A stretch of 64,000 bases of DNA from positions 1,860,001 through 1,924,000 of the forward strand of contig NZ_CP104558.1 of NCBI RefSeq assembly GCF_025398035.1, in the 5' to 3' direction. Every line of letters begins with the position of its first letter. Within the stretch, counting starts at the first letter, position 1. Source of the stretch: Rossellomorea vietnamensis. Lineage in GTDB: Bacteria > Bacillota > Bacilli > Bacillales > Bacillaceae_B. Below, piece after piece: positions 1 through 64,000 of this stretch. The position numbers and the translations under genes are program-made. The notes beneath the pieces were generated by a model. The model was not told where the DNA came from. It ran no database searches and saw only the letters and a program-made list of their open reading frames with translations.

Positions 1-41
1 AAGAACTATCCTTAATCGATTTATACCATTCTGACCTTTAA

Positions 42-59
42 GCCGTGGGGACAAGTATC
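42..59. repeat. Half copy of the GCCRTGGGGACAGGTACC repeat
   Basis: The sequence GCCGTGGGGACAAGTATC matches, with two mismatches, the arm of the inverted repeat at 3052-3110. Bases 1-171 otherwise show no convincing gene. An open frame at 45-236 starts inside this repeat and runs through the terminator at 172-209, so I do not call it. Confidence 0.45.
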
Positions 60-171
60 ATGGTTTATTATGTGCTGGGTCATCTCATCACCTTGATTGA
101 ATTTCCTGTTTTAATCATCGTCCTTTTCTTCATCAGCTTTAAGTCGAAAGGGACTGGGGAGAAGGAAAAAA

Positions 172-209
172 AAGTAGCCACCCTCCATATTTGTGGAGGG
201 TGGCTACTT
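172..209 (-). terminator. Rho-independent terminator of the ABC-2 exporter operon
   Basis: A perfect 16-bp stem (AAGTAGCCACCCTCCA and its complement) with a 6-nt loop is followed on the minus strand by a run of T. It lies directly downstream of the leftward permease gene ending at 233. Confidence 0.9.
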
Positions 210-232
210 CTGTTTCTTCTAATACGATGCAT

Positions 233-1231
233 TTAATAAATATCCTTCTGAGTAAAATTCCAAAACGCAACGGCAAGGCAAGCGACAGTCCATACTGCAA
301 GTACGGTTAATGAAAACGGCAGTGACATCCCTTCTATTGGAGGAGCTTGACCTTCCAGGTAATTGATGAGATCAAAATTCAGGTTCACCAAATACTTTGA
401 GCTCGTCCAGCTAGAACCGATAGAAGATAAAAGGGTGCCTGCAATCAACACAGCCATCATCGCCCCGATACCGGTTGCTGTATTTTTCACAAGCACTGAA
501 ATCATCAGGCTAATCGTTGCAACAGTCGCTGTCACAACCCACGCAAGACCCGCTGACATCAGTAAATATTCCCACATCGGGAGAGTATGGATATAGGTCG
601 TCGAAAATTCACCCGATGGAGAAGCTTGAAAGCCCGTCAGGATAGGTGCCGTCCAGCCATCATATCCGAGGACGATCCCTGAAATCCCATAGCAGACAAT
701 CACCGTAGCTGCGATCAGCATCGATGTATACAGCAAAACCGTCAGCCATTTGGCCATCAGGATCCTCCATCGTTTAATCGGTCTTGATAATAATGTCTTG
801 ATGGTCCCATCATTGTATTCTCCACTCACAACATCTGCCATAATGATGATAATGAGTAAAGGCAGGACGAGTGTGAGTCCCTGGGAGAAGAAGATGCGAA
901 TGAATGTAGGTGCCCCGGGATAGTTCGGATTGATGTTGTTGTCCAGGTAGTATTGCTTTTGCTTCAAATCCAATTCAAGGAATTGTCTGGCCTCATCCTG
1001 GATCCCACTGGATGCGAGCCGGTTTTGCCGGTCGACGATCTCCTGCTGCAGCTCTACCCTCCAGTCCAGCGTACCCTGCTTTTCAATCTTCTCTTGTATC
1101 TCCCGGTATTGTGCATATGTAAACATAGAGACGAGAATGATTAAAATCGCGATGACAACCGCAAAGCGTTTTTTGGAGGCAATCTTCATGACTTCATTAT
1201 GAATCAGACCCAGCATATTGGGATTAGACAA
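233..1231 (-). CDS. ABC-2 type transporter permease
   Basis: A 332-residue integral membrane protein with about six hydrophobic segments. One lies near the N-terminus (residues 22-42) and five cluster after residue 115, with an extracellular loop between the first two. This is the ABC-2 membrane subunit layout seen in NatB- and BcrB-like exporters. The segment DVVSGEYNDGTIKTLLSRP around residue 140 is the typical conserved ABC-2 motif. It starts with TTG and overlaps the stop of the upstream ATPase gene by 8 nt, so the two are co-translated and form one exporter. The substrate (ion, lantibiotic or bacitracin-like peptide) cannot be told from sequence. Confidence 0.88.
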   Translation of the reverse strand: MSNPNMLGLIHNEVMKIASKKRFAVVIAILIILVSMFTYAQYREIQEKIEKQGTLDWRVELQQEIVDRQNRLASSGIQDEARQFLELDLKQKQYYLDNNINPNYPGAPTFIRIFFSQGLTLVLPLLIIIIMADVVSGEYNDGTIKTLLSRPIKRWRILMAKWLTVLLYTSMLIAATVIVCYGISGIVLGYDGWTAPILTGFQASPSGEFSTTYIHTLPMWEYLLMSAGLAWVVTATVATISLMISVLVKNTATGIGAMMAVLIAGTLLSSIGSSWTSSKYLVNLNFDLINYLEGQAPPIEGMSLPFSLTVLAVWTVACLAVAFWNFTQKDIY

Positions 1232-2150
1232 TATGATCGCCCCCTGTCAAACGAATAAATAAGTCCTCCAATGTCTGGACCTTCCTTTCAATGGTCCATA
1301 CCTCAATTCCCGCCTGTAGTAACGATTCATTCAGGATCGACGTTTTGCTTTCATCCATGAGAGTATGGATCGTATGATCATCGTACAATTCTGCAGATTG
1401 GACATAGGGAGATGCTTTAACGATGTCAAGTGCACGAAACGCATCATTGACTCTCCAGTCCACCCCCGATGACAATGCATCCACTAAATCCCTTACCGTA
1501 CCTACCTTCACGATTTTCCCACGGCTCATGATCGCCACTCGATCGGCAAGCATTTCAATTTCACTTAATATATGGCTGGATACAAGAACGGAAAGACCCG
1601 TTTCGTCGACCAGTTTCCTGATAAATGTACGAAGATCCTTTATTCCCATCGGATCCAACCCGTTCGTAGGCTCATCCAATATAAGCACATCCGGACGACC
1701 CAACAATGCTTGTGCAATCCCGAGCCTCTGACGCATCCCCAGTGAATAGGTCTGTACCTGGTCATCAATTCGAGCAGTCAAATCCACGAGATCAATGACC
1801 TCCTGTATTCGTTCACTGTCCACCCCAGGCAGCATCCGTGCAAACAGTTGCAGATTTTCCCGACCGCTCAAATACTTATACAATTCTGGATTTTCAACGA
1901 TCGAACCAAGGCGCTGCATCGCCTGTACAAATTGCTTTCTCACATCAAAATCACAGATTTTAATGATTCCCGAGGTTGGCTTGATCAGACCGACGAGCAT
2001 CCGGATCGTCGTCGTTTTCCCGGCACCATTGGGACCAAGGAATCCAAATACTTCTCCTGGATATATGTCAAATGATATATTATCAATAATCGTCTTTTTC
2101 CCTATTACTTTCGTTACATTTTTCAATTGAACGGTTGGCTTTATGCTCAT
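1224..2150 (-). CDS. ABC transporter ATP-binding protein (BcrA/NatA-like)
   Basis: A 308-residue nucleotide-binding subunit. It has Walker A GPNGAGKTTT near residue 40, signature YSLGMRQRLGIAQAL near 135, Walker B VLILDEPTNGLD near 155, and a switch His in SSHILSE. The C-terminal 90 residues form the accessory domain common in BcrA/CcmA-type exporter ATPases. The chosen ATG (2150) has the better-spaced site AGGGTG; a GTG three codons upstream is possible. It pairs with the overlapping permease 233-1231 and probably energises efflux or immunity. Confidence 0.9.
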   Translation of the reverse strand: MSIKPTVQLKNVTKVIGKKTIIDNISFDIYPGEVFGFLGPNGAGKTTTIRMLVGLIKPTSGIIKICDFDVRKQFVQAMQRLGSIVENPELYKYLSGRENLQLFARMLPGVDSERIQEVIDLVDLTARIDDQVQTYSLGMRQRLGIAQALLGRPDVLILDEPTNGLDPMGIKDLRTFIRKLVDETGLSVLVSSHILSEIEMLADRVAIMSRGKIVKVGTVRDLVDALSSGVDWRVNDAFRALDIVKASPYVQSAELYDDHTIHTLMDESKTSILNESLLQAGIEVWTIERKVQTLEDLFIRLTGGDHIV

Positions 2151-2257
2151 ATTTATCACCCTACATCTATTCTACCGAACTTTTTTCTCAATTGCTCTTT
2201 TCAATACTCAGCATGAGTAAAAGTTGGTACAATCATAATAGAAGGAGAGATTACGAG

Positions 2258-3028
2258 ATGAAAAAATGGATGTGGCCACTATTTATCACCCTTTCCCTTG
2301 CACTGACCGTTCTATTTGGATACGGATTTGCAAGAGCCTATTCGGATATCGCCAACCCTCCCCAAGAGAAGATCGTGGCAGAATCTGAAGAAGCTACCGT
2401 CACTCCCGGAGAAACGTATATTGCCCTTGGCGACTCATTGACAAGAGGGGTAGGATCTTCAAAAGGAGAAGGTTTCGTCCCGCTGGTTGGGGATTCACTT
2501 AAAGAAACCAATACGGTGGATCGGTACCAAAACTTAGGTATACGGGGGGCCAGGATTGAAGATTTACGGGCTCAGTTGGAACAAAAGGAGGTCAAGAGAT
2601 CTCTTAAGGATGCCAAAATCATTTCCATCACAATTGGAGGGAACAATCTCTTTAATTCCGGTGAGATATTAAACAATTATTCAGAAGACACCGCCCTTGG
2701 CATTCTTGAAACGGAAATTCCAAACTTGGAAAAAACGTTTGAAACCATTCGTGACATAAATAAAGATGCCGTCATCCTCTATATGGGGCTATATAATCCC
2801 TTTAAAGAATTACCGGACGGGGATTCATTTGATTCTGTCATCCAAAAATGGAATGAATCCGCCCGTACATTAGGCTTGAAATACGACATTCAAGTCGTGG
2901 ACACCTTCAATTTGGTCACGGATGCCAAACGCGATCTTTCAAGTGACAACTTCCATCCAAATGACGCTACTTATAAGCAAATGGCTGATAGCCTGTCACT
3001 TGTTATTGAGAAAAATGTTATAGAATGA
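2258..3028 (+). CDS. SGNH/GDSL-family lipase/esterase-like hydrolase, membrane-anchored
   Basis: A 256-residue protein with an N-terminal signal anchor (residues 5-25) and then an extracellular SGNH hydrolase domain. Block I is ALGDSLTRG with the nucleophile Ser, block III is ITIGGNNL, and block V is DNFHPND with the catalytic Asp and His. It resembles Bacillus YpmR-like proteins. The start at 2258 is set by GAAGGAGAG 8 nt upstream; the open frame extends 41 codons further without support. It is transcribed divergently from the ABC exporter and ends at a hairpin. The acyl substrate is unknown. Confidence 0.88.
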   Translation: MKKWMWPLFITLSLALTVLFGYGFARAYSDIANPPQEKIVAESEEATVTPGETYIALGDSLTRGVGSSKGEGFVPLVGDSLKETNTVDRYQNLGIRGARIEDLRAQLEQKEVKRSLKDAKIISITIGGNNLFNSGEILNNYSEDTALGILETEIPNLEKTFETIRDINKDAVILYMGLYNPFKELPDGDSFDSVIQKWNESARTLGLKYDIQVVDTFNLVTDAKRDLSSDNFHPNDATYKQMADSLSLVIEKNVIE

Positions 3029-3048
3029 TTGCAAAAAAGGTGAATTCA

Positions 3049-3110
3049 AAAAGCCATGGGGACAGGTACCGTGGCTTTTTTGTGTGTTCCTAGGTACCTG
3101 TCCCCACGGC
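3049..3110. repeat. REP-like inverted repeat acting as terminator
   Basis: Bases 3049-3079 fold as AAAGCCA/TGGCTTT around GGGGACAGGTACC and run into T residues, so it can terminate the rightward hydrolase gene. A second, inverted copy of the 18-bp arm (3092-3110, GGTACCTGTCCCCACGGC) faces the first. The same arm recurs near 42, 40834 and 50148. Confidence 0.75.
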
Positions 3111-3116
3111 ATATTA

Positions 3117-3857
3117 TTAAACTTGATGCACAATCTCCAAAAGTCGTTTTGGATCTTCGGAAGAAACCCTTTCTGACAGTCTTGCTGCGGCGATGATTGG
3201 GGCCCATTGGAAAATTTCATCTTTGGACAGTCCGCTTTTCTCACAATACAGGCGTATATACAATTCCGCCAGCTCCTCTGAGACCTGGGAATACAGGAGA
3301 TAGCTCCGATAGACGTCAGCCCGTCTATCCCCTGCGCTGGAATCAACCCAGTCGATGATGGCGACTTTATCCCCTGACAAAATCAAGTTGTATAAATGAA
3401 AATCTCCGTGGCAGAGCTTTTCTTCAAGGGTCATGGAATCTAGTTTTTTCAGTAAACGAGTCTTTACCCCATCTTCCAAATCAGGTGCAGATTCTATTTG
3501 GCGATGCAGTTTTTCAAACATCGGTTCAATGGAATGAGCGTTGAGCTGATGAATGCCCATTTGGATATCTACAGACCAGCCCATATAGTACTCCGTTTTT
3601 TCCATGTTGTCAGTCAGGAGATCACCTAGTGTTCTTCCTTTTATATGCTCCATAATGATAACCTGTTTTCCGTCTATGTTTTTGACCTCATAGATTTCAG
3701 GTACATGCAGCCCACATGAATGGGCATACTGCTGCTTTTTTGCTTCTTTTTGGGATTCCTTGACTGGTAGGTATTCATTAAAGACTTTGTATATTTTATT
3801 TTGGTAGAGATAGACTTTGGCTGTGTTTCCGGTTGCAATGGGAGTTCCTAAGTTCAT
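3117..3857 (-). CDS. Aminoglycoside phosphotransferase (APH)-family kinase
   Basis: A 246-residue small-molecule kinase of the APH/choline-kinase fold. It has an N-lobe with GNTAKVYLYQNKIYKVF (glycine loop and ATP-binding Lys), an IIMEHIKG hinge, the catalytic loop HGDFHLYN (HxDxxxxN) and the metal motif IIDW. The start at 3857 follows AAGGGGCG; the open frame reaches 3884 without a site. Many such Bacillus proteins phosphorylate metabolites rather than antibiotics, so resistance should not be assumed. It stands alone, convergent with the hydrolase. Confidence 0.85.
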   Translation of the reverse strand: MNLGTPIATGNTAKVYLYQNKIYKVFNEYLPVKESQKEAKKQQYAHSCGLHVPEIYEVKNIDGKQVIIMEHIKGRTLGDLLTDNMEKTEYYMGWSVDIQMGIHQLNAHSIEPMFEKLHRQIESAPDLEDGVKTRLLKKLDSMTLEEKLCHGDFHLYNLILSGDKVAIIDWVDSSAGDRRADVYRSYLLYSQVSEELAELYIRLYCEKSGLSKDEIFQWAPIIAAARLSERVSSEDPKRLLEIVHQV

Positions 3858-3929
3858 TGTGTTTCGCCCCTTACCCTCTAGCATCTTCTATAATATAAAG
3901 GAACTTCTTTATCAAAGAAGTTCCTGGCT

Positions 3930-4181
3930 TTAAGGCTTATTCCAAAAAAACGTCGTTACCACAAACGGAAGTAGCAGCCCGACCACTAGTATGAGACCAT
4001 TTCCAAACAGACCGATTTTTCTGTAGATCGTTTTCTCACCGAACAAAGCTGCCAGAAAACCAATGGCTGCCATGATGACAGCAGGCAGTAAGAACGTATC
4101 TTTTCCTAACAGGGCTAAAAAATAAAATACTAGACCGATTAGAAAGATGATGAATGAACCTAAACTGAATATTTTTTTCAA
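3930..4181 (-). CDS. Small membrane protein, unknown function
   Basis: An 83-residue very hydrophobic protein with three predicted membrane helices (about residues 8-27, 31-48 and 58-78) separated by short charged turns (FGEKTIYRK). The TTG start at 4181 follows an excellent GAGGAGG site. A weak hairpin with complementary GGAACTTC and GAAGTTCC arms (3900-3924) lies downstream. No family was recognised. Confidence 0.65.
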   Translation of the reverse strand: MKKIFSLGSFIIFLIGLVFYFLALLGKDTFLLPAVIMAAIGFLAALFGEKTIYRKIGLFGNGLILVVGLLLPFVVTTFFWNKP

Positions 4182-4235
4182 TTGTACCCCTCCTCTTCTC
4201 TAATCTACATATGTCGGATATAAAAAGATCATTCT

Positions 4236-4508
4236 TTATCCGTCTCTTAATAGGATATTCAATAGAAACGAGCAAACCAACCCAGACACCGCTGCCACCA
4301 GCCCGTTCAATCCGATTGCAGTTAAGCTTAAACCACCCCATCCGCCCACAGCCAGACTAATAATCCAGCAGAGGGAAGATAGTAGGATCACCCCAAAGAA
4401 TAACTTCACATTATAAAAAGAAGGGATCCTACCGTACCTCTGTAAAGCCTGTAAAACACACGCAGCAACAGCCCCGATGACGACCAACGACATCACGTCA
4501 ATGAACAT
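4236..4508 (-). CDS. Small membrane protein, unknown function
   Basis: A 90-residue protein with three hydrophobic segments (about 2-22, 34-55 and 60-85). The start follows GGGGAGG with normal spacing. It lies 16 nt after the leftward AAC(3)-like gene and reads the same way, so it is probably in that transcript. Function unknown. Confidence 0.65.
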   Translation of the reverse strand: MFIDVMSLVVIGAVAACVLQALQRYGRIPSFYNVKLFFGVILLSSLCWIISLAVGGWGGLSLTAIGLNGLVAAVSGLVCSFLLNILLRDG

Positions 4509-4524
4509 ATCGAATGCCTCCCCG

Positions 4525-5316
4525 TCAGTTTCTGTTTTTATCCATCCATCCTACAGCGTAGTCCACCATCTGTCGCATCGGCATGAAGTAGCTCCTCGCT
4601 TCCCCCACCAGACCCTCTTTTACAGAAGATGTTTCTTTATGAAACTCCTCAAACAATCGGTCAAAATCATCGGATTCATTGTTGATATCACGATATGTCG
4701 TCCAGACTTCTTTCTCTCCTTTTTTCACTTTGACATCCCATATTTTTTCTTTCACAAAGGTGTTGTCTTGCCTGTATTCAGCAAGGTGCAATGAGGTATT
4801 TGAATTCGTCGGGGCACCAAGGAGAAGGATGTAGCCCCCCAGCTCATACATCCTTCCTAATGGGGATTGTTCATTCATGGAAAAGTCGAGACCATGTTCC
4901 TGCGTGATGCGGGCAGCGTCTTTCCCCCAGGCAGCGAATGATGTGTGGGGGTGCGGGCTCCGTTTCACCCCATCCTGTTTTCTGAATGTCTCCGGAATGA
5001 ACCCCATATAAGAGGTCGGAGTTAAATCGGGATGAAAGGTCGGCATGTTTTCCCGGATGAGTTCCAGTTCCTCATCTGAATAACCGCTTCCATATTCCGT
5101 CGGGTCGCAAAGATGCTCGGTTTGGGTCGGCATGACGATGTTCCCTACTGTACCGACTGCCTCTTCCAGTGCCAGGATCACGGAAACCGGTCCGCCTATG
5201 ACTCTGCCGATTGATTTTAAGGAGGAGTGGACGATGACGGTCATTCCTTTTGTAACGCCCATCCTCTTTAAATCTTGTACCATATGATCTTTGGTGACGA
5301 GACTTCCTTTTTTCAT
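4525..5316 (-). CDS. AAC(3)-family N-acetyltransferase (YokD-like)
   Basis: A 263-residue protein of the antibiotic N-acetyltransferase family. It shows the family blocks VHSSLKSIG (residues 29-37), IVMPTQTEHLCDP, RSPHPHTSFAAWG (His-containing active-site segment near 120), SPLGRMYELGGYILLLGA and NTSLHLAEY. The family transfers acetyl from acetyl-CoA to the 3-amino group of 2-deoxystreptamine drugs, but YokD-like members in Bacillus often lack a proven drug target. Its start overlaps the preceding 61-residue gene by 4 nt (ATGA), giving translational coupling. Confidence 0.88.
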   Translation of the reverse strand: MKKGSLVTKDHMVQDLKRMGVTKGMTVIVHSSLKSIGRVIGGPVSVILALEEAVGTVGNIVMPTQTEHLCDPTEYGSGYSDEELELIRENMPTFHPDLTPTSYMGFIPETFRKQDGVKRSPHPHTSFAAWGKDAARITQEHGLDFSMNEQSPLGRMYELGGYILLLGAPTNSNTSLHLAEYRQDNTFVKEKIWDVKVKKGEKEVWTTYRDINNESDDFDRLFEEFHKETSSVKEGLVGEARSYFMPMRQMVDYAVGWMDKNRN

Positions 5317-5498
5317 GGCCTTTTCACCCTTTTTCTTTGTTTCACCTGATGCGTCCCCATGAAATAGCTGCTGACGCCAAGCATCATCCCGCCACCGACA
5401 CTTAATAACACACCCAGGCTAGCGATATATGTAGATAAATAGATTCCAAGCATAAAGAGTAGTAACCCTGTTATGAAAAGAATTGGACCTGTTTTCAT
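5313..5498 (-). CDS. Small membrane protein coupled to the AAC(3)-like gene
   Basis: A 61-residue protein with two membrane helices (about 5-24 and 27-48) and a strongly basic tail (KQRKRVKRP). GGAGG lies upstream of the ATG at 5498, and the stop overlaps the acetyltransferase start by 4 nt. Function unknown; the coupling suggests linked expression. Confidence 0.65.
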   Translation of the reverse strand: MKTGPILFITGLLLFMLGIYLSTYIASLGVLLSVGGGMMLGVSSYFMGTHQVKQRKRVKRP

Positions 5499-5710
5499 GG
5501 TTGGTTCCTCCGAAGGTTTTCCTTGTATTTTCAGTAAGTAATTCCAATTATTTCAAATACTTAGGGATTTCACAATCATTATTTGTATTTTCTTTCTGAT
5601 AAAACAAACTTTGCCTTCCCTTGTAGAGATTCCCCGTGGCTAAATCCTAAAAAATAGACAGAATTAAAAGACTGATATTCTGGAAATCAGGGTGATAAAA
5701 TGAAATTAGA

Positions 5711-5737
5711 TACAAAAAAAGAAGCTTATTAAGCTCC
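5711..5737 (-). terminator. Terminator of the GyrI-like gene
   Basis: On the minus strand an AGCTTAATAAGCT hairpin, which includes the stop codon of the GyrI-like gene, is followed by eight T residues. The 230 bases 5499-5728 hold nothing else I can name. Confidence 0.75.
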
Positions 5738-6169
5738 TTCAATCGGCAAGTAAACCGCCACTTCTTCCCCGCCATCCTCCAAGTGATGATACGTCTCCAC
5801 AATATATGATTCTGCTCTTAGTTGATATCCTTGATCATGCACCCACTTGTTTAGATCCCTATGAAGATTTTCAATATCTTTTCCTTTCGTCGTCGCATAG
5901 TCTTCGTTCAGTTCCATATACGACATCCCCTCAGGAACGTTGGTGAGGGGTTCGTCTAATGTGACCCCGACATAATAGATTCCGTTCACATGCTCTTGGT
6001 CCCTTTTCGGCTCATACAGGGCGATTTCCGGACCAGTCTCGCCTTTTACTTCGTGTAACCTTCGGAGAAACTCTTGCGCATGCTTTGGCACTTCCGTACT
6101 AAAATCACGAAAGGCTCCTTCCCCCTTCAATCCTATAAAACGAAATGTCTTCTTCATTTTAGCAACCAT
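5729..6169 (-). CDS. GyrI-like / effector-binding domain protein
   Basis: A 146-residue protein that is essentially one GyrI-like small-molecule-binding fold. It has a duplicated beta-alpha-beta-beta unit, with YYVGVTLDEPLTNVPEGM in the middle and YIVETYHHLEDGGEEVAVYLPI at the end. There is no DNA-binding domain, so it is a stand-alone ligand-binding or hydrolase-type member of the superfamily. The start at 6169 follows GGGAGG. It is monocistronic, with its own terminator. Confidence 0.75.
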   Translation of the reverse strand: MVAKMKKTFRFIGLKGEGAFRDFSTEVPKHAQEFLRRLHEVKGETGPEIALYEPKRDQEHVNGIYYVGVTLDEPLTNVPEGMSYMELNEDYATTKGKDIENLHRDLNKWVHDQGYQLRAESYIVETYHHLEDGGEEVAVYLPIEGA

Positions 6170-6367
6170 TCATATCCCTCCCCGCTCCTTTAATTTTACC
6201 ATAATTACCCTTTTGGAACATGTAAATCCCCTACTAAAAAATAAGGATTTTTTTTTGAGGGACAATAGAATCTCCAGAATTGACGGATGAATAAAAGTTC
6301 TTGTGAATTCCGGTTACATTCGTAACGTATCAGTTGGGAGATTAGGTAGGGCACTAGAGCTGATATA

Positions 6368-6553
6368 TAGACGGAATAATTCCGCTTATTTCGTAATGTA
6401 TAGGAAAAAAAGCCAAAATAGACGGAGTAATTCCGCCTATTGTTTTTATAAAGACAAAAATGAGGGACTTTTCGGTGGATAGGCGGAATATCTCCGCCTA
6501 TATCACCCATAACAAAGGATATTTTGAATGTTACCGGAAAATCTCCGCTTATT
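6368..6553. repeat. Four dispersed GGCGGAATAnnTCCGCC dyad units
   Basis: The region 6170-6615 between two leftward genes has no credible CDS. It carries four copies of an approximately 21-bp dyad (for example TAGGCGGAATATCTCCGCCTA) at about 6368, 6419, 6480 and 6532, spaced 51-61 bp apart. Each could form a small stem. Open frames across the region on both strands are products of the repeat. Confidence 0.7.
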
Positions 6554-6615
6554 TTACTTTTGCTGGTACTTCTATAAAGGGCAAGACATCTTTAAAAAAG
6601 AAGAGGAACTCCCCC

Positions 6616-7818
6616 TTACATCCGTCCCTTCATCTTCACCCTCTGACCAACCAAATACCCACCTGCCACCACAAAGAAAATCACCAGCAGCCAGGCGAAT
6701 CCGTCGGTGAAACCGGTCCGTTCAATGGCATAGCCAAACAGCGGAAAACTGATCATGATCACAAAGCTCTCCATCAAGCCGATCAGAGAAAGGAAAGTCG
6801 ACCGAATATTGCTTTTCAAAAAGCTCTGCACGAAGGAGCTGAAAATCGGTTCGAACAAACTTAACAGCTGGGCAAGGATCAGAAACGACAGCAGGATCGC
6901 CCAGTCCGTTGCGAAGATAAACAGGAGGAAGAACACAAGAAAAAGTCCCAATCCGTAATAGAGGATGTTAAAGAACTTGAACCTCTCCTCCACCTTGTAC
7001 GCAATCTTTGCCATGACGACGCCGAGAAGTCCTTCGATGGTAAAGACGGCTCCCACGACGATGGACGAATAGCCCAGTTCCACGAAATATTCCTGCCCGT
7101 AAAATACCATGATCACCATGACCGCACTCGCCAGGATAAAAAGGACAACCGGTGCGTGAATGACCGGGTTATGTTTCCACACATTGACCCCCAAACGGAA
7201 TTGATGGACCCACTGATTGTACCAGCGTCCGCTGATCTCCTCGGTTTTCTCCCGCTCCGGTTCTTTCATGAACAGAAGCGGAATCACGGCCAGAACGTGG
7301 GTGACAATCGTGGATCCGTAGACCCATTCCCAGCTCACTTCCGCCATGAAGCCACCGAGGAATTTCGCCAGACTCAGGGATAACAGTGATATCGCCGTCA
7401 TGCTTCCGATCACCCGGGTATAATCCTTTTCCCGTTTGTCATTCTTCAACGTATCATAGGCAAATGCCTGCTCGGCACCCGAATGAAGGGTGACCATGAG
7501 CCCCATGGACAGAAACGCCAGGGTGAACATGGAGAAGTTTCCGCTCAAGAGCATGAACAATCCGTATAGGAGACTGAACAGATTCCCGATCACCAGGCTG
7601 ACCTTCCTCCCGTACAAATCGGCAATCATTCCGGTTGGTACCTCGAATAACACAATGGCCAAGTGGAGAAGCGCCTCAAGGACCCCGATCTCGCCCAATG
7701 TCATCCCCTTGTCGCCAAGATAGATGACCCATAACGCCCGGTCGAAAAACAGCTGGGCAAAAAAGAGATAAAAGTATAGTAAATAGATATTGTTTTTTGT
7801 TTTTAATATGTTCATCAT
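6616..7818 (-). CDS. MFS transporter
   Basis: A 400-residue major facilitator with twelve hydrophobic segments. The motif A-like loop GMIADLYGRKVSL near residue 60 is characteristic. The start MMNILK at 7818 follows GAGAGG. The open frame runs 19 codons further into an intergenic hairpin repeat (7836-7958) and that extension is rejected. Substrate unknown; the sequence resembles generic Bacillus MFS efflux proteins. It is monocistronic, flanked by repeat-rich DNA on both sides. Confidence 0.85.
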   Translation of the reverse strand: MMNILKTKNNIYLLYFYLFFAQLFFDRALWVIYLGDKGMTLGEIGVLEALLHLAIVLFEVPTGMIADLYGRKVSLVIGNLFSLLYGLFMLLSGNFSMFTLAFLSMGLMVTLHSGAEQAFAYDTLKNDKREKDYTRVIGSMTAISLLSLSLAKFLGGFMAEVSWEWVYGSTIVTHVLAVIPLLFMKEPEREKTEEISGRWYNQWVHQFRLGVNVWKHNPVIHAPVVLFILASAVMVIMVFYGQEYFVELGYSSIVVGAVFTIEGLLGVVMAKIAYKVEERFKFFNILYYGLGLFLVFFLLFIFATDWAILLSFLILAQLLSLFEPIFSSFVQSFLKSNIRSTFLSLIGLMESFVIMISFPLFGYAIERTGFTDGFAWLLVIFFVVAGGYLVGQRVKMKGRM

Positions 7819-7835
7819 TTCGATTCGTCCTCTCG

Positions 7836-7958
7836 TTAAAAAAGCGCAGGCGGCTTGGTCAAAGGCGACAAGCATAAGATGAACAGGGCGGAACGGCGTT
7901 TTTTGCCGTTTTGGTCTGTTTAGCTTATGACCTCGAGCCTTTAGCCGCCGGAGCTGGA
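7836..7958. repeat. Large hairpin element flanked by an 18-bp direct repeat
   Basis: The element starts with TTAAAAAAGCGCAGGCGG (7836-7853), and the same 18 bases recur at 7959-7976, 123 bp further on. Inside, GCAGGCGG pairs with AGCCGCC, CATAAGATGAACAGG pairs imperfectly with CTGTTTAGCTTATG, and AACGGC...GCCGTT closes the tip. From memory, similar GC-rich hairpins occur in other Bacillus intergenic regions. It sits just upstream of the MFS start. Confidence 0.7.
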
Positions 7959-7977
7959 TTAAAAAAGCGCAGGCGGG

Positions 7978-8040
7978 TTCAGCTGCTGATATTCCTTTGT
8001 TATTCAGCTGCTGAAAATCCCCTGATATTCAGCAGCTGAA
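7978..8040. repeat. Three-unit array, 25-bp period, TTCAGCTGCTGA core
   Basis: The palindromic core TTCAGCTGCTGA begins at 7978 and 8003, and the variant TTCAGCAGCTGA begins at 8028, giving an exact 25-bp period with different 13-bp spacers. The array lies between arms GCAGGCGG (7969-7976) and GCCGCC (about 8059), as if filling the loop of a second copy of the neighbouring hairpin element. Confidence 0.75.
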
Positions 8041-8085
8041 TAGCTGGCCGCTCCCGAGCCGCCACCGCTACATAAAATTAAAAAA

Positions 8086-8112
8086 AGCCACAGGGAATCA
8101 TTCCCCATGGCT
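8086..8112 (-). terminator. Terminator after the 33-residue peptide gene
   Basis: AGCCA...GGAAT/ATTCC...TGGCT forms a stem followed on the minus strand by a run of T. It ends the small leftward gene at 8157-8258. Confidence 0.75.
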
Positions 8113-8156
8113 CTCGCTATTACAGGAACTCACACACTCGTTCACACTATGAAAAA

Positions 8157-8258
8157 TCAGCTAAAAAAGGACAGACGTGTCCCGAGGACGGCTGAAATTC
8201 CAATAATAGACATCATTAATACACGGTATTTTTTGATGTCCAAAGTGAACGTATGCAT
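8157..8258 (-). CDS. 33-residue small membrane peptide
   Basis: This short leftward frame encodes a basic N-terminus (MHTFTLDIKKYR) followed by a hydrophobic helix (VLMMSIIGISAVLG) and TRLSFFS. AAAGGAGGG lies at ideal distance before the ATG at 8258, and a terminator follows 45 nt after the stop. The combination of site, peptide character and terminator supports a real gene. Function unknown; membrane localisation inferred. Confidence 0.6.
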   Translation of the reverse strand: MHTFTLDIKKYRVLMMSIIGISAVLGTRLSFFS

Positions 8259-8331
8259 GATATTCCCTCCTTTAGTATGTAAGATTCATTCTTATTATAT
8301 CTCTCTTCCTTTTTTTGGACAAGAGGAGGAT

Positions 8332-8361
8332 TTATATCCCCTGCGACAACAGCCCATACTA
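8332..8361 (+). promoter_or_regulatory. Putative sigma-G-type promoter
   Basis: TTATA (8332-8336), 18 nt, then CATACTA (8355-8361). This fits the forespore sigma-G pattern (GnATR, 18 nt, CATnnTA) except for the first base. It lies 34 nt upstream of the start of the SASP-like gene at 8396. Confidence 0.5.
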
Positions 8362-8395
8362 AGAGCCTAAATTAAACGTGGAGGTGATTGCTATT

Positions 8396-8536
8396 ATGAA
8401 AAAACCTGATCAGACAGAGATGAAATCCATGACAACAGGGACCGACCCACAGCAGGTGAAAAAACAAATCCAAAAAGACGTAGCTGCAGGCCAAGGAGCT
8501 ATGACTTCACGGGAAGCAGGATCCATGCGGGATTAA
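8396..8536 (+). CDS. SASP-like small spore protein (gamma-type-like)
   Basis: A 46-residue hydrophilic protein rich in Gln, Lys, Ala and Gly. The segment TDPQQVKKQIQKD followed by AAGQGAMTSRE resembles the TNxQxVrkQNqqSAxGQG units of gamma-type small acid-soluble spore proteins, but with one unit instead of two. The start follows GGAGGTGATT. A sigma-G-like promoter precedes it and a terminator follows, consistent with forespore expression. The family assignment is by eye; another small spore protein family is possible. Confidence 0.6.
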   Translation: MKKPDQTEMKSMTTGTDPQQVKKQIQKDVAAGQGAMTSREAGSMRD

Positions 8537-8543
8537 TGATGCA

Positions 8544-8571
8544 GAGGGGCGATCTCATCGTCCCCTTTTTT
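8544..8571 (+). terminator. Terminator of the SASP-like gene
   Basis: GAGGGGCGAT-ctc-ATCGTCCCC hairpin with one bulge, followed by TTTTTTCTT, starting 8 nt after the stop codon. Confidence 0.8.
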
Positions 8572-8646
8572 CTTCCAAAATGGAAATGATTCAAGGTAGA
8601 ATGTCTCATTCAGGTGTATTATAATAATGAAAAGGAGGTGAGAAAA

Positions 8647-9054
8647 ATGGAAAAGCAGATACTTGAAATACTGTTGGATTTACGTGATGAGATGAAAGAA
8701 GTGCGCACGGATATGAAGGAATTTCGAAGTGAGCTGAAGACGACTCAAGCTGACGTTCGCAGCATCCGCTCTGACCTCAAAACAACCCAAGCCGACGTTC
8801 GCAGCATCCGCTCTGACCTCAAAACAACCCAAGCCGACGTTCGCAGCATCCGCTCTGACCTTAAAACAACCCAAGCCGACGTGAAGGATATCAAGGAAAC
8901 CGTCAATCGAATTGAAGTATCCCAAACCGAGGATGTCATTGCTGTGTTAAAAGTGACGAAACAGCAGACAGAATCTGAATTTCACTACTTAAATACAAGG
9001 CTGACAGACATCGATAAACGGGTATTCAACCTTGAGAATCGGGTGGAACGGTAA
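8647..9054 (+). CDS. Coiled-coil protein with 14-residue repeats
   Basis: A 135-residue protein predicted to be almost entirely alpha-helical coiled coil. After MEKQILEILLDLRDEMKEV, the unit LKTTQADVRSIRSD repeats three times with a fourth partial copy (about residues 30-80), then a heptad-rich tail ends at NLENRVER. The start at 8647 follows AAAGGAGGTGAG; the frame extends 11 codons upstream. The repeats are nearly identical at DNA level (42 bp), indicating recent duplication. No enzymatic motif; a structural or adaptor role is possible. Confidence 0.75.
   Translation: MEKQILEILLDLRDEMKEVRTDMKEFRSELKTTQADVRSIRSDLKTTQADVRSIRSDLKTTQADVRSIRSDLKTTQADVKDIKETVNRIEVSQTEDVIAVLKVTKQQTESEFHYLNTRLTDIDKRVFNLENRVER
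8734..8883 (+). repeat. 42-bp in-frame tandem repeat
   Basis: Units begin at 8734, 8776, 8818 and 8860. The second and third are almost base-identical and the first has diverged at a few silent positions. This is the basis of the 14-residue protein repeat and a likely site of copy-number variation. Confidence 0.9.
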
Positions 9055-9117
9055 TATTTTGCAGCATGAATCTTCTCATTCACCCTGCCCCACACATTTT
9101 TTCTTCGTCTTTCGTTT

Positions 9118-9315
9118 CTACTTTCCTTTCCCCTGAACGTTATCTTTTTTCCATTTATACGGCTTATCTGCCCAATGAAACAACAACACAAATAAAAATA
9201 TACCAAAGCTAATACTGATATTTTCTATCCACCTGATCTCTTCGTTTTTAATGAATTGGTAGAGGATCTTACCGACAAAATAACCCAGGGGTAATTGAAT
9301 GCTTTTTTTAAACAT
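9118..9315 (-). CDS. Small membrane protein, unknown function
   Basis: A 65-residue protein: MFKKSIQLPLGYFVGKILYQFI, then one strong membrane helix (ISISFGIFLFVLLFHWAD) and a lysine-rich tail. The start at 9315 follows AAAGGAG; the longer frame to 9414 lacks a site. Family not recognised. Confidence 0.6.
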   Translation of the reverse strand: MFKKSIQLPLGYFVGKILYQFIKNEEIRWIENISISFGIFLFVLLFHWADKPYKWKKDNVQGKGK

Positions 9316-9406
9316 GAAGAGACTCCTTTCAGCGTGCCACGTTATGGGATTAATTTCCATTTTATCACTTTTTTGAGATCTTTGTGGTGTTGAATACGAA
9401 AAAAAT

Positions 9407-9438
9407 AAAGCCACAGAGAATCCATCCTCTGTGGCTTT
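9407..9438 (-). terminator. Terminator of the chemoreceptor gene
   Basis: AAAGCCACAGAG/CTCTGTGGCTTT, a perfect 12-bp stem, followed on the minus strand by an A/T-rich run. It lies 13 nt after the MCP stop codon. Confidence 0.85.
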
Positions 9439-9451
9439 GACTATCTATCTT

Positions 9452-11158
9452 TTACACTTGAAACTTCCGTACGAGACCAGTTAATTCCTGCGCAAGTTTC
9501 GCCAGCTGTTCTGAGCTTCCCGCCACTTCTTCCATCGAGCTGCTTGTTTGCTGGGTCGAGGCGGAAGTTTGCTCGACTCCGGCGGCTGCTTCTTCTGATA
9601 GGGAGGCGATTTCCTGGATGCTCGCCATCATTTCCTGGGTGCCCGCAGACATGGTGGCAAGATTTGTCGTGACCGTTTGTATCCGGTCCGCCATGCCATT
9701 CACCTGATAGCTGATGGTTTCAAAGGTTTCCCCTGTCGTTTTGATCTGGTGGGTCCCTTTTTCCACTTCTTTATAGCCTTCCTCCAGTGAATCTGCGACA
9801 TCGGACGATTCTTTTTGGATGCTGCCGACGATTAGGGTGATATCCTCCACTGATCTCGACACCTGCTCGGCAAGCTTCCTCACTTCTTCTGCGACAACGG
9901 CGAATCCTCTTCCGTCTTCCCCTGCACGGGCCGCTTCGATCGCTGCATTCAAGGCGAGGAGATTCGTTTGCTCCGCCACATCTTTGATGATGGAAACAAG
10001 CTTCGTCACTTCCTTCGTTTGGTGATCAAGTCCCTGCACTTTGGACACAGCGTCCTGAACAATCTCGTCAATCACTGACATCTGTTTCACAGACTGGTTC
10101 ATCAGTTGTTTTCCTTCGCCCGTTTTGGATAAAACGTCTGTAGAAGAAATGACGACTTCTTTCCCGTTCGTGTTGGCTTCTTCCATCTGCTCGGAGAAAA
10201 TCTCCATTTTCCCGGAAAGGGTCGAGGCATTATGAGCCTGGGTTTCAGATCCGAGGGCCAACTCTTCCATCGTACTTGCCACCTGCTCTGAACCTGCTTT
10301 CACCTCTTCGGCTGACTGAGTCAGTTCTTCACTTTGACTGCTTAAGGTTTCAGAGATATCGATGATGTGCGTCATCATCGTCCTCAAGCTTTTTCCCATC
10401 GCATTGACGGCAGTTGCCAGTTGTCCAATCTCATCTTTCCCATCATAGTCGACAGGTTCGACAGTCAGGTTGCCACCGGCCATTTCATTACTCATCTCCA
10501 CGACCCTGGTCAGATTCTTCGTCACCCTGCGGCTGATAAAGAATACGCTGGAGCCTCCTATGATCATCGCGACAAGCATTGACAGGACCAGGGTGTAGAA
10601 CGTCTTCTCCTGGTTCGTGTTCACCATCGTCACGGCATCAGCCCGCTGTTCATTTACGTTATCCCTCAGTTCATACAACACATCCACTGTATTACTCCGA
10701 ATGCCATCCGCCTGCTTGGCAAGTCTCCTTGCTTCATCAAGATTTCCGCTTTCAGCTGCAGGAACCACACCATCCATGAATAAATCATTCATCGCTTTAT
10801 CCAATTGGATGACCTGGTTGAACAAAGTCATATCCTCTTTGGATTGAATTTTCGATCTGACGTCTGCTTCAAACGTATTGAACTTTTCTCTTCTTTCAGT
10901 GAACTCATCCACATATTGTGAGTTCCCTTCTTCTATGTATTGAGTGATGCGAATGCTCTTTGATCTTGTGATCGATCCCATCTCCGTGATATCAATGGCA
11001 AGATCGCTTCTTCTCTGCAGGTCTTTCACATCATTCCCCACTTTATACAATAAACCTGTGACGATAACAGTCGCTATTCCAAATAAAATAAACACGAATG
11101 TTAAGGTCAATCCATACTTTTTGCCAATTTTTAAGTTCCTGAAATTCATTTTTTTCAT
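9452..11158 (-). CDS. Methyl-accepting chemotaxis protein
   Basis: A 568-residue chemoreceptor. It has a TM helix (about 15-37), an extracellular four-helix-bundle sensor domain (about 40-185), a second TM near 195-215 and a HAMP domain ([22 protein letters not shown]). The long cytoplasmic signalling hairpin has the invariant tip [19 protein letters not shown] and [15 protein letters not shown]. It relays ligand binding to CheA/CheW. The start at 11158 follows AGGAGAG; the frame extends 23 codons upstream. Ligand unknown. Monocistronic. Confidence 0.93.
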
Positions 11159-11272
11159 CCGCTTCTCTCCTCTGACTTCTCCACCATTTGCTAAATGACG
11201 ACAAATTTCTACATATAAAACTATCATACCATTACTTAAGAACTAATAGAGGGATTCTTTTTCCAAATAACT

Positions 11273-11303
11273 AAAAGCAACGAGAATCATCCCGTTGCTT
11301 TTT
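11273..11303 (-). terminator. Terminator after the 79-residue membrane protein
   Basis: AAAAGCAACG/CGTTGCTTTT stem with a T-rich flank, 26 nt downstream of the leftward gene ending at 11329. Confidence 0.8.
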
Positions 11304-11328
11304 ACAATTGCATATGATGAAAATCATG

Positions 11329-11568
11329 TTAAATCGTAAAATTGTTAATAATGATAATGACGATGGAGCCCAAGGAAACCACAGCACCGATGGACAAAAT
11401 ACAGAAAGCAATAGACGACCTGTTTTTGTAAGCAGCATGAGCCATTACGGTTGAAAAAAATAAAAATAACGCCTGAAGAAACAGTGATTGCCGGAAAGGT
11501 CCAAGGTAAATCAGTAACCCTATCAAAAGTAGGGATATCGCCGCTATTAAACTCACTTGCCATTTCAT
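11329..11568 (-). CDS. Small membrane protein, unknown function
   Basis: A 79-residue hydrophobic protein with three predicted helices (residues 4-22, 27-45 and 53-75). The start at 11568 follows GGGGGAGGGTGG. It lies 16 nt after the stop of the upstream leftward membrane protein, so the two are probably co-transcribed. Function unknown. Confidence 0.6.
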   Translation of the reverse strand: MKWQVSLIAAISLLLIGLLIYLGPFRQSLFLQALFLFFSTVMAHAAYKNRSSIAFCILSIGAVVSLGSIVIIIINNFTI

Positions 11569-11584
11569 ATAACCACCCTCCCCC

Positions 11585-12238
11585 TTATAAAACCCGTTCC
11601 CTCTCCCCATCAGAAATCTTGAAGTGAACGTTCGTGGAACCTCCTCCATCCCCGTGATTGGGGAAATCTGATATGTCGAGTAACTCTTTGACTTCAACCA
11701 TTTTTTCACGATCGGCTTCTACAGTGATTTGATAAGGGCCTCCCTCATTCATGAGAGAAGTCAAACGGTAAGCCTTATCCGGAATATATGGATCCAGAAA
11801 TTCGATCTCGAATGTCACGGGATCACCACTATGGTTGGTGATCAGCAGCTGGCATTCTCCATTTAATTCATCCTCACTGACCCTTTCAAAATCACATGTC
11901 CCCTCTCCATCGTACGAAATAGCGGCGATTCCTTCGGCAACCGTTTCTTGGTAAACCGCCACGAGTCCCAGAGGCAATAAGGTATAGGCGAATAAAACGA
12001 TGATCACCGTTCGAACATGGTAACTCGACATTCCTTTTACGAGTAAGATCATCGCAAAGATAAATAGGAAAGAACCAATGATGGCTAGTAGATTGTATCC
12101 ATCCTGATCGCTGATGGGAAAGGACATGAAGGTGACACGGTTGAATATGATCCGGTTATTTGGATACGGGAAATAAAGGGACATGCAGATAATGAGGATC
12201 ACGCCTGAAACAATGAGGTATTTTTTATTTTTTATCAT
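11585..12238 (-). CDS. Predicted membrane protein with extracytoplasmic C-terminal domain
   Basis: A 217-residue protein with three TM helices (about 7-24, 50-66 and 75-98), then a C-terminal domain of about 110 residues. That domain is beta-rich and holds the segment DFERVSEDELNGECQLLITNHSGDPVTFEIEF split over two strands, plus two cysteines that could form a disulfide. I do not recognise the family. It is upstream of the 79-residue membrane protein in the same orientation. Confidence 0.65.
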   Translation of the reverse strand: MIKNKKYLIVSGVILIICMSLYFPYPNNRIIFNRVTFMSFPISDQDGYNLLAIIGSFLFIFAMILLVKGMSSYHVRTVIIVLFAYTLLPLGLVAVYQETVAEGIAAISYDGEGTCDFERVSEDELNGECQLLITNHSGDPVTFEIEFLDPYIPDKAYRLTSLMNEGGPYQITVEADREKMVEVKELLDISDFPNHGDGGGSTNVHFKISDGERERVL

Positions 12239-12324
12239 GGTTTTTAACTTCCTTTTGTAAAAAATCTGTTTATGACACTACCAATTATTTCAAACCTACA
12301 CATATTATACAATCCTATTATTCA

Positions 12325-12450
12325 TTCGTGCGGGATTCGCTCCCCTTCATGCAGAATCTGGGATCATCATGCGAGATTCAGATTAATCATGCCGGAGTAG
12401 GGAGAATCGTGCGGGATTACCAACTTTCATGCCAACCTGTCGAATTTTTT
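12325..12450. repeat. Six-unit array, 20-bp period, ATCATGCGRGATT core (copy 1)
   Basis: Units start at 12325, 12346, 12366, 12386, 12406 and 12426, so the first interval is 21 bp and the rest are 20 bp. Each begins WTCRTGC, most continue GGGATT or GAGATT, and 6-7 variable bases follow. The last unit is followed by CTGTCGAATTTTTTT. The intergenic stretch 12239-12608 holds no gene apart from this array. A second copy with the same architecture is at 61001-61128. Confidence 0.8.
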
Positions 12451-12608
12451 TATTAAAATATTAATATCCCGACTGGATTTCGATAGCTAGCCAGATCTTC
12501 ACTCGCGATTTCCCCAGGTCATGCCTGTATAAAAAGAAAATATATCCAGCAGATTTATAGTATGATAGTCATAGATTAATGGAATTCACTAACAAAAGGA
12601 GTTGGACT

Positions 12609-12800
12609 ATGATGAGTAACGGAACAAAAGTCATTAAAGACGGCGGTGGCCAGGGTGGCGTCACCTGGAAAGAAGCTTCCCGGAGTACGTCGGGCAGTTA
12701 TACGATTGTCTTATATAAAAGCGCAAACGGCGGCAGTCAGTGGAAAAGGGTTACATATGACAATAGCGGAAAAATCGTGAAAGTGGTTTACGGGAGTTAA
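12609..12800 (+). CDS. Hypothetical 63-residue protein
   Basis: A small basic Gly/Ser-rich protein with alternating beta-strand-like segments (SYTIVLYKS, QWKRVTYDNSGKIVKVVYG). No TM segment or signal peptide. The start at 12609 follows AAAGGAG, and a strong terminator follows 5 nt after the stop. The site and terminator support a gene; function unknown. Confidence 0.6.
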   Translation: MMSNGTKVIKDGGGQGGVTWKEASRSTSGSYTIVLYKSANGGSQWKRVTYDNSGKIVKVVYGS

Positions 12801-12804
12801 CAGG

Positions 12805-12840
12805 AAAAGGATGATGGTGCAGGCAACCATCATCCTTTTT
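12805..12840. terminator. Bidirectional terminator
   Basis: AAAAGGATGATGGT/ACCATCATCCTTTT stem with T residues on both strands. It serves the rightward gene ending at 12800 and the leftward anti-sigma gene ending at 12843. Confidence 0.88.
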
Positions 12841-12842
12841 CC

Positions 12843-13481
12843 TTAACGGAAGGATTCCGCCATTTTGATCATGTCGTCTTTAGTAAGGGTGATGTCGGAC
12901 CTGGCGGGCATGTATTTCAGTTCATATATTGCCTCACCCTCTATCCACGTGAGCCTGTTTGACTTTAACGGGCCCTCTGTTTCAGAATAGCTTCCTTTGG
13001 AAGTACCGACCTTTACCGGTTCTTCAGTTAGTGTCAGATCTAACCCAGGTTCAAGAAGTTGAAATGACATCGTGATCGTCTGCTTTTCCGGACCCATGAG
13101 AGTGACGATTTGTGCGTTTCCGTAGGGGCCTTCCTTCGCTTCCGAGCTGACATTTGTCACTTTGAAGGGAACTTTGGTGATGTATTTGAACTCTTTTCCC
13201 AGGAATTCCGGACGATCGCTTGCTTCATATAACGGGGCGCTCGCATTATTCCCGATGATGCCCAGCTGTGTTCCACTGAAGTAAATAAAGATCGATAGGC
13301 AGGCGGCGAAAAATAGAAAAGACAGGACAGGGGCAAAAATCGGTTTTTTCCAGATAGAAAACGACTTGGATGGTTTAGAATGGACTTCATTCAAGATATT
13401 CTCTCTCATCTTTTCGGTAAAACCACGTCCCTTGAAGGTCTCTTCTTTCATCAACCCGCGCAATGATTTCAGTTCATCCAT
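12843..13481 (-). CDS. Anti-sigma-factor-like membrane protein
   Basis: A 212-residue protein with a cytoplasmic N-terminal 50 residues, one TM helix (IFAPVLSFLFFAACLSIFIYF, about residues 53-73) and an extracytoplasmic domain of about 135 residues. That domain resembles DUF4367-type domains (ending in WIEGEAIYELKY...LTKDDMIKMAESF). Its start overlaps the ECF sigma stop by 8 nt. By gene order and topology it is inferred to hold the sigma factor inactive at the membrane. The signal is unknown. Confidence 0.78.
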   Translation of the reverse strand: MDELKSLRGLMKEETFKGRGFTEKMRENILNEVHSKPSKSFSIWKKPIFAPVLSFLFFAACLSIFIYFSGTQLGIIGNNASAPLYEASDRPEFLGKEFKYITKVPFKVTNVSSEAKEGPYGNAQIVTLMGPEKQTITMSFQLLEPGLDLTLTEEPVKVGTSKGSYSETEGPLKSNRLTWIEGEAIYELKYMPARSDITLTKDDMIKMAESFR

Positions 13482-14013
13482 TCTTAAACACCTCGCTTCG
13501 TTTGATCGTGGAACCAAGCAGTGCCTTGCCTCTTGTCAGCCGGGTCTTCACTGTATTCGTGTTGATGTCGAGACTCTCACCGATTTCGGCAAGCTTCATT
13601 TCTTCAAAATAATAGAGGAAAATGACTTCTCGATATTTTACGGGAAGGTCGAGGACTTTTTGAATCAGCTCAGAATTCTGCTCATTTTTGATCACGGTCT
13701 GTTCCGGTGCCCCCATCTTTCCTTTCACCATGTCGTTGATCTTATTGGAGATACTGATCATCCTCGTATCCCATCTTCTTAAATAATCCTTGCAGTGGTT
13801 AATGGCGACAGAGATGATCCATGTCTTCAGGGAGGAATCTTCCCTGAACGTATCCATCTTTTGATAAAACTTGATGAAGACCTCCTGTGTCAGATCCTCG
13901 GCCAGGCTATGTTCTTTCACATAGGAATAAACCACATAATAGACATCATTTCCGTACTGGGTCATGGCTTCCTCAAGCAACCGGTCTTTCTCGGATTTTG
14001 TCCGCTCTTCCAT
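13474..14013 (-). CDS. ECF-subfamily RNA polymerase sigma factor
   Basis: A 179-residue sigma-70-family factor. Region 2 includes EDLTQEVFIKFYQKMDTFREDSSLKTW, with the region 2.4 segment AINHCKDYLRR, and region 4 includes LPVKYREVIFLYYFEEMKLAEIGESL followed by TVKTRLTRGKALL. I chose the ATG at 14013, preceded by AGGTGA. A frame start at 14049 lacks a site and would sit at the transcription start of the inferred autoregulatory promoter. It is co-transcribed with the anti-sigma gene. Confidence 0.88.
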   Translation of the reverse strand: MEERTKSEKDRLLEEAMTQYGNDVYYVVYSYVKEHSLAEDLTQEVFIKFYQKMDTFREDSSLKTWIISVAINHCKDYLRRWDTRMISISNKINDMVKGKMGAPEQTVIKNEQNSELIQKVLDLPVKYREVIFLYYFEEMKLAEIGESLDINTNTVKTRLTRGKALLGSTIKRSEVFKNG

Positions 14014-14049
14014 TTTAGAAAATTCACCTGCTTTGTATGTATCATTCAT

Positions 14050-14079
14050 TAGACGTTACTCAAATGATAAAAGTTTTAA
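14050..14079 (-). promoter_or_regulatory. Putative autoregulatory ECF promoter
   Basis: On the minus strand, AAAAC is followed by a 17-nt spacer and CGTCTA. This is like the AAC...CGTC pattern of Bacillus ECF promoters and lies immediately upstream of the sigma gene, where self-activation is common. Confidence 0.5.
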
Positions 14080-14097
14080 TTTTACATTTTTAACCAA

Positions 14098-14131
14098 AAA
14101 TAAAACCTGTCGAGTCTCCTCGGTCAGGCTT
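14098..14131 (-). terminator. Terminator of yhhN-like gene
   Basis: On the minus strand GCCTGACCGAG pairs with CTCGACAGG and is followed by TTTTATTTTT. A further small CGGGC-AGT-GCCCG hairpin with TTTT on the plus strand is adjacent (14136-14152). Confidence 0.7.
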
Positions 14132-14174
14132 TCACCGGGCAGTGCCCGTTTTCATTATTACAGAACATTCCATC

Positions 14175-14825
14175 TCATACAATTGTTTCTTTTATTTGTT
14201 GCAGGGATGAGAGGCTACTCGCAATCAGGAACTGCGCAGAGTAGTAGGTGGTCATGATGAAGACGGCTGAAAAAGGGATCTCTGATACGAACATATTCCA
14301 TGACAGAATGGAATCGGATAGAACGAACAGGATACTCCCGGCAATGGCCCACTTGTTTCCGGTCAGGATCGCGGATAAAGCCATGATGGAAATGACGAGC
14401 ATGTAGGCAATGACCGGTATGACGAGACCAATATCCCCATCTGTTCGGAGTGCTGAAATCAGTTGCCGTCCAATCAGGAATGAATACAATGCAATCGGGA
14501 TGGCAGCTGCAAGTCTCCACTTGTTCATCCGAGATAAATAAATAAAGCCACACAAGTAGAAAAGGTGTCCGACCAGAAACGCCCCAAGGCCTGCTATAAA
14601 TGAAACCGCAATGAACGCATCTCCAAGCGTGCAAAAGAAGAGGCCTAAGAGGATGAAACGCAGTGCCGGTGTTGGTTTGGAAGATAACTGACGAAAGGCG
14701 AAGACGATGATGAGAAACATGGGGATGAGCTTAAAGATCACTTTCACGGGTAATGGCTCGGATGGGATGAATAAATAAATTACTGACATGGCTCCAATAA
14801 GGAGGGGAAGTGACCATTTCATCAT
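14175..14825 (-). CDS. YhhN family protein (lysoplasmalogenase-like)
   Basis: A 216-residue protein with about eight TM helices and the YhhN-family signatures KLIPMFLII near residue 33, LLGLFFCTLGDAFI near 60 and GHLFYLCGFI near 85, then ILFVLSDSILSWN near 175. The family includes TMEM86 lysoplasmalogenases, which cleave the vinyl-ether bond of lysoplasmalogens; the activity in Bacillus is unproven. The start at 14825 follows AAAGGA at somewhat long spacing; the frame extends 44 codons further. Confidence 0.8.
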   Translation of the reverse strand: MMKWSLPLLIGAMSVIYLFIPSEPLPVKVIFKLIPMFLIIVFAFRQLSSKPTPALRFILLGLFFCTLGDAFIAVSFIAGLGAFLVGHLFYLCGFIYLSRMNKWRLAAAIPIALYSFLIGRQLISALRTDGDIGLVIPVIAYMLVISIMALSAILTGNKWAIAGSILFVLSDSILSWNMFVSEIPFSAVFIMTTYYSAQFLIASSLSSLQQIKETIV

Positions 14826-14973
14826 TGTAAATACACGTCCTTTTACGTTCTGTTTCCTATTGCTATATATACTCCCTTTTTGAGCCGAATTCCTTTTATG
14901 ATACTTCAATGACATTCCCGAAGAATGTAAAGAAGGACGCTCCCCCAAATGGATCATCCTTCACGCTTTCCCT

Positions 14974-15744
14974 TTATGTCACGGGTCTTGAATGTTTTTC
15001 TTTCTTCCTCTCTTTGACGATAAGAAGTAAAAAGTATCCACCGACAAAAACGGGAAGGGAAAGACCTGTCAATATCAGTTTCGTTTCTTCTGGAAAGGAG
15101 CTTTGTTGAATGAGTAGTTGCGGTCCATTCACAAGGATCGCCAGGATGATCATGATCCACGTTTTTGACCACAGAGACACGGCAATGATGGCCGCGAAGG
15201 CAAGAATGAGCGCAAATAGCCTTCCGATTCCTTCCATTACAACGGTAGGTGCCTCGACGTTCTGTCCAAGAAATAACAATCCCATGAACAATAAGATGGG
15301 AACTCCTCCAAGAATCGAAAATAGTGTCCATTCTCTTGCTTTTGACACCGGATGGCTTGAAACATATTTAAACACCGCTGAGGTACAGAATAAAAACCCA
15401 ATCATGACAAGTGGATACCCAATCAATTCAAATACCGAATAGGTCAGGTCCCCGCTTAAGGCGTCACTCAATACGATAAAAGAGAAAGCGCCCACTAATA
15501 CCATCACGATATACTCGAAGATACTCTTGTAATCGATGGGCATCTCTGCGGAAATTTGATTCATGTACTGCCGGGGTGTCAAACCGGTAACCTCTGATAC
15601 GCTCTTTCCCCTTTTCTCCGTTTCAACCAAATGATCCTCCAGTTCCCCCACGATCTCATCTACTTCTTGTTCGTTCTTCCCGCTAGACATCAGATAGATT
15701 CTCAAATTCCCCAGAAAGTCTTCGCTCTCTTTCGATAATGACAT
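14974..15744 (-). CDS. HAAS-domain membrane protein paired with PadR
   Basis: A 256-residue protein. The N-terminal 80 residues match the HAAS/DUF1700-type module (FLGNLRIYLMSSGKNEQEVDE split by a turn, then GELEDHLVETEKRGKS and GLTPRQYMNQI). About seven TM helices follow. The start at 15744 follows GGAGGAGTGAG and lies 2 nt from the PadR stop, so the two are coupled. HAAS modules commonly accompany PadR regulators and are thought to sense membrane conditions; the direct role here is inferred. Confidence 0.8.
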   Translation of the reverse strand: MSLSKESEDFLGNLRIYLMSSGKNEQEVDEIVGELEDHLVETEKRGKSVSEVTGLTPRQYMNQISAEMPIDYKSIFEYIVMVLVGAFSFIVLSDALSGDLTYSVFELIGYPLVMIGFLFCTSAVFKYVSSHPVSKAREWTLFSILGGVPILLFMGLLFLGQNVEAPTVVMEGIGRLFALILAFAAIIAVSLWSKTWIMIILAILVNGPQLLIQQSSFPEETKLILTGLSLPVFVGGYFLLLIVKERKKEKHSRPVT

Positions 15745-15746
15745 GC

Positions 15747-16070
15747 TCACTCCTCCTCCAGTAATTGATTCACACTCACAGAGACTTCTCTCCACCTTTG
15801 TTTGAAATCCTCCAACTCTTCTTTTCCTTTTGGCGTGATATAGTAATATTTTCGCTTCGGCCCGCCTGAAGGCATTTCTTTCTGACAGGCTGTCACGAGC
15901 CCTTCTTTTTTCATTCGGAGGAGCAACGGATAAATGCTTCCTTCTTTCACCATTTTGAATCCATTGGCCGCAAGCTTCTCCATCATTTCATACCCATACA
16001 CTTCACCTTTTGAAATGATGGAAAGCAGGCACCCCTCCAGGATCCCCTTTAATAACTGACTGGATGACAC
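15747..16070 (-). CDS. PadR family transcriptional regulator
   Basis: A 107-residue winged-helix repressor of the short PadR type: LLKGILEGCLLSIISKGEVYGYEM (two helices), EGSIYPLLLRMKKEGLV (recognition helix and wing) and GGPKRKYYYITPKGKEEL. The GTG start at 16070 has AGGAGG at ideal spacing; a TTG at 16091 is less likely. It is first in a two-gene operon with the HAAS protein and is preceded by two dyad operators, consistent with autorepression. Confidence 0.9.
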   Translation of the reverse strand: MSSSQLLKGILEGCLLSIISKGEVYGYEMMEKLAANGFKMVKEGSIYPLLLRMKKEGLVTACQKEMPSGGPKRKYYYITPKGKEELEDFKQRWREVSVSVNQLLEEE

Positions 16071-16096
16071 CCTCGTTCCTCCTCTCCACAATCAAA

Positions 16097-16164
16097 CTAT
16101 ATTGCAAAGCAAGATAGTTATCTAAAAAAATTTCAGATCAGGACTATGTTGCAATACAATATAG
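16097..16164. promoter_or_regulatory. Two PadR-type operator dyads
   Basis: Site 1 (16097-16117) reads CTATATTGC-AAA-GCAAGATAG and site 2 (16144-16164) reads CTATGTTG-CAATA-CAATATAG. Both are near-palindromes of the same CTATRTTG/CAATATAG half-sites, 47 bp apart, directly upstream of padR. They are the best candidates for autorepressor binding. Confidence 0.7.
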
Positions 16165-16206
16165 ATATACTTTAGCAGATGCTGGAAAATAAATCAACCC
16201 CTTATG

Positions 16207-16242
16207 AGGAAGGTCCGTCCCTCATGAGGGACGGACCTTCCT
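16207..16242. repeat. Perfect 36-nt palindrome of the GAGGGACGGACCT repeat family
   Basis: Two perfectly inverted 18-nt arms (AGGAAGGTCCGTCCCTCA and its complement) meet without a loop. It overlaps the stop codon of the leftward gene 16241-16660 and could act as its terminator. The same arm occurs at 37606, 38240, 38343 and 57102. Confidence 0.8.
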
Positions 16243-16660
16243 ATTCGTCATTCCTTTTTTCCCTGATGGTATACACATAGATGGCGGGGATCAACCCGCA
16301 TAAAAAAACAACCCCTCCAACGATTAATCCATCTGTCATATCGGACCCGTCCGGTAAAGAGGCGATGATCCCCAATATAACGGATAAGATGGTCACGACC
16401 ACTACGGCAATCCACAAACTCTTCTTGGGAGGCTGCCTCTCTTCTTCATGATCCACACTGATGCTCATGGACAAATAAGCTGAAACAATGGTCGTCATGA
16501 TAAACAGAAACCAAAGAGGATTATCCGTCATCCCGTCCAGTCCCGATGTGATAAAGTCATAGGCAAGAATCCCGATGATGCCTGCGTTCTGAAACAGGAA
16601 CAGTACTCTAATATTTTTTAAGTTTTGTAGTTTTAGTCGCTCGTCTGCAATTTTCTTCAA
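16241..16660 (-). CDS. Membrane protein partnered with XRE regulator
   Basis: A 139-residue protein with four TM helices (about 20-38, 46-65, 78-98 and 108-130) and basic ends (KKIADERLKLQNLKN; REKRN). The TTG start at 16660 follows GGGGGAGA. It is 18 nt downstream of the XRE regulator gene. Small four-helix membrane proteins next to YozG-type regulators are common in Bacillus; function unknown. Confidence 0.65.
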   Translation of the reverse strand: MKKIADERLKLQNLKNIRVLFLFQNAGIIGILAYDFITSGLDGMTDNPLWFLFIMTTIVSAYLSMSISVDHEEERQPPKKSLWIAVVVVTILSVILGIIASLPDGSDMTDGLIVGGVVFLCGLIPAIYVYTIREKRNDE

Positions 16661-16678
16661 CTTACTTCTCCCCCTTAC

Positions 16679-16894
16679 CTATCCAAACACTTCATCCAGC
16701 GTCTTCCCGACGGCATAACAGATTTCCAGAAATAAATTCAATGGTAGATTGTATGAACCTTTCTCAATCAGGCTGATCGTCTGCATGGTGACTCCCATTT
16801 GGTTTGCCAGCTGCTGTTGGGTTGAATTTTCACCAAAGGAAATTTTTACTTTTTTTCCATATACATCAAGCATCTCTTGAGATAATAGTAACAT
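16679..16894 (-). CDS. XRE-family HTH regulator
   Basis: A 71-residue (or shorter) protein dominated by a Cro/CI-type HTH: TQQQLANQMGVTMQTISLIEKGSYN, then LPLNLFLEICYAVGKTLDEVFG. The usual N-terminal helix (consensus like KELREEKGL) is replaced by KISFGENS. The start is uncertain. The ATG at 16894 is 18 nt from AAGGAG, the ATG at 16873 has no good site, and the open frame to 16993 overlaps a different coding remnant. It probably regulates itself and the downstream membrane gene. Confidence 0.7.
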   Translation of the reverse strand: MLLLSQEMLDVYGKKVKISFGENSTQQQLANQMGVTMQTISLIEKGSYNLPLNLFLEICYAVGKTLDEVFG

Positions 16895-16949
16895 ATATAT
16901 GGCGTAATATAACTCCTTAGTCAGGTTTTTCTGGGCATAGGCTGGCGGC

Positions 16950-17135
16950 TTATATCGGTACGACCTCCTCACCAGATGTTTGAAGTCGACCAAGAAGTTT
17001 CACGATACGCACCGATAAATCATGTTTGACCTCGCCTTCCAAAATTGTTAAGGGAGTTGCCTCCCAAAAGAAGACTCGGTATCCAACTGTTTCTTCTTTC
17101 AAGAGCCGATCACGTACGAGGGAAAAGAATGTGAC
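16950..17135 (-). pseudogene. Possible gene remnant (C-terminal fragment)
   Basis: A minus-strand frame of 61 codons ends at TAA (16950-16952). It reads like real protein, with FFSLVRDRLLKEETVGY and VFFWEATPLTILEGEVKHDL, and ends in LQTSGEEVVPI. It has no start site, and stops in neighbouring frames break any upstream extension (17136-17240 also looks eroded). I do not recognise the family. It overlaps the N-terminal extension of the XRE frame, which argues against that extension. Confidence 0.35.
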
Positions 17136-17245
17136 CTAGATGGGGTTTCTTGAATCCGATTTAGAATACAAGCGATTCTACAATGCGCCAGAGTTTGGTT
17201 TGGACCCCGTGTGAAAATGCCCAGCGATTATAACCTGAGCCGGCT

Positions 17246-18187
17246 TCAGACTAATCGTTCCGCTACTTCTTTTTTTATATCTTTTCCGTCGATATTCGTG
17301 AGGGTTCCCCGATTAGAATACATAGCCATCGTCACACTCAACAAAATTAACAATCCCCCCACCAGCTGCATTCCACTTACCGATTCCTTTAACACAATAT
17401 ACCCGACCACCATGGCCACAAAGGGTTCTACATTCAACAGTAGTGACGTGTTGGTAGATCCGACGTTCGAAATGCAATGGTTCCAAATCAGGGGACAAAT
17501 CCCATGCATGATGATGGCTGTGAAGAAGAGAAGAATCCATATGCTGAATGGAACAACCCTAAGAAAAGTGACATCATAGAATGGCAAAAAGGCCATCATC
17601 AAAATCAAACCCACCAAAGTTGAATAAAAGGTCAACAGAATGGAAGACAGATGCTTGGCATATCGTTCCACAAGTACCATGTATACTGAAAACGTGAGCA
17701 TGGTAAGGAGGATACAGCCTTCACCCATGCCGAATACAATGGATCCTTTCTTCACGATGACCAGAAATACTCCGGCGAATCCGAGTATACTCCACATCCA
17801 GAATAATGCGTTTTTCCGTTCCTTGAATACAAGCGAATTAATAAGTGATGTACAGATGGGGGCAGTCGCCAGAATCAGGGCAGCTGTTACAGGTGAAGCT
17901 TTGGTCAAGCTTGCATAGAAGCTCCAATGATTCAAGGTCACGCCAATAAAGCCGATGAATACTAACGGGACAAACATCACTTTCACCGAACCTGCGCGTA
18001 TAATGGGTTTATAAAACCAAAGTAACAGAAACAGGATAATAAAAATTAGCCGTAAAAAAGCAATTTCCATCGGCTTGAAATACTGTACCAATATCGCTCC
18101 GAATATGAAGTTACTCCCCCAGCAGGTCACACAAAAAAGGAGGCCCATGTATAGATACACGGGCTTTCCATTTAACCTTCCGTTCAT
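17246..18187 (-). CDS. EamA-family (DMT) permease
   Basis: A 313-residue protein with ten TM helices in two homologous halves (EamA repeats about residues 12-140 and 155-290), typical of drug/metabolite exporters. FCVTCWGSNFIFGAILV marks the first repeat. Its start overlaps the stop of the upstream amidohydrolase by 4 nt, so it is the third gene of an amidohydrolase operon. It probably exports or imports the substrate or product of those enzymes. Confidence 0.87.
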   Translation of the reverse strand: MNGRLNGKPVYLYMGLLFCVTCWGSNFIFGAILVQYFKPMEIAFLRLIFIILFLLLWFYKPIIRAGSVKVMFVPLVFIGFIGVTLNHWSFYASLTKASPVTAALILATAPICTSLINSLVFKERKNALFWMWSILGFAGVFLVIVKKGSIVFGMGEGCILLTMLTFSVYMVLVERYAKHLSSILLTFYSTLVGLILMMAFLPFYDVTFLRVVPFSIWILLFFTAIIMHGICPLIWNHCISNVGSTNTSLLLNVEPFVAMVVGYIVLKESVSGMQLVGGLLILLSVTMAMYSNRGTLTNIDGKDIKKEVAERLV

Positions 18188-19419
18188 TTCACTAACTCTT
18201 GAGTACTCCAGAGAGACCCATAGACGACTTTCCCTTTGTTCATTACCGCCACTCGTTTCGGTCTTCTGGCCACGACCTCAGCTGATGACGCGGCATCCAC
18301 GAAAATAAAACTTGCATCGTCTTCCACCTTCGGCCACTTGTATTCGCCTGTTTTCGTCAATGCTGTTATCCCGCCTGTGATCCATTTCAGACTGTCACGC
18401 AGGGATACTTCATCGCTTCTTCGGGTTATCTGCCCGTATTTATATACTTTCTCCAGTACGTCCCCATGTCCTAGGGGGCTCCATGAATCATAGAATCCAT
18501 CACATCCAAGATGAACCTTCACCCCATGATCATCCAGCAGCCTGATTGGTGGGAGTGACTTGGTCAGCGGAATGGTGGACATGATGGCCACTCCGTTTTC
18601 TCTTAATCGATCTGCAAGCTCAGCCTGTTTCCCTTCAGCCACCTCCCCTAAACAAAAGGCATGACTGATGGCGGTCCGGTTCTGCCAGTTAGAGTCTTCC
18701 ACGTGCTCCATCCATTTTTCAATCGTGTAGGTTCCCACATGGCCCCCATCATGAAGGTGGATGTCGACATCTGCATTGAACTCCGTTGCAATATTCATGG
18801 TTTCATAGAGTGATGTTTCGATAGATCGATCGATTCCGGCAGGGTCAAGTCCTCCTACCATGGTTGCCCCGCTTCTCATAGCCTCTCTCATTAATGATGG
18901 AACAGTTTCTCTTAATAATCCATGCTGCGGGAAAGCTATGATGTCAGCCGTGACAGCATGCTTGTACTCTTCCAATGCTTCGATGACGCCTTCGAGGTTC
19001 TTCAACCCGATATAGGGATCGATGTTTACGTGAGTGCGGATATGGGTGGACCCGCTTGAAAGAATTTCTTCAATCATGCTTTTCGCTCTTTGCTTCGTCG
19101 TGGGGGCAAGTCCTTTCAGTTCTTCCGCTTCGAATTGCAGTCTTTCTTTCAGGTTTTTAACAGGCTTCGTCGCTTTCCATCCAAGGGACAGATACGTTTT
19201 GTCCAAATGGTTATGCATCTCTTTAAAGGTTGGAATGGCCAGATGACCTTTGATATCATAAATCTCCTCAGTCGTCTCTGGAATAGATTGTGTATGAGGC
19301 AGCTGTTGGACGATTTTCCCTTCCTTGATTCCGAGGTGGAATAATGCCGTTTGGGTTTCCATCATTCCCTGGTGTTCTCTATTCGCTACTTCAAGCTTCA
19401 CATTTTTCAGCCAAATCAT
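18184..19419 (-). CDS. Cytosine-deaminase-like amidohydrolase (paralogue 1)
   Basis: A 411-residue metal-dependent amidohydrolase of the CodA-like subfamily. Metal and active-site motifs are EMHNHLDKTY (HxHxDKT, about residue 67), DVDIHLHDGGHVG (about 217), ISHAFCLGE (about 247) and LGCDGFYDSWSPLGHGD (about 310). At the HxxE position where CodA has a catalytic Glu, the sequence reads HLHD. The substrate is therefore unlikely to be plain cytosine. It shares the operon with the paralogue at 19438 and the DMT permease. Confidence 0.85.
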   Translation of the reverse strand: MIWLKNVKLEVANREHQGMMETQTALFHLGIKEGKIVQQLPHTQSIPETTEEIYDIKGHLAIPTFKEMHNHLDKTYLSLGWKATKPVKNLKERLQFEAEELKGLAPTTKQRAKSMIEEILSSGSTHIRTHVNIDPYIGLKNLEGVIEALEEYKHAVTADIIAFPQHGLLRETVPSLMREAMRSGATMVGGLDPAGIDRSIETSLYETMNIATEFNADVDIHLHDGGHVGTYTIEKWMEHVEDSNWQNRTAISHAFCLGEVAEGKQAELADRLRENGVAIMSTIPLTKSLPPIRLLDDHGVKVHLGCDGFYDSWSPLGHGDVLEKVYKYGQITRRSDEVSLRDSLKWITGGITALTKTGEYKWPKVEDDASFIFVDAASSAEVVARRPKRVAVMNKGKVVYGSLWSTQELVK

Positions 19420-19437
19420 CGAAATATCTCCCCTCTA

Positions 19438-20685
19438 TCATTTATTGATCAATGCAGATTCAGTTTCTGGAAGAGCAACTTTCTCTCCATTTTTATAAAC
19501 AGAATCAATGTGAGCTCTTCTTGCCACTGCTTCGGCTGTACAGCTCGCATCGACCAGGACAAAGTCTGCCCGATCCCCGACTTCCGGCCACACTTGGATC
19601 CCTTCATCATTCAATGGGGTGATCCCGCCGGAAGCGTACTTCCAGGTACGGTTGATAGAATACTCATCGATCAACCGGAATCGTTCAGCAAGGATGTTCA
19701 GCTTCTCGATCGTATTCCCGGTTCCAAATGGGGACCAGTGATCGGTCAGGCTGTCATGACCCACGGATACCTGCAGGCCGTATTGATCCAGTACTGTCAC
19801 AGGAATGGTCGGACGATTAATCGGGATCGTGGTCGTAATATCAATCTCTTGATCTTTTAGAATCTCCATTATGTCCGTAAGAGCCTGGCCTTCCAGATCA
19901 CCAAGGGCAATGGCATGACTCAACGTGACACGTCCCTTTAGATTCGCTTCTTTTGTAAAATCAGCTACGCGCTCAAACGTAAATGCTCCAAGTGTATCCG
20001 GATCATGAAGATGCAGGTCAACACCGGCGTTATGCTCCGTGGCGATGTCAAAGGTCGTATAGAGGGACCGATCGATATGACGGTCCACTGTGGCGGGATC
20101 GACTCCACCTACAAGGGTAGCACCATTTTTCATGGCCTCCCGCATCAGTTCGACAGAGTTACTGCGCAACAGCCCGTGCTGAGGAAACGCCACAATGTCA
20201 TAGGTCAGGTGCTGTTTATATTTTTCTAAGGCGGCAACCGTGACTTCGAGGTGCTTCAAACCGGAGGTCGGCTCGATATTGCAATGAGTACGGATGTGGG
20301 TGTGTCCGTTTTGCAGCAGAAGCTCGATCATCTTTTCCGCCCTGTCCTGGGCATATGGCAATTGCTTTGGGAGCAGTTCCTGCTCCTCTTCAATTCTCGT
20401 GAAAATCCCTTTCGTAATTGGACGGCATGCCTTCCACGGTCCACTGTAATAGGTTTTATCTATGTGGATATGCATTTCACGGAAAGAGGGGAGCAATAGC
20501 TTCCCTTTTGCATCTACAACCTCGGTCCCGACTTCGATCTGTGGCTCGTCATGGGTAATAGAGGTAATCTTTCCACTTTCAATTTTGATATGGGCAATGT
20601 CCGTCAGCGTTCTCATGACAATTTCACTTTCTTTCTCGAATCCCGTTTCCATTCTCACATTTTTCATCCATATCGTTTTCATCAT
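19438..20685 (-). CDS. Cytosine-deaminase-like amidohydrolase (paralogue 2)
   Basis: A 415-residue paralogue of the next gene with the same blocks: EMHIHIDKTY, THIRTHCNIEPTSGLKHLEV, DLHLHDPDTLG, LSHAIALGDLEG and VGHDSLTDHWSPFGTGN. It shares the HLHD variant of the catalytic loop. GGAGG lies before the tandem ATG codons at 20685. It stands 59 nt downstream of the solute-binding lipoprotein gene on the same strand, implying the enzyme acts on what the transporter brings in. Confidence 0.85.
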   Translation of the reverse strand: MMKTIWMKNVRMETGFEKESEIVMRTLTDIAHIKIESGKITSITHDEPQIEVGTEVVDAKGKLLLPSFREMHIHIDKTYYSGPWKACRPITKGIFTRIEEEQELLPKQLPYAQDRAEKMIELLLQNGHTHIRTHCNIEPTSGLKHLEVTVAALEKYKQHLTYDIVAFPQHGLLRSNSVELMREAMKNGATLVGGVDPATVDRHIDRSLYTTFDIATEHNAGVDLHLHDPDTLGAFTFERVADFTKEANLKGRVTLSHAIALGDLEGQALTDIMEILKDQEIDITTTIPINRPTIPVTVLDQYGLQVSVGHDSLTDHWSPFGTGNTIEKLNILAERFRLIDEYSINRTWKYASGGITPLNDEGIQVWPEVGDRADFVLVDASCTAEAVARRAHIDSVYKNGEKVALPETESALINK

Positions 20686-20744
20686 CTCAACCTCCGCATT
20701 TTAGTATGTTCAGGATGGTGGTGACTCACCGTCCTGCCAAATTT

Positions 20745-22316
20745 TCATTCAATCGTTGCGTCATTCACCATTAAGTAGTTGACGGCATTTAACCAGAAAT
20801 CTTTCACTTCATTGTTGTAGACAGCTAAGTGCTCGTAGTTCCTGATTGGGATGTAAACCGCTTCTTCCATTTCGATGTTCATGGCTTCTTCATACAGATC
20901 TTTTCTTACTTCCGGACTTACTTCTCTTCTTGCCTGCTCGATGAGTTCATCTACTTTTTCATTTGTATAGTAGAAGTGATTCCCTGGAGACCCATGGGAG
21001 GAAGAGTGGAATAGGTTGTATTGATTGTAGTCTCCATCACCAGTTGCATTCCCCCATCCACCGATGAACATATCGTGTTCTCCAGTGTCGACGGCTTCAA
21101 TATACGCACCATACTCAAGCACCTGAATGTTGACTTTGATCCCGATCCCCTTCAGTTGGGACTGGATGACTTCTGCCATATTGATCCGTTCTTTACGGTC
21201 ACTCGTAATCAGTGTCAACTCAAGACCTTTTTCAAATCCTGCTTCTTTCAAAAGCCCCTTGGCGGCATTCGGGTCATATTCATATGGCTTCACATTGTCG
21301 CTGTGACCGAATACTTTCGGACTCATTGCAGCGTTCGCCAATGTTCCCACACCGTTGTACACCCCTTTGATAATGGCTTCTCTTTCAATGGCCATGGAAA
21401 TCGCTTGTCTCACCTTCACATTGTCGAAAGGCTTTTTCTTTGTATTGAATCCGACGTATTCAACAGCCAGTCCTTCCGTTCGATACAGATTCAATGTGTC
21501 CGAGCTTTCGATGCGCTCGATTTCCGTCACCGGGACCTGATCACTGATATGAGCTTCGCCTGTTTCAATCATCGCTAAGCGGGTTGCGTCTTCTGGTACG
21601 ACTTGAAACTCGATTCCATCAATTTTCGGTTTATCTCCCCAGTAGTCTTCATTTTTAGTCAGGATGATGGACTGGCCTGACTTCCATGATTCGAAGGCAA
21701 ATGGGCCGGTTCCCACCGGATGCTTTGCCAGACTATCAGGATTTTCCTTTATGACTTTTGGACTCATGATGCTTCCTTCGTTACTTGCAAGGATTGATAA
21801 TAGTGGAGCATAAGGGGCATCAAGCTTAAACTGCACCTTGTAGTCATCCAATACATTGATTTCTTTGATCATACCGAGCTTGTCCTTTTGCGGGGACCCG
21901 GTATTTGGATCCAATAAGCGGTCGAACGTGACTTTCACCGCTTCCGCATTCAATGCAGATCCGTCATGGAATGTGATTCCTTCATTCAACGTGAATTCCC
22001 ACGTCGTGTCATCCGGCTGCTCCCAGCTTTTCGCCAGTGAAGGAACAATGTTCATATCCTTATCGAATGCCACAAGGGTTTCATATACCTTTTGATAGAG
22101 TACGTTGGCTGATGGGATATCCGTGATGAAATGTGGATCTAAATTAGTCGCATCGGATAACCGGACGACCTTCAGTACTCCGCCTTCCGATCCTCCGCCT
22201 TGCTTACTTGCCGTTCCACCTTCTACATTACTGGTGGAACATGCTTGGGTGATAAGCATGACCATGACAATGAACAGTCCTGCGATCCCCCTGAGATACT
22301 TCTTCTTTTCTTTCAA
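20745..22316 (-). CDS. ABC transporter solute-binding lipoprotein, family 5 (DppA/OppA-like)
   Basis: A 523-residue lipoprotein with a basic N-terminus (MKEKKKYLRG), a hydrophobic core and lipobox LITQAC. The SBP family 5 fold follows (LAKSWEQPDDTTWEFTLNEG, FHDGSALNAEAVKVTFDRL, VGTGPFAFESW, VRQAISMAIERE). I prefer the TTG at 22316 preceded by GGGAG; the frame extends 29 codons upstream. It is divergent from the permease/ATPase operon at 22505 and closely related to the second SBP at 29382. Such proteins bind peptides, nickel or other small solutes. Confidence 0.88.
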   Translation of the reverse strand: MKEKKKYLRGIAGLFIVMVMLITQACSTSNVEGGTASKQGGGSEGGVLKVVRLSDATNLDPHFITDIPSANVLYQKVYETLVAFDKDMNIVPSLAKSWEQPDDTTWEFTLNEGITFHDGSALNAEAVKVTFDRLLDPNTGSPQKDKLGMIKEINVLDDYKVQFKLDAPYAPLLSILASNEGSIMSPKVIKENPDSLAKHPVGTGPFAFESWKSGQSIILTKNEDYWGDKPKIDGIEFQVVPEDATRLAMIETGEAHISDQVPVTEIERIESSDTLNLYRTEGLAVEYVGFNTKKKPFDNVKVRQAISMAIEREAIIKGVYNGVGTLANAAMSPKVFGHSDNVKPYEYDPNAAKGLLKEAGFEKGLELTLITSDRKERINMAEVIQSQLKGIGIKVNIQVLEYGAYIEAVDTGEHDMFIGGWGNATGDGDYNQYNLFHSSSHGSPGNHFYYTNEKVDELIEQARREVSPEVRKDLYEEAMNIEMEEAVYIPIRNYEHLAVYNNEVKDFWLNAVNYLMVNDATIE

Positions 22317-22504
22317 TTCATCCACTCTCCCTTTCCCGAATTGTTGGTGCCTATCTGCATTATAAAAAAGAAAACGGAGAATAATTTTCAATATCTTTAC
22401 CAACTTTTTAATTATTTTGACAATTCAAACTTATCATCTTCCCTTTCCCACTCTCGTCCTCTATCTTTGAATTACACAAACCATTTCATTAAGGAGGAAA
22501 CGTC

Positions 22505-23410
22505 ATGTCGACCGAAATTAAAGTGGAAGAACTTCAATCACCCCTGCTCGATTCAAAACCCGGCCTGTACGAAAAAAGGTTCAAACCCTTCTGGGACACC
22601 TTTTCAAAAAATAAGGCAGCCGTAGTGGGAGGAGGGATCATTCTCTTCTATATACTCATTGCTTTGTTTGCTCCTCTCCTCTCCGTCCATGATCCTTATG
22701 CCATTCAACTGGACAATAAACTCGAGCCCCCGAACACAGAGCATTGGATGGGAACCGATGATAAAGGAAGGGATATCCTTGCAAGGATCCTCTATGGGTC
22801 ACGCCTTTCCATGGGGGTCGGCTTTGCAGCTGTAGGATTCGGAGCATTTTTTGGCATCATCATGGGATTGGTTTCCGGATTTTATGGTGGATGGATCGAT
22901 ACCCTCATCAGCCGGATCCTCGATGTCATGCTTGCTTTCCCGGGGATTCTATTGGCTCTTGCCATCATCTCTGCCTTAGGACCGAGTCTTGTGAATGTCA
23001 TGATTGCCGTCGGGGTGTTCTCCATCCCCTTATTTGCAAGGGTCGTACGGGGATCCACACTTGAAACGAAGAAGCTTGAATATATCGATGCCATCCGGTC
23101 ACTCGGAGCCAATGATTTCATCATCATCTTCCGGCACATTCTGCCGAACATTTTATCTCCCATCATTATTCAGGGTTCACTGCGGCTCGCTACCGCCATC
23201 CTTTCAGCAGCAGGATTATCCTTCCTGGGATTGGGAGCACAGCCACCTTCGCCTGAATGGGGGACGATGCTGTCCAGTGGAAGGGACTTTTTATTTACCG
23301 CCCCTTATATCGCCCTCTTCCCGGGGCTGGCCATTTCCATTCTCGTATTGGGTTTTAACCTATTCGGGGACGGGCTCAGGGATGTTCTTGATCCGAGACT
23401 GAAATCTTAA
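22505..23410 (+). CDS. Dpp/Opp-type ABC transporter permease (DppC-like)
   Basis: A 301-residue permease with an OppC_N-type N-terminus (FSKNKAAVVGGGIILFY) and six TM helices. MGTDDKGRDILARILYGSR is the canonical DppC/OppC loop, and the EAA motif is EYIDAIRSLGANDFIIIFRHILPN. GGAGG lies upstream. It is first in a four-gene operon, with DppC before DppB, the reverse of the usual order. Confidence 0.9.
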   Translation: MSTEIKVEELQSPLLDSKPGLYEKRFKPFWDTFSKNKAAVVGGGIILFYILIALFAPLLSVHDPYAIQLDNKLEPPNTEHWMGTDDKGRDILARILYGSRLSMGVGFAAVGFGAFFGIIMGLVSGFYGGWIDTLISRILDVMLAFPGILLALAIISALGPSLVNVMIAVGVFSIPLFARVVRGSTLETKKLEYIDAIRSLGANDFIIIFRHILPNILSPIIIQGSLRLATAILSAAGLSFLGLGAQPPSPEWGTMLSSGRDFLFTAPYIALFPGLAISILVLGFNLFGDGLRDVLDPRLKS

Positions 23411-23427
23411 TTAAGGAGGAAAACGAA

Positions 23428-24348
23428 ATGATACTGTACATTTTTAGAAGATTAATCGAGATCATCCCCGTCATCTTCGGAGTGACCCTGGTGGTTTTTC
23501 TCATCATGCAGATGGTTCCCGGAGATCCTGCGGTCATACTTGCAGGAGAAGGGGCATCGAAAGAAGCGATCAATCAATTACGGACGGAGCTCGGGTTAAA
23601 CCGACCTCTCTATGTTCAATACGGAGAATACATCTTGAACGTTTTCCAAGGTGATCTAGGAGAATCCTTAAAGAGTCAGCAGCCAGTCATCTCAGAAATC
23701 ATGACACGCTTACCCATCACGATTGAACTTGCTTTTTACAGCATTCTTATCACAGTAGTCCTTGGGATGACCGCAGGGATTATTTCCGCCGTACGTCCAT
23801 ACTCGGCTACGGACATTTCAGTGATGGTCGTTGCTTTATTGGGGATTTCCCTGCCAAGCTTCTTTCTGGGCCTGTTATCCATCTATCTATTCTCCGTCAA
23901 GCTTCAGCTTTTACCGGTTGCAGGATGGGACAGCATGCTACATATCATCTTACCGGCATTTACCCTGGGTGTCGGAGGAGCAGCCATCGTAGCCAGAATG
24001 ACGCGGTCCAGCATGCTCGAAGTTGTTAGGCAGGATTATATCCGGACCGCCCAGGCAAAAGGGTTGAAAGGCTTTGCCATCATCTATAAACATGCGTTGC
24101 GGAATGCATTGATACCCGTCATCACGGTGGTCGGTCTTCAATTTGGGGCGTTGCTCGGGGGAACGGTCTTAATTGAATCCGTCTTTGCCATCAATGGTCT
24201 TGGCCGAATGATCGTGGACTCGATTCGTACCCGAGATCTTCCAATGGTTCAAGGAGGCGTCCTGGTCGCATCCCTCGTGTTCGTGTTCGTCAATTTATTT
24301 GTAGATGTTTTATACCGATTCTTCAACAAACGGATTGAACTTAATTAA
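23428..24348 (+). CDS. Dpp/Opp-type ABC transporter permease (DppB-like)
   Basis: A 306-residue permease with six TM helices. The N-terminal MILYIFRRLIEIIPVIFGV and VPGDPAVILAGEGA are typical of DppB, and the EAA loop is DYIRTAQAKGLKGFAIIYKH. AAGGAGG lies 9 nt before the ATG. It forms the membrane channel with the gene at 22505. Confidence 0.92.
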   Translation: MILYIFRRLIEIIPVIFGVTLVVFLIMQMVPGDPAVILAGEGASKEAINQLRTELGLNRPLYVQYGEYILNVFQGDLGESLKSQQPVISEIMTRLPITIELAFYSILITVVLGMTAGIISAVRPYSATDISVMVVALLGISLPSFFLGLLSIYLFSVKLQLLPVAGWDSMLHIILPAFTLGVGGAAIVARMTRSSMLEVVRQDYIRTAQAKGLKGFAIIYKHALRNALIPVITVVGLQFGALLGGTVLIESVFAINGLGRMIVDSIRTRDLPMVQGGVLVASLVFVFVNLFVDVLYRFFNKRIELN

Positions 24349-24360
24349 GGAGTGGTTGAA

Positions 24361-25365
24361 ATGAGTAAAACTGTTGTCTTGGAAGTTAAAAACTTGAAAA
24401 CCCATTTCACTTCAAAAAAAGGAGTGACAAAAGCCGTCGATGGAATCGACTTTGTCCTTCATGAGGGGGAAACTCTTGGTATTGTGGGGGAATCGGGATG
24501 CGGAAAGAGCATGACATCCCTATCGATCCTCCGCCTCGTTCCCTCCCCTCCCGGAAAAATAGTGGACGGCACTGTTGAACTGAAAGGGAAAGACATCCTT
24601 CAAATGTCCGACTCAGAGCTGAGGCGGGTTCGGGGCAATCAAATTTCAATGATCTTCCAAGAGCCGATGACGTCATTGAACCCTGTCATACCCGTCGGGG
24701 AGCAAATTGCCGAAGCCATTCGTGTCCATCAGAAGCTAGGAAAAAAAGACGCTTGGAAAAAAGCCGTGGAGATGCTTGAATTAGTGGGTATCCCTTCACC
24801 TCAACAAAGGGCGAAACAAGAACCTTTTCAGCTGAGCGGTGGGATGAGACAGCGTGTCATGATTGCCATGGCTCTTGCCTGTAATCCTGAAGTCCTGATT
24901 GCCGACGAACCGACCACCGCTCTCGATGTGACCATCCAGGCCCAGATCCTGGAGCTGATGAAGGACCTCCAGAAGAGATTGAATATGGGCATCATCTTCA
25001 TTACCCATGACTTGGGGGTGGTGGCTGAATTATGTGATAAGGTCGCGGTCATGTATGCCGGGCAGGTTGTGGAGTATAGTTCGACGGAAGCATTATTCTC
25101 CCATCCGAAACATCCTTACACGAATGGTCTTCTGTCTTCACTGCCGAAATTATATGAAGACCAGGATGAGCTTCAAACGATGCCAGGCAGCGTCCCATCC
25201 CCCTATGATATGCCCAAGGGGTGCCGCTTCTCCCCCCGTTGCCCGCTGGCGACTGCGCAATGCCATGAAGAAGAGCCACAGCTTCATTCACTCAAGGACG
25301 GAAGCCAGATCAGATGCTTCTTATACAATGCCGAACAAGATGAGAAAGAGGTGCAGATGACATGA
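24361..25365 (+). CDS. Dpp/Opp-type ABC transporter ATPase (DppD-like)
   Basis: A 334-residue ATPase. It has Walker [14 protein letters not shown]-loop [12 protein letters not shown], signature [16 protein letters not shown], Walker [15 protein letters not shown] and H-loop ITHDLGVV. The C-terminal oligopeptide-transporter extension carries [14 protein letters not shown], a cysteine cluster that in this family can bind a 4Fe-4S centre. The start at 24361 follows AAGGAGTGG. Its end overlaps the next ATPase gene by 4 nt. Confidence 0.93.
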
Positions 25366-26342
25366 CCGCAGTGATGACCGGAAAGAAGCCGATTTTAGAA
25401 GTGAAGGGGTTGAAGCAGTATTTCCCTGTCAAACGGGAATCCTTATTCCAACCGAAACAAGTAGTAAAAGCCGTGGATGACCTCCATTTCACCCTCTACG
25501 AAGGGGAAACCCTCAGCATTGTAGGAGAATCCGGATGCGGTAAATCAACAACAGGTCGTGCCATACTGCAGCTGGATAAGCCGACGGAAGGCAGTATCAA
25601 GTACAATGGAATTGAATTGAATAGTTTAACAAAGAAGGAATTAAGGAGCTTAAGGGGTGACATCCAGGTCATCTTCCAGGATCCGTTCGCCTCCTTGAAC
25701 CCAAGACAAACCGTCAGGAAAATCTTGAAAGAAGCCATGACCATTCAAAAGGTGCTTCCTGCTTCAAAACAAGAGGAACGCATGAAGGAATTACTTGGCT
25801 ATGTGGGACTTCCGATTACATCACTCGATCGCCTTCCCCACGAATTCAGTGGCGGTCAGAGACAACGGATCGGTATCGCACGTGCCCTTGCCGTCAACCC
25901 AAAAGTGATTATTTGTGATGAAGCCGTATCCGCACTGGACGTTTCCATACAGGCACAAATTCTGAACCTGCTCAAAAAACTCCAAAAGGAATTGAAATTG
26001 ACGTACCTCTTCATCTCTCACGACTTAAGTGTCGTCCGTCATATTTCGGATCGGGTCATCGTGATGTATCTCGGGAAGGTCGTCGAAATCGGGACGAAGC
26101 AGGAATTGTTCGATCATCCTACTCATCCCTATACTAAAGCCCTGCTATCGGCCATACCCGTACCGGATTTTTCAAAGAAGAAGGATCGGATCCTGTTAAA
26201 GGGAGATGTCCCTTCCCCATTGAATCCGCCTCCTGGATGTAAGTTTCATACGAGATGCCCTCTTGCAACGGATTTGTGTAAACAAGAACTGCCTCCTATG
26301 AAGGGATCTGGGGAACATTTTACAAGATGCCATTATGTTTGA
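25362..26342 (+). CDS. Dpp/Opp-type ABC transporter ATPase (DppF-like)
   Basis: A 326-residue ATPase. It has Walker [16 protein letters not shown], signature [16 protein letters not shown], Walker [16 protein letters not shown]-loop [10 protein letters not shown] and the C-terminal cysteine cluster [14 protein letters not shown]. It is translationally coupled to DppD by an ATGA overlap. Together with the two permeases and at least one SBP it completes a five-component importer. Confidence 0.93.
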
Positions 26343-26411
26343 GCATATGTTCAGAATCGACAATTTCTTATAAAATAGAAAGTATGACTCACCCTTAGAG
26401 GAGTTCTTCCC

Positions 26412-27179
26412 ATGATCACACAGGAATCTTTTTCTTTTTATATCATGCTGTCTGTACTGGCCCCAATCATTGGGGCTTTTAGCTTATTATTTCTCTTTCT
26501 GTTTGAAAAACGGCTGGATCAATTGGAGAAGGAAAAGAACGAATTGCTTCTGAAACAGGAGCTGCAGGAAGCGAAATACAATCAACTGAACCAGCAGATT
26601 CAGCCCCATTTCTTTTTCAACACACTGAATATCATCCTGAGCCTGGCACGATTGAATCGGAAACAGGAACTGATATCCGCCATCGAGGTATTGTCGAAAT
26701 ACTTCAAGTTTAAATACAAACAGACAGATCCCCTCATCACGATTGACGAGGAGATTGAATACACCCAATATTACCTTGAAATCCAAAGACTGAGATTCAG
26801 AGACCGATTGGATGTCGTCTGGAACGTGGAAGAATGCTGCAGGGTTTCCCTTGTGCCCCCTTACCTCCTGCAAACTCTCGTTGAGAATGCTTTCAAGCAT
26901 GGTCTCGAACGAAGTCCCGGACAAGGGAAGCTGATGATCATCCTCCATGAGCAGGGGAAAAGGGTTTATTTAGAAGTCTGGAATAGCACGGCAACCGCCA
27001 CGGATCAACTGGCTCCTCAGGAGAGTGATCGGGGAATTGGGTTACTCAATATCCAGAAACGACTGCAGATGCTCTTCCCGAAAGAAGAAATCCTCATTAA
27101 TCTGAATGAGGAAACAAAAGGAACAAGTGTCCAGGTCTTCTGGCCACGTACAACAAAAGAGGACAAAAATATGTCATGA
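26412..27179 (+). CDS. LytS/YesM-type sensor histidine kinase
   Basis: A 255-residue kinase. A single N-terminal TM helix (about 10-30), a coiled-coil linker, then the His_kinase domain with LNQQIQPHFFFNTLNIIL (phospho-acceptor His), and an HATPase with LVENAFKHGLE and GIGLLNIQKRLQMLF. There is no sizeable extracellular sensor domain, so it may sense through the membrane or a partner such as the adjacent SSF transporter. It is 14 nt upstream of its response regulator. Confidence 0.87.
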   Translation: MITQESFSFYIMLSVLAPIIGAFSLLFLFLFEKRLDQLEKEKNELLLKQELQEAKYNQLNQQIQPHFFFNTLNIILSLARLNRKQELISAIEVLSKYFKFKYKQTDPLITIDEEIEYTQYYLEIQRLRFRDRLDVVWNVEECCRVSLVPPYLLQTLVENAFKHGLERSPGQGKLMIILHEQGKRVYLEVWNSTATATDQLAPQESDRGIGLLNIQKRLQMLFPKEEILINLNEETKGTSVQVFWPRTTKEDKNMS

Positions 27180-27192
27180 AGGAGGAAACGGA

Positions 27193-27882
27193 ATGCATCT
27201 ATTACTTGTTGACGATGAGCCCCTTGAACTGGAGCAGCTCGAATATATGATTTCTGAACAATATCCCTACTGGACGATCCACACTGCAGCTGACGCGTCA
27301 CAGGCCTTAAAGATCCTCTCTGAACACCCGATCCGTCTTTCATTACTCGACATCCAGCTTCCCGGTAAATCTGGGATCGAACTTGGGATGGAAATGAAGA
27401 AGTATGAACACATCGATATCATCATGGTGACGGCCTTCCAATCATTCAACTATGCACAGGCCTCCCTTCGCCTCGGGGCAAAAGATTATCTAACGAAACC
27501 GATTATTGAAGAAGAACTCTTTCACGTTCTGGACCAATATAAGTATGCAGCCATTCAATCCCATATCGTCCAGGAAGCATTAACGATCATCCATGAACAA
27601 TTTAGCGAGAAGCTTTCCCTTTCATCCCTTGCGAACCAGATCCATATCAATAGCACGTACCTGAGCAGAAAGTTCCACGAAGAAATGGGCATCAGCTTCT
27701 CTGAATACCTGAATGATTTCAGAGTCCAAGCTGCACAACGATTGCTCCGGCAGGAATCGGAAAAGTCCATCTCCTCCATATCGGAAGAGTGCGGGTTCAG
27801 TAGCCAGCATTATTTCAGCTCATTATTTAAGAAGCAAACCGGCTGTACTCCTCGGGAATACCGGATAAGAGAGAAGGTATAA
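27193..27882 (+). CDS. AraC-type response regulator (YesN-like)
   Basis: A 229-residue protein with an N-terminal receiver (LLVDDEPLELEQL, phospho-acceptor Asp in LSLLDIQLPGKSGIE, conserved Lys in DYLTKPI) and a C-terminal AraC double HTH (LSLSSLANQIHINSTYLSRKF; ISSISEECGFSSQHYFSSLF). AAGGAGG sets the start at 27193. It probably activates the transporters or SBP genes around it in response to the LytS-type kinase. Confidence 0.9.
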   Translation: MHLLLVDDEPLELEQLEYMISEQYPYWTIHTAADASQALKILSEHPIRLSLLDIQLPGKSGIELGMEMKKYEHIDIIMVTAFQSFNYAQASLRLGAKDYLTKPIIEEELFHVLDQYKYAAIQSHIVQEALTIIHEQFSEKLSLSSLANQIHINSTYLSRKFHEEMGISFSEYLNDFRVQAAQRLLRQESEKSISSISEECGFSSQHYFSSLFKKQTGCTPREYRIREKV

Positions 27883-27886
27883 ATCA

Positions 27887-29185
27887 ATGAAGCCAAGGAC
27901 GTATCGTGAGTATATACAAGGAACCATCTCCTTTGGAGTGGCATATGGAGTGGTTACCCTACTCACCAGATGGGTGACGGGGAACACGATTTTGTCCTCC
28001 CCTGAAACCCTAGTGAAATATGGTCTCCTAGGTGGTATCGGATATGCCATGATGGGAGCCATCGCCCTCTTTCTATTCGGATGGATCACTCCATATATCA
28101 GGAATCGATTCCCTGACTCCATGACCATCGGGGATGTATTGAGGAAAAGGCTCCAGGGGCGGTCGTATTGGTTTGTCATGTGGGTATTGCTCCTAACTAG
28201 CCTCGATTCCCTGCTCGTACAGGCGCTCGGGGCAGGTGTGCTATTTCATTTTCTCTTAAAAACGCCGATCTATGTAGGATTACTCGTTTTCTTTCTATAC
28301 TGCTTCCTCCTGTCTTTAGGGGGTATGAAGCAGATCCATCGATTCGAGGGCATTCATATCTCATTTATTTTCGCAGCCATTATTCTGATTCCTGTTTATT
28401 TTTTCATTCAAAAAGGCATTTTCCCCGTTTATGATGGATTGCTGCTGTATCATCCTTACTTATTATTTATGAAACATAATGAAATCACCTTGTTTATCCT
28501 GACAGCTTTACTGATTGGATTTGGACAAGTATTGATCGATCGGGCAAGTTGGCAGCGAATGTATATCATTGAAAAGTCCAAAGTCCGAACATCCTTTATG
28601 ATGGCCGGAATGATATGGGCGACCATCCCCCTTGCCTTCACAGCCATTGTTCTGATTGCGGTTTATGGGCATGGCTTTGAAAACATTTACTCCATCTTAA
28701 GTCAGCTCGTAGAGAAGATCGATTCTTTGTTCCTGCTTCTCTTATTTATTGGATGCTGCTTCAGTGCCATTGCCTCCACAGTGGGAGCAGAGCTTCATGC
28801 CACATCGATCATGGTCATCCGTAATATGCTGAATCATCGATACGAGTGGCACGAAGACCAGCAATTAAAGAAGACCTACCTGGTCTCAGGTGTGATTTCC
28901 CTGGCACTGTTTCTCATAAGCTCGATCTTGTCACCCAGCCTGATGGAGCTCATCTTTTTCTTCGCCCAGGTATATGCTGCAATCATCCCGACCATGTTGG
29001 TGGTCATTTTTTATAAGAAAACAGTCCCTGCATCCATTCCTTACTGTTCATTGATTGGCCTTGGTGGTGGAATGCTGTCTCTTTCAAGCTATAGTTCCAT
29101 TCAGTCTACGTGGATCAGTTTTGTTTTGGCGAGTGGACTGGTCATTCTTGTCCTCATTGGAAATGAGGTGGTGAAACATAGATAG
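27887..29185 (+). CDS. Sodium:solute symporter (SSF) family transporter
   Basis: A 432-residue protein with about twelve TM helices, resembling SSF transporters (SLDSLLVQALGAGVLFHF, LIGFGQVLIDRASWQRMYIIEKS, CCFSAIASTVGAELHATSIMV). It starts 4 nt after the response regulator stop and is therefore in the two-component transcript. It may import the inducing compound or act as a co-sensor, as some SSF proteins do. Substrate unknown. Confidence 0.8.
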   Translation: MKPRTYREYIQGTISFGVAYGVVTLLTRWVTGNTILSSPETLVKYGLLGGIGYAMMGAIALFLFGWITPYIRNRFPDSMTIGDVLRKRLQGRSYWFVMWVLLLTSLDSLLVQALGAGVLFHFLLKTPIYVGLLVFFLYCFLLSLGGMKQIHRFEGIHISFIFAAIILIPVYFFIQKGIFPVYDGLLLYHPYLLFMKHNEITLFILTALLIGFGQVLIDRASWQRMYIIEKSKVRTSFMMAGMIWATIPLAFTAIVLIAVYGHGFENIYSILSQLVEKIDSLFLLLLFIGCCFSAIASTVGAELHATSIMVIRNMLNHRYEWHEDQQLKKTYLVSGVISLALFLISSILSPSLMELIFFFAQVYAAIIPTMLVVIFYKKTVPASIPYCSLIGLGGGMLSLSSYSSIQSTWISFVLASGLVILVLIGNEVVKHR

Positions 29186-29206
29186 AGAAGCATTTGAATT
29201 AAACTC

Positions 29207-29240
29207 AGACTCGTCGCTTATGTTGACGGGTCTTTCTTTT
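29207..29240 (+). terminator. Terminator after the SSF gene
   Basis: AGAC-t-CGTC/GACG-g-GTCT stem followed by TTCTTTT. It separates the two-component/SSF transcript from the second SBP gene. Confidence 0.7.
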
Positions 29241-29381
29241 ATATACTCTTGAAGAATTCCACTAACATTTCCCTTTATTCACAGAAGAGGTCAACAAAAC
29301 AAAAAAAGCGGTAAAGATTTCTTAATTTTATATATCTGAAAATTCTTATAATTAATTCAATACAGAAGGGAGGATATATAA

Positions 29382-30941
29382 ATGAAAAATAAGAGTAGAT
29401 TCATAATGATCGTTCTGGCCGTATTACTTGTAATGAGCGGATGTTCCACCAACATGGGGGCCAATTCCGGTGGTCAGGAGGATGGACAGGCTTCCAAGAA
29501 ACAGGACCAGCTGGTCATCGTCCGCCAATCCGATGTGGAGAACCTTGACCATCATTTCATGTCTACCATCAATGCAGCCAGTGTGACACACGGTAAAATT
29601 TATGAGGGGCTTGTGGGCAGGGATAAAAATGCCAAAATCAAGCCCCTCCTTGCAAAAGAGTGGGAACAGCTTGATGATACCACATGGGAGTTCAAACTAA
29701 GGGACGATGTCACATTTCATGATGGAACACCGTTTAACGCAGAAGCAGTGAAGAAAACATTTGACCGGTTGATTGATCCAAAGGTGGCTTCCCCTCGGGC
29801 AGTCGTATTCAAAATGGTCAAAGAAGTCAAAGTCATCGATGATCATACCCTTCAGATTCTTTTAACAGAGCCTTTTTCTCCCCTTTTATCCATCTTGGCG
29901 AGTCATGAAGGGGGGATTATCAGTCCAAAGACCATAGACAAATATGGAAAAGACATTATCCAAGAGCCGGTTGGAACAGGTCCTTTTGTATTTGAATCAT
30001 GGGAAACGGGAAAAGAAATTACCTTTCATAAAAACGATTCCTATTGGGGTGATGAACCAAATGTCAGTGAGGTCGTATTCAAGGTAGTACCGGAAGAGAC
30101 AACGCGAATTTCCATGCTTGAAACGGGTGAAGCCCATATCGCTGAACCTTTATCTGTCAATATGATGGATTCAGTGAAGGCTTCTGCTAACGTAGAAGTT
30201 TACCGCAGTGAAGGCTTTGGGACTGAGTACGTTGGGTTTAACGTACAGAAAGAACCGTTTAATGATGTCCGTGTCCGGAAAGCCATTTCCCATGCAGTCG
30301 AAATGGATTCCATCATGAAAGGCGTCTTTAACAATATTGGAAAAAAAGCGAATTCCTTATTAGGCTCTAAAGTCTTCGGCTATCATCCAGATATGAAAGC
30401 ATATGACTATAATGTCAATGAAGCGAAGAAACTCCTTGCAGAAGCTGGTTATCCTGATGGATTCAAAACTACACTACTCACCATGGACAGTAAAGAAAGA
30501 ATCAGCCTGGCAGAAGTCATGCAATCCCAGCTCAAAGGAATTGGAATCGATCTTGACATTCAGATCCAGGAGTATGGAACCTTTGTCGAGCAAGCCACAA
30601 GCGGCAACTCAGAAATGTTCATCATCAGCTGGAGAAACGCAACCGGCGATGCCGACTATAACCAATACAACCTCTTCCACAGCGATTCCAGCGGCCCGGC
30701 CGGTAATACCTTCTTCTATGGCAATGATGAGGTCGACCAACTGATCGAAGAAGCACGCTCTGAAAAAGATCAAGAGAAGAGAATCGAGCTTTACGCGAAA
30801 TCCCAGGAACTGGAGATGAAAGATGCAGTCTATATCCCGGTTCGAGTGATTGAGAATATGGCTGCCGTTCGAAAAGGCGTGAAGGATTTCTCCATTAGCC
30901 CTGCAGGTTATATGGAGATCAATAAGATTAGAATAGATTGA
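29382..30941 (+). CDS. ABC transporter solute-binding lipoprotein, family 5 (paralogue)
   Basis: A 519-residue lipoprotein (lipobox LVMSGC after a basic, hydrophobic signal) of SBP family 5. It is strongly similar along its length to the SBP at 20745 (both have DDTTWEF, TFDRLIDP or TFDRLLDP, EYVGFN and ATGDADYNQYNLFHS or ATGDGDYNQYNLFHS). It has its own upstream region of 195 bp and its own terminator. It probably feeds the same DppBCDF-like importer with a different affinity or ligand. Confidence 0.88.
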   Translation: MKNKSRFIMIVLAVLLVMSGCSTNMGANSGGQEDGQASKKQDQLVIVRQSDVENLDHHFMSTINAASVTHGKIYEGLVGRDKNAKIKPLLAKEWEQLDDTTWEFKLRDDVTFHDGTPFNAEAVKKTFDRLIDPKVASPRAVVFKMVKEVKVIDDHTLQILLTEPFSPLLSILASHEGGIISPKTIDKYGKDIIQEPVGTGPFVFESWETGKEITFHKNDSYWGDEPNVSEVVFKVVPEETTRISMLETGEAHIAEPLSVNMMDSVKASANVEVYRSEGFGTEYVGFNVQKEPFNDVRVRKAISHAVEMDSIMKGVFNNIGKKANSLLGSKVFGYHPDMKAYDYNVNEAKKLLAEAGYPDGFKTTLLTMDSKERISLAEVMQSQLKGIGIDLDIQIQEYGTFVEQATSGNSEMFIISWRNATGDADYNQYNLFHSDSSGPAGNTFFYGNDEVDQLIEEARSEKDQEKRIELYAKSQELEMKDAVYIPVRVIENMAAVRKGVKDFSISPAGYMEINKIRID

Positions 30942-30996
30942 ATATAGGGTAAAGGAAGAGGTCCCCTCTTCCTAAAAAAGTCCCTTTATTACTAAA

Positions 30997-31043
30997 CAGC
31001 GTATCTTTCTTCGAGAAATTGAAGAAAAATACGCTGCTTTTTT
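30997..31043 (+). terminator. Terminator of the second SBP gene
   Basis: CAGCGTAT/ATACGCTG stem with an A-rich loop containing a second TTCTTC/GAAGAA pairing, followed by CTTTTTTTG. A further AGGAAGAGG/CCTCTTCCT hairpin lies at 30953-30973. Confidence 0.78.
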
Positions 31044-31049
31044 TGTGAA

Positions 31050-31229
31050 TTATATCATCCTTCTAAAATACTTCTCCATCTCCCTTTCAGAGATGATCAG
31101 TCTCCTCGAGAAATCCTGCGTTCGTACCACATATTCCTTGATGCCGATATATTCGGATTCAACGACTAAATAGAAACAGGAGCCTTTTTTGACTCCCCTG
31201 AAATCACGTTTTAATTGATATCTCTTCAT
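31050..31229 (-). CDS. Hypothetical 59-residue basic protein
   Basis: The frame from ATG 31229 gives MKRYQLKRDFRGVKKGSCFY and then a hydrophilic tail (SEREMEKYFRRMI); no TM helix. The ribosome site is weak (AGGC). It lies 19 nt after the DUF454 gene on the same strand. The longer frame to 31370 overlaps that gene and is rejected. Confidence 0.5.
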   Translation of the reverse strand: MKRYQLKRDFRGVKKGSCFYLVVESEYIGIKEYVVRTQDFSRRLIISEREMEKYFRRMI

Positions 31230-31248
31230 GTTAACTAAAGCCTGTCGA

Positions 31249-31656
31249 TCACTGGCTCTCCTCCACTTGGTACGACTGCGGAGGGATCGTCTTGATTTTC
31301 TTGATAAAATAATAATGTTTATATAATGCGAGTCCGATGAGGATGATCCGGACAGCAAGGATGTCGACATACAGGATGGAAAGCAGGATAAAGAAGTCTG
31401 CGGTCAGATTGATCCTGATTTTTTCTTTCAGGGTCATGCCCTTTTTTTCGAGAAAGGAGACCACGTATTTTTTGTAGATATACGTGTTTTTAAACCAGGC
31501 GTCCACGCGCTTTGAGCTCTTGGAAAAGAAGTAAACCGCCAGCAGGTAAAACGGTCCACCCGGCAGGACAGGCAGGACTGTTCCGGCAACCCCGCACGCC
31601 AGGGCTATGAACCCGAGCAGCATGAACAGGATGCTTTTCATCTTTTTCAATGTCAT
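31249..31656 (-). CDS. DUF454 (YbaN-like) membrane protein
   Basis: A 135-residue protein with two N-terminal TM helices and another pair near residues 85-115. It carries the family signature GVAGTVLPVLPGGPFYLLA followed by FSKSSKRVDAWF. Function of the family is unknown; it localises to the inner membrane. Confidence 0.85.
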   Translation of the reverse strand: MTLKKMKSILFMLLGFIALACGVAGTVLPVLPGGPFYLLAVYFFSKSSKRVDAWFKNTYIYKKYVVSFLEKKGMTLKEKIRINLTADFFILLSILYVDILAVRIILIGLALYKHYYFIKKIKTIPPQSYQVEESQ

Positions 31657-31751
31657 GACTCATCTCCCCTACCCTCAACCGATTTCCTTCATTGTACTAT
31701 AAATATAGCAGAAAGTTGGGTGTGACGGGTTAGGAGATTATTGTTAATCCA

Positions 31752-32774
31752 TCATCCACTCCTATCAACACCCTGGTCTAACAAAATAAAATCACTCTCC
31801 ACCAAAGCACCGTTCTCCTTGCGCTCAGCCTTCTTCTTCTCAACCGAACCCGCCTTCACCTCATCCTCCTCCAACAATCCCTCAAGTCCCCTCGCAATCC
31901 CCGTCAATGACAGGATCGTCAGGGCGAAGAAGAACATCGGGATCATAAAGATCCACCAGGCGTTGGTCAATTCGACATAGCTCATGGACATGATGCTCGC
32001 CCATTCCTGTACGAAAGGTTGCGGAGGCGGGCACATGGGTCCGTAGCACACATCGGTCCCACCGAAGAATAGGTCGAAGAATCCGAGGTGGGCGATGATG
32101 AGAAGCGCCTGGATCATGATTTTAGGAAAAATGATAAAGAGCCGCGGCTTCAAGTGTGGAAGCACATGATTCTTGAACAGGAAAGTCTTGCTTCCACCAA
32201 GGACCCGGGCACACGTCACAAATTCTTTGTCGAGAATCTGCCGTGTTTCGTTGGATAAGAGAATCGCCGTTGTCGGAGCCATGATTACGGCCAGGGCGAT
32301 GGACTGCCAAATGACCCGTTCGGTGAAACTTGTCTCGAACCCTTGCCTGGGTTCCCATAGCAAGGGGTAAAGCATATTGAAGGCGATGATCGATTGCGGG
32401 ATGAAATAGAAGGACGTGAAAATCGATTGCGTCCACTTCTTCGCCCGTGATGTCGTAAACCCTCCCATCACCCCGACGGCAAAGGACAGGATGAAGCTGA
32501 GAAGGGAAATCAGGATGGCGGCGCCAATGGTATACTGCGCCCCCTCCAATACTTTGTAAAACAAGTGATCCCCTTCCCGGTCCGTCCCGAACGGAAAGTC
32601 GGCTGAAGGAGGGAACGGAGCGTCGCCGATGATATTTGCCTCATCATCGTAGAGGATATATGTATTCGGGATTTTGGCATCGGTCAGATAAAAGATCATG
32701 CTCCACCCGACGAGCACGACGATGAATAGTAAACAGATGCTGATGGTGACGTGATACCGATTCCACTTTCTCAT
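31752..32774 (-). CDS. Dpp/Opp-like ABC permease (DppC type), orphan pair
   Basis: A 340-residue permease with six TM helices. FPFGTDREGDHLFYKVLEGAQ matches the OppC/DppC entry loop. The EAA-like region (CARVLGGSKTFLFKNHVLPHL) is less conserved than in the 22.5 kb permease, and the C-terminal 30 residues are highly charged (DEVKAGSVEKKKAERKE). It overlaps the upstream permease by 4 nt. No ATPase or SBP gene adjoins it here. Confidence 0.8.
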   Translation of the reverse strand: MRKWNRYHVTISICLLFIVVLVGWSMIFYLTDAKIPNTYILYDDEANIIGDAPFPPSADFPFGTDREGDHLFYKVLEGAQYTIGAAILISLLSFILSFAVGVMGGFTTSRAKKWTQSIFTSFYFIPQSIIAFNMLYPLLWEPRQGFETSFTERVIWQSIALAVIMAPTTAILLSNETRQILDKEFVTCARVLGGSKTFLFKNHVLPHLKPRLFIIFPKIMIQALLIIAHLGFFDLFFGGTDVCYGPMCPPPQPFVQEWASIMSMSYVELTNAWWIFMIPMFFFALTILSLTGIARGLEGLLEEDEVKAGSVEKKKAERKENGALVESDFILLDQGVDRSG

Positions 32775-33637
32775 AGACTCATCTCCCTTCCTATTTTTCT
32801 CGAGATCACAAACTGCATCAATTTTAAAAGGAGATAGAGGGGAACGAATAGCATGATCGACGTAACCGCGAAGATCGCAGGTGTGTTATAGGAAAAGAGA
32901 AACGACGTGACCCCGAACACATTGAATAAGTATTCCAGGATTAATAGGTTCGACAGCATCATCCAGATGATCTGCTTGCCGTGATAGGTTAGGCTGACGA
33001 GCACATTCCGCATCATATGAATGAACATGATCCGGAATCGGCCGAGACCCTTCCCCTTCGCAAGCTCCACATAGGGAAGCCCCTCTTCTTCCTTCAAAAA
33101 AGACACCATAGATCCGAGAAAAAAGAACGTCGGCAGGATCGAGAGCGTGATGGCCGGGAACAGGATGACCTGATTTTCGCCCAGGGATGCTACATCGAGG
33201 AGCAGAATACCGGATTGTTTAAAGAACCAGATGACCGATAGTTGAAGGATCCCGATCACAAAAATATCAGGAAGAGACGCGATAAAGAAAGCGACACCTT
33301 CCACCCCTTTCCGGATCTTTTTCCCCACTGAAAAATAAAGGATCATCAGTAAGATGGAACCCGTTAACGCCATACCGAGTGCCAGGAAAAAGATACGTGC
33401 ACTGCTCAGGAACGCTTTCAGGATGATGGGAAATAGCGGACGTTCGATATGCGAGACGGGGTTCGTATAGACCAGATGGTGAGGCTCGACTAGCTCCTTG
33501 CATACCTCCATCAGTTCCTGTCCATAGGTAACGAGGGAAAACGCCTGAGTTGTGAACAGGCCGGATGTGGCACTGACGAGAATGATTCCGATGATAATGA
33601 GAACGGCTTCAAGGCCGGATTGTTTGAGTTGTTTCAT
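32771..33637 (-). CDS. Dpp/Opp-like ABC permease (DppB type), orphan pair
   Basis: A 288-residue permease with six TM helices and an EAA-like loop (LPYVELAKGKGLGRFRIMFIH). The N-terminal loop is divergent from standard DppB. The start at 33637 follows GGAGG. It is coupled to the DppC-like gene at 31752. The pair must borrow an ATPase encoded elsewhere, or have another role. Confidence 0.78.
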   Translation of the reverse strand: MKQLKQSGLEAVLIIIGIILVSATSGLFTTQAFSLVTYGQELMEVCKELVEPHHLVYTNPVSHIERPLFPIILKAFLSSARIFFLALGMALTGSILLMILYFSVGKKIRKGVEGVAFFIASLPDIFVIGILQLSVIWFFKQSGILLLDVASLGENQVILFPAITLSILPTFFFLGSMVSFLKEEEGLPYVELAKGKGLGRFRIMFIHMMRNVLVSLTYHGKQIIWMMLSNLLILEYLFNVFGVTSFLFSYNTPAIFAVTSIMLFVPLYLLLKLMQFVISRKIGREMSL

Positions 33638-33748
33638 CTTGTACCTCCAGTAATGATTCCTGCTAATCATTACCAATATACCAGATTTGAAAATTCTGTC
33701 AATTATACTCTTATTTGACGGACTATGTGTCCGAATCAGGTTTAAAGA

Positions 33749-33784
33749 AAAAAATGATCAGAGCTGGTAGCCCCTGACCATTTT
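33749..33784 (-). terminator. Terminator of cotJABC
   Basis: On the minus strand AAAATGGTCAG pairs with CTGATCATTTT and is followed by TTTC. It lies 8 nt after the cotJC stop. Confidence 0.8.
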
Positions 33785-33791
33785 CCCTCAT

Positions 33792-34370
33792 TTAAAAAAA
33801 CACCTTCCGATCACGCTCATCCTTCAATATTTCCACCGCTTCCCGGAAACGCTGGGAATGGATGATTTCCCGTTCCCTCAAGAAACGCAGTCCGTCGTTC
33901 AGGTCCGGGTCATCGCTCATATTGATGATCCATTGATATGTGGCTCTCGCTTTTTCTTCGGCAGCAATGTCTTCGTATAGGTCTGCAATCGGGTCACCTT
34001 TTGCCTGGATATAGGAGGCTGTGAAGGGGACACCGGACGCATTTTGATAAAAAATGCCATTGTCGTGATTTACATAGTTCGCATCGAGACCCGCATCTTT
34101 CATTTGCTGCGGTGTGGCGTCTTTGATGAGTTTATACACCATGGTGGCGATCATTTCCAAATGGGCGAATTCCTCGGTCCCGATGTCGGTCAGTAAACCG
34201 ATGACCTTATCGGGAATCGTGTAACGCTGATTTAAATATCTAAGGGCTGCTGCCAGTTCTCCGTCCGCGCCGCCGTATTGCTCGATCAGAAATTTCGCCA
34301 GCTTCGGATTACATGTACTGACCCGTACAGGATATTGAAGTTTTTTTTCATACACCCACATCGTGTCCAT
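33792..34370 (-). CDS. cotJC: Spore coat protein CotJC (manganese-catalase-like)
   Basis: A 192-residue protein of the Mn-catalase/CotJC ferritin-like family. Metal-ligand Glu/His pairs are visible in GTEEFAHLEMIATM and in EEKARATYQW plus REREIIHSQRFREA. WVYEKKLQYPVRVSTCNPKLA is the conserved N-terminus. It is the third gene of cotJABC. In B. subtilis the operon is read by sigma-E in the mother cell and the proteins go to the coat. Confidence 0.95.
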   Translation of the reverse strand: MDTMWVYEKKLQYPVRVSTCNPKLAKFLIEQYGGADGELAAALRYLNQRYTIPDKVIGLLTDIGTEEFAHLEMIATMVYKLIKDATPQQMKDAGLDANYVNHDNGIFYQNASGVPFTASYIQAKGDPIADLYEDIAAEEKARATYQWIINMSDDPDLNDGLRFLREREIIHSQRFREAVEILKDERDRKVFF

Positions 34371-34388
34371 CCTCTCCTTTATTCCGTA

Positions 34389-34652
34389 TTAGACCTGCCA
34401 TGGCCAAGGGGCGTCTTTCCAGTCCCACGGATAGTTTGAATAGCTGTACCCGAACCCGGTCAAGGGACCGAATTCCTTTTCGAATTTCTTTTTGATTTTT
34501 TTCCTCATCCGTACGTATTCGTTGTACTGTTTGATCGCCTCGTAATCTTCTGGATGAGTGTCTAAGTATAAGGTCAGTTCGACGATGACGAAATCAACGG
34601 TCTGAAGTTCCTCCATCACTTCGTAATAATGAGCCGGAAGCTGCTTCATCAT
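34389..34652 (-). CDS. cotJB: Spore coat protein CotJB
   Basis: An 87-residue protein with the CotJB signature HYYEVMEELQTVDFVIVE, LYLDTHPEDYEAIKQYN and a Trp/Pro-rich tail (YPWDWKDAPWPW). Its start overlaps cotJA by 4 nt, and cotJC follows after 18 nt. Confidence 0.93.
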   Translation of the reverse strand: MMKQLPAHYYEVMEELQTVDFVIVELTLYLDTHPEDYEAIKQYNEYVRMRKKIKKKFEKEFGPLTGFGYSYSNYPWDWKDAPWPWQV

Positions 34653-34876
34653 GAGTCACCATCCCCACTCGTTTCATATGGGCTGTAGTAAGGATCGTAG
34701 AACGCCTTCCAGAGCGTTCCGTTGCGCAGTGCCTCCCTCGGGGTGAACTGCTCTAGATTTGCAGGCTGGAATCCCATATAGAGATTAGGCGGTGTCGAAT
34801 ACACCTTCTGCGTGATCGGCGGACAAGGATCAAAGGGACTTACGTATGGATGATACACTTTATAGTTCGTATGCAA
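34649..34876 (-). CDS. cotJA: Spore coat protein CotJA
   Basis: A 75-residue Pro/Tyr-rich coat protein with YHPYVSPFDPCPPI, PPNLYMGFQPANLEQFTPREAL and WKAFYDPYYSPYE, typical of CotJA. The TTG start at 34876 is supported by GGAGGG. I could not identify a clean sigma-E promoter upstream (closest is GCATAACAAT near 34915). Confidence 0.92.
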   Translation of the reverse strand: MHTNYKVYHPYVSPFDPCPPITQKVYSTPPNLYMGFQPANLEQFTPREALRNGTLWKAFYDPYYSPYETSGDGDS

Positions 34877-34975
34877 GGTACTCCCTCCTGAATTGACAAT
34901 ATCTTTCTATTGTTATGCAGAAGGATCTTCCCCCATGACGGGTAGGTGGAAATTGGGGCGTGTCCAAGGTCATAA

Positions 34976-35011
34976 AGAAGACCCCGAACCATCTCAGGTA
35001 AGGGGTCTTCT
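34976..35011 (-). terminator. Terminator of DUF421 gene 1
   Basis: AGAAGACCCC/GGGGTCTTCT stem with a T-rich minus-strand flank, 8 nt beyond the stop at 35019. Confidence 0.8.
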
Positions 35012-35018
35012 GATTCTG

Positions 35019-35642
35019 TTACTGAAGATGCTTTGGTGGAGGATTGACGGAGGAAGGGTGTTTGATTTCTGTAAAAATGTCCTCACCCTCCATTTGCCGG
35101 CTGACCGGCCTGCCCGTAGTCTGAGGGATTTGAAGCAGATTGATCAGTCTCTTTACCTCTGCCTGGAGCTGGGCAAATTCTTTCATCGTCACGGGCTTTG
35201 CGCTTGCCATCAATTCCACTCCCACTTGTCCATTCGGCTCAAGGGTCGCCCATTTCACATCCGACAATTGACTGACTCCCTGCTGCCTTAATTTCATTTC
35301 AAGCTGATCGACTGTCATCCTCAACTTTCTAAAATTCTTTTCATTAATGACGCCATCTTCCATCAGAATTTTGGATTTGCCGGTGATGAACTGTTCGACT
35401 CGGTCTGATTTCACCTGGAGGTATTCAATGACGATGAGGGTCAGAACGAGAATCAGCCCAACTCCGATCGTCGTCCAAATATTTTTACCTGCCACCGGTT
35501 GTATGAGTAGTGATCCGATCCCGATCATGATGACCGTCTTGGCAAGTGTCATCTGGGAGATCGATTTTCTCCCGGCGACCCTTAGCAATAAGGTGCCCGC
35601 CAGCACTATGAGTATCGCTTTCCAAATCCAATCAAAGTCCAT
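35019..35642 (-). CDS. DUF421 (YetF/YdfR-like) membrane protein 1
   Basis: A 207-residue protein with three N-terminal TM helices and a cytoplasmic YetF domain. Signatures are RVAGRKSISQMTLAK, SKILMEDGVINEKNFRKLRMT, QLEMKLRQQGVSQLSDVKWAT and LEPNGQVGVE. AAAGGACGG lies upstream. DUF421 proteins include YetF-like proteins linked to spore membranes. A second member, of different sequence, is at 39859. Confidence 0.87.
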   Translation of the reverse strand: MDFDWIWKAILIVLAGTLLLRVAGRKSISQMTLAKTVIMIGIGSLLIQPVAGKNIWTTIGVGLILVLTLIVIEYLQVKSDRVEQFITGKSKILMEDGVINEKNFRKLRMTVDQLEMKLRQQGVSQLSDVKWATLEPNGQVGVELMASAKPVTMKEFAQLQAEVKRLINLLQIPQTTGRPVSRQMEGEDIFTEIKHPSSVNPPPKHLQ

Positions 35643-35667
35643 GTCATCTCCGTCCTTTCGCTAAAAA

Positions 35668-35692
35668 TCCCTCTTCAAGTGATGAAGAGGGA
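35668..35692. terminator. Hairpin downstream of the MFS gene
   Basis: TCCCTCTTC/GAAGAGGGA stem between the leftward MFS gene (stop at 35755) and the DUF421 gene; the minus-strand side is followed by TTTTTAGC. Confidence 0.65.
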
Positions 35693-35754
35693 ACAGGGTA
35701 TGTCTCTATACTATTCCTCCGTAACGCTACATTATCCTCGTAAGGTTGGTTTTC

Positions 35755-36987
35755 TTATGCCGCTGAACCAGACTTTTCAGGCTTGATAAAAATCAACACA
35801 AGCATAAACATCAGGATGCCAAGGACTCCCGCCCCAATGAGACTAATATTCAGGAGGGATTTCATCAATACGGCCATCAACGGCGGACCGGCAGCCACTC
35901 CTATGAAACGGGACGAACTATAGAAGGAGGAAATCGTCCCCCTCTCTTCTTTCTCGATGTTTTCCGTGATCAACGCGTCCATCGTCGGAAGGAGTGCACC
36001 GATGGAGAGGCCGAGGAAGCTTGAAACAGCCAGGAGAAGAATCAGTCGCTGATCAACGAATCCGATCAGGGCGACACTGATGCTCATCAGAATCAAGCTT
36101 ACCGTCATAATCACCTTCATGACCTTTAGCTCTCCCTTGATTTTTCTTCCCGTAATAAAGGAAGAAATACAAAGAGCCAATAATGGGATGGCGAGGACAA
36201 AGCCTTTTTTCACCCCGTATAATCCATGGGTTTTCTCCAACGAATCTGATAGGAAAAACAAAACGGCAAACAGGACGAGCATGATGTAAATCCCCACGAG
36301 AAACACCGTAAAGATCCATTTTCCCTCTTGTTTGAAAATCTTCTTCGTACTCTGGATGAAGGCTGAAAGGGCAACGGGTTCTTCCTTCTTCTTGGGAACT
36401 TTAATGAAAAAGAGAACAAGGACGATCGAAATGAGACTGAACACTGAAATAGAGAAAAACGGAAGATACCATAAATACGCAGCAAATAAAGCCCCTAATA
36501 TGGGACTCAACACCTTGCCGAATGTGTTGGACGTCTCGATCAATCCAAGACAGGAACTCGTCTTTTCATCATCATCTTTATACAAATCACCAACCAGGGG
36601 CAGGATGATCGGGGCCGCCCCGGCAGCACCGATCCCCTGGAGGACACGTCCGATAATGATCCACGTAAAGGGATCGTCCATCTTCCAGGACGCAAAGCCT
36701 GCGACCAGTCCTCCAATTAACGCAATCAGCAAACTCGGCAGGATGACCACCTTCCTGCCGAAGCGATCCGACAAATATCCAGCCACTGGAATCAGAAAGA
36801 TCGACGCAATCGAGTAACTTGTTATAATCATACTGGTCTGAAAAGAAGTGATCCCCACCTCTTTTTCAAAAATCGGCAGTACAGGAATCAGCATGGAGTT
36901 CCCCAGGGTCATGACCAAAGGAATCGATGCCATGCTCACCACACACCAATTGCTAATCTTCGTCGTGCTATTGCATTGTTCGTTCAA
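35755..36987 (-). CDS. MFS efflux transporter (DHA1-like)
   Basis: A 410-residue protein with twelve TM helices, motif A GYLSDRFGRKVVILPS near residue 65, and the motif B/C regions GRVLQGIGAAGAAPIILPLVGDLY and SPILGALF. This matches drug:H+ antiporters of the YwoG/TetL-like type. It starts with TTG after GGGTGG. Substrate unknown. Confidence 0.87.
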   Translation of the reverse strand: MNEQCNSTTKISNWCVVSMASIPLVMTLGNSMLIPVLPIFEKEVGITSFQTSMIITSYSIASIFLIPVAGYLSDRFGRKVVILPSLLIALIGGLVAGFASWKMDDPFTWIIIGRVLQGIGAAGAAPIILPLVGDLYKDDDEKTSSCLGLIETSNTFGKVLSPILGALFAAYLWYLPFFSISVFSLISIVLVLFFIKVPKKKEEPVALSAFIQSTKKIFKQEGKWIFTVFLVGIYIMLVLFAVLFFLSDSLEKTHGLYGVKKGFVLAIPLLALCISSFITGRKIKGELKVMKVIMTVSLILMSISVALIGFVDQRLILLLAVSSFLGLSIGALLPTMDALITENIEKEERGTISSFYSSSRFIGVAAGPPLMAVLMKSLLNISLIGAGVLGILMFMLVLIFIKPEKSGSAA

Positions 36988-37114
36988 CTAAACCACCCTT
37001 TTGGATTGATCTGCTATTTAATCAGTATTTGAAAAAGGATGGAAGAACATTCAATGAAACGAATGGCAATTTTGAATGGTGATGGGATGAGCAGAATCAT
37101 TGCGGCAAAAAAAA

Positions 37115-37146
37115 CAAGAGCTTCCCTCATGAGAAAGAAGCTCTTG
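37115..37146 (-). terminator. Terminator of the VOC gene
   Basis: CAAGAGCTTC/GAAGCTCTTG stem followed by GTTTTTTTT on the minus strand, 11 nt from the stop at 37157. Confidence 0.88.
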
Positions 37147-37156
37147 TTGATTTCTT

Positions 37157-37546
37157 TTACAACTCTTTTTGATCTACATTCAATTCAATCAGATTTCCAT
37201 CCGGGTCAGCACAGAAGATCTGGGCGAAGCCGCTTTTGGAATGGGGTTTCTTGAGAACCTCTACATTTTTTTCCTTTAACCACCGAAGCGTATCATGGTA
37301 GTTCTCCACTCTGAGGGCAAAGTGACCTTCCCTGCTGGATAGATGCTTGTCTTTTCGGATGGTCTGGGAAGACGGGTCCGCGATCAGGTGAAGCTGCTGG
37401 CCCTCAATATCATACCAGGCTCCGGGAAAATCGAAATCAGGACGTGGAATTTCCTTTAAACACAGGATGTCCCCGTAAAACGCTTTAGCCCTCTCAAGAT
37501 CCGTCACATTCAAACTCACATGATGAAGACATGTGTACTTAATCAA
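37157..37546 (-). CDS. VOC (glyoxalase/bleomycin-resistance) family protein
   Basis: A 129-residue protein made of two paired beta-alpha-beta-beta-beta modules. Candidate metal ligands are His in CLHHVSLNVTDLERAKAFYG, His in QQLHLIADP, His in GHFALRV and Glu in NLIELNVD. This resembles lactoylglutathione-lyase-like proteins of Bacillus. AAGGAAG supports the TTG at 37546; a GTG at 37555 is closer to the site and less likely. Substrate not predictable. Confidence 0.83.
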   Translation of the reverse strand: MIKYTCLHHVSLNVTDLERAKAFYGDILCLKEIPRPDFDFPGAWYDIEGQQLHLIADPSSQTIRKDKHLSSREGHFALRVENYHDTLRWLKEKNVEVLKKPHSKSGFAQIFCADPDGNLIELNVDQKEL

Positions 37547-37605
37547 TCGGCTCACTTCCTTCTAATTGTCTTTCTGTTTATTCTACAGAAGAAACGGCCG
37601 TTCGG

Positions 37606-37696
37606 CGAGAGGGACGGACCTCTAAATTTCCAATGAGAATCCTGATTCCAGTGGGTTTCATTCATAAAACGAGCAGAAAAGTGAGGTCCGTCCCTC
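37606..37696. repeat. MITE-like element, copy 1 (14-bp inverted ends)
   Basis: GAGGGACGGACCTC at the left end and its complement GAGGTCCGTCCCTC at the right end enclose about 63 bp. The interior shares TCC...CCAGTGGGTTTCATT and GAGCAGAAAA with the element at 38238. It lies between the VOC gene and a small membrane protein gene. Confidence 0.75.
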
Positions 37697-37735
37697 AACG
37701 AAAAATAGCCAGGGCATATAGCCGCTGACCATTGT

Positions 37736-37900
37736 TTATGAACCTCCCGAATTCTTGTGCACGTTGTTATTCTTATCCGCCTCATCGATTTTCATCGCGT
37801 GTTCCGTCAGATCAGGAGGCGTCATCCCTGACTTTTTCTCCAAGTAAATCGCGATGCCAGAGACGAGAATGATCGGACCCAGTATGAATAACCAAATCAT
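37736..37900 (-). CDS. Small membrane protein, unknown function
   Basis: A 54-residue protein with one TM helix (MIWLFILGPIILVSGIAIYL) and a hydrophilic tail rich in Asn, Asp and Lys. GAAAGGAGAGG sets the start at 37900. Its neighbour at 37957 is another single-TM protein on the same strand, so they may be co-transcribed. Confidence 0.65.
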   Translation of the reverse strand: MIWLFILGPIILVSGIAIYLEKKSGMTPPDLTEHAMKIDEADKNNNVHKNSGGS

Positions 37901-37956
37901 GTTTAACCTCTCCTTTCTACTTCCCATTGCTCATTTCCAAAGACTCGATCCGTTTC

Positions 37957-38178
37957 CTAAAACGCCTCATAACACTCCCTGCAATGCTGCCCATTCATCT
38001 GACGCTCATTCTCCGCCCCGCAATTCGGACAAGTGATGATCGCTGACTGCTGTTCGATCCCTCTTTTATTGTGCATGTATTGACCCAGTGCTTTATTGGC
38101 TAGAAAGACCGTCCCCACAATGGCACAACCGATTGCTCCTAAAATGATGATCAGTAAGATCCCATTCACAGAATCCAT
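37957..38178 (-). CDS. Membrane-anchored zinc-ribbon protein
   Basis: A 73-residue protein with an N-terminal TM helix (ILLIIILGAIGCAIVGTVFLA) and a C-terminal zinc ribbon TCPNCGAENERQ...QHCRECYEAF (CxxC...CxxC). Function unknown; zinc binding is inferred from the four cysteines. Confidence 0.72.
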   Translation of the reverse strand: MDSVNGILLIIILGAIGCAIVGTVFLANKALGQYMHNKRGIEQQSAIITCPNCGAENERQMNGQHCRECYEAF

Positions 38179-38237
38179 TCCCTTCTTTAATTATTCTTAC
38201 TTATCTATACGGTCGGACATGTAAAAAGTTTCAAATG

Positions 38238-38330
38238 GCGAGGGACGGACCTCTGAAACTCGAGCTAAAATCCCATACCTAGTGGGTTTCACATCGAAAA
38301 TGGGCTGAAAACAGAGGTCCGTCCCTCGCC
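38238..38330. repeat. MITE-like element, copy 2, plus adjacent partial copy
   Basis: GCGAGGGACGGACCTCT and its complement AGAGGTCCGTCCCTCGC bound an interior similar to that at 37606-37696 (TCCCATACCTAGTGGGTTTCA is represented in both in shortened form). A second short inverted pair (38343-38375, CAGAGGTCCGGCCCTC and GAGGGACGGACC) follows and overlaps the 3' end of the kinase gene. Confidence 0.75.
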
Positions 38331-38356
38331 CTTAAAAAAGCAGAGGTCCGGCCCTC

Positions 38357-39676
38357 TCACAGTGAGGGACGGACCTTTGTTGTATGGGCCGGGGTAGCCA
38401 GGGTTCCTTCTCCTTCTTCTTTGTAGATGGGGAAGGAGAGGATGACGGAGGTTCCTTTGCCGGGCTTGCTTTGGACGTTGATGGTGCCCTTCATTCCTTC
38501 TGTGAGTTGGTAGACGGTCATCATGCCGAGGCCTGTCCCGTTTTTGCCTTTCATGGAGAAGTAGGGTTCGCCGAGGCGCATGAGTTGTTCTTTGGTCATG
38601 CCAATTCCAGTATCGTTGATGACGATGAATACCTTTTCACCTTCCTGATAGCTGAAGATCCGGAGCGTACCACCCGTTTCCATTGCCTCGAGACCATTTT
38701 TCATGACGTTGATGAGAATCTGTTGGAGCTTGTTGGGATCCCCTTTGATGGAATGATGATGAAGGATGTTCACCTTCAGGATGATTCCTTTTTTCACCGC
38801 CAGGGGCATGATGATTTCCTTGGACCGGTTCATTTCACCCCGGATCTCTACTTCCACCTCAACCTCTGGGTGAGGACGAGCAAAGTCCAAGTATTGATTG
38901 ATCACCTCTGTCGCCCGGTCGATTTCCCTGACAGCGACCTTCGACAGCTCACGATTCGTGCTGACGTTGGTTGGATCCTCATTGATCAGCTGAAGAAATC
39001 CCTTTACCGTGGTGAGGGGATTCCGCACTTCATGACTCATGCTCGCCGCCAGGTGACTGACCACCTGCATCTTCTCGTATTTGATCGCTTCCAACTGAAG
39101 AATATAGATGGTCCGGATGATTTCACACAGGTAAAAGACGAAGAACGTAGATCCGCTGAGAACGGCCGAATAGATCAAGAAAGAATTTTCATACCCGAAG
39201 TGAAAGATCAAGGACGGGATCCATAATGACAGGACCGAGTATCCGAAGGCAAAGAGCGTATACCAGTACACCCTTGTCATCCACGTTTTCCCCTCCCATC
39301 TCGGACGCATATACAGGATGAGCAGCGTGAAGAGAACCGCCATGACCACGGTCACCCATAATCCGGGTCCCATCATCGGGGCACGAACGGCGATCATGGT
39401 AAGAGCGAGCCAGGGCAGTACCCGGTTCCCGCCGTATATCCCACCGAGTAAAAAAGGGATGAACCGCAAGTCATACATAAATCCATCTTCCAATCGAACG
39501 CTTAACGCAAGGCTGAGTAACAGAAGCAGCGAACTGGCTAAATAGATCGACAGCGGTTTGATGTGAAGCTTATGTACTTTATTTCGGGAAAGGTAATGAA
39601 AGCTTATCAGTAAAATGATGATCAATATGGCAAGGAGGTTAAGAAGTAGACCGGTCAATAGCTCAAAATGATCCAT
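38357..39676 (-). CDS. KinB-like sensor histidine kinase (5TMR type)
   Basis: A 439-residue orphan kinase. Six TM helices fill residues 5-195. The HisKA domain has LAASMSHEVRNPLTTVKGFLQLI, and the HATPase domain has the N box NVMKNGLEAMETGG, the G1 box INDTGIGMTKEQL and KGTGLGMMTVYQL. No response regulator adjoins, as with sporulation phosphorelay kinases. The C-terminal KVRPSL and the stop are encoded by a repeat element, so the original end may have been replaced. A paralogue is at 57146. Confidence 0.87.
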   Translation of the reverse strand: MDHFELLTGLLLNLLAILIIILLISFHYLSRNKVHKLHIKPLSIYLASSLLLLLSLALSVRLEDGFMYDLRFIPFLLGGIYGGNRVLPWLALTMIAVRAPMMGPGLWVTVVMAVLFTLLILYMRPRWEGKTWMTRVYWYTLFAFGYSVLSLWIPSLIFHFGYENSFLIYSAVLSGSTFFVFYLCEIIRTIYILQLEAIKYEKMQVVSHLAASMSHEVRNPLTTVKGFLQLINEDPTNVSTNRELSKVAVREIDRATEVINQYLDFARPHPEVEVEVEIRGEMNRSKEIIMPLAVKKGIILKVNILHHHSIKGDPNKLQQILINVMKNGLEAMETGGTLRIFSYQEGEKVFIVINDTGIGMTKEQLMRLGEPYFSMKGKNGTGLGMMTVYQLTEGMKGTINVQSKPGKGTSVILSFPIYKEEGEGTLATPAHTTKVRPSL

Positions 39677-39858
39677 CGGTATTTCTTCCCTACTTTCAGT
39701 AATTTTAAAAGATTTTAAAAAATCAAACTACATATTCTATTATAACTGAAATGAACAGAATGTGTTTTATTTTTATTGGACAGCATTTCGCATGCTCGTC
39801 TTCTTTCTCCGTCCTTTGTCCATAATGGAAATGAATACTTGGAATAAGGAGATTTCCT

Positions 39859-40572
39859 ATGGACGAAGTTTTAATCGCTGTCGTAAGAACGTTGATCAGT
39901 TTTCTTTTATTGGTCATTGTCACGTTAGCTATTGGTAAACATATCAATTCACACAAAAATCATTACAGTTTTGCCTTGTCGATCACGGTCGGTTCCTGCA
40001 TTGCCAATATGGGATTTGATACGAACATTGATTTTTTGAATATCTTCATTTCTTTTATCGTGCTGGTCATATTATTTTATCTATTTCTGATACTTTCTTC
40101 GAAAAACCGGCTATTCAGACGATGGTTATCCGGACGTCCCACGATCCTGATGGAAAAGGGTAAAATTTTGGATGAGAATATGAAAAAACTAAAGTTCACG
40201 ATGGATGACTTGAATCAGCACCTCCGGGAACTTGGCGTGTTTGATATAAACGAAGTGGAATATGCCCTGTTGGAAGTGAGCGGGGTCCTGTCCGTCAAAA
40301 AGAAAAACCGTTTTCTGCCACTTGCAAAGGCTGACATGAATATGGACCCTGGCCCTTCTGCTTCCATTCCCATTGAACTGATAATGGAGGGCAAGGTCAT
40401 TTCAAAAAACCTGTCTCCTCCCTACACATTACAATGGCTGGAGAGCGAAGCGAACAAGAGAGGGATCACATTACATGACATCTATTATGCCGTGATCAAC
40501 AGCAACGGCACCCTGTTCATCGACCTTTTTAAAGATCATCTCCCAGGCGACAGTGAACGTATGGACAGATAA
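39859..40572 (+). CDS. DUF421 (YetF-like) membrane protein 2
   Basis: A 237-residue protein with three N-terminal TM helices and a YetF-type cytoplasmic domain: SGRPTILMEKGKILDENMKK, MDDLNQHLRELGVFDINEVEY and ALLEVSGVLSVKKKNRFLPL. It is longer than the paralogue at 35019, with an extra C-terminal segment of about 65 residues ending in LHDIYYAVINSNGTLFIDLF. AAGGAGATTTCCT lies before the ATG. A sigma-K-type promoter for the next gene begins inside its last codons. Confidence 0.85.
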   Translation: MDEVLIAVVRTLISFLLLVIVTLAIGKHINSHKNHYSFALSITVGSCIANMGFDTNIDFLNIFISFIVLVILFYLFLILSSKNRLFRRWLSGRPTILMEKGKILDENMKKLKFTMDDLNQHLRELGVFDINEVEYALLEVSGVLSVKKKNRFLPLAKADMNMDPGPSASIPIELIMEGKVISKNLSPPYTLQWLESEANKRGITLHDIYYAVINSNGTLFIDLFKDHLPGDSERMDR

Positions 40573-40584
40573 AGGCATATAGTA
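40557..40584 (+). promoter_or_regulatory. Putative sigma-K promoter (copy A)
   Basis: AC (40557-40558), 17-nt spacer, CATATAGTA (40576-40584), matching the sigma-K pattern AC-N16/17-CATAnnnTA. The flanks GAACGTATGG and AGTATC are also shared with the promoter at 54808, beyond the consensus. Confidence 0.68.
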
Positions 40585-40626
40585 TCTCAACGTCCGAATA
40601 GACCAATGAAATGGGAGAGTGACCGT

Positions 40627-40827
40627 ATGTTCCAGCACCGAACACCGGGGAATCATGTTGTTTATCCACATGACCCCAGGTGCCATCCTTACTGCAGACA
40701 ATATACAGGAGGGTATGATACCCATGTGCACATGATCGAAGCACACTATTCCCAATTGAATCGAAAAGTGCAGCGACTGCTTGAAAGGGTCGAGCGTATT
40801 GAAAGATATCTTGGGATTAAGCCGTAG
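40627..40827 (+). CDS. Small Tyr/His/Cys coiled-coil protein, likely spore coat (paralogue A)
   Basis: A 66-residue protein with an N-terminal Pro/His/Tyr-rich part (VVYPHDPRCHPYCRQYTGG), then a helix with heptads (YSQLNRKVQRLLERVERIERYLGI). It shares the pattern RQYxGGxxTxxxxxxxxYxxLxRxVxxLxxRxExxExxLGI with the protein at 56466, which belongs to a GerP-like cluster. GGGAGAGTG lies before the ATG at 40627 and a sigma-K-type promoter lies upstream. Role inferred as late mother-cell, coat-associated. Confidence 0.72.
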   Translation: MFQHRTPGNHVVYPHDPRCHPYCRQYTGGYDTHVHMIEAHYSQLNRKVQRLLERVERIERYLGIKP

Positions 40828-40833
40828 TGGGCT

Positions 40834-40893
40834 GGACAGGTACCTCGTCTTAAGAAGACCAAGGTGCCTGTCCCCATGGCTTTCCCATGGCTT
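40834..40893. repeat. REP-like inverted repeat (GGACAGGTACC family)
   Basis: GGACAGGTACCTCGTCTT faces AAGACCAAGGTGCCTGTCC across a 3-nt loop, followed by CCATGGC repeated twice. It is the same family as 3049-3110 and 50148-50172 and separates convergent genes. Confidence 0.7.
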
Positions 40894-40902
40894 TAACACC
40901 CG

Positions 40903-42306
40903 TCAAAGCGGCAGCCGGATCACAAACCTCGTCCCCTCACCCTTCTCACTGAACACATCAATCGACCCTTCATGCATAAGGACCAATTGCTTCACGATGG
41001 AGAGTCCGATACCGAATTCACCGTATGGATTATTCGTCCGGGACAGGTCCGCTTTATAAAAACGACGCCAAATGGACTTGATTTCCTGGGGATCCATGCC
41101 GATTCCGTTGTCTTGGATTTCAATGACCGTTTCATTTTCGGAAGAAGTTCCACTCAGCGTGATTGTTCCACCCGTCGTGAACTGGATGCTGTTTTTTGTA
41201 ATGTTGATCAGGATTTGGACGAGGCGGTCGTAGTCGGCATGCACCACTGCATCTTGGTCTGCCACAATCGTAATGGTGTTCTCTTTTTCCTCTGCCTGCA
41301 GATCCAGCTGTTCCTTGATGACTTCGAATAGATCGAGCAGCGGCAGGGTCACTTTCGAGAGAACCACCTGATTGGACCGGATTTTTTCATAATCGAGATT
41401 CTCGTTCACGAGGCGGATCAGCCGCATCGTTTCCTGACTGACAAGACCGAAACTTTTCTCTTTCTGTTCCTCCGGGATCATGTCATTCCGAATCCCTTCG
41501 ATGACACCGCGGATCGTGGTCAGCGGGGTCCTCAGTTCGTGAGAGACATCCGCCATGAACTGACGTCTCCGGTTCTCCAATGCGTCGATTTCTTCTTTCG
41601 ATGCCCGGAGTTTCGTGACCATTTCATTGAAGTCTTCAGCCAGGTCGCCGATTTCATCAAAGTTGGAGCTCGGGACATGTACATCATAATCTCCCGACGA
41701 AACTTTAGACGTGGCATCCCTCATCCGCTGAATCCGTTTCACATGGAGCTTCGATAGGAACAAGCTGACGAGAACGGAGATGGCGAGTGCCAACAGAACG
41801 ATATACAACAGATATTGATTGATTTCACTCAGCATTTCCCTCGTCCCGCTGATCGGGGAAATCAGGATCAGTCCTCCTGTCAGCTGTTCATTGACCACCC
41901 GGGGCATGATGACGAGTGACACCGCCTGATCAAAGCGGCCGAAATCTTTCTTCAACGGAACGGTTTCACCGCTCTCGATTTTTTGCCATTCTTCTTTTGA
42001 AAGTTCGATCCGCGGATAGACCCCTCCACTTGAAAAAGATACTTCCCCCTGACGATTGAAGGTGATCACATCAATATTGCGGGCGTGCAGCAGGTTACTG
42101 TATTCGTCGAGATACAGGGGCCGTCTCGGACTTGGCCGCTCAAGATCTGATAAAATTTTATCCCCATACGTCCTGAGCTCTGTCACCTTATTTTCATACA
42201 CGAGGTTTTCGACATAATGGGAAAACAGGAGACCGAGAATCATGAAGGCAATGATGAGAACGCTCGTATGACTGAGGAGCAGCTGATACAGATACCTAAA
42301 CTTCAT
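40903..42306 (-). CDS. Sensor histidine kinase with HAMP domain
   Basis: A 467-residue kinase. It has TM1 (about 13-33), an extracellular sensor of about 130 residues, TM2 (about 168-190), HAMP (KRIQRMRDATSKVSSGDYDV), HisKA FMADVSHELRTPLTTIRGVIEG, and HATPase with NITKNSIQFT, IQDNGIGMDPQEI and GEFGIGLSIVKQLV. The ATG at 42306 overlaps the response regulator stop by 11 nt. It is upstream-linked to a secreted repeat protein and PrsA, suggesting envelope sensing. Confidence 0.88.
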   Translation of the reverse strand: MKFRYLYQLLLSHTSVLIIAFMILGLLFSHYVENLVYENKVTELRTYGDKILSDLERPSPRRPLYLDEYSNLLHARNIDVITFNRQGEVSFSSGGVYPRIELSKEEWQKIESGETVPLKKDFGRFDQAVSLVIMPRVVNEQLTGGLILISPISGTREMLSEINQYLLYIVLLALAISVLVSLFLSKLHVKRIQRMRDATSKVSSGDYDVHVPSSNFDEIGDLAEDFNEMVTKLRASKEEIDALENRRRQFMADVSHELRTPLTTIRGVIEGIRNDMIPEEQKEKSFGLVSQETMRLIRLVNENLDYEKIRSNQVVLSKVTLPLLDLFEVIKEQLDLQAEEKENTITIVADQDAVVHADYDRLVQILINITKNSIQFTTGGTITLSGTSSENETVIEIQDNGIGMDPQEIKSIWRRFYKADLSRTNNPYGEFGIGLSIVKQLVLMHEGSIDVFSEKGEGTRFVIRLPL

Positions 42307-43003
42307 CCCCGGCCGCCGCCTCATCGAATTTATATCCTACGCCCCACACTGTATGAAGATACGGCTTGTCCTTACTGCCGATCTTATTCCGGAGACGCTT
42401 AATATGTACATCCACCGTCCGCTCGTCTCCGTAGAAATCATATCCCCATACCCGCTCCAGAAGCTGCTCCCTTGAGAACACCTGCCGGGGATGCTGGGAA
42501 AGATAATAGAGAAGCTCAAACTCTTTCGGCGTCAAATTCGTAAGGGGCACGCCTTTCAGGTAAACTTCTCGGGTTTCCTTGCTAATCCGGAAGTCGGACG
42601 TTGCCTCATCGTGAGTTCCAGTACTGTTCTTCTCCCCTTGCCCCTGGTAACGACGGGTCACCGCCCGGATTCTCGCCATCAAGGCTAGAGGTGAAAAAGG
42701 CTTCGTCACATAATCATCGGCACCAAGTTCTAGCCCAAGCACCTGATCGGACTCACTGTCCTTCGCCGTCAGCATGATGACCGGAACCTGGGACCCTTCC
42801 TCCCTGATCTTCCGGCAAATCGTCACACCGTCCATCCCGGGCAGCATCCAATCAAGGATGACCAGATCCCACTCGCCTTCCTGATAACGACGGTACCCTT
42901 CAGCACCGTCATGGACAAACTCACCCTTTATATCTTCTTTTGAAAAAAACATCTCAAGCATGCTTGTGACGCTTTGATTGTCTTCAACGACCAATACGTT
43001 CAT
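42296..43003 (-). CDS. OmpR/PhoB-family response regulator
   Basis: A 235-residue protein. Receiver domain: LVVEDNQSVTSML, phospho-acceptor Asp in LVILDWMLPGMDG, Lys in DYVTKPFSPL. Winged-helix domain: LTPKEFELLYYLSQHP, EQLLERVWGYDF, DERTVDVHIKRLRNKIG and HTVWGVGYKF. The start at 43003 (second of two close ATGs) fits AAAGGAG spacing better. It pairs with the coupled kinase. Confidence 0.93.
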   Translation of the reverse strand: MNVLVVEDNQSVTSMLEMFFSKEDIKGEFVHDGAEGYRRYQEGEWDLVILDWMLPGMDGVTICRKIREEGSQVPVIMLTAKDSESDQVLGLELGADDYVTKPFSPLALMARIRAVTRRYQGQGEKNSTGTHDEATSDFRISKETREVYLKGVPLTNLTPKEFELLYYLSQHPRQVFSREQLLERVWGYDFYGDERTVDVHIKRLRNKIGSKDKPYLHTVWGVGYKFDEAAAGDEV

Positions 43004-43098
43004 GAACATCGCTCCTTTCCGAGCATTCCCTTCCTGAATTCTCTCTATCTAAATTATAGTCGTTTTGACCAATTCCTTCTATTGATATCCTTCAATCG

Positions 43099-43125
43099 AA
43101 AAACCCCCGCTCATATGGCGGGGAT
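43099..43125 (-). terminator. Terminator of the secreted repeat-protein gene
   Basis: CCCCGC-catatga-GCGGGG followed by GTTTTTCG on the minus strand, 9 nt after the stop at 43134. It separates this gene from the two-component operon. Confidence 0.82.
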
Positions 43126-43133
43126 TTCCGTTC

Positions 43134-44003
43134 CTATAATGATTCACTTTGAGATTCACTTTGAGATTCGTCCATCGATGGATCATTCTGAGGAGCTTCA
43201 TGTGGTCCTTTCCCGTGTCCCTGACCGTGATGACCCCTACCGCCCATGTGGAAAAAGAAGCCTTCTTCCTTATTGAAAGGGAAGAAATCCAGTTTCTTCG
43301 CTTCATCGGCATGTTCGGGCATGATTTCGTCCATCAGTTCTTTCGACGTTTTACCGTCCGTTTTGATTCCCAGTTCTTTCGCCGCTTTCAGAATTGACGC
43401 TTCGAATACTTCCTTCTGCAGTTCATGATGATCTTTTCCTTCTGTCTCGATGCCAAGGTCCTTCGCCTGTTTCGCAAGGGCAGCTTCTCTCACTTCACCA
43501 GCGAGTTCCTTCAAATCCTTGCCCTCGGTGTCAACTCCAAGTTCATTCGCCTGTTGTTTCAAGAAGGCTTCCCTTACTTCTTGAGCAAGCTCTTCCCCGT
43601 CTTTTCCGTCAGTGGAAATGCCCAGTTCCTTCGCTTTCTTGTTCAGCTCCGCCTGGCGGATTTCGTCCATGATGGCACGGGGTTCTTTTCCATCGGTATC
43701 GATTCCCAATGTTTCCGCTCTTTTTTGAAGTTCGGCATCCATGATCTCTTTGGCCAGTTCACGTGTATCCTTATCCGTGGTGTCGATCCCAAGTTCTTCG
43801 GCTTTTTCCTTCAGCTGATCTTCATTCAACTGGAACTTCCCGTGTCTGCCATGATGACCGCCAAATACCGGCTCGGACTTTTCACTGACAACCGCCGTGT
43901 CATCCGTCTTCCCGGCATCCTCCTCAGCTGCAAAAGCGGGAAGTGCCCCTGCAATCCCGATTGCTAACACACCAGCGAGTGCGAGTGCTCTCTTATTGTT
44001 CAT
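43134..44003 (-). CDS. Secreted protein with six 28-residue repeats and a His/Gly-rich tail
   Basis: A 289-residue protein. It has a classical signal peptide (KRALALAGVLAIGIAG, cleavage near AFA-A), a short HHGRHG stretch, then six consecutive 28-residue units of the form KAxELGIDTxGKDxxEL plus xxEVxEAxL (about residues 58-225), a HHGQGHGKGPHE segment and an acidic SESQ-repeat tail encoded by tandem 12-bp repeats. AAGGAGG precedes the ATG. No known enzyme motif; helical repeats and His clusters suggest metal, wall or protein binding. It sits between prsA-like and two-component genes. Confidence 0.8.
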   Translation of the reverse strand: MNNKRALALAGVLAIGIAGALPAFAAEEDAGKTDDTAVVSEKSEPVFGGHHGRHGKFQLNEDQLKEKAEELGIDTTDKDTRELAKEIMDAELQKRAETLGIDTDGKEPRAIMDEIRQAELNKKAKELGISTDGKDGEELAQEVREAFLKQQANELGVDTEGKDLKELAGEVREAALAKQAKDLGIETEGKDHHELQKEVFEASILKAAKELGIKTDGKTSKELMDEIMPEHADEAKKLDFFPFNKEEGFFFHMGGRGHHGQGHGKGPHEAPQNDPSMDESQSESQSESL

Positions 44004-44089
44004 ATTGATTTCCTCCTTTTTATAAGTTGCAGCTGCTCTATCATTATTTCCAGAAGTTATGGCCAAATCATGAACAAACCATGACCGGT

Positions 44090-44977
44090 TTATGAATCTT
44101 TTAAGGTTTTTTCAATCTTATACTCTTTCTTTTTTTCAGTTAACCACGTGCCATACTCCGTTTGAAGGGCCTGATCAAACAGGATGTCCTTGATTTCATC
44201 TTTGTGATCGGCAAGGACCGCCTCTTTTGCTTCCTTCTTGCCCGTCACCTTGATGATGTGATAGCCGAATTCCGTCTTCACAGGCTCACTGATTTCACCC
44301 TTTTTCATGGAAAACGCCTTATCATCAAACTCCGTCACCATCTCACCCTTGCCAAAATAACCAAGCTCCCCACCTGAATCGGCATTCGACGTATCCGTGG
44401 AATACTCTTTCGCAAGCTCGGCAAAATCTCCGCCGGCATCAAGTTTCTTCTTCACTTCCTGTGCCGTCTTTTCATCGTCCACTAAGATATGACTGGCCTC
44501 AACCTGCTCTTTTTGAGCAAACGACTCCTTATTCGCTTCGAAATATTCCTTGATCTGATCATCGGTGATCTTGACCCGGTCCTTCAGGAGCTTCTCCGTC
44601 AACAGGTACGTCTTGATATTTTCCTTGACGCTGTCAAGATCCGACCCGCTTGAAGCGAGTGCCTCATTGAATGCCTCTTCACTGTCATATTGCCCTTTGA
44701 TATTCTCCAATTCCTTTTTGATCTCACTATCCTTCACCGTGAGATCCTTCTTCTCACTCTCAAGCTTCACAATCTTCTCCGCAATCAGTGTGTCCAGGGC
44801 GCCATCCCCATACTGATCCACAAGCGTCGTATACAGATCGTCTTTACTGATGGTCTCGCTTCCCACTTTGGCGACTGCATCCTCTTTGGAAAAACCAAAC
44901 ACCGCCAGCAGCGATCCGATGAGGACAATGCCTCCGATAATGCTCCATAATGTGATGGATTGTTTCTTTTTAGTCAC
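44090..44977 (-). CDS. PrsA-like foldase (parvulin peptidyl-prolyl isomerase)
   Basis: A 295-residue extracytoplasmic foldase. It has an N-terminal TM/signal anchor (WSIIGGIVLIGSLLAVFGFS), a SurA-like N-domain, a parvulin domain (ASHILVDDEKTAQEVKKKL, FAELAKEYSTDTSNADSGG, ELGYFGKGEMVTEFDDKAF, VKTEFGYHIIKVTG) and a helical C-terminus. Unlike B. subtilis PrsA it has no lipobox cysteine and must be held by the TM anchor or released. The GTG start follows AAAGGAG. Confidence 0.88.
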   Translation of the reverse strand: MTKKKQSITLWSIIGGIVLIGSLLAVFGFSKEDAVAKVGSETISKDDLYTTLVDQYGDGALDTLIAEKIVKLESEKKDLTVKDSEIKKELENIKGQYDSEEAFNEALASSGSDLDSVKENIKTYLLTEKLLKDRVKITDDQIKEYFEANKESFAQKEQVEASHILVDDEKTAQEVKKKLDAGGDFAELAKEYSTDTSNADSGGELGYFGKGEMVTEFDDKAFSMKKGEISEPVKTEFGYHIIKVTGKKEAKEAVLADHKDEIKDILFDQALQTEYGTWLTEKKKEYKIEKTLKDS

Positions 44978-45020
44978 TTATTCGTACTCCTTTTTAGTTT
45001 GTTTATTGGTCGTTTTTTTG

Positions 45021-45182
45021 GTGCCTGGTACATTTGGGGGCTTTTGTACCTGGTACCATTTGTTCGATTTGTGCCTGGTACACTTTGGAGTGATTGTGCC
45101 TGGTACAACTTACTCATTTTGTACCTGGTACACTTTGAACTGATTGTACCTGGTACAACTTACTCGATTTGTACCAGGTACA
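45021..45182. repeat. Seven-unit array, exact 25-bp period, GTRCCTGGTACM core
   Basis: A 12-bp near-palindrome (GTGCCTGGTACA, GTACCTGGTACA or GTACCAGGTACA) begins at 45021, 45046, 45071, 45096, 45121, 45146 and 45171. The 13-bp spacers alternate, so the central part also has a 50-bp higher-order repeat (45071-45120 and 45121-45170 are nearly the same). It fills the intergenic space between the htrA-like gene and the prsA-like gene. Confidence 0.9.
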
Positions 45183-45193
45183 CACATCACCCA

Positions 45194-46465
45194 TTACCCA
45201 TTCATCATCGAATTACTAGTAAGCTTCAGGCTCACCGTCATTTTTTTACCATCACGGTAGACGGTCAGGTCAATTTTGTCCCCGACTTTCAGGTCACCAT
45301 ACAGCTGCCTTCTCAGGTCGGCGACATTTTCGACCGACTTGCCGTTCATTTCGGTAATCGCATCGCCTTCTTTGATACCTGCGTCCGCTGCTGCAGATGT
45401 CGGATCGATATTGGCGACAACCACGCCGGATTCAACGGATTGGGGCAGATTCGGTAAGTATGAACGCGGGATATCTGCCAGGTTCTTCATCCCGATTCCG
45501 ATATATGGGCGTTCGATTTTCCCTGTTTTGATGATTTCACTGACGATCGGCATGAAGTCCTTACTTGGAATGGCAAAGCCGAGTCCTTCTACACCGGAGT
45601 TCGATATCTTCGCACTGTTGATCCCGATCAGTTCACCCTTGGAATTCAGGAGTGCGCCCCCGCTGTTACCAGGGTTGATGGCTGCGTCTGTCTGGATGAC
45701 GTTCAGTTCAGATTCCCCTTCAGATGTCTGCACGGGGATCGTGCGGTCGACGGCACTGACGATTCCCTGTGTCACTGTCCGTGAGAGGTCGAGTCCGAGG
45801 GGGTTCCCGATGGCGATGACCTGTTCACCGGCGCGCAGGGCACTGGAGTCACCGACTTCCAGCAGATTGTCTGCATATTTACCATCAATTTTCACGACGG
45901 CAAGATCCGTCAGCGGGTCGGCTCCGATCAGCTCACCCTCGGTCTTTTCCCCGTCATAGAGGGAAACTTCAATCTTGGATGCCCCCTCAATCACATGGTT
46001 GTTCGTGATGATGAAAGCACTATCCCCTTCTTTTTTAAAAAGGACGCCGGACCCTGTCCCCGCCGGAGTGGCTTCTCCGGATCCCATTCTGCTTTGACTC
46101 TGATAATTGACGATACCGACAATGGACTCTGAGGCATCCTCCACGATATTCGCTACATCTCCGCTGGCCACGGTTGAAACCGATGTAGGGGTGATCCCTG
46201 AATTCGATGATGTATTTGCCTGTCCGTTGTCTGCAGATTGCTCGACGCTTGGCTGAGCCAGGTTCTGATAATAGTCCGTTTGTGGCAAGACCGTCAGCGT
46301 CAGGACCGAACCGATGATCCCCGCACCAACCGTGTTGAGGAACCCTCTTCCTTTAAACGGCTTCTTCTGCTTCGGAGTCCGCTGCATTTCTTCTTTTTGA
46401 GTGACGTCTGTATCGGTTGTTTCCATAGAATTCATTTCTTCATTTTGATTGTTTTGTTCAAACAT
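45194..46465 (-). CDS. HtrA/DegP-family serine protease 1
   Basis: A 423-residue membrane-anchored protease. An acidic, Gln-rich cytoplasmic N-terminus, one TM helix (about residues 45-65), then a trypsin-like domain with His in ITNNHVIEG, Asp in DPLTDLAVVKI and Ser in INPGNSGGALL, and a C-terminal PDZ domain (GVVVANIDPTSAAADAGIKE). It degrades or refolds misfolded exported proteins. GGAGG lies before the ATG at 46465. A second copy is at 48848. Confidence 0.93.
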   Translation of the reverse strand: MFEQNNQNEEMNSMETTDTDVTQKEEMQRTPKQKKPFKGRGFLNTVGAGIIGSVLTLTVLPQTDYYQNLAQPSVEQSADNGQANTSSNSGITPTSVSTVASGDVANIVEDASESIVGIVNYQSQSRMGSGEATPAGTGSGVLFKKEGDSAFIITNNHVIEGASKIEVSLYDGEKTEGELIGADPLTDLAVVKIDGKYADNLLEVGDSSALRAGEQVIAIGNPLGLDLSRTVTQGIVSAVDRTIPVQTSEGESELNVIQTDAAINPGNSGGALLNSKGELIGINSAKISNSGVEGLGFAIPSKDFMPIVSEIIKTGKIERPYIGIGMKNLADIPRSYLPNLPQSVESGVVVANIDPTSAAADAGIKEGDAITEMNGKSVENVADLRRQLYGDLKVGDKIDLTVYRDGKKMTVSLKLTSNSMMNG

Positions 46466-46686
46466 GTTTTTTCCTCCTCGATTGATTTAGCCTGTTGAAC
46501 TTTGCTGTTGATTTCATCTTAGAGGGTAAATGTTACGAAACTATTAACAATCTGTGTACAGGATGGGAAGTTTTTAGAATAAGAGTTGAATGAAACGATT
46601 TCGTGAACGATTTCTCTTATCACTTGGGTTTTTGTCATGTCTTTGTTTTAATTGTAATAAAGTCAAAGCTATAAAATGGTGATGAT

Positions 46687-48786
46687 ATGAAGGAAAAAAA
46701 CAGAACACAGCGAACTAGAAAAATGGTACTGCCGAAGCGCATGAAGATTCTTTTCGTCACAGTGTTTCTCTTATTCAGCACGCTGATTGTCAGGCTCGGG
46801 ATGGTTCAGATTGCGAACGGCCAGTCTTATGAAAAAGCGGTGGAGAAGAAGGAAAGCCTGACGGTGGATTCTCCCGTGCCGAGGGGGAGCATATATGACA
46901 GGAACGGGAAGTTGATTGTCGATAATAAACCACAGAGGGCCATTACTTTTACCCGGACGTCGGATTCGACTCAGGAGGAATTGTTGAAGGTGGCGGGGAA
47001 ACTCGCGGACATGATTGACGTTAAGACCGATTCACTCACCACACGGGATAAAAAGGATTTCTGGATCTTGATGAATCCTTCCAAGGCAGATGCGAAAGTC
47101 TCCGCATCCGAAGTCGATCGCATTCAGGGAGAGAAGGATCTCTCAACAAAAGAAGCCGATCAAAAGATTTATCAACTGAAGCTTGAACGCATCAGTGAAG
47201 AGGAATGGTCTTCTTTTTCAGAGGAAGAATATGAAGTACTCGCTATCTATCAAAATATTTCCAAAGGGTATGCCCTCTCCCCTCAAATTGTAAAGAATAA
47301 AGGGGTGACCATCACGGAATATGCACAGGTGAGCGCCCATCTCGATGAATTGCCGGGAGTGAATGTGACCACGGATTGGACAAGGTCATATCCCCTTGAT
47401 CATACCCTCCGTTCCGTGCTTGGAGACGTATCGTCGACCAGGGAAGGGATCCCGAAAGATCTGCTCAAGGAATATCTCGCCGAAGGTTATAACCGGAATG
47501 ACCGCGTGGGGACCAGTTACCTGGAATTAAAGTATGAAGACCTGTTGAATGGTCAGAAAAAGAAAGTGAAAAACATCATAGAAGACGGGCAGGTCGTTGG
47601 AACGAAGGTCATCCAGCAGGGTCAGAGCGGAAAAGACCTCGTACTCGGCATTGATGTGGAATTGCAAAAAGCGATCGAGAAAATCGTTCAAGAAGAACTT
47701 TCGAAACATATCGGAACAAAGGGATCTCCTTATCTCGACCGTGCCTTTGTCGTCATGATGGACCCTCACACAGGGGAAATTGAAGCGATGGTCGGTCAAA
47801 AAGTGAAGGAAATCCATCCGAACGGAGAAATCGAATTCGAGGATTATTCGTTAGGAGCATACACGACGTCCTATGAATCTGGCTCAGTTGTCAAAGGCGC
47901 CACCCTCCTGACGGGTTATATGACGGATCATATCGAGCCGGGGGAAATGATTGTGGATGAACCTCTCTATATTAAAGGAACGCCTAAGAAAACATCATGG
48001 TTCAATGTATGGGGAAATCAAACGGGCCCGATCAGCGATCTCTATGCCCTGGAGAAATCGTCCAACGCATATATGTGGAAAGTGGCTCTCCGGATTGCCG
48101 GGAACCGCTATGTCCCTCACGCACCGATTCAGCTGAAAGGTGACGCCTTCCGTACGTTCAGGGAGCATTTCGCCCAGATGGGACTCGGTGTGCCGACAGG
48201 AATCGACCTTCCAGGGGAGTCTTCTGGATATCAAGGAACCGCTGAACATCCGGGACTGCTCCTTGACTTTGCCATCGGGCAATACGATACGTACACACCG
48301 ATGCAGCTCGCTCAATATGTATCCAGCATCGCAAACGGTGGAAAACGCGTTAAGCCCCATCTGTTAAAAGAAGTACGTGAACCTTCCAATCAGCCACACC
48401 GGTTAGGAAGCGTCGTGTACAAGGAGGAACCAGAGGTGCTGAACCGGATCGATGCATCAAGGGAAGAAATCGAACACGTTCAGAAAGGATTCTACCGGGT
48501 CTTCCACGGTCCAGAAGGTACGGCCAATCTGTTTAAGGATGCTCCGTACAATGCTGCCGGGAAATCAGGAACAGCAGAAGCATTTTACAAAGGACCGGAC
48601 ATGGAGAGTGCAAAGCCAACTTACAACACGACTCTTATCGGATACGCACCATTCGACAATCCGGAAATCGCCTTTTCTACCGTCGTCCCATGGTCCCATC
48701 AGGATCATGATCCTTACATTAATAAGGTCATTTCCAAACGGGTGATGGATACGTATTTTGAAATGAAAAAGGAAGAGAATAAATAA
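46687..48786 (+). CDS. Class B penicillin-binding protein (PBP2A/PbpH-like transpeptidase)
   Basis: A 699-residue high-molecular-weight PBP. It has a TM anchor (about 20-40), a PBP dimer domain (VPRGSIYDRNGKLIVDNKPQ is typical, then a long linker to residue 300) and a transpeptidase domain with SxxK as SVVK in ESGSVVKGATLL, SxN as SSN in LEKSSNAYM and KTG-like KSG in AAGKSGTAEAF. It cross-links peptidoglycan, probably in elongation. A terminator follows directly. Two HtrA genes flank it on the opposite strand. Confidence 0.92.
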   Translation: MKEKNRTQRTRKMVLPKRMKILFVTVFLLFSTLIVRLGMVQIANGQSYEKAVEKKESLTVDSPVPRGSIYDRNGKLIVDNKPQRAITFTRTSDSTQEELLKVAGKLADMIDVKTDSLTTRDKKDFWILMNPSKADAKVSASEVDRIQGEKDLSTKEADQKIYQLKLERISEEEWSSFSEEEYEVLAIYQNISKGYALSPQIVKNKGVTITEYAQVSAHLDELPGVNVTTDWTRSYPLDHTLRSVLGDVSSTREGIPKDLLKEYLAEGYNRNDRVGTSYLELKYEDLLNGQKKKVKNIIEDGQVVGTKVIQQGQSGKDLVLGIDVELQKAIEKIVQEELSKHIGTKGSPYLDRAFVVMMDPHTGEIEAMVGQKVKEIHPNGEIEFEDYSLGAYTTSYESGSVVKGATLLTGYMTDHIEPGEMIVDEPLYIKGTPKKTSWFNVWGNQTGPISDLYALEKSSNAYMWKVALRIAGNRYVPHAPIQLKGDAFRTFREHFAQMGLGVPTGIDLPGESSGYQGTAEHPGLLLDFAIGQYDTYTPMQLAQYVSSIANGGKRVKPHLLKEVREPSNQPHRLGSVVYKEEPEVLNRIDASREEIEHVQKGFYRVFHGPEGTANLFKDAPYNAAGKSGTAEAFYKGPDMESAKPTYNTTLIGYAPFDNPEIAFSTVVPWSHQDHDPYINKVISKRVMDTYFEMKKEENK

Positions 48787-48841
48787 AAAAAAGGGATTTC
48801 CCGAAGGTAGCACTTGCTACTTCCGGGACGTCCCTTTTTTT
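48787..48841. terminator. Bidirectional terminator between PBP and HtrA 2
   Basis: AAAAAAGGGA...CCGAAGGTAGCA/CTTCCGG...TCCCTTTTTT stem with T runs on both strands, shared by the convergent genes. Confidence 0.88.
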
Positions 48842-48847
48842 TTGTGA

Positions 48848-50023
48848 TTATTCTAGTTCACTTAATGTCAGAGTGGTATTTTTCTTTTCTCCATCCCTGT
48901 AATAGGTGACTTCCACTTTTGAACCTACCTCTTTTTCATTGTATAAATACTTCCTCAAGTCACTGACTTTTGTCACTTTTTCACCATCCACCATGGTAAT
49001 GACATCATACTGCTCCAGACCCGCTTTCCCGGCCGGTGAATCCGGCTCGGATTGTCTTACGACGATTCCTTCCTTCACTTCTTCAGGAAGATTGAGTGGT
49101 TCATCATAGTATTGGGATGGGATCTGTGATAAAGAGACAGGAACGATCCCGATGAATGGGCGCTTCACTTCTCCGTACTCCTTCAATTCCTCCAGAGCCG
49201 GAAGGGCAATATCCACTGGTATGGCAAAACCGATCCCTTCTACGTTTTCCATCGCAATCTTGGAAGAATTGATGCCGATCAACTCTCCATCCAGATTGAT
49301 CAAAGCTCCACCTGAGTTCCCAGGATTAATGGAGGCGTCGGTCTGGATCACTTCTGACTGCCAGTCCACTACCCCATCTTTATTCACATCCACCGGCATG
49401 GAACGGTCGGCAGCACTGATGACCCCTGCCGTGACAGTCCCGGCCAGGAAACCTAATGGATTACCAATGGCAATGGCGCGTTGACCCGGTTTCAGGCTTG
49501 ACGATTTCCCTAATTCAATCACGTGTTTCACTTTCTCCGAATCCACTTCCAAAACGGCCAGATCCAAAAGGGCATCCGAACCCAGCAATTCAGCAGGGAT
49601 TTTGGTCCCGTCATTCAATGTGACTTCAAGCTTCGTTGCCCCTTCAACCACATGATGGTTGGTGACGATATAAGCCTTATTTCCTTCTTCTTGATAAATC
49701 ACGCCGGAACCTGATCCAGCAGGCTGAGGTTCTGAACCTTCGAACATATTCCCACCTTTAAAATTCACGACACTCACAACGGATGACCGGCTCTTCTCAA
49801 CCGCTTCGGTGATGGAACGACCTTCATCAACACCTTCTGCGCTTGCCTTCACAGACGTCGACTTGGGAGTCACCCTCTCCGTCGCCTCCTCACCTGGAAT
49901 ATTGAACCCTTCGACAACCAGGAACATCACCAGCACTCCAAGGACAAATGACACAATGGCCGTCCGCATTGGCTTTACCCTGTTCTTCTTTTCCTTCTTG
50001 CCATCATTCAACTCGTTCACCAT
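48848..50023 (-). CDS. HtrA/DegP-family serine protease 2
   Basis: A 391-residue membrane-anchored protease: TM anchor (about 20-40), catalytic His in IVTNHHVVEG, Asp in DALLDLAVLEV, Ser in INPGNSGGALI, and a C-terminal PDZ domain (GIVVRQSEPDSPAGKAGLEQ). Compared with HtrA 1 it has a short insertion, MPVDVNKDGVVDW, before the catalytic Ser, resembling an Asp-rich calcium-loop-like sequence. GAAAGGG lies before the ATG at 50023. Confidence 0.92.
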   Translation of the reverse strand: MVNELNDGKKEKKNRVKPMRTAIVSFVLGVLVMFLVVEGFNIPGEEATERVTPKSTSVKASAEGVDEGRSITEAVEKSRSSVVSVVNFKGGNMFEGSEPQPAGSGSGVIYQEEGNKAYIVTNHHVVEGATKLEVTLNDGTKIPAELLGSDALLDLAVLEVDSEKVKHVIELGKSSSLKPGQRAIAIGNPLGFLAGTVTAGVISAADRSMPVDVNKDGVVDWQSEVIQTDASINPGNSGGALINLDGELIGINSSKIAMENVEGIGFAIPVDIALPALEELKEYGEVKRPFIGIVPVSLSQIPSQYYDEPLNLPEEVKEGIVVRQSEPDSPAGKAGLEQYDVITMVDGEKVTKVSDLRKYLYNEKEVGSKVEVTYYRDGEKKNTTLTLSELE

Positions 50024-50147
50024 TTATCAACCCTTTCTCTACGATTATCCCTTCCTCTTAAAAACAGGAAACACAGGATTATATAGTTCTTCTTTACCCT
50101 ATATAAGAGAAGATAAAAGTGTAATATGCATTTAGGAGGCGCAGAAA

Positions 50148-50172
50148 AGCCACGGGGACAGGTCCCGTGGCT
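50148..50172 (-). terminator. REP-like palindrome, probable terminator
   Basis: AGCCACGGG-gacaggt-CCCGTGGCT is a perfect 9-bp stem with a TTTTC run on the minus strand. It lies 8 nt after the stop of the leftward kinase-fusion gene and belongs to the GGGGACAGG repeat family. Confidence 0.78.
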
Positions 50173-50179
50173 CATTTCA

Positions 50180-51892
50180 TCACATCTTTGAATCCCACTC
50201 CCTCTTAAACTCCACCAGCGACCCATGACGCTTCTCCCGCTCATCACTCACTGCTCTAAGGGCCACTTCATACAACGCTTCGCTCAATCGCCAATTTTCC
50301 AACGAACGGTCCTTCTCCCCGCCAAACAACGCAAAGGCGGTGGCCCCCATCACATACACATTCGTGATTTCATCGATTTCGGCACCTTTCTGAAATTCCT
50401 CCGGCGACATGAATCGGGATGAACCCCACATTCTGCCCATTGTGTTGAAAGAGGGACGCTTCTCATACAAATCGATATCGCAGATCAACGTCTTTCTTTT
50501 TGAAAAATCATAAAGGATGCTGCCGTCATAGAAATCGATGGCCACATACCCCTGATCCGCCGCATGGATGTGAAAGTCGAGGATATCACGGAACACGTCA
50601 ATCCTTGTGATGTCAGGCAACTGCATGAATGCTTCCCGGGACCGGGGATACATCTTCCCCATGCACTCCCCGTCGCTCCATTCAAAGATAGCTGCAAACC
50701 CACCACCGACTTCTTCTCCGCGAATCAATCTCACTAAATGGGGATGAGCCAAATCTTCATACACGTTCACAGCAGATTTCAACGCGGCGATCGCCTCTTC
50801 CGGCTTCCCTTCATATCGCGAGGTCGGGGCACCGGCGAATTTGATGAACAATCTCTCTTCACCGTTTCTGACCCCGAAACAGATATTGCCCGAGTCCTGA
50901 TCGTCGTACACCTTGAAGACCTCTCCGAACTTTTGTAAAAAAGAAAAGTCGAACGGTGCCTTTAATTTATACGGAATGTCATCTACGTACTGAACATAAA
51001 AGTCCTCTACATACCACGTCGGCACAGGATTCCTCATCCCGTCAAACCAACCGATCACTTCCTTCGCCTGCTCCTTCATGAAGGCGATTTCCTCTTCACC
51101 GAACCTCATCGCCCACGGTATGGACGAAAGCATGTTGCTACTGATATAAAAAGCCATGAGCTTAAAAAAATCCTCCGGGGGGCGTCCGTTAAAATAACCG
51201 TTCAGCTGTCCCGTGGCAAAATGGGGACTCGCCGATGCACTGAAGGCAATGCGGTTGAACTCTTCCCACGGATCCCCGAAATCATGACGGTTGAAGTCGA
51301 TGATGGAGAGTTCGCCGTTTTCCGAAATAACCATATTCCCCACGTGATAGTCACCGTGATGGAACGTTTGCGGGCGTCCCTTCAGGAGATGTCTGTTTGC
51401 TTCTATGTATTCTAAAATAAGATCGCCGGCTTCGATCTTGAGTGGACATTCGTGGTATTGCTGGATTTTTTTATCCACCTTGCGATTGAACCTCGTTTCC
51501 CACCGTTCTTCATCGGGCGGTGCAGGAGTCGAATGGATTTCCCTCAGGTAACGACCCGACTTCAAGCCAAGCTCATATTGCTCCATATCCGTTAATCCAG
51601 GCAGTACCTCAGCAGCATCATTCCCTTCACACCATGTAAAGAGCGAATACACTTGATCGCCATTTTCACACATACCGAACTCAAGGGGTACAGACATAGG
51701 AATCCCCGTGTCAGCTAACCGCTTCATGGCCTCGAACTCGCTCTTCTTACTCTCATATAGGGAACGATCCGCCGTCCGGAGCAGAAGCCTTTCCCCCGTC
51801 TCCGTTTCGACGAAATATTTCTTGTCACCCGACCAGCCTTTGGTGATCGGGTCGATCTTTTTAAACACGTAATCCGTTTTGATATCAAGCAC
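50180..51892 (-). CDS. APH-family kinase fused to a protein-kinase-like domain
   Basis: A 570-residue protein. Residues about 1-290 form an APH phosphotransferase with HHGDYHVGNM (HxDxxxxN) and IIDFNRHDFGDPW. Residues about 310-570 resemble an atypical Ser/Thr kinase: LFIKFAG (ATP Lys), LAHPHLVRLI, catalytic-loop-like YVAIDFYDGSIL, CDID in place of DFG, and RFMSPEEF in place of APE. The GTG at 51892 follows GGGGGTG; a start seven codons upstream is possible. Two kinase-fold domains in one chain are unusual. Substrates unknown. Confidence 0.75.
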   Translation of the reverse strand: MLDIKTDYVFKKIDPITKGWSGDKKYFVETETGERLLLRTADRSLYESKKSEFEAMKRLADTGIPMSVPLEFGMCENGDQVYSLFTWCEGNDAAEVLPGLTDMEQYELGLKSGRYLREIHSTPAPPDEERWETRFNRKVDKKIQQYHECPLKIEAGDLILEYIEANRHLLKGRPQTFHHGDYHVGNMVISENGELSIIDFNRHDFGDPWEEFNRIAFSASASPHFATGQLNGYFNGRPPEDFFKLMAFYISSNMLSSIPWAMRFGEEEIAFMKEQAKEVIGWFDGMRNPVPTWYVEDFYVQYVDDIPYKLKAPFDFSFLQKFGEVFKVYDDQDSGNICFGVRNGEERLFIKFAGAPTSRYEGKPEEAIAALKSAVNVYEDLAHPHLVRLIRGEEVGGGFAAIFEWSDGECMGKMYPRSREAFMQLPDITRIDVFRDILDFHIHAADQGYVAIDFYDGSILYDFSKRKTLICDIDLYEKRPSFNTMGRMWGSSRFMSPEEFQKGAEIDEITNVYVMGATAFALFGGEKDRSLENWRLSEALYEVALRAVSDEREKRHGSLVEFKREWDSKM

Positions 51893-51988
51893 GTGGCACC
51901 CCCAGTGAGCCATTGGTCCCCCGGCTCCATTTTAGTTTACTAGTTTTATAAACCTGATTTTACCAGAAGATAGTTCGAAATGGGAATG

Positions 51989-52348
51989 CTATTGCAATCC
52001 TACCTGTTGTTTCGTTGACAACTTTTCTTTCAAAAAGGTAACCGTAAGAAAGGATTTTGGCTGCTCCCCGTCCCATGCATAGGTTTTATGGTTACTTTCA
52101 CTACTCTCATCAGACATCGGAGTGCCAGAAAACCCCAAATTATCTGATACCTCCTCATAACTCATCCCTTTTTCCAATTGATTATATTTTTCCAGTGTGG
52201 CCACAGGCGTTTCCTTCTGCTCCTCTTCTACAATGGTTTCTTTTGCTTCATTTGTTGGTCCGCCAATTCGGCAGCCACTCAGGATGACGGCAGAAAAACC
52301 CATGACGAGTAACATGATGAATATGGTACTGACTTTTTTAACTCTCAT
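51989..52348 (-). CDS. Lipoprotein with BLIP/SmpA-like domain (DUF3862-like)
   Basis: A 119-residue lipoprotein with lipobox AVILSGC. The small domain YNQLEKGMSYEEVSDNLG through TYAWDGEQPKSFLTVTFLKE and KLSTKQQVGLQ is typical of BLIP-like or SmpA/OmlA-like repeats. GGGGGAGA precedes the ATG at 52348. It lies on the outer face of the membrane. Function unknown. Confidence 0.78.
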   Translation of the reverse strand: MRVKKVSTIFIMLLVMGFSAVILSGCRIGGPTNEAKETIVEEEQKETPVATLEKYNQLEKGMSYEEVSDNLGFSGTPMSDESSESNHKTYAWDGEQPKSFLTVTFLKEKLSTKQQVGLQ

Positions 52349-52491
52349 ATACTTCTCCCCCTTTTTTACATATACGGTGTAAAATGGAAAAAGTTTCATT
52401 TCAGTTTAAAGGGAGGTAGTTAGAAGGATATATCTGGGTATGTTAAAATAATCCAAGTGAGCATTTTTTATAAAAGATTGGAGCTGTAAGA

Positions 52492-53112
52492 ATGAAGAAA
52501 AGCAATTGGTTGACCGTCACCACTTTATCAGCGATGGTCCTCGTCGGAATGTCTGCCTGTAGTCAATCTTCTGATGAGGATGCCGCCAGTAAACCTGAAT
52601 CTGAGGCGGCTGCAGCGAGTACGGATTCAGATGATTCACAGGTGGAAGATACGAAGGAATCCGAGGGTAACGAGAAGGCTCAGTCAGATGAGAGATCCGT
52701 TGAAGAGAGTAGTCCGGAACAGGATCCACCCGTCACAAAGGTGGAAGGAAAACAGGCATACTTAGCTAAACTGGACAACATCCAGAAGGAACTGGATGCC
52801 ATGCCTGATAAGAAGGATTCAGATAAAGGTGCCACGAACGCCATGAAAAACTACTATGGCGTATCCTACGAAAAATATGACGATGCGTTGAATGAGATAT
52901 ACTCCCTTCTGAAAGAAAAGTTGTCTCCAGAAGTCATGGCAGAGTTAAAAACGGAACAAGTGAAATGGATCGAGGAAAAAGAAGCGAAAGCAGAGAAAGA
53001 AAGATTGAAGTATGAAGGCGGCACGTTTGAAAATGTGGCGTGGTATATCTCGTTATATGAATCGACGAAGGCTCGTTGTTATGAGTTGGTGGAGGAGTAT
53101 ATGCAGAAATAA
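52492..53112 (+). CDS. Lipoprotein with LprI/DUF1311-type domain
   Basis: A 206-residue lipoprotein (lipobox VGMSAC). A low-complexity acidic linker rich in Ser, Glu and Asp (residues 25-80) leads to a C-terminal helical domain with ALNEIYSLLKEKLSPEVMAE, LKTEQVKWIEEKEAKAEKE and TKARCYELVEEYM, matching LprI (lysozyme-inhibitor-like) domains. Two similar Bacillus lipoproteins of this type are common; a lysozyme-inhibitor role here is inferred only. Confidence 0.78.
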   Translation: MKKSNWLTVTTLSAMVLVGMSACSQSSDEDAASKPESEAAAASTDSDDSQVEDTKESEGNEKAQSDERSVEESSPEQDPPVTKVEGKQAYLAKLDNIQKELDAMPDKKDSDKGATNAMKNYYGVSYEKYDDALNEIYSLLKEKLSPEVMAELKTEQVKWIEEKEAKAEKERLKYEGGTFENVAWYISLYESTKARCYELVEEYMQK

Positions 53113-53203
53113 GAATCGGTTATGAGGTTGGGGCTTTACTGGCCCCTGCCCCCACAGCTCCTATGATATAATGAACCTATACATATGAAGGAGGTGGGGA
53201 AGG

Positions 53204-53527
53204 ATGAAAAAAGCTTCAATATGGTTCTTACTGTTGATTTTAATCAGTTTTCAGCAGCCACACGTGTTGGAATTTCAAAACGGCCATATGGATGGGGATG
53301 TATTAAAAGCGGATGATTCACATCTGACAAGTATTGAGATCATGCTCTCTCCCCTCTCTTCACTCCCTCATCATGTTGATAGTGTGGTACCTCGTAAAAT
53401 TTTCTTAAGTGCGAAGTTGAAATCGTATGCTCCCCCTCATGTGACGGAGTATGTTGCCATGGACATCTTTCCTGATGCGATTGGCTTTAAGAAAATTATC
53501 ATGTCTCAATCCAATTACCTCTCTTAA
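53204..53527 (+). CDS. Hypothetical small exported protein
   Basis: A 107-residue protein. An N-terminal hydrophobic segment (SIWFLLLILISFQQ) looks like a signal peptide or anchor; the rest is soluble without recognisable motifs (HLTSIEIMLSPLSSLPHHVD). AAGGAGGTGGGG precedes the ATG. Family not recognised. Confidence 0.6.
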   Translation: MKKASIWFLLLILISFQQPHVLEFQNGHMDGDVLKADDSHLTSIEIMLSPLSSLPHHVDSVVPRKIFLSAKLKSYAPPHVTEYVAMDIFPDAIGFKKIIMSQSNYLS

Positions 53528-53624
53528 ACCATGTTTCTCTTTCATTCATATACTCATTCAAAAACTCTATGGGATTAGGGTTTATTAAAATTGGCGTTTT
53601 TCATCAAAGTGGATGGAGGATTTT

Positions 53625-53813
53625 ATGAAAAAGAACAGGGAATCATTCGCATGTTATCTTTTTTGTGCTGTGTTTTTGATTGGTTTTTTTGGCGTCATGT
53701 TTATAACGGCAGAGCTATCGGGGAACTCCCTCACTTCATTCATACCGGAATTTTCCCGGGATATGATCATCAAGTGGGAAGATATCAAAGCCATTTTTGA
53801 CTTAAAAGAATAA
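53625..53813 (+). CDS. Small single-TM protein upstream of yitT-like gene
   Basis: A 62-residue protein: KKNRESFACY, one TM helix (LFCAVFLIGFFGVMFITAEL) and a soluble tail. GGAGGATTTT precedes the ATG at 53625. It is 19 nt from the YitT-family gene on the same strand and probably in its transcript. Function unknown. Confidence 0.6.
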   Translation: MKKNRESFACYLFCAVFLIGFFGVMFITAELSGNSLTSFIPEFSRDMIIKWEDIKAIFDLKE

Positions 53814-53832
53814 AAGGCAGGAGGAACGCACG

Positions 53833-54732
53833 TTGACTGAAGAAACAATTGAACAACAGATCAAATCGGGTCTGCAGCACCCGAAGCTAACGAAATTAAA
53901 AATCGCGAAAAGAGGATTTTTCATCGTACTGGGTGCCATCATGATGGCCCTCGGGATCGAGGTTTTCCTTGTTCCAAATATGATTATGGACGGGGGAATC
54001 GTCGGGATTTCGATTATCCTCTATAACTTGACCGGCATCGGTCTCGGTCTCTTCATTTTCTTGCTGAACATCCCGTTTTTCTTCCTGGGATATAAGCAGA
54101 TTGGAAAAACCTTTACGATTTCCACGATAATAGGGATTTCGATTCTTTCCTTGGCAACGAATTATCTTCATCATGTAGCTGCCTTCACACAAGATATGCT
54201 GCTTGCCACCGTGTTTGGCGGGATTGTACTGGGTGCCGGTGTAGGGTTGGTCATCCGGTATGGAGGGGCGCTTGACGGGAGTGAGATCCTTGCCATCCTC
54301 TTGAATAAAAAATTCCCCTTTTCCGTTGGGGAATTCATCATGTTGTTTAACGTATTCATTTTCACATGGGGAGGCTTCGTCCTCGGTTGGGACCGGGCCA
54401 TGTACTCCGTCCTCGCCTATGTGATTGCATTCAAAACGATCGATATCGTCATCGACGGCTTTGACGAATCGAAATCAGCATGGATCATCAGTGATAAAGA
54501 CGCAGAGATCGGTGATGCGATACTCGCCCGCCTCGGACGCGGTGTCACTTATTTAAAAGGGGAAGGCGGATACTCCGGAGACGACAAGCGAGTCATCTTC
54601 TGCATCGTCACCCGACTGGAAGAAGCCAAATTAAAATCGATCGTGGAAGAATTGGATCCTTCCGCATTCCTTGCTGTCGCAGATATCAATGAAGTGCGGG
54701 GTGGAAGATTTAAGAAGAAGGACATTCATTAA
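53833..54732 (+). CDS. YitT family membrane protein
   Basis: A 299-residue protein with five to six TM helices (residues about 30-205) including EVFLVPNMIMDGGIVGISIIL and RYGGALDGSEILAILLNKK, hallmark YitT segments, and a C-terminal cytoplasmic DUF2179 domain (RLGRGVTYLKGEGGYSGDDKR, IVEELDPSAFLAVADINEV). TTG start after CAGGAGG. Transport function is suspected for the family but unproven. Confidence 0.9.
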   Translation: MTEETIEQQIKSGLQHPKLTKLKIAKRGFFIVLGAIMMALGIEVFLVPNMIMDGGIVGISIILYNLTGIGLGLFIFLLNIPFFFLGYKQIGKTFTISTIIGISILSLATNYLHHVAAFTQDMLLATVFGGIVLGAGVGLVIRYGGALDGSEILAILLNKKFPFSVGEFIMLFNVFIFTWGGFVLGWDRAMYSVLAYVIAFKTIDIVIDGFDESKSAWIISDKDAEIGDAILARLGRGVTYLKGEGGYSGDDKRVIFCIVTRLEEAKLKSIVEELDPSAFLAVADINEVRGGRFKKKDIH

Positions 54733-54746
54733 AAATAGCCGTAAGA

Positions 54747-54779
54747 AAGGGAGCGTCGACCGAGTGTCGGCGCTCCCTT
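54747..54779 (+). terminator. Terminator of yitT-like gene
   Basis: AAGGGAGCG-t-CGAC/GTCG-g-CGCTCCCTT stem, followed by CCGTTT, 15 nt after the stop. Confidence 0.8.
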
Positions 54780-54807
54780 CCGTTTACGCCCACGCATAAA
54801 TTCATGA

Positions 54808-54835
54808 ACGTATGGGCTGACGAACGCATATAGTA
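54808..54835 (+). promoter_or_regulatory. Putative sigma-K promoter (copy B)
   Basis: AC (54808-54809), 17-nt spacer, CATATAGTA (54827-54835). Same consensus, spacer length and flanking bases as the promoter at 40557. It lies 27 nt before the GTG of the GerPF-like gene. Confidence 0.7.
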
Positions 54836-54862
54836 TCCCAAAGACAAAAGAGGTGGGAAACT

Positions 54863-55186
54863 GTGCAGACTGTAGTAAACCTATACTGTATGAAGGTAAA
54901 TAGCGTCTCGGGCAATGGTTCGATCACCATTGGAGAAGCCGTTCATAACAGTCATACGTCGAATAATAAGTCCCAGGGAATCAACTCTTCCTATGGTGAT
55001 ACGTCCCCTACAGAATCAATGATGGAAAATGTATATATCGATCCAGATGTGAACGATCAATCCGATTTAGGCAATGCGGATTCAGTCAATGCGGGAGCAC
55101 CTTTGCCGGTTCCTGTTCCTGTACCCGTAGACCCAAGAGAAACCGAAGAGGAGGATCCTCATGCCGTATCAGATCAACATATTTAA
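54863..55186 (+). CDS. GerPF-family spore germination protein (long form)
   Basis: A 107-residue protein of the GerPA/GerPF family: VNLYCMKVNSVSGNGSITIG, then HNSHTSNNKSQG and SYGDTSPTESMM, VYIDPDVNDQSD. The C-terminal 30 residues are a PVPVPVPVDP stretch plus an acidic tail that normal GerPF lacks. GTG start after AGAGGTGGG. GerP proteins sit in the coat and let germinants through. Overlaps the next gene by 26 nt. Confidence 0.85.
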   Translation: MQTVVNLYCMKVNSVSGNGSITIGEAVHNSHTSNNKSQGINSSYGDTSPTESMMENVYIDPDVNDQSDLGNADSVNAGAPLPVPVPVPVDPRETEEEDPHAVSDQHI

Positions 55187-55403
55187 TATCAAAGTCAATG
55201 GCGTGACGCAGAACGGGAACGTCGATATCGGGCCGACCGTTCACAACAGTCATACCGCCAATGCGAAATTATTCGGAGCCAACTTTTCATTCGGTGATTT
55301 CTCGCCTACCGGCTCACAGATGAATACAGGGGTACTCGATCCGGACGTCAGCGATCAAGACCAAATCGCCAACCCGGCCATCCCGTATACTGTTCAAGTT
55401 TAG
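55161..55403 (+). CDS. GerPA/GerPF-family spore germination protein
   Basis: An 80-residue paralogue: INIFNIKVNGVTQNGNVDIG, VHNSHTANAKLFGANFSFGD and VLDPDVSDQDQI. AGAGGAGG lies inside the preceding gene. This locus has two GerPA/PF-type genes but not the complete gerPABCDEF order, so it is a satellite of the main gerP operon rather than that operon. Confidence 0.87.
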   Translation: MPYQINIFNIKVNGVTQNGNVDIGPTVHNSHTANAKLFGANFSFGDFSPTGSQMNTGVLDPDVSDQDQIANPAIPYTVQV

Positions 55404-55428
55404 GCGTACCCATAAGAGGTGATAATCC

Positions 55429-55863
55429 ATGGATATGGAAAAAATGAAAAAATGGCTGGAACTCACCAACCAATACAAAAGCGATAATTTCTGGAACAGC
55501 GTATTCGAAAACAATAACCCTTCCCAGTTCTTTTCTACAGATGACGAATTCCCCCGTTATGATGTGTATCAGAACGAATCCCATGTGTGCATCATCCTGG
55601 ATGCTCCGGGGATCACCCAAGATGATATTAAGTTTTCATTGAATTCCAATACAAACCTTCTGATAAAAGGGATGATCAGACCCGTATATCCGATAGAAAT
55701 GGAAGTCAAGGCAGAGCGGTTCAGAGGGGAATTCGAACGAACAATTCCCCTCCCGGAACCGGCCGAAGCGAAATCCATCAACATCCAGTTTCTCAATGGC
55801 CTCATCCAAGTGGCCTACCCCCGGAAAATAGAAGACGTTTCATTACACGGAGGCTCACAATGA
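55429..55863 (+). CDS. Hsp20/alpha-crystallin-like protein (CotM/CotP-like)
   Basis: A 144-residue protein with a degenerate alpha-crystallin domain (residues about 50-135): YQNESHVCIILDAPGITQDD, SLNSNTNLLIKGMI, ERTIPLPEPAEAKSI and LNGLIQVAYPRK. AGAGGTGATAAT precedes the ATG. By context a coat-associated small heat-shock-like protein, comparable to CotM in B. subtilis. Confidence 0.82.
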   Translation: MDMEKMKKWLELTNQYKSDNFWNSVFENNNPSQFFSTDDEFPRYDVYQNESHVCIILDAPGITQDDIKFSLNSNTNLLIKGMIRPVYPIEMEVKAERFRGEFERTIPLPEPAEAKSINIQFLNGLIQVAYPRKIEDVSLHGGSQ

Positions 55864-55889
55864 AAAAATACTAAAAAGAATGTGAGAAC

Positions 55890-56309
55890 ATGTTGTATAC
55901 TTACTTTCAGAAAAAACTAACTTCATACATTCAAAAAAGCATGAATGCTGAGCAAAGTGAGATGAAAGACAAGATCCAGGCCCTTGAAAAGGAAATCCAA
56001 TCCTTGAAACAGGGCTTAGCTTCAGACGTCAAAGACACGCTCTCCAGCCAGCAGGAACCTGCAAAAATTGTGATTGAGCACTTATCCATTGAAAATGTAA
56101 ACATCGATCACGCTGACCTTAGTAACAACTTCGGAAATCTCGGCATTAAAGACCTGAAGGGACAATTATACATCGGAACCACATATGACAAGCTTAAACC
56201 CCCTGCCAGCATAGAAAAAGAATTATCATCACCTTCCCTTGCCAACCAGATGCCGGCACCCACCCATCACTCTCCCAAAATTAAAGTCACAACAAGAAAA
56301 CGTTCGTAG
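55890..56309 (+). CDS. GerPC-like spore protein
   Basis: A 139-residue protein. N-terminal coiled coil (EMKDKIQALEKEIQSLKQGL), then IVIEHLSIENVNIDHADL and LGIKDLKGQLYIGTTYDKL. These resemble the central and C-terminal region of GerPC (IEKIEYKFDQLKxExLxGTLNIG). The Pro- and basic-rich end (SPKIKVTTRKRS) is hydrophilic. The ribosome site is weak (GTGAGA). Fourth gene of the sigma-K cluster; identity as GerPC-like is by eye. Confidence 0.7.
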   Translation: MLYTYFQKKLTSYIQKSMNAEQSEMKDKIQALEKEIQSLKQGLASDVKDTLSSQQEPAKIVIEHLSIENVNIDHADLSNNFGNLGIKDLKGQLYIGTTYDKLKPPASIEKELSSPSLANQMPAPTHHSPKIKVTTRKRS

Positions 56310-56318
56310 AGACAACCG

Positions 56319-56437
56319 GGAAGCACGGGGACGGTTCTTCTGCTTCCGTTTTCGCGATTTTGAGAAGCGGGGGGACGGTTCTTCTGCTTCCATGGTCACG
56401 ATTATAGGAGCATGAGAACCGTCCCCGTGCTTCCCTT
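56319..56437. repeat. REP-like element, GGGGACGGTTCT family (copy 1)
   Basis: GGAAGCACGGGGACGGTTCT and a second direct copy (GGGGGGACGGTTCTTCTGC) face one inverted copy (GAGAACCGTCCCCGTGCTTC). The interior TCACGATTATAGGAGCAT is shared with the element at 56658-56728. Confidence 0.82.
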
Positions 56438-56465
56438 TTCTATTCTGTTAATGGAGGTGACGATT

Positions 56466-56657
56466 ATGGTTTATTACAGAGGAAATCATCAAGCACCATA
56501 TGCCAATCCCTTAAACTGCTATATCCGACAATATCCTGGAGGGTTTGAAACTCAGTTAGATATTCTCAGGAAACAATATGCCATGCTGGATAGGAGGGTA
56601 TACGCATTGTCCCAGAGGCTTGAACAAGTTGAAAAACAACTGGGGATTATTCGCTAG
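56466..56657 (+). CDS. Small Tyr/Cys coiled-coil protein, likely spore coat (paralogue B)
   Basis: A 63-residue protein: VYYRGNHQAPYANPLNCYI, then RQYPGGFETQLDILRKQYAM, LDRRVYALSQRLEQVEKQLG. It aligns with the 66-residue protein at 40627 across RQYxGGxxT and the heptad region ending in LGI. GGAGGTGACGATT precedes the ATG at 56466. It lies between two copies of a REP-like element, at the end of the GerP-like cluster. Confidence 0.72.
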   Translation: MVYYRGNHQAPYANPLNCYIRQYPGGFETQLDILRKQYAMLDRRVYALSQRLEQVEKQLGIIR

Positions 56658-56728
56658 GAAGCGCGGGGACGGTTCTTCTGCTTCCATTGTCACGATTATA
56701 GGAGCATGAGAACCGTCCCCATGCTCCC
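56658..56728. repeat. REP-like element, GGGGACGGTTCT family (copy 2)
   Basis: GGAAGCGCGGGGACGGTTCT at the left end and GAGAACCGTCCCCATGCTCC at the right end, with the same interior as 56319-56437. It begins right at the stop codon of paralogue B and ends just before the broken gene at 56731. Confidence 0.82.
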
Positions 56729-56730
56729 CT

Positions 56731-57070
56731 CTAATACTCTTCCACAACCGATTCCCCTTCGCTTTGTTCACGGTCCATCCACTTCCATTTTTCATGTAGT
56801 CTTATCCGACCATCCTTCAGTATTTCAGGCACAGAGGTGCATTGACCTCCCCTGATTTCATGATTCACGTTCACATGGTTATATCTGAACACTAAGCTGC
56901 CATCGTCATTCACGATGCCAATCAGGGTCCCTTTCGTAATATCTCCCCCCACTATACGCAGCTGAAAGGATCTGCCCTTCTTGCTTATACTTAAACACGG
57001 TCTTTGAGGACACCTCCCCGTTTGCTGTATTTTCAATGGATACGAATGTACGCCCGTCATAATTGATCAT
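56731..57070 (-). pseudogene. Frameshifted N-acetylglutamate-synthase-like / DUF gene
   Basis: From the ATG at 57070 (after AAGGAGGAG) the frame reads MINYDGRTFVSIENTANGEV and SSKTVFKYKQEGQILSAAYS, then shifts at a run of six G (plus-strand C run near 56945-56950). One base fewer restores SGGDITKGTLIGIVNDDGSL, then GQCTSVPEILKDGRIRLHEKWKW to the stop at 56731. The intact form is a common Bacillus protein of about 113 residues, often labelled n-acetylglutamate synthase without proof. The extra G is either a real frameshift or a sequencing error. Confidence 0.82.
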
Positions 57071-57101
57071 GTACAGCTCCTCCTTGTTTTGCGAAATTGG
57101 A

Positions 57102-57145
57102 TGGGGACGGACCCTTGCTTAGAAGAAGCAAGAGGTCCGTCCCTC
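57102..57145. repeat. Hairpin repeat, GGGACGGACC family
   Basis: GGGGACGGACCCTTGCTT faces AAGCAAGAGGTCCGTCC across a short AGAAG loop. It abuts the stop codon of the leftward kinase gene at 57146 and may terminate it. Confidence 0.75.
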
Positions 57146-58387
57146 TTATGTACTGCCTGGAAAAAAGACGCTGAATGTCGTTCCCACTCCTGGTTCGCTT
57201 TCCACTTTGATTTCACCCTTCATTCGCTTCACGATCTGATAGCTCACCGTGAGTCCGAGTCCCGTCCCTTTTTCCTTCGTGGAATAATAGGGCCTGCCGA
57301 GTACTTTGAGTTGTTCAGGCGGCATGCCGGTTCCATTGTCCTGAACGATGATCCGCATCCGGCCGTCATGATGGCGACTCGCGGCAGCCGTGATTTTCCC
57401 ATTTTCTTTTACCGCCTCGATGGCATTTTTCAAAAGATTGAGGAGGACCTGCTTCACCTCCAGTTTCATCCCTCTGATCATCAAATCTTCTTCAATATTC
57501 TTATTGATTTTTATGCTGTTCATCACGGCATAGGTCGTCATGACGTCAACGGATTCATTCATCGTCTCGGACAGACTGAACACCTCGTATTCCTCCGTCT
57601 GGGGCTTTGCCAGGGAAAGGTATTGATTGATGACGTCTTGGGCGTGATCGAGTTCCTGGATGCTAATATCGATAAAGCTCTTTTGCTGATCCGTTAACGT
57701 TTCTCTCTGCAGGAGCTGCATGAATCCCCTCACCGTCGTCATCGGATTCCGGATTTCATGGGCAACAGATGCTGCCAGCTCGCTCACTACGTTAAACTTT
57801 TCCGCTTTGATGAGCTCCTTTTTGACCCTGATCTGTTCCAGTCGATTTTCAATCAGATAAATCGACAGAATCAAGGTGATCCATATGATGGAGGTGGAGC
57901 TTGCCATAAAGAGAAGCTGCTCCGTTTCTTGATGCGTGAGTAAATAGATGGACCGGGTAACCGGGATGAACAAATAAAAACCTGATATCAGGAGCATTTT
58001 GCTTTTCCAGGATAACTTTCGATACCATGTAGATAACGGAATCAGCAGCATACTGTAAATCGCATAATTTATGAGCAGAAAGATCCATACATGGTCCGTG
58101 AACCACCCGATGACGAGCATGGCGAAAAACGTACTGATTCCCACCCTCTTCCCTCCATAGAGAAAGGCAAGGATCACCGGGATCACTTTAAAATCGTACA
58201 CATAACCACTTGAATATACCTCGGGAAATGCCATCGTCACCGCGAGAACAACAAGATTCATCAGGAAAAAAGGGACGGGAAACCCTCTAGTATCGCCATC
58301 CGATTCACTCGTAAACATTTGAAATAGAAGAATGGTAAACAGGATAAATACTACATGCAAAATTAAATGATGGACCGTCTCTACCAT
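57146..58387 (-). CDS. KinB-like sensor histidine kinase (5TMR type), paralogue 2
   Basis: A 413-residue orphan kinase with six TM helices (residues 5-185), HisKA LAASVAHEIRNPMTTVRGFM, and HATPase NLLKNAIEAVKENG, QDNGTGMPPEQL and KGTGLGLTVSYQIV. It has the same layout as the kinase at 38357. AAAGGAGATCC precedes the ATG. No cognate regulator adjoins. Such kinases often feed Spo0F in spore formers; that role is inferred. Confidence 0.88.
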   Translation of the reverse strand: MVETVHHLILHVVFILFTILLFQMFTSESDGDTRGFPVPFFLMNLVVLAVTMAFPEVYSSGYVYDFKVIPVILAFLYGGKRVGISTFFAMLVIGWFTDHVWIFLLINYAIYSMLLIPLSTWYRKLSWKSKMLLISGFYLFIPVTRSIYLLTHQETEQLLFMASSTSIIWITLILSIYLIENRLEQIRVKKELIKAEKFNVVSELAASVAHEIRNPMTTVRGFMQLLQRETLTDQQKSFIDISIQELDHAQDVINQYLSLAKPQTEEYEVFSLSETMNESVDVMTTYAVMNSIKINKNIEEDLMIRGMKLEVKQVLLNLLKNAIEAVKENGKITAAASRHHDGRMRIIVQDNGTGMPPEQLKVLGRPYYSTKEKGTGLGLTVSYQIVKRMKGEIKVESEPGVGTTFSVFFPGST

Positions 58388-58473
58388 ATTGGATCTCCTT
58401 TAGGAAAAAATATCTACTCTAACTCTTCGACACTTTCCCAGGAAATCCTCTCTATGACGTGGCGGTTCGACAA

Positions 58474-58538
58474 GAAGCAGAGGGACGGTTCCGGTGCTTC
58501 CATTTCGGAAGCACGAGAACCGTCCCTCTGCTTTTTTA
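58474..58538. repeat. REP-like hairpin, GGGACGGTTC family (copy 3)
   Basis: AAGCAGAGGGACGGTTC and its complement GAACCGTCCCTCTGCTT enclose GTGCTTCC/GGAAGCAC, giving an almost complete 59-nt hairpin with TTTTTT on the plus strand. A partial copy (AGAAGCAGAGGGACGGTTCC) is at 59450-59467, next to the stop of the DHA2 gene. Confidence 0.82.
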
Positions 58539-59363
58539 CAAATGTTCCTTCAGCGTTTGTTGTAGTGTACCCTTTATCTCTACTAGACTGTCAAATTCGA
58601 TTCCTGAATCGACTATTTTTCTGACAAGTTCTACCCTGAGCCCTGTAAGGATCGCTTTGCAGCCCATCATATTGATTCCGCTTAGAATCTTCTCAAATTG
58701 AAATAGGACGTCCAATTCCATATCTGCCATACCCGATAAGTCGATAATAAGGGTTTGGATTCTCATCGAACCGATTTCCATCAACACTTTTTCTTCCAAG
58801 GCATTGACCCGGTAAGAATCGATCATTCCGATCAGAGGCAATACCGCAATCGTACTATGAATCGGAATGATCGGTACGGATAGATTCTGCACCAGTTTTT
58901 TCTGGGACATCAGCTGTTCATCTTTATAGTTCGAGTAACTGATAAAGAAGTTATTCAGGAATTGATCCACGTTGTCATTGATCCTTTTTTCCAAGTCAAA
59001 GAAGGTCTTTCGTGGAGATTCATCCTCTCCAAACTGCTCATCATATTGATAAAGGAAATGCCAAAGTGTCCTCCTTATGGCATGGACCCATTCGAGTTTG
59101 AATGCCAGTGTAAGGGCATGCTGCGCCCAGGCAATCCCCTCTACCTTCGCAAATGCAATCAGCTCTTCTTCTTTGTTTTCAACAATGTAGTGAGCGACAA
59201 GTTCGGCATTCTTTAACAGATCAATGTTACCTTTTTCAAGTATATCACTGATTTTCCCTCTAACATTTACAGCTTCAGATAATAGTTTCTGTTGAAAGTC
59301 CTCTCTATTCGCCTTAAGGAAATCCGTTACACATTCCTTACTCAGGTAGTTGTTAGCCATCAT
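58536..59363 (-). CDS. RsbR-type STAS domain protein
   Basis: A 275-residue protein with a non-heme-globin-like helical N-terminal half (residues 1-150) and a C-terminal STAS domain (VPIIPIHSTIAVLPLIGMID, EEKVLMEIGSMRIQTLIIDL, SGMADMELDVLFQFEKIL). In RsbR paralogues Thr residues near the corresponding SGV loop are phosphorylated by RsbT; here the loop reads LSGMADMEL, with no Thr at that position. AAGGAGAG before the ATG at 59363. It may join the sigma-B stressosome or be a divergent orphan. Confidence 0.82.
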   Translation of the reverse strand: MMANNYLSKECVTDFLKANREDFQQKLLSEAVNVRGKISDILEKGNIDLLKNAELVAHYIVENKEEELIAFAKVEGIAWAQHALTLAFKLEWVHAIRRTLWHFLYQYDEQFGEDESPRKTFFDLEKRINDNVDQFLNNFFISYSNYKDEQLMSQKKLVQNLSVPIIPIHSTIAVLPLIGMIDSYRVNALEEKVLMEIGSMRIQTLIIDLSGMADMELDVLFQFEKILSGINMMGCKAILTGLRVELVRKIVDSGIEFDSLVEIKGTLQQTLKEHL

Positions 59364-59467
59364 GATTCTCTCCTTTTTCATCTGAATATATCCCTTATTC
59401 GATTTCAGGAAAAAAAATCCTTCTGTAAAAAGAGAGAAATGAAAAAAAAGAAGCAGAGGGACGGTTC

Positions 59468-60841
59468 CTAATTCAATGAAAGCTCCTTCCCTTTTTCACC
59501 GAGTAGGACTCCTGCTGTGACGATGGCGCATAGTGCTAATGCCACGAGGATCATGAAGACGGTGTGGAGACTTGACTCCAGCACGTGTCCGCTTAACTGA
59601 TCGCTCAGCCACAGGCCAGAAACCGCGATCCCGATGGACTGCCCGAGGTTTCGCATTAAATTGAATGTCCCCATGGCGGCTCCCCGGACCTTCCATTCAA
59701 CGGAGGATTGGACGGCGACCGTGAAGGCTGTCAGGGACAAACCGAAACCAAAGCCAATGACGGCAGTGACCACCATCATCAACGGAACAATCGTATGTTC
59801 CGTAAATAAAACCAACCCGAGGCAGCCTGCTGTAATGACGGAAATCCCCATCACGGTGATTCGTCCGATGGAGGTTTTCGCCATCAACTTACCCGACAGC
59901 ACTGCGGCGAACGGCCAGGTAATCGACATCGGCAGCATCGTCACACCGGACATGGTGGCGTTTAAACCGGTGACGCCCTGGACCCATAAAGGGATATAGA
60001 AAGTAACGGCAACCAGGATGAAGCCCAGCAGGAAACCGGCAATCGTCGAGATGGTGATAAAGCGATTCTTGAATAAGGTGAGTGGCAGCATCGGCTCTTC
60101 CGCCTTGGATTCAATCCAGAGAAACAGGCTGATTCCAACGGTTGCCACAATCAGTAATGTGAGTATTCCACCTGTCACGTGCTTTTCTTCCTTTAAAAGA
60201 GTCAAAGCATAAAGGAAGGCGGTAATACTGATGGCAAAAGTAAAAATCCCGCTATAGTCGATTTTGTGTTTCTTCTTTTCTATGTTTTCCTTTAATGATG
60301 TCCATAATAGGATGAGGGACACGATACCAAATGGCAGATTCATATAAAAGATCCAATGCCATGAGATCGTGTCGACAATGAAACCGCCTGCAAGTGGTCC
60401 CGTTATGCCGGCAATCCCCCAGACGCTGCTCATCCAGCCCTGCATCTTGGCCCGCATTTCAAAGGTAAATACATCACCGATGATCGTAAACGGCAAAGTG
60501 GTGAGCGCCCCCGCTCCAATTCCCTGGATCAAGCGAAACAGAACGAGCTGTTCCATCGATTGCGACAGCCCTGAGAGCATGGAACCTGCCAGGAAAATAC
60601 TGACCCCGATGGTAAACATGATCTTCCTTCCGAATAAATCAGCCAGCTTCCCGAAGACGGGTGTACTGATGACTATGGCTAATAGGTAGACCGAAATGAC
60701 CCATGTATACAGCTCACTTCCGCCCAAGTCCTCCACAATTTTCGGCATGGCCGTACTGACGATCGTTCCTTCTATGGCTGTGAGGAACGTGGCGATTAAT
60801 AAAGCAAATACAACGGATTTTTGTTTGGTTTCTTGGTTCAT
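59468..60841 (-). CDS. DHA2-family MFS drug transporter (EmrB/QacA-like)
   Basis: A 457-residue protein with fourteen TM helices. Motif A is GKLADLFGRKIMF. FRLIQGIGAGALTTLPFTIIG and GIAGITGPLAGGFIVD are DHA2 signatures. N-terminal FLTAIEGTIVSTAMPKIVEDLGG places the expected acidic residues in TM1. The start at 60841 follows AAAGGGA. It is likely a proton-driven multidrug exporter. No adjacent regulator. Confidence 0.9.
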   Translation of the reverse strand: MNQETKQKSVVFALLIATFLTAIEGTIVSTAMPKIVEDLGGSELYTWVISVYLLAIVISTPVFGKLADLFGRKIMFTIGVSIFLAGSMLSGLSQSMEQLVLFRLIQGIGAGALTTLPFTIIGDVFTFEMRAKMQGWMSSVWGIAGITGPLAGGFIVDTISWHWIFYMNLPFGIVSLILLWTSLKENIEKKKHKIDYSGIFTFAISITAFLYALTLLKEEKHVTGGILTLLIVATVGISLFLWIESKAEEPMLPLTLFKNRFITISTIAGFLLGFILVAVTFYIPLWVQGVTGLNATMSGVTMLPMSITWPFAAVLSGKLMAKTSIGRITVMGISVITAGCLGLVLFTEHTIVPLMMVVTAVIGFGFGLSLTAFTVAVQSSVEWKVRGAAMGTFNLMRNLGQSIGIAVSGLWLSDQLSGHVLESSLHTVFMILVALALCAIVTAGVLLGEKGKELSLN

Positions 60842-61000
60842 TTTGTCTGATCCCTTTCTTTTATGTAAATTCATGAAAATGATAGAATAAGACCCGTTTT
60901 TTAAAAATATATGAGAATCTCACCTCCATCTTATCACTTACGAGAGTAAAAGACAGGAGAAGGAATTCTCAGGAGGCCTCCCTCTCCTCGCTTCGAAACA

Positions 61001-61128
61001 TTCAAGCGGGAATCGGGCTTCATCGTGCGGGATTTGAGATAATCATGCGAGATTCAAAACAATCGCGCATGATTGACAAGAATCATGCGAGAAATACGAT
61101 TTTCATGCCCCCGTGTCGAATTTTCTTT
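61001..61128. repeat. Six-unit array, 20-bp period, ATCATGCGRGATT core (copy 2)
   Basis: Units start at 61001, 61022, 61042, 61062, 61082 and 61102: again 21 bp first, then 20 bp four times. It ends with TTCATGCC and GTGTCGAATTTTCTTT as in copy 1. The fourth unit is an inverted version of the core (AATCGCGCATGATT). The stretch 60842-61211 has no gene. Confidence 0.85.
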
Positions 61129-61147
61129 ATATGAAAGACAATAAAAG

Positions 61148-61184
61148 ATGCCGGCACCCCCATATAAGAGGACCGGCACCACAT
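61148..61184 (-). terminator. Terminator of the ABC exporter operon
   Basis: TGCCGG...CCGGCA-type hairpin; the minus strand continues TCTTTTATTGTCTTTC. It is 28 nt beyond the stop at 61212. Confidence 0.6.
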
Positions 61185-61211
61185 TCTCTGCTTCCTGAAA
61201 GAGGGTGACGC

Positions 61212-63074
61212 TTATCCAGCCACTTCCCCAAACTGACTATTATACAGATCTGCATAGAAACCGTTCTGTCTGAGTAATTCTGCATGCGTCCCCTGTTCGA
61301 TGACAGATCCTTGGTCCATGACGAGAATCAGATCCGCATCCTTGATCGTCGACAGTCGGTGAGCGATGACAAAGCTCGTTCTGCCTTCCATCAAGCGATT
61401 CATCGCCTGCTGGATCAATAGCTCGGTCCGGGTATCGACGCTTGAGGTCGCTTCATCCAGAATCATGATCGGAGGATCGGCAAGGATCGCCCGTGCGATG
61501 GTGATCAGCTGCTTCTGTCCTTGAGAAATATTCGATGCTTCCTCATTCAGGACTGTATCATAACCTTCCGGAAGAGTACGGATGAAATGATCCGCATGGG
61601 CCATCTCGGATGCCACCATGATTTCCTCTTCTGTCGCACCCGTCTTTCCGTACGCAATATTTTCCCGGATCGTCCCCTTAAACAGCCACGTATCCTGCAG
61701 CACCATCCCGAAGCTTCTTCTCAATTCACTTCGAGGGACGGACCTCGTGTCGATGCCGTCGATCTTGATTTGCCCGCCGTTCAGTTCGTAAAACCGCATC
61801 AACAGGTTGATGAGCGTCGTTTTACCCGCTCCGGTCGGTCCGACGATGGCAACCGTCTGGCCGGGTTTCACATGGATGTTCATATCGTTGATCAACAGAT
61901 TCTCACCATAACCGAAGTCCACATGTTCAAACGCAACCTCGCCTTCCGGACGGGAAAGGTGAGCGACCGTTTCTTCTTTCACTTCTTCTTCCTCATCCAG
62001 AAGCTCGAATACCCGTTCCGCCGCTGCCACCGTCGACTGGATGATGTTGGCGATATTCGCCGTCTGGGTGATCGGCTGGGTGAACTGGCGTGTATACGTG
62101 ATGAACGCCTGGATGTCCCCGATGGAAATCGCCCGGTTCGTGACGAGGATCCCACCGACGACACTGATCAGCACATAGCTGATGTTTCCGATGAACATCA
62201 TGATCGGCATGATGATCCCGGAGATGAACTGGGCTTTGCTTCCCGCTTCATACAATTCATCGTTCACCGAATCGAACTCCACGCCTGCCTTCTTTTCATG
62301 ACCGAAGGCTTTCACGACCTGGTGACCGGTGAACATTTCTTCAATATGCCCATTCAATTGACCAAGCGTCCGCTGTTGATCGGCAAAGTGTTTCTGTGAC
62401 CGCTTCAAGATCGGACGGATGGCAAACACGGAAACCGGTAAGCTGACCACCGAAATGAGGGTCAACAGGGGACTGATCGATAGCATCATGATGATGATCC
62501 CGACAATCGTCACGATCGATGTGATGAACTGGGTCAGACTTTGCTGCAGCGTACTGCTGATGGTATCGATGTCATTCGTCATCCGGCTAAGGGTCTCCCC
62601 GTTCGCACGGCCATCGTAATACTTCAGTGGAAGCTTCTCGATCTTTTGATTCACATCTTCCCTCAAGTCATACGCCGTCAACTGGGCGACACTCGACATG
62701 ATGTATTGCTGGATAAAACTAAAGATACTGCTGAACACATAAAGTCCTGCAAGCAACAGCAGGATTTCACCGATTCTGCCAAAATCAATCCCGGCTCCCG
62801 GCACTCCTTTAAATTTTGCATAGGCTCCTTCGAATAATTCTGTGATGGCGTTCCCCATGATTTTCGGGCCGATGATGGCAAACACCGTGCTTAAGATGGC
62901 GGCAAAAAGAACAGCGATCAACTGCCCACGGCGTGGTTTTAGATAACCGAGGAGCCGTTTCAATGTGCTCTTGAAATTCTTCGGCTTCTGCCCCATCATC
63001 ATCATGTTGCCGCCGCCTGGACCGAATCCTCCTCCGTGACCTCCGCCTCTTTGAGGTTTACGTTCCTTACTCAT
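61212..63074 (-). CDS. ABC exporter half-transporter (YfiC/BmrD-like)
   Basis: A 620-residue protein. Low-complexity N-terminus (RGGGHGGGFGPGGGNMMMMG), six TM helices (residues 45-345), then an NBD with Walker A GPTGAGKTTL, signature ISQGQKQL (non-canonical for LSGGQ), Walker B IMILDEATSSVD and H-loop IAHRLSTI. It overlaps the upstream half-transporter by 4 nt and forms a heterodimer with it. It carries the catalytic Glu; the partner does not. Confidence 0.9.
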   Translation of the reverse strand: MSKERKPQRGGGHGGGFGPGGGNMMMMGQKPKNFKSTLKRLLGYLKPRRGQLIAVLFAAILSTVFAIIGPKIMGNAITELFEGAYAKFKGVPGAGIDFGRIGEILLLLAGLYVFSSIFSFIQQYIMSSVAQLTAYDLREDVNQKIEKLPLKYYDGRANGETLSRMTNDIDTISSTLQQSLTQFITSIVTIVGIIIMMLSISPLLTLISVVSLPVSVFAIRPILKRSQKHFADQQRTLGQLNGHIEEMFTGHQVVKAFGHEKKAGVEFDSVNDELYEAGSKAQFISGIIMPIMMFIGNISYVLISVVGGILVTNRAISIGDIQAFITYTRQFTQPITQTANIANIIQSTVAAAERVFELLDEEEEVKEETVAHLSRPEGEVAFEHVDFGYGENLLINDMNIHVKPGQTVAIVGPTGAGKTTLINLLMRFYELNGGQIKIDGIDTRSVPRSELRRSFGMVLQDTWLFKGTIRENIAYGKTGATEEEIMVASEMAHADHFIRTLPEGYDTVLNEEASNISQGQKQLITIARAILADPPIMILDEATSSVDTRTELLIQQAMNRLMEGRTSFVIAHRLSTIKDADLILVMDQGSVIEQGTHAELLRQNGFYADLYNSQFGEVAG

Positions 63075-64000
63075 GCCGATTCCTCCTCTGAAAGCTGTGA
63101 TGCGACGATTTCCTGGTACACTTCATTGGAATCAAGCAGCTCCTGATGGGTACCAATCCCGGCCACCCTTCCTTTCTCGAGCACAATGATCCGGTCGGCA
63201 TCGACTACTGTGCTCACCCTTTGAGCAACGATGAGCACGGTTGCCTCACCGGTTTCTTTTTTCAACGAGGAACGGAGTCTGGCATCCGTTTTATAATCGA
63301 GGGCTGAGAAACTGTCGTCAAATAAATAAATATCCGGTTTGCGCACAAGGGCTCTAGCAATCGACAAGCGCTGTTTCTGACCTCCTGAGAGATTCGATCC
63401 GCCCTGCTCGATTTCTGCCTGGAATCCCCCGTCCATCCGGCTGACGAATTCTTCCGCCTGGGCGATCCGGGCTGCCTCTGCCACTTCTTCATCATTCGCC
63501 TCTTCTTTTCCGAAGCGGATATTTTCTGCAATTGTGCCGGTAAAAAGAGTCGCTTTCTGAGGCACAAGTCCAAGCTTCGACCGGATTTCTTCCTGGGAAG
63601 CTTCCCTGATGTCCACACCATTGACCCGGATCGTGCCGCTCGCGATCTCATAAAATCGGGGGATCAGATTGATGAGCGTCGTTTTACCTGAACCGGTCCC
63701 ACCAATGATGGCCGTCGTTTCACCAGGATGTGCGGTAAAACTGACATCCGACAGGGCAGGCTCTTCGGCACCGGGATAATGGAACGTAACCGAATCGAAT
63801 TCCAATGTCCCTTCCTGAACGTCTGCTCTTTTCGTTCCGTTATCTTTAAAAGAAGGCGTCATTTCAAGCACTTTGTTGATCCGCTTCGCCGACACATCGG
63901 CACGTGGCACCATGACAAACATCATCGACGCCATGACCAAGGCAAACATGATTTGCATGACGTATTGAATGAACGCCATCAAATCCCCGATCTGCATCCC
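63071..64000 (-). CDS. ABC exporter half-transporter (YfiB/BmrC-like), N-terminus beyond window
   Basis: The C-terminal 309 or so residues of a half-transporter; the gene enters at the right window edge. NBD motifs: Walker A GGTGSGKTTLIN, signature NLSGGQKQRLSIARAL, Walker B IYLFDDSFSALD. The catalytic Glu after Walker B is Asp, so its own ATP site is probably degenerate while its signature completes the partner's site. This is the known asymmetric design of BmrCD and TM287/288. Confidence 0.88.
   Translation of the reverse strand, partial: GMQIGDLMAFIQYVMQIMFALVMASMMFVMVPRADVSAKRINKVLEMTPSFKDNGTKRADVQEGTLEFDSVTFHYPGAEEPALSDVSFTAHPGETTAIIGGTGSGKTTLINLIPRFYEIASGTIRVNGVDIREASQEEIRSKLGLVPQKATLFTGTIAENIRFGKEEANDEEVAEAARIAQAEEFVSRMDGGFQAEIEQGGSNLSGGQKQRLSIARALVRKPDIYLFDDSFSALDYKTDARLRSSLKKETGEATVLIVAQRVSTVVDADRIIVLEKGRVAGIGTHQELLDSNEVYQEIVASQLSEEESA

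Follow-up and report, generated by a model that had tools for sequence, protein, structure and literature searches.

The locus and its genes

The window analysed here is a stretch of 64,000 nucleotides (bases 1860001-1924000) from the one-contig genome (4.52 Mb) of Rossellomorea vietnamensis, and it contains two sites, 14 kb apart, at which a gene for a small protein of what we call the RQY family lies downstream of a sigma-K-type promoter (Table 1). At the first site the promoter Pa overlaps the end of a DUF421 gene and precedes RQYa, and at the second the promoter Pb precedes an operon of four genes, beyond which lies RQYb. Records with the same locus come from R. vietnamensis, R. aquimaris, Rossellomorea sp. 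and three strains labelled Bacillus.

Table 1. Features of the two sites, in coordinates of the window
Feature	Position	Strand	Remarks
DUF421 (YetF/YdfS-type) membrane protein gene	39859..40572	+	Pfam PF04239, E 2.1e-31; 3' end overlaps Pa
Pa, sigma-K-type promoter	40555..40586	+	-35 GAACG 40555-40559; -10 GCATATAGTA 40575-40584
RQYa, 66-aa protein	40627..40827	+	low-confidence N-terminus, RQYTGG, predicted C-terminal helix 30-61
Pb, sigma-K-type promoter	54806..54837	+	GerE-box-like GTATGGGC at 54810-54817
gerPF1, gerPA/gerPF-family protein (YdgA/YdgB-like)	54863..55186	+	PF10676, E 5e-17
gerPF2, gerPA/gerPF-family protein	55161..55403	+	PF10676, E 1.9e-22
Small heat shock protein (Hsp20; CotP-like by context)	55429..55863	+	PF00011, E 1.5e-9
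GerPC-like coiled-coil protein (resemblance only)	55890..56309	+	conserved gene order; weak profile match
Nested inverted repeats, then T-rich tract; probable terminator	56318..56446	+	between operon and RQYb
RQYb, 63-aa paralogue of RQYa	56466..56657	+	between two 83-nt direct repeats (56364-56446, 56658-56740)

The start codon of RQYa is preceded by GGGAGAG, and an earlier in-frame ATG at 40606 reads ATT in the relative G032, which supports the start at 40627. Among five orthologues, compared in 10 pairs, dN/dS is 0.14-0.55, a sign of purifying selection on the gene. Neither RQYa nor RQYb matched a Pfam or NCBIfam family over the cut-off. From an alignment of eight sequences AlphaFold2 predicts for RQYa a single helix (mean pLDDT 73, pTM 0.44), in which successive blocks from residue 31 on score pLDDT 85, 97, 97 and 88, and the hydrophobic residues 34, 37, 41, 44, 48, 51, 55, 58 and 62 follow the 3-4 spacing of a coiled coil.

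A preliminary description of this DNA had called the 66-residue protein a paralogue of the last gene in the cluster at 54.8 kb, and the paralogy is borne out by BLASTP, as 22 of 57 aligned residues are identical in RQYa and RQYb (39%, E 6e-14); the level of identity and the simple type of the helix count against the explanation favoured below. No third copy was detected in the genome at E<=0.01, the next best matches having E 0.06 and 0.19. An unrooted tree of nine proteins places RQYa apart from RQYb (100/98), with the RQYb of this genome flagged as a long row and the protein of G021 placed between the groups; the latter is regarded as RQYa because of its gene order. The alignment leaves out the YRQQ proteins described below, the short PRQYS proteins found in G002 and G009, and an RQYb pseudogene in G026, which has one TAG and a match over 27 residues.

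That RQYb is the last gene of the cluster holds for its position, but it is not clearly part of the operon, for the segment 56300-56470, which separates the two, folds into a very stable hairpin (-89.3 kcal/mol, z -9.6), so that the phrase can be taken in a positional sense only. This hairpin is absent from the list of a simple terminator scan, probably because of the loop limit of the scan. Repeats of GGGGACGGTTCT at 56319-56446 and 56657-56740 make nested hairpins on either side of RQYb, and the gene would be excised cleanly if the 83-nt direct copies recombined.

The operon at 54.8 kb

The preliminary description had spoken of a GerP-like locus. The content in gerPA/gerPF-family genes agrees with this, but the operon is not gerP itself, as the true gerPA and gerPF of the genome lie at 1325797-1327773 behind a different promoter. 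Instead of the six cistrons gerPA to gerPF it comprises two genes of the gerPA/gerPF family followed by one for an Hsp20 and one for a GerPC-like protein, and no other gerP family was matched in Pfam by its four proteins. The GerPC-like protein did not match the Pfam GerPC family, and a profile comparison with the GerPC of this genome gave a weak match (E 0.0039, probability 8.5%). The set resembles the gerPABCDEF operon in its gerPA/gerPF-family proteins, its GerPC-like protein and its sigma-K-type promoter, but differs in lying elsewhere in the genome with a promoter of its own. The order gerPF1-gerPF2-Hsp20-GerPC-like is kept in the loci L127, L129, L130 and L140. GerP proteins are reported in a passage of PMC11841064 to reside in the inner coat. 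The true gerP promoter ACCTATTCATGTTCTTAACATAGAATA (L120, 1438-1464) resembles CATTCATGTTTCTATTCTTAACATAGGCTA, found before YRQQ genes of sister species, and these may be a second promoter pair.

An Hsp20 gene beside two gerPA/gerPF-family genes is also the composition of a cluster of the CotP/YdgA/YdgB type. In Bacillus subtilis ydfS, cotP (ydfT) and ydgA-ydgB are neighbours, and both species bring together a DUF421 protein, a coat protein of the Hsp20 type and a pair of gerPA/gerPF-like proteins. In G018 the DUF421 gene is directly adjacent to the operon; in the present genome it is 14 kb off. The B. subtilis genes ydgA and ydgB appear to form one operon, according to a passage of PMC11925247, and our literature search found no paper that treats cotP together with ydgA or ydgB. 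The present loci differ from the B. subtilis arrangement in the additional GerPC-like and RQY genes and in gene order, and the promoter of B. subtilis ydfS is reported, in a passage of PMC10126465, to be recognized by sigma-G, unlike the sigma-K-type Pa and Pb.

The twin promoters

Pa (GAACGTATGGACAGATAAAGGCATATAGTATC) and Pb (GAACGTATGGGCTGACGAACGCATATAGTATC) are identical at 27 of 32 positions and at 19 of the 24 positions outside the eight of the consensus, which upholds the earlier claim that the two promoters are alike beyond the sigma-K consensus; the associated P of about 5e-8 assumes independent positions and refers to a 32-nt frame picked after the match was seen. The motif common to both, GAACGTATGG-N11-CATATAGTATC (21 bases), has only these two sites in the entire genome at <=3 mismatches (reversed-pattern control, 0) and, at the same tolerance, no further site in the window (mean 0.00 in 100 shuffles). 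It is this extra identity that counts. The bare box AC-N17-CATAnnnTA, though confined to Pa and Pb within the window, is weak evidence by itself, since 0.80 sites are expected on average and at least two occurred in 19 of 100 shuffles; AC-N16-CATAnnnTA has no site in the window. The spacer of 17 nt given in the preliminary description runs from AC to CATA, so that GTATGG falls inside it. Position 6 of the motif is T in both Pa and Pb, and A in the remaining promoters of RQYa genes and of Rossellomorea operons, which may reflect a parallel change or gene conversion.

The layout of Pa and Pb, with a C at position 4 of the -35 element, a gap of about 15 nt and a CATAnnnTA -10 element, is that of the B. 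subtilis sigma-K regulon as described in part of Eichenberger 2004 (PMC517825), where a 5-nt -35 element with C at position 4, a gap of about 15 nt and a 10-nt -10 element are given; the promoters studied here differ from it in a conserved TGGGC within the gap. The same source states that the -10 element is common to sigma-E and sigma-K, and the C of the -35 element is the single feature from which we infer transcription by sigma-K rather than sigma-E.

Distribution of the RQY family

In its strict form (RQYxGG...LGI) the family was found only in Rossellomorea, at seven loci of the named-genome scan, under the labels Rossellomorea or Bacillus sp. The comparison of spore formers with non-spore formers that had been envisaged for it is nearly empty because of this confinement to one genus. 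In the order and class samples the best profile match outside the genus (E 5e-9) covers the helix only, and a match in G233 extends over residues 2-63 (E 6e-5) and is without RQYxGG. The same profile also meets a looser YRQQ/coiled-coil set. Among 299 genomes of the order 47 have a match at E<=0.001, eight of them of this genus, and in a sample of 398 genomes of the class there are eight, two of them outside the order.

These small, Gly/Pro-rich YRQQ proteins, for which no family name was found, share with RQYa a YRQ near the N-terminus and a helical-looking C-terminus, but the 22 that were read are without RQYxGG. It is mostly the helix that links them to RQYa, and common descent is uncertain. 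Of the 22 YRQQ loci 13 have a CATAnnnTA box at a distance of 25-49 nt upstream of the presumed start, as against 43 of 1360 background windows in a 100-nt search; five of the 13 come from one genus and are therefore not independent. The 22 loci are those fetched outside the genus, where 39 genomes had a match; L085 and L088, with doubtful starts, were scored as misses, and the matches L077 and L084 are without an ATG before the motif. The excess of boxes suggests that the wider YRQQ set may also be under sporulation control. A third, short type of protein, PRQYS followed by a coiled coil, occurs in G002 and G009 (L113, 4429-4581, minus strand; L112, about 4427-4606), with CCCATACT-type boxes upstream of the genes.

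Gene orders across the genus

A slightly degenerate motif, written from the pair in the window and four RQYa orthologues, has 12 sites at <=2 mismatches in 36 genomes of the genus (reversed-pattern control, 2). Six lie before RQYa (G000, G019, G021, G029, G031, G032; assigned by gene order) and four before the operon (G000, G002, G018, G026; defined by an Hsp20 at least 80% identical). As letters of the motif were drawn from known sites, the independent finds are the RQYa site of G021 and the operon sites of G002, G018 and G026. The two remaining sites (G010, G017) have no relative of the operon or of RQYa nearby at E<=0.01, and are taken as chance matches because their number equals that of the control; near the one in G017 are a piece of a kinase gene, a stretch of 28 residues that resembles RQYb (E 0.01) and one of 21 residues that matches the ORF at 53613 (E 0.002). 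A more distant operon is present in G016 (Hsp20 45% identical).

The arrangements around these promoters are diverse. G018 has the order HK - DUF421 - promoter - gerPF1 - gerPF2 - Hsp20 - GerPC-like, and G021 has DUF421 - promoter - RQYa. DUF421 is full length in G029 (L061) and G032 (L062), has been lost by internal deletions in G019, and is reduced to its last 32 codons in G031 (L060, R. vietnamensis NBRC 101237), with promoter and RQYa persisting in both of the latter. In G026 (strain NTK074B) the operon lies behind LprI. The stop of LprI is separated from the promoter by 154 nt, which contain a decayed end of DUF421. Its local DNA score is 48 when compared with G021 and 34 with G018, its protein score in one frame is 61, and none of 2000 shuffles equalled any of these values; the remnant is not reported by tblastn at E<=0.001 and rests on this shuffle test. 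RQYb lies behind LprI without the operon in G005 and G027. In G018 and G002 the surroundings of the operon yielded no RQY gene.

The TGGGC element

Operon promoters of other GTDB families mostly keep AAC-N3-TGGGC. Among five loci outside the genus found by gene homology it precedes gerPF1 in three (L129, L133, L140), and the other two, both of one genus (L127, L130), have TGAGC instead; the final TA of the -10 element is absent in L133 and L140. The promoter of the distant G016 operon has TGGGC with a gap one base shorter, and L128, with Hsp20 and GerPC-like genes and without gerPF, showed no TGGGC promoter in the stretch examined. The exact pattern AAC-N3-TGGGC-N9-CATAnnnTA has 26 sites in 24 of 397 genomes of the order (control, 6): eight before a gerPF operon (four genera, with three sites in this genus), ten before a protein of about 157 residues of an FPWN type, grouped by eye from translations, and eight unassigned. 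The FPWN-type loci are L164-L167, L169-L173 and L179, and the proteins scanned had no Pfam match over the cut-off. That they are Hsp20 proteins was considered and left unproven (best PF00011 match E 0.08 in one of three proteins; profile comparison probability 0.4%).

The element TGGGC agrees with the GerE consensus RWWTRGGYnnYY, a consensus that our literature search did not return. The core RWWTRGGY fits nine of 14 operon promoters (nine of a first 12, to which G016 and G220 were added) and one of six RQYa promoters, the operon promoters without a fit being those of G016, G072, G195, G198 and G220; four of the 14 had been found by the TGGGC pattern, so the count is biased. GerE represses cotP and cotM, according to a passage in a review (PMC11841064). 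Tentatively, we propose a GerE-dependent shut-off of the operon, from which RQYa would have escaped in most species. The TGGGC in the spacer would be a repressor site, most likely bound by GerE, that the operon has preserved and that has eroded in front of most RQYa genes, so that RQYa should stay on longer. A more far-reaching version would have the TGGGC sigma-K promoters constitute a distinct, conserved late-mother-cell switch (on by sigma-K, off by GerE or another regulator) that serves at least two unrelated transcription units in the order, with RQYa inheriting it through break-up of the operon, losing the off-site and so becoming a coat building block of prolonged expression; this is possible, and we regard it as doubtful rather than probable.

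Function and origin of RQYa

Taken as a whole, the explanation that we favour, and consider fairly likely, is that RQYa is a sporulation gene, transcribed late in the mother cell from a sigma-K promoter, and the remnant of a broken-up operon locus, with function and regulation to match. A sporulation role is likely in view of a promoter common by descent and of a partner operon with gerPA/gerPF-family, Hsp20 and GerPC-like proteins. Since RQYa would have retained the late-sporulation switch of the cluster, the probable role of its product is that of a small building block in the outer layers of the spore, presumably in the coat. Both RQYa and RQYb may be small structural proteins of these layers, in which the 32-residue helix, with its regular hydrophobic spacing, could self-associate or dock on the GerP-like, small heat shock and GerPC-like proteins. 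A short helical protein of no known family might also be imagined to serve sporulation outside the coat, for instance as a regulator in the mother cell or an adaptor at the forespore surface, but the families in the partner operon are of the spore-layer type and the middles of the looser YRQQ set, rich in Gly, Pro and Tyr, look structural, and we hold such a role to be unlikely.

The comparisons establish, at the level of sequence, that the two RQY proteins are paralogues and the two promoters homologous, that alternative gene orders exist, and that NTK074B carries a DUF421 scar, and the common descent of Pa and Pb is supported by them. The simplest history would start from a single block, DUF421 - promoter - gerPF1 - gerPF2 - small heat shock protein - GerPC-like - RQY, that was copied or moved and then underwent complementary losses. 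By copying or movement, the segment from the 3' end of DUF421 onward would have reached the LprI/YitT region, which in this genome lies 14 kb off, and the old site would have lost its four inner genes, bringing the promoter directly before RQYa, although the order of these events may have been another. The whole block was seen in no genome, and the history is therefore one that we infer. Duplication or movement of the DUF421-promoter-operon segment would account for the likeness of Pa and Pb, so that no special argument from co-regulation is needed.

The two promoters might instead have arisen independently and converged on sigma-K and the same second regulator. The pattern with TGGGC does precede the unrelated FPWN-type protein at 10 of its 26 sites (nine of the ten in one genus), as convergence would allow. 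However, the homology goes past the motif, for the operon promoter of G018 and the RQYa promoter of G021 both follow the tail of DUF421 and have similar DNA on either side, with TTTACAAAGAGT before the motif in both and TCTCACAGA (G021) and TCCCATAGA (G018) after it. Moreover, the spacer bases match at six of 11 positions in this genome and at eight of 11 between the operon of G026 and the RQYa of G032. Convergence is thus quite improbable. It is most improbable that RQYa is a read-through passenger of DUF421 with a fortuitous box kept as coding sequence, a reading suggested by the -35 element and most of the spacer, which lie here in the last codons and stop of the DUF421 gene, but opposed by a -10 element outside that ORF, by promoters downstream of the DUF421 stop in G021 and G018, by survival of the box where DUF421 is deleted, and by the forespore expression reported for B. 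subtilis DUF421 genes in a passage of PMC10126465. According to passages of PMC11841064 and PMC10126465, the YdfS/YetF proteins of this family are forespore-expressed and are believed to lie in the spore inner membrane.

On the favoured explanation, descent from a broken-up operon locus, the small and unnamed RQY family would gain a testable place in the building of the spore, and the genomes of Rossellomorea would preserve a record of a spore operon falling apart while its promoter survives. The findings also point to a possible sub-class of promoters, in which sigma-K recognition is combined with a TGGGC element.
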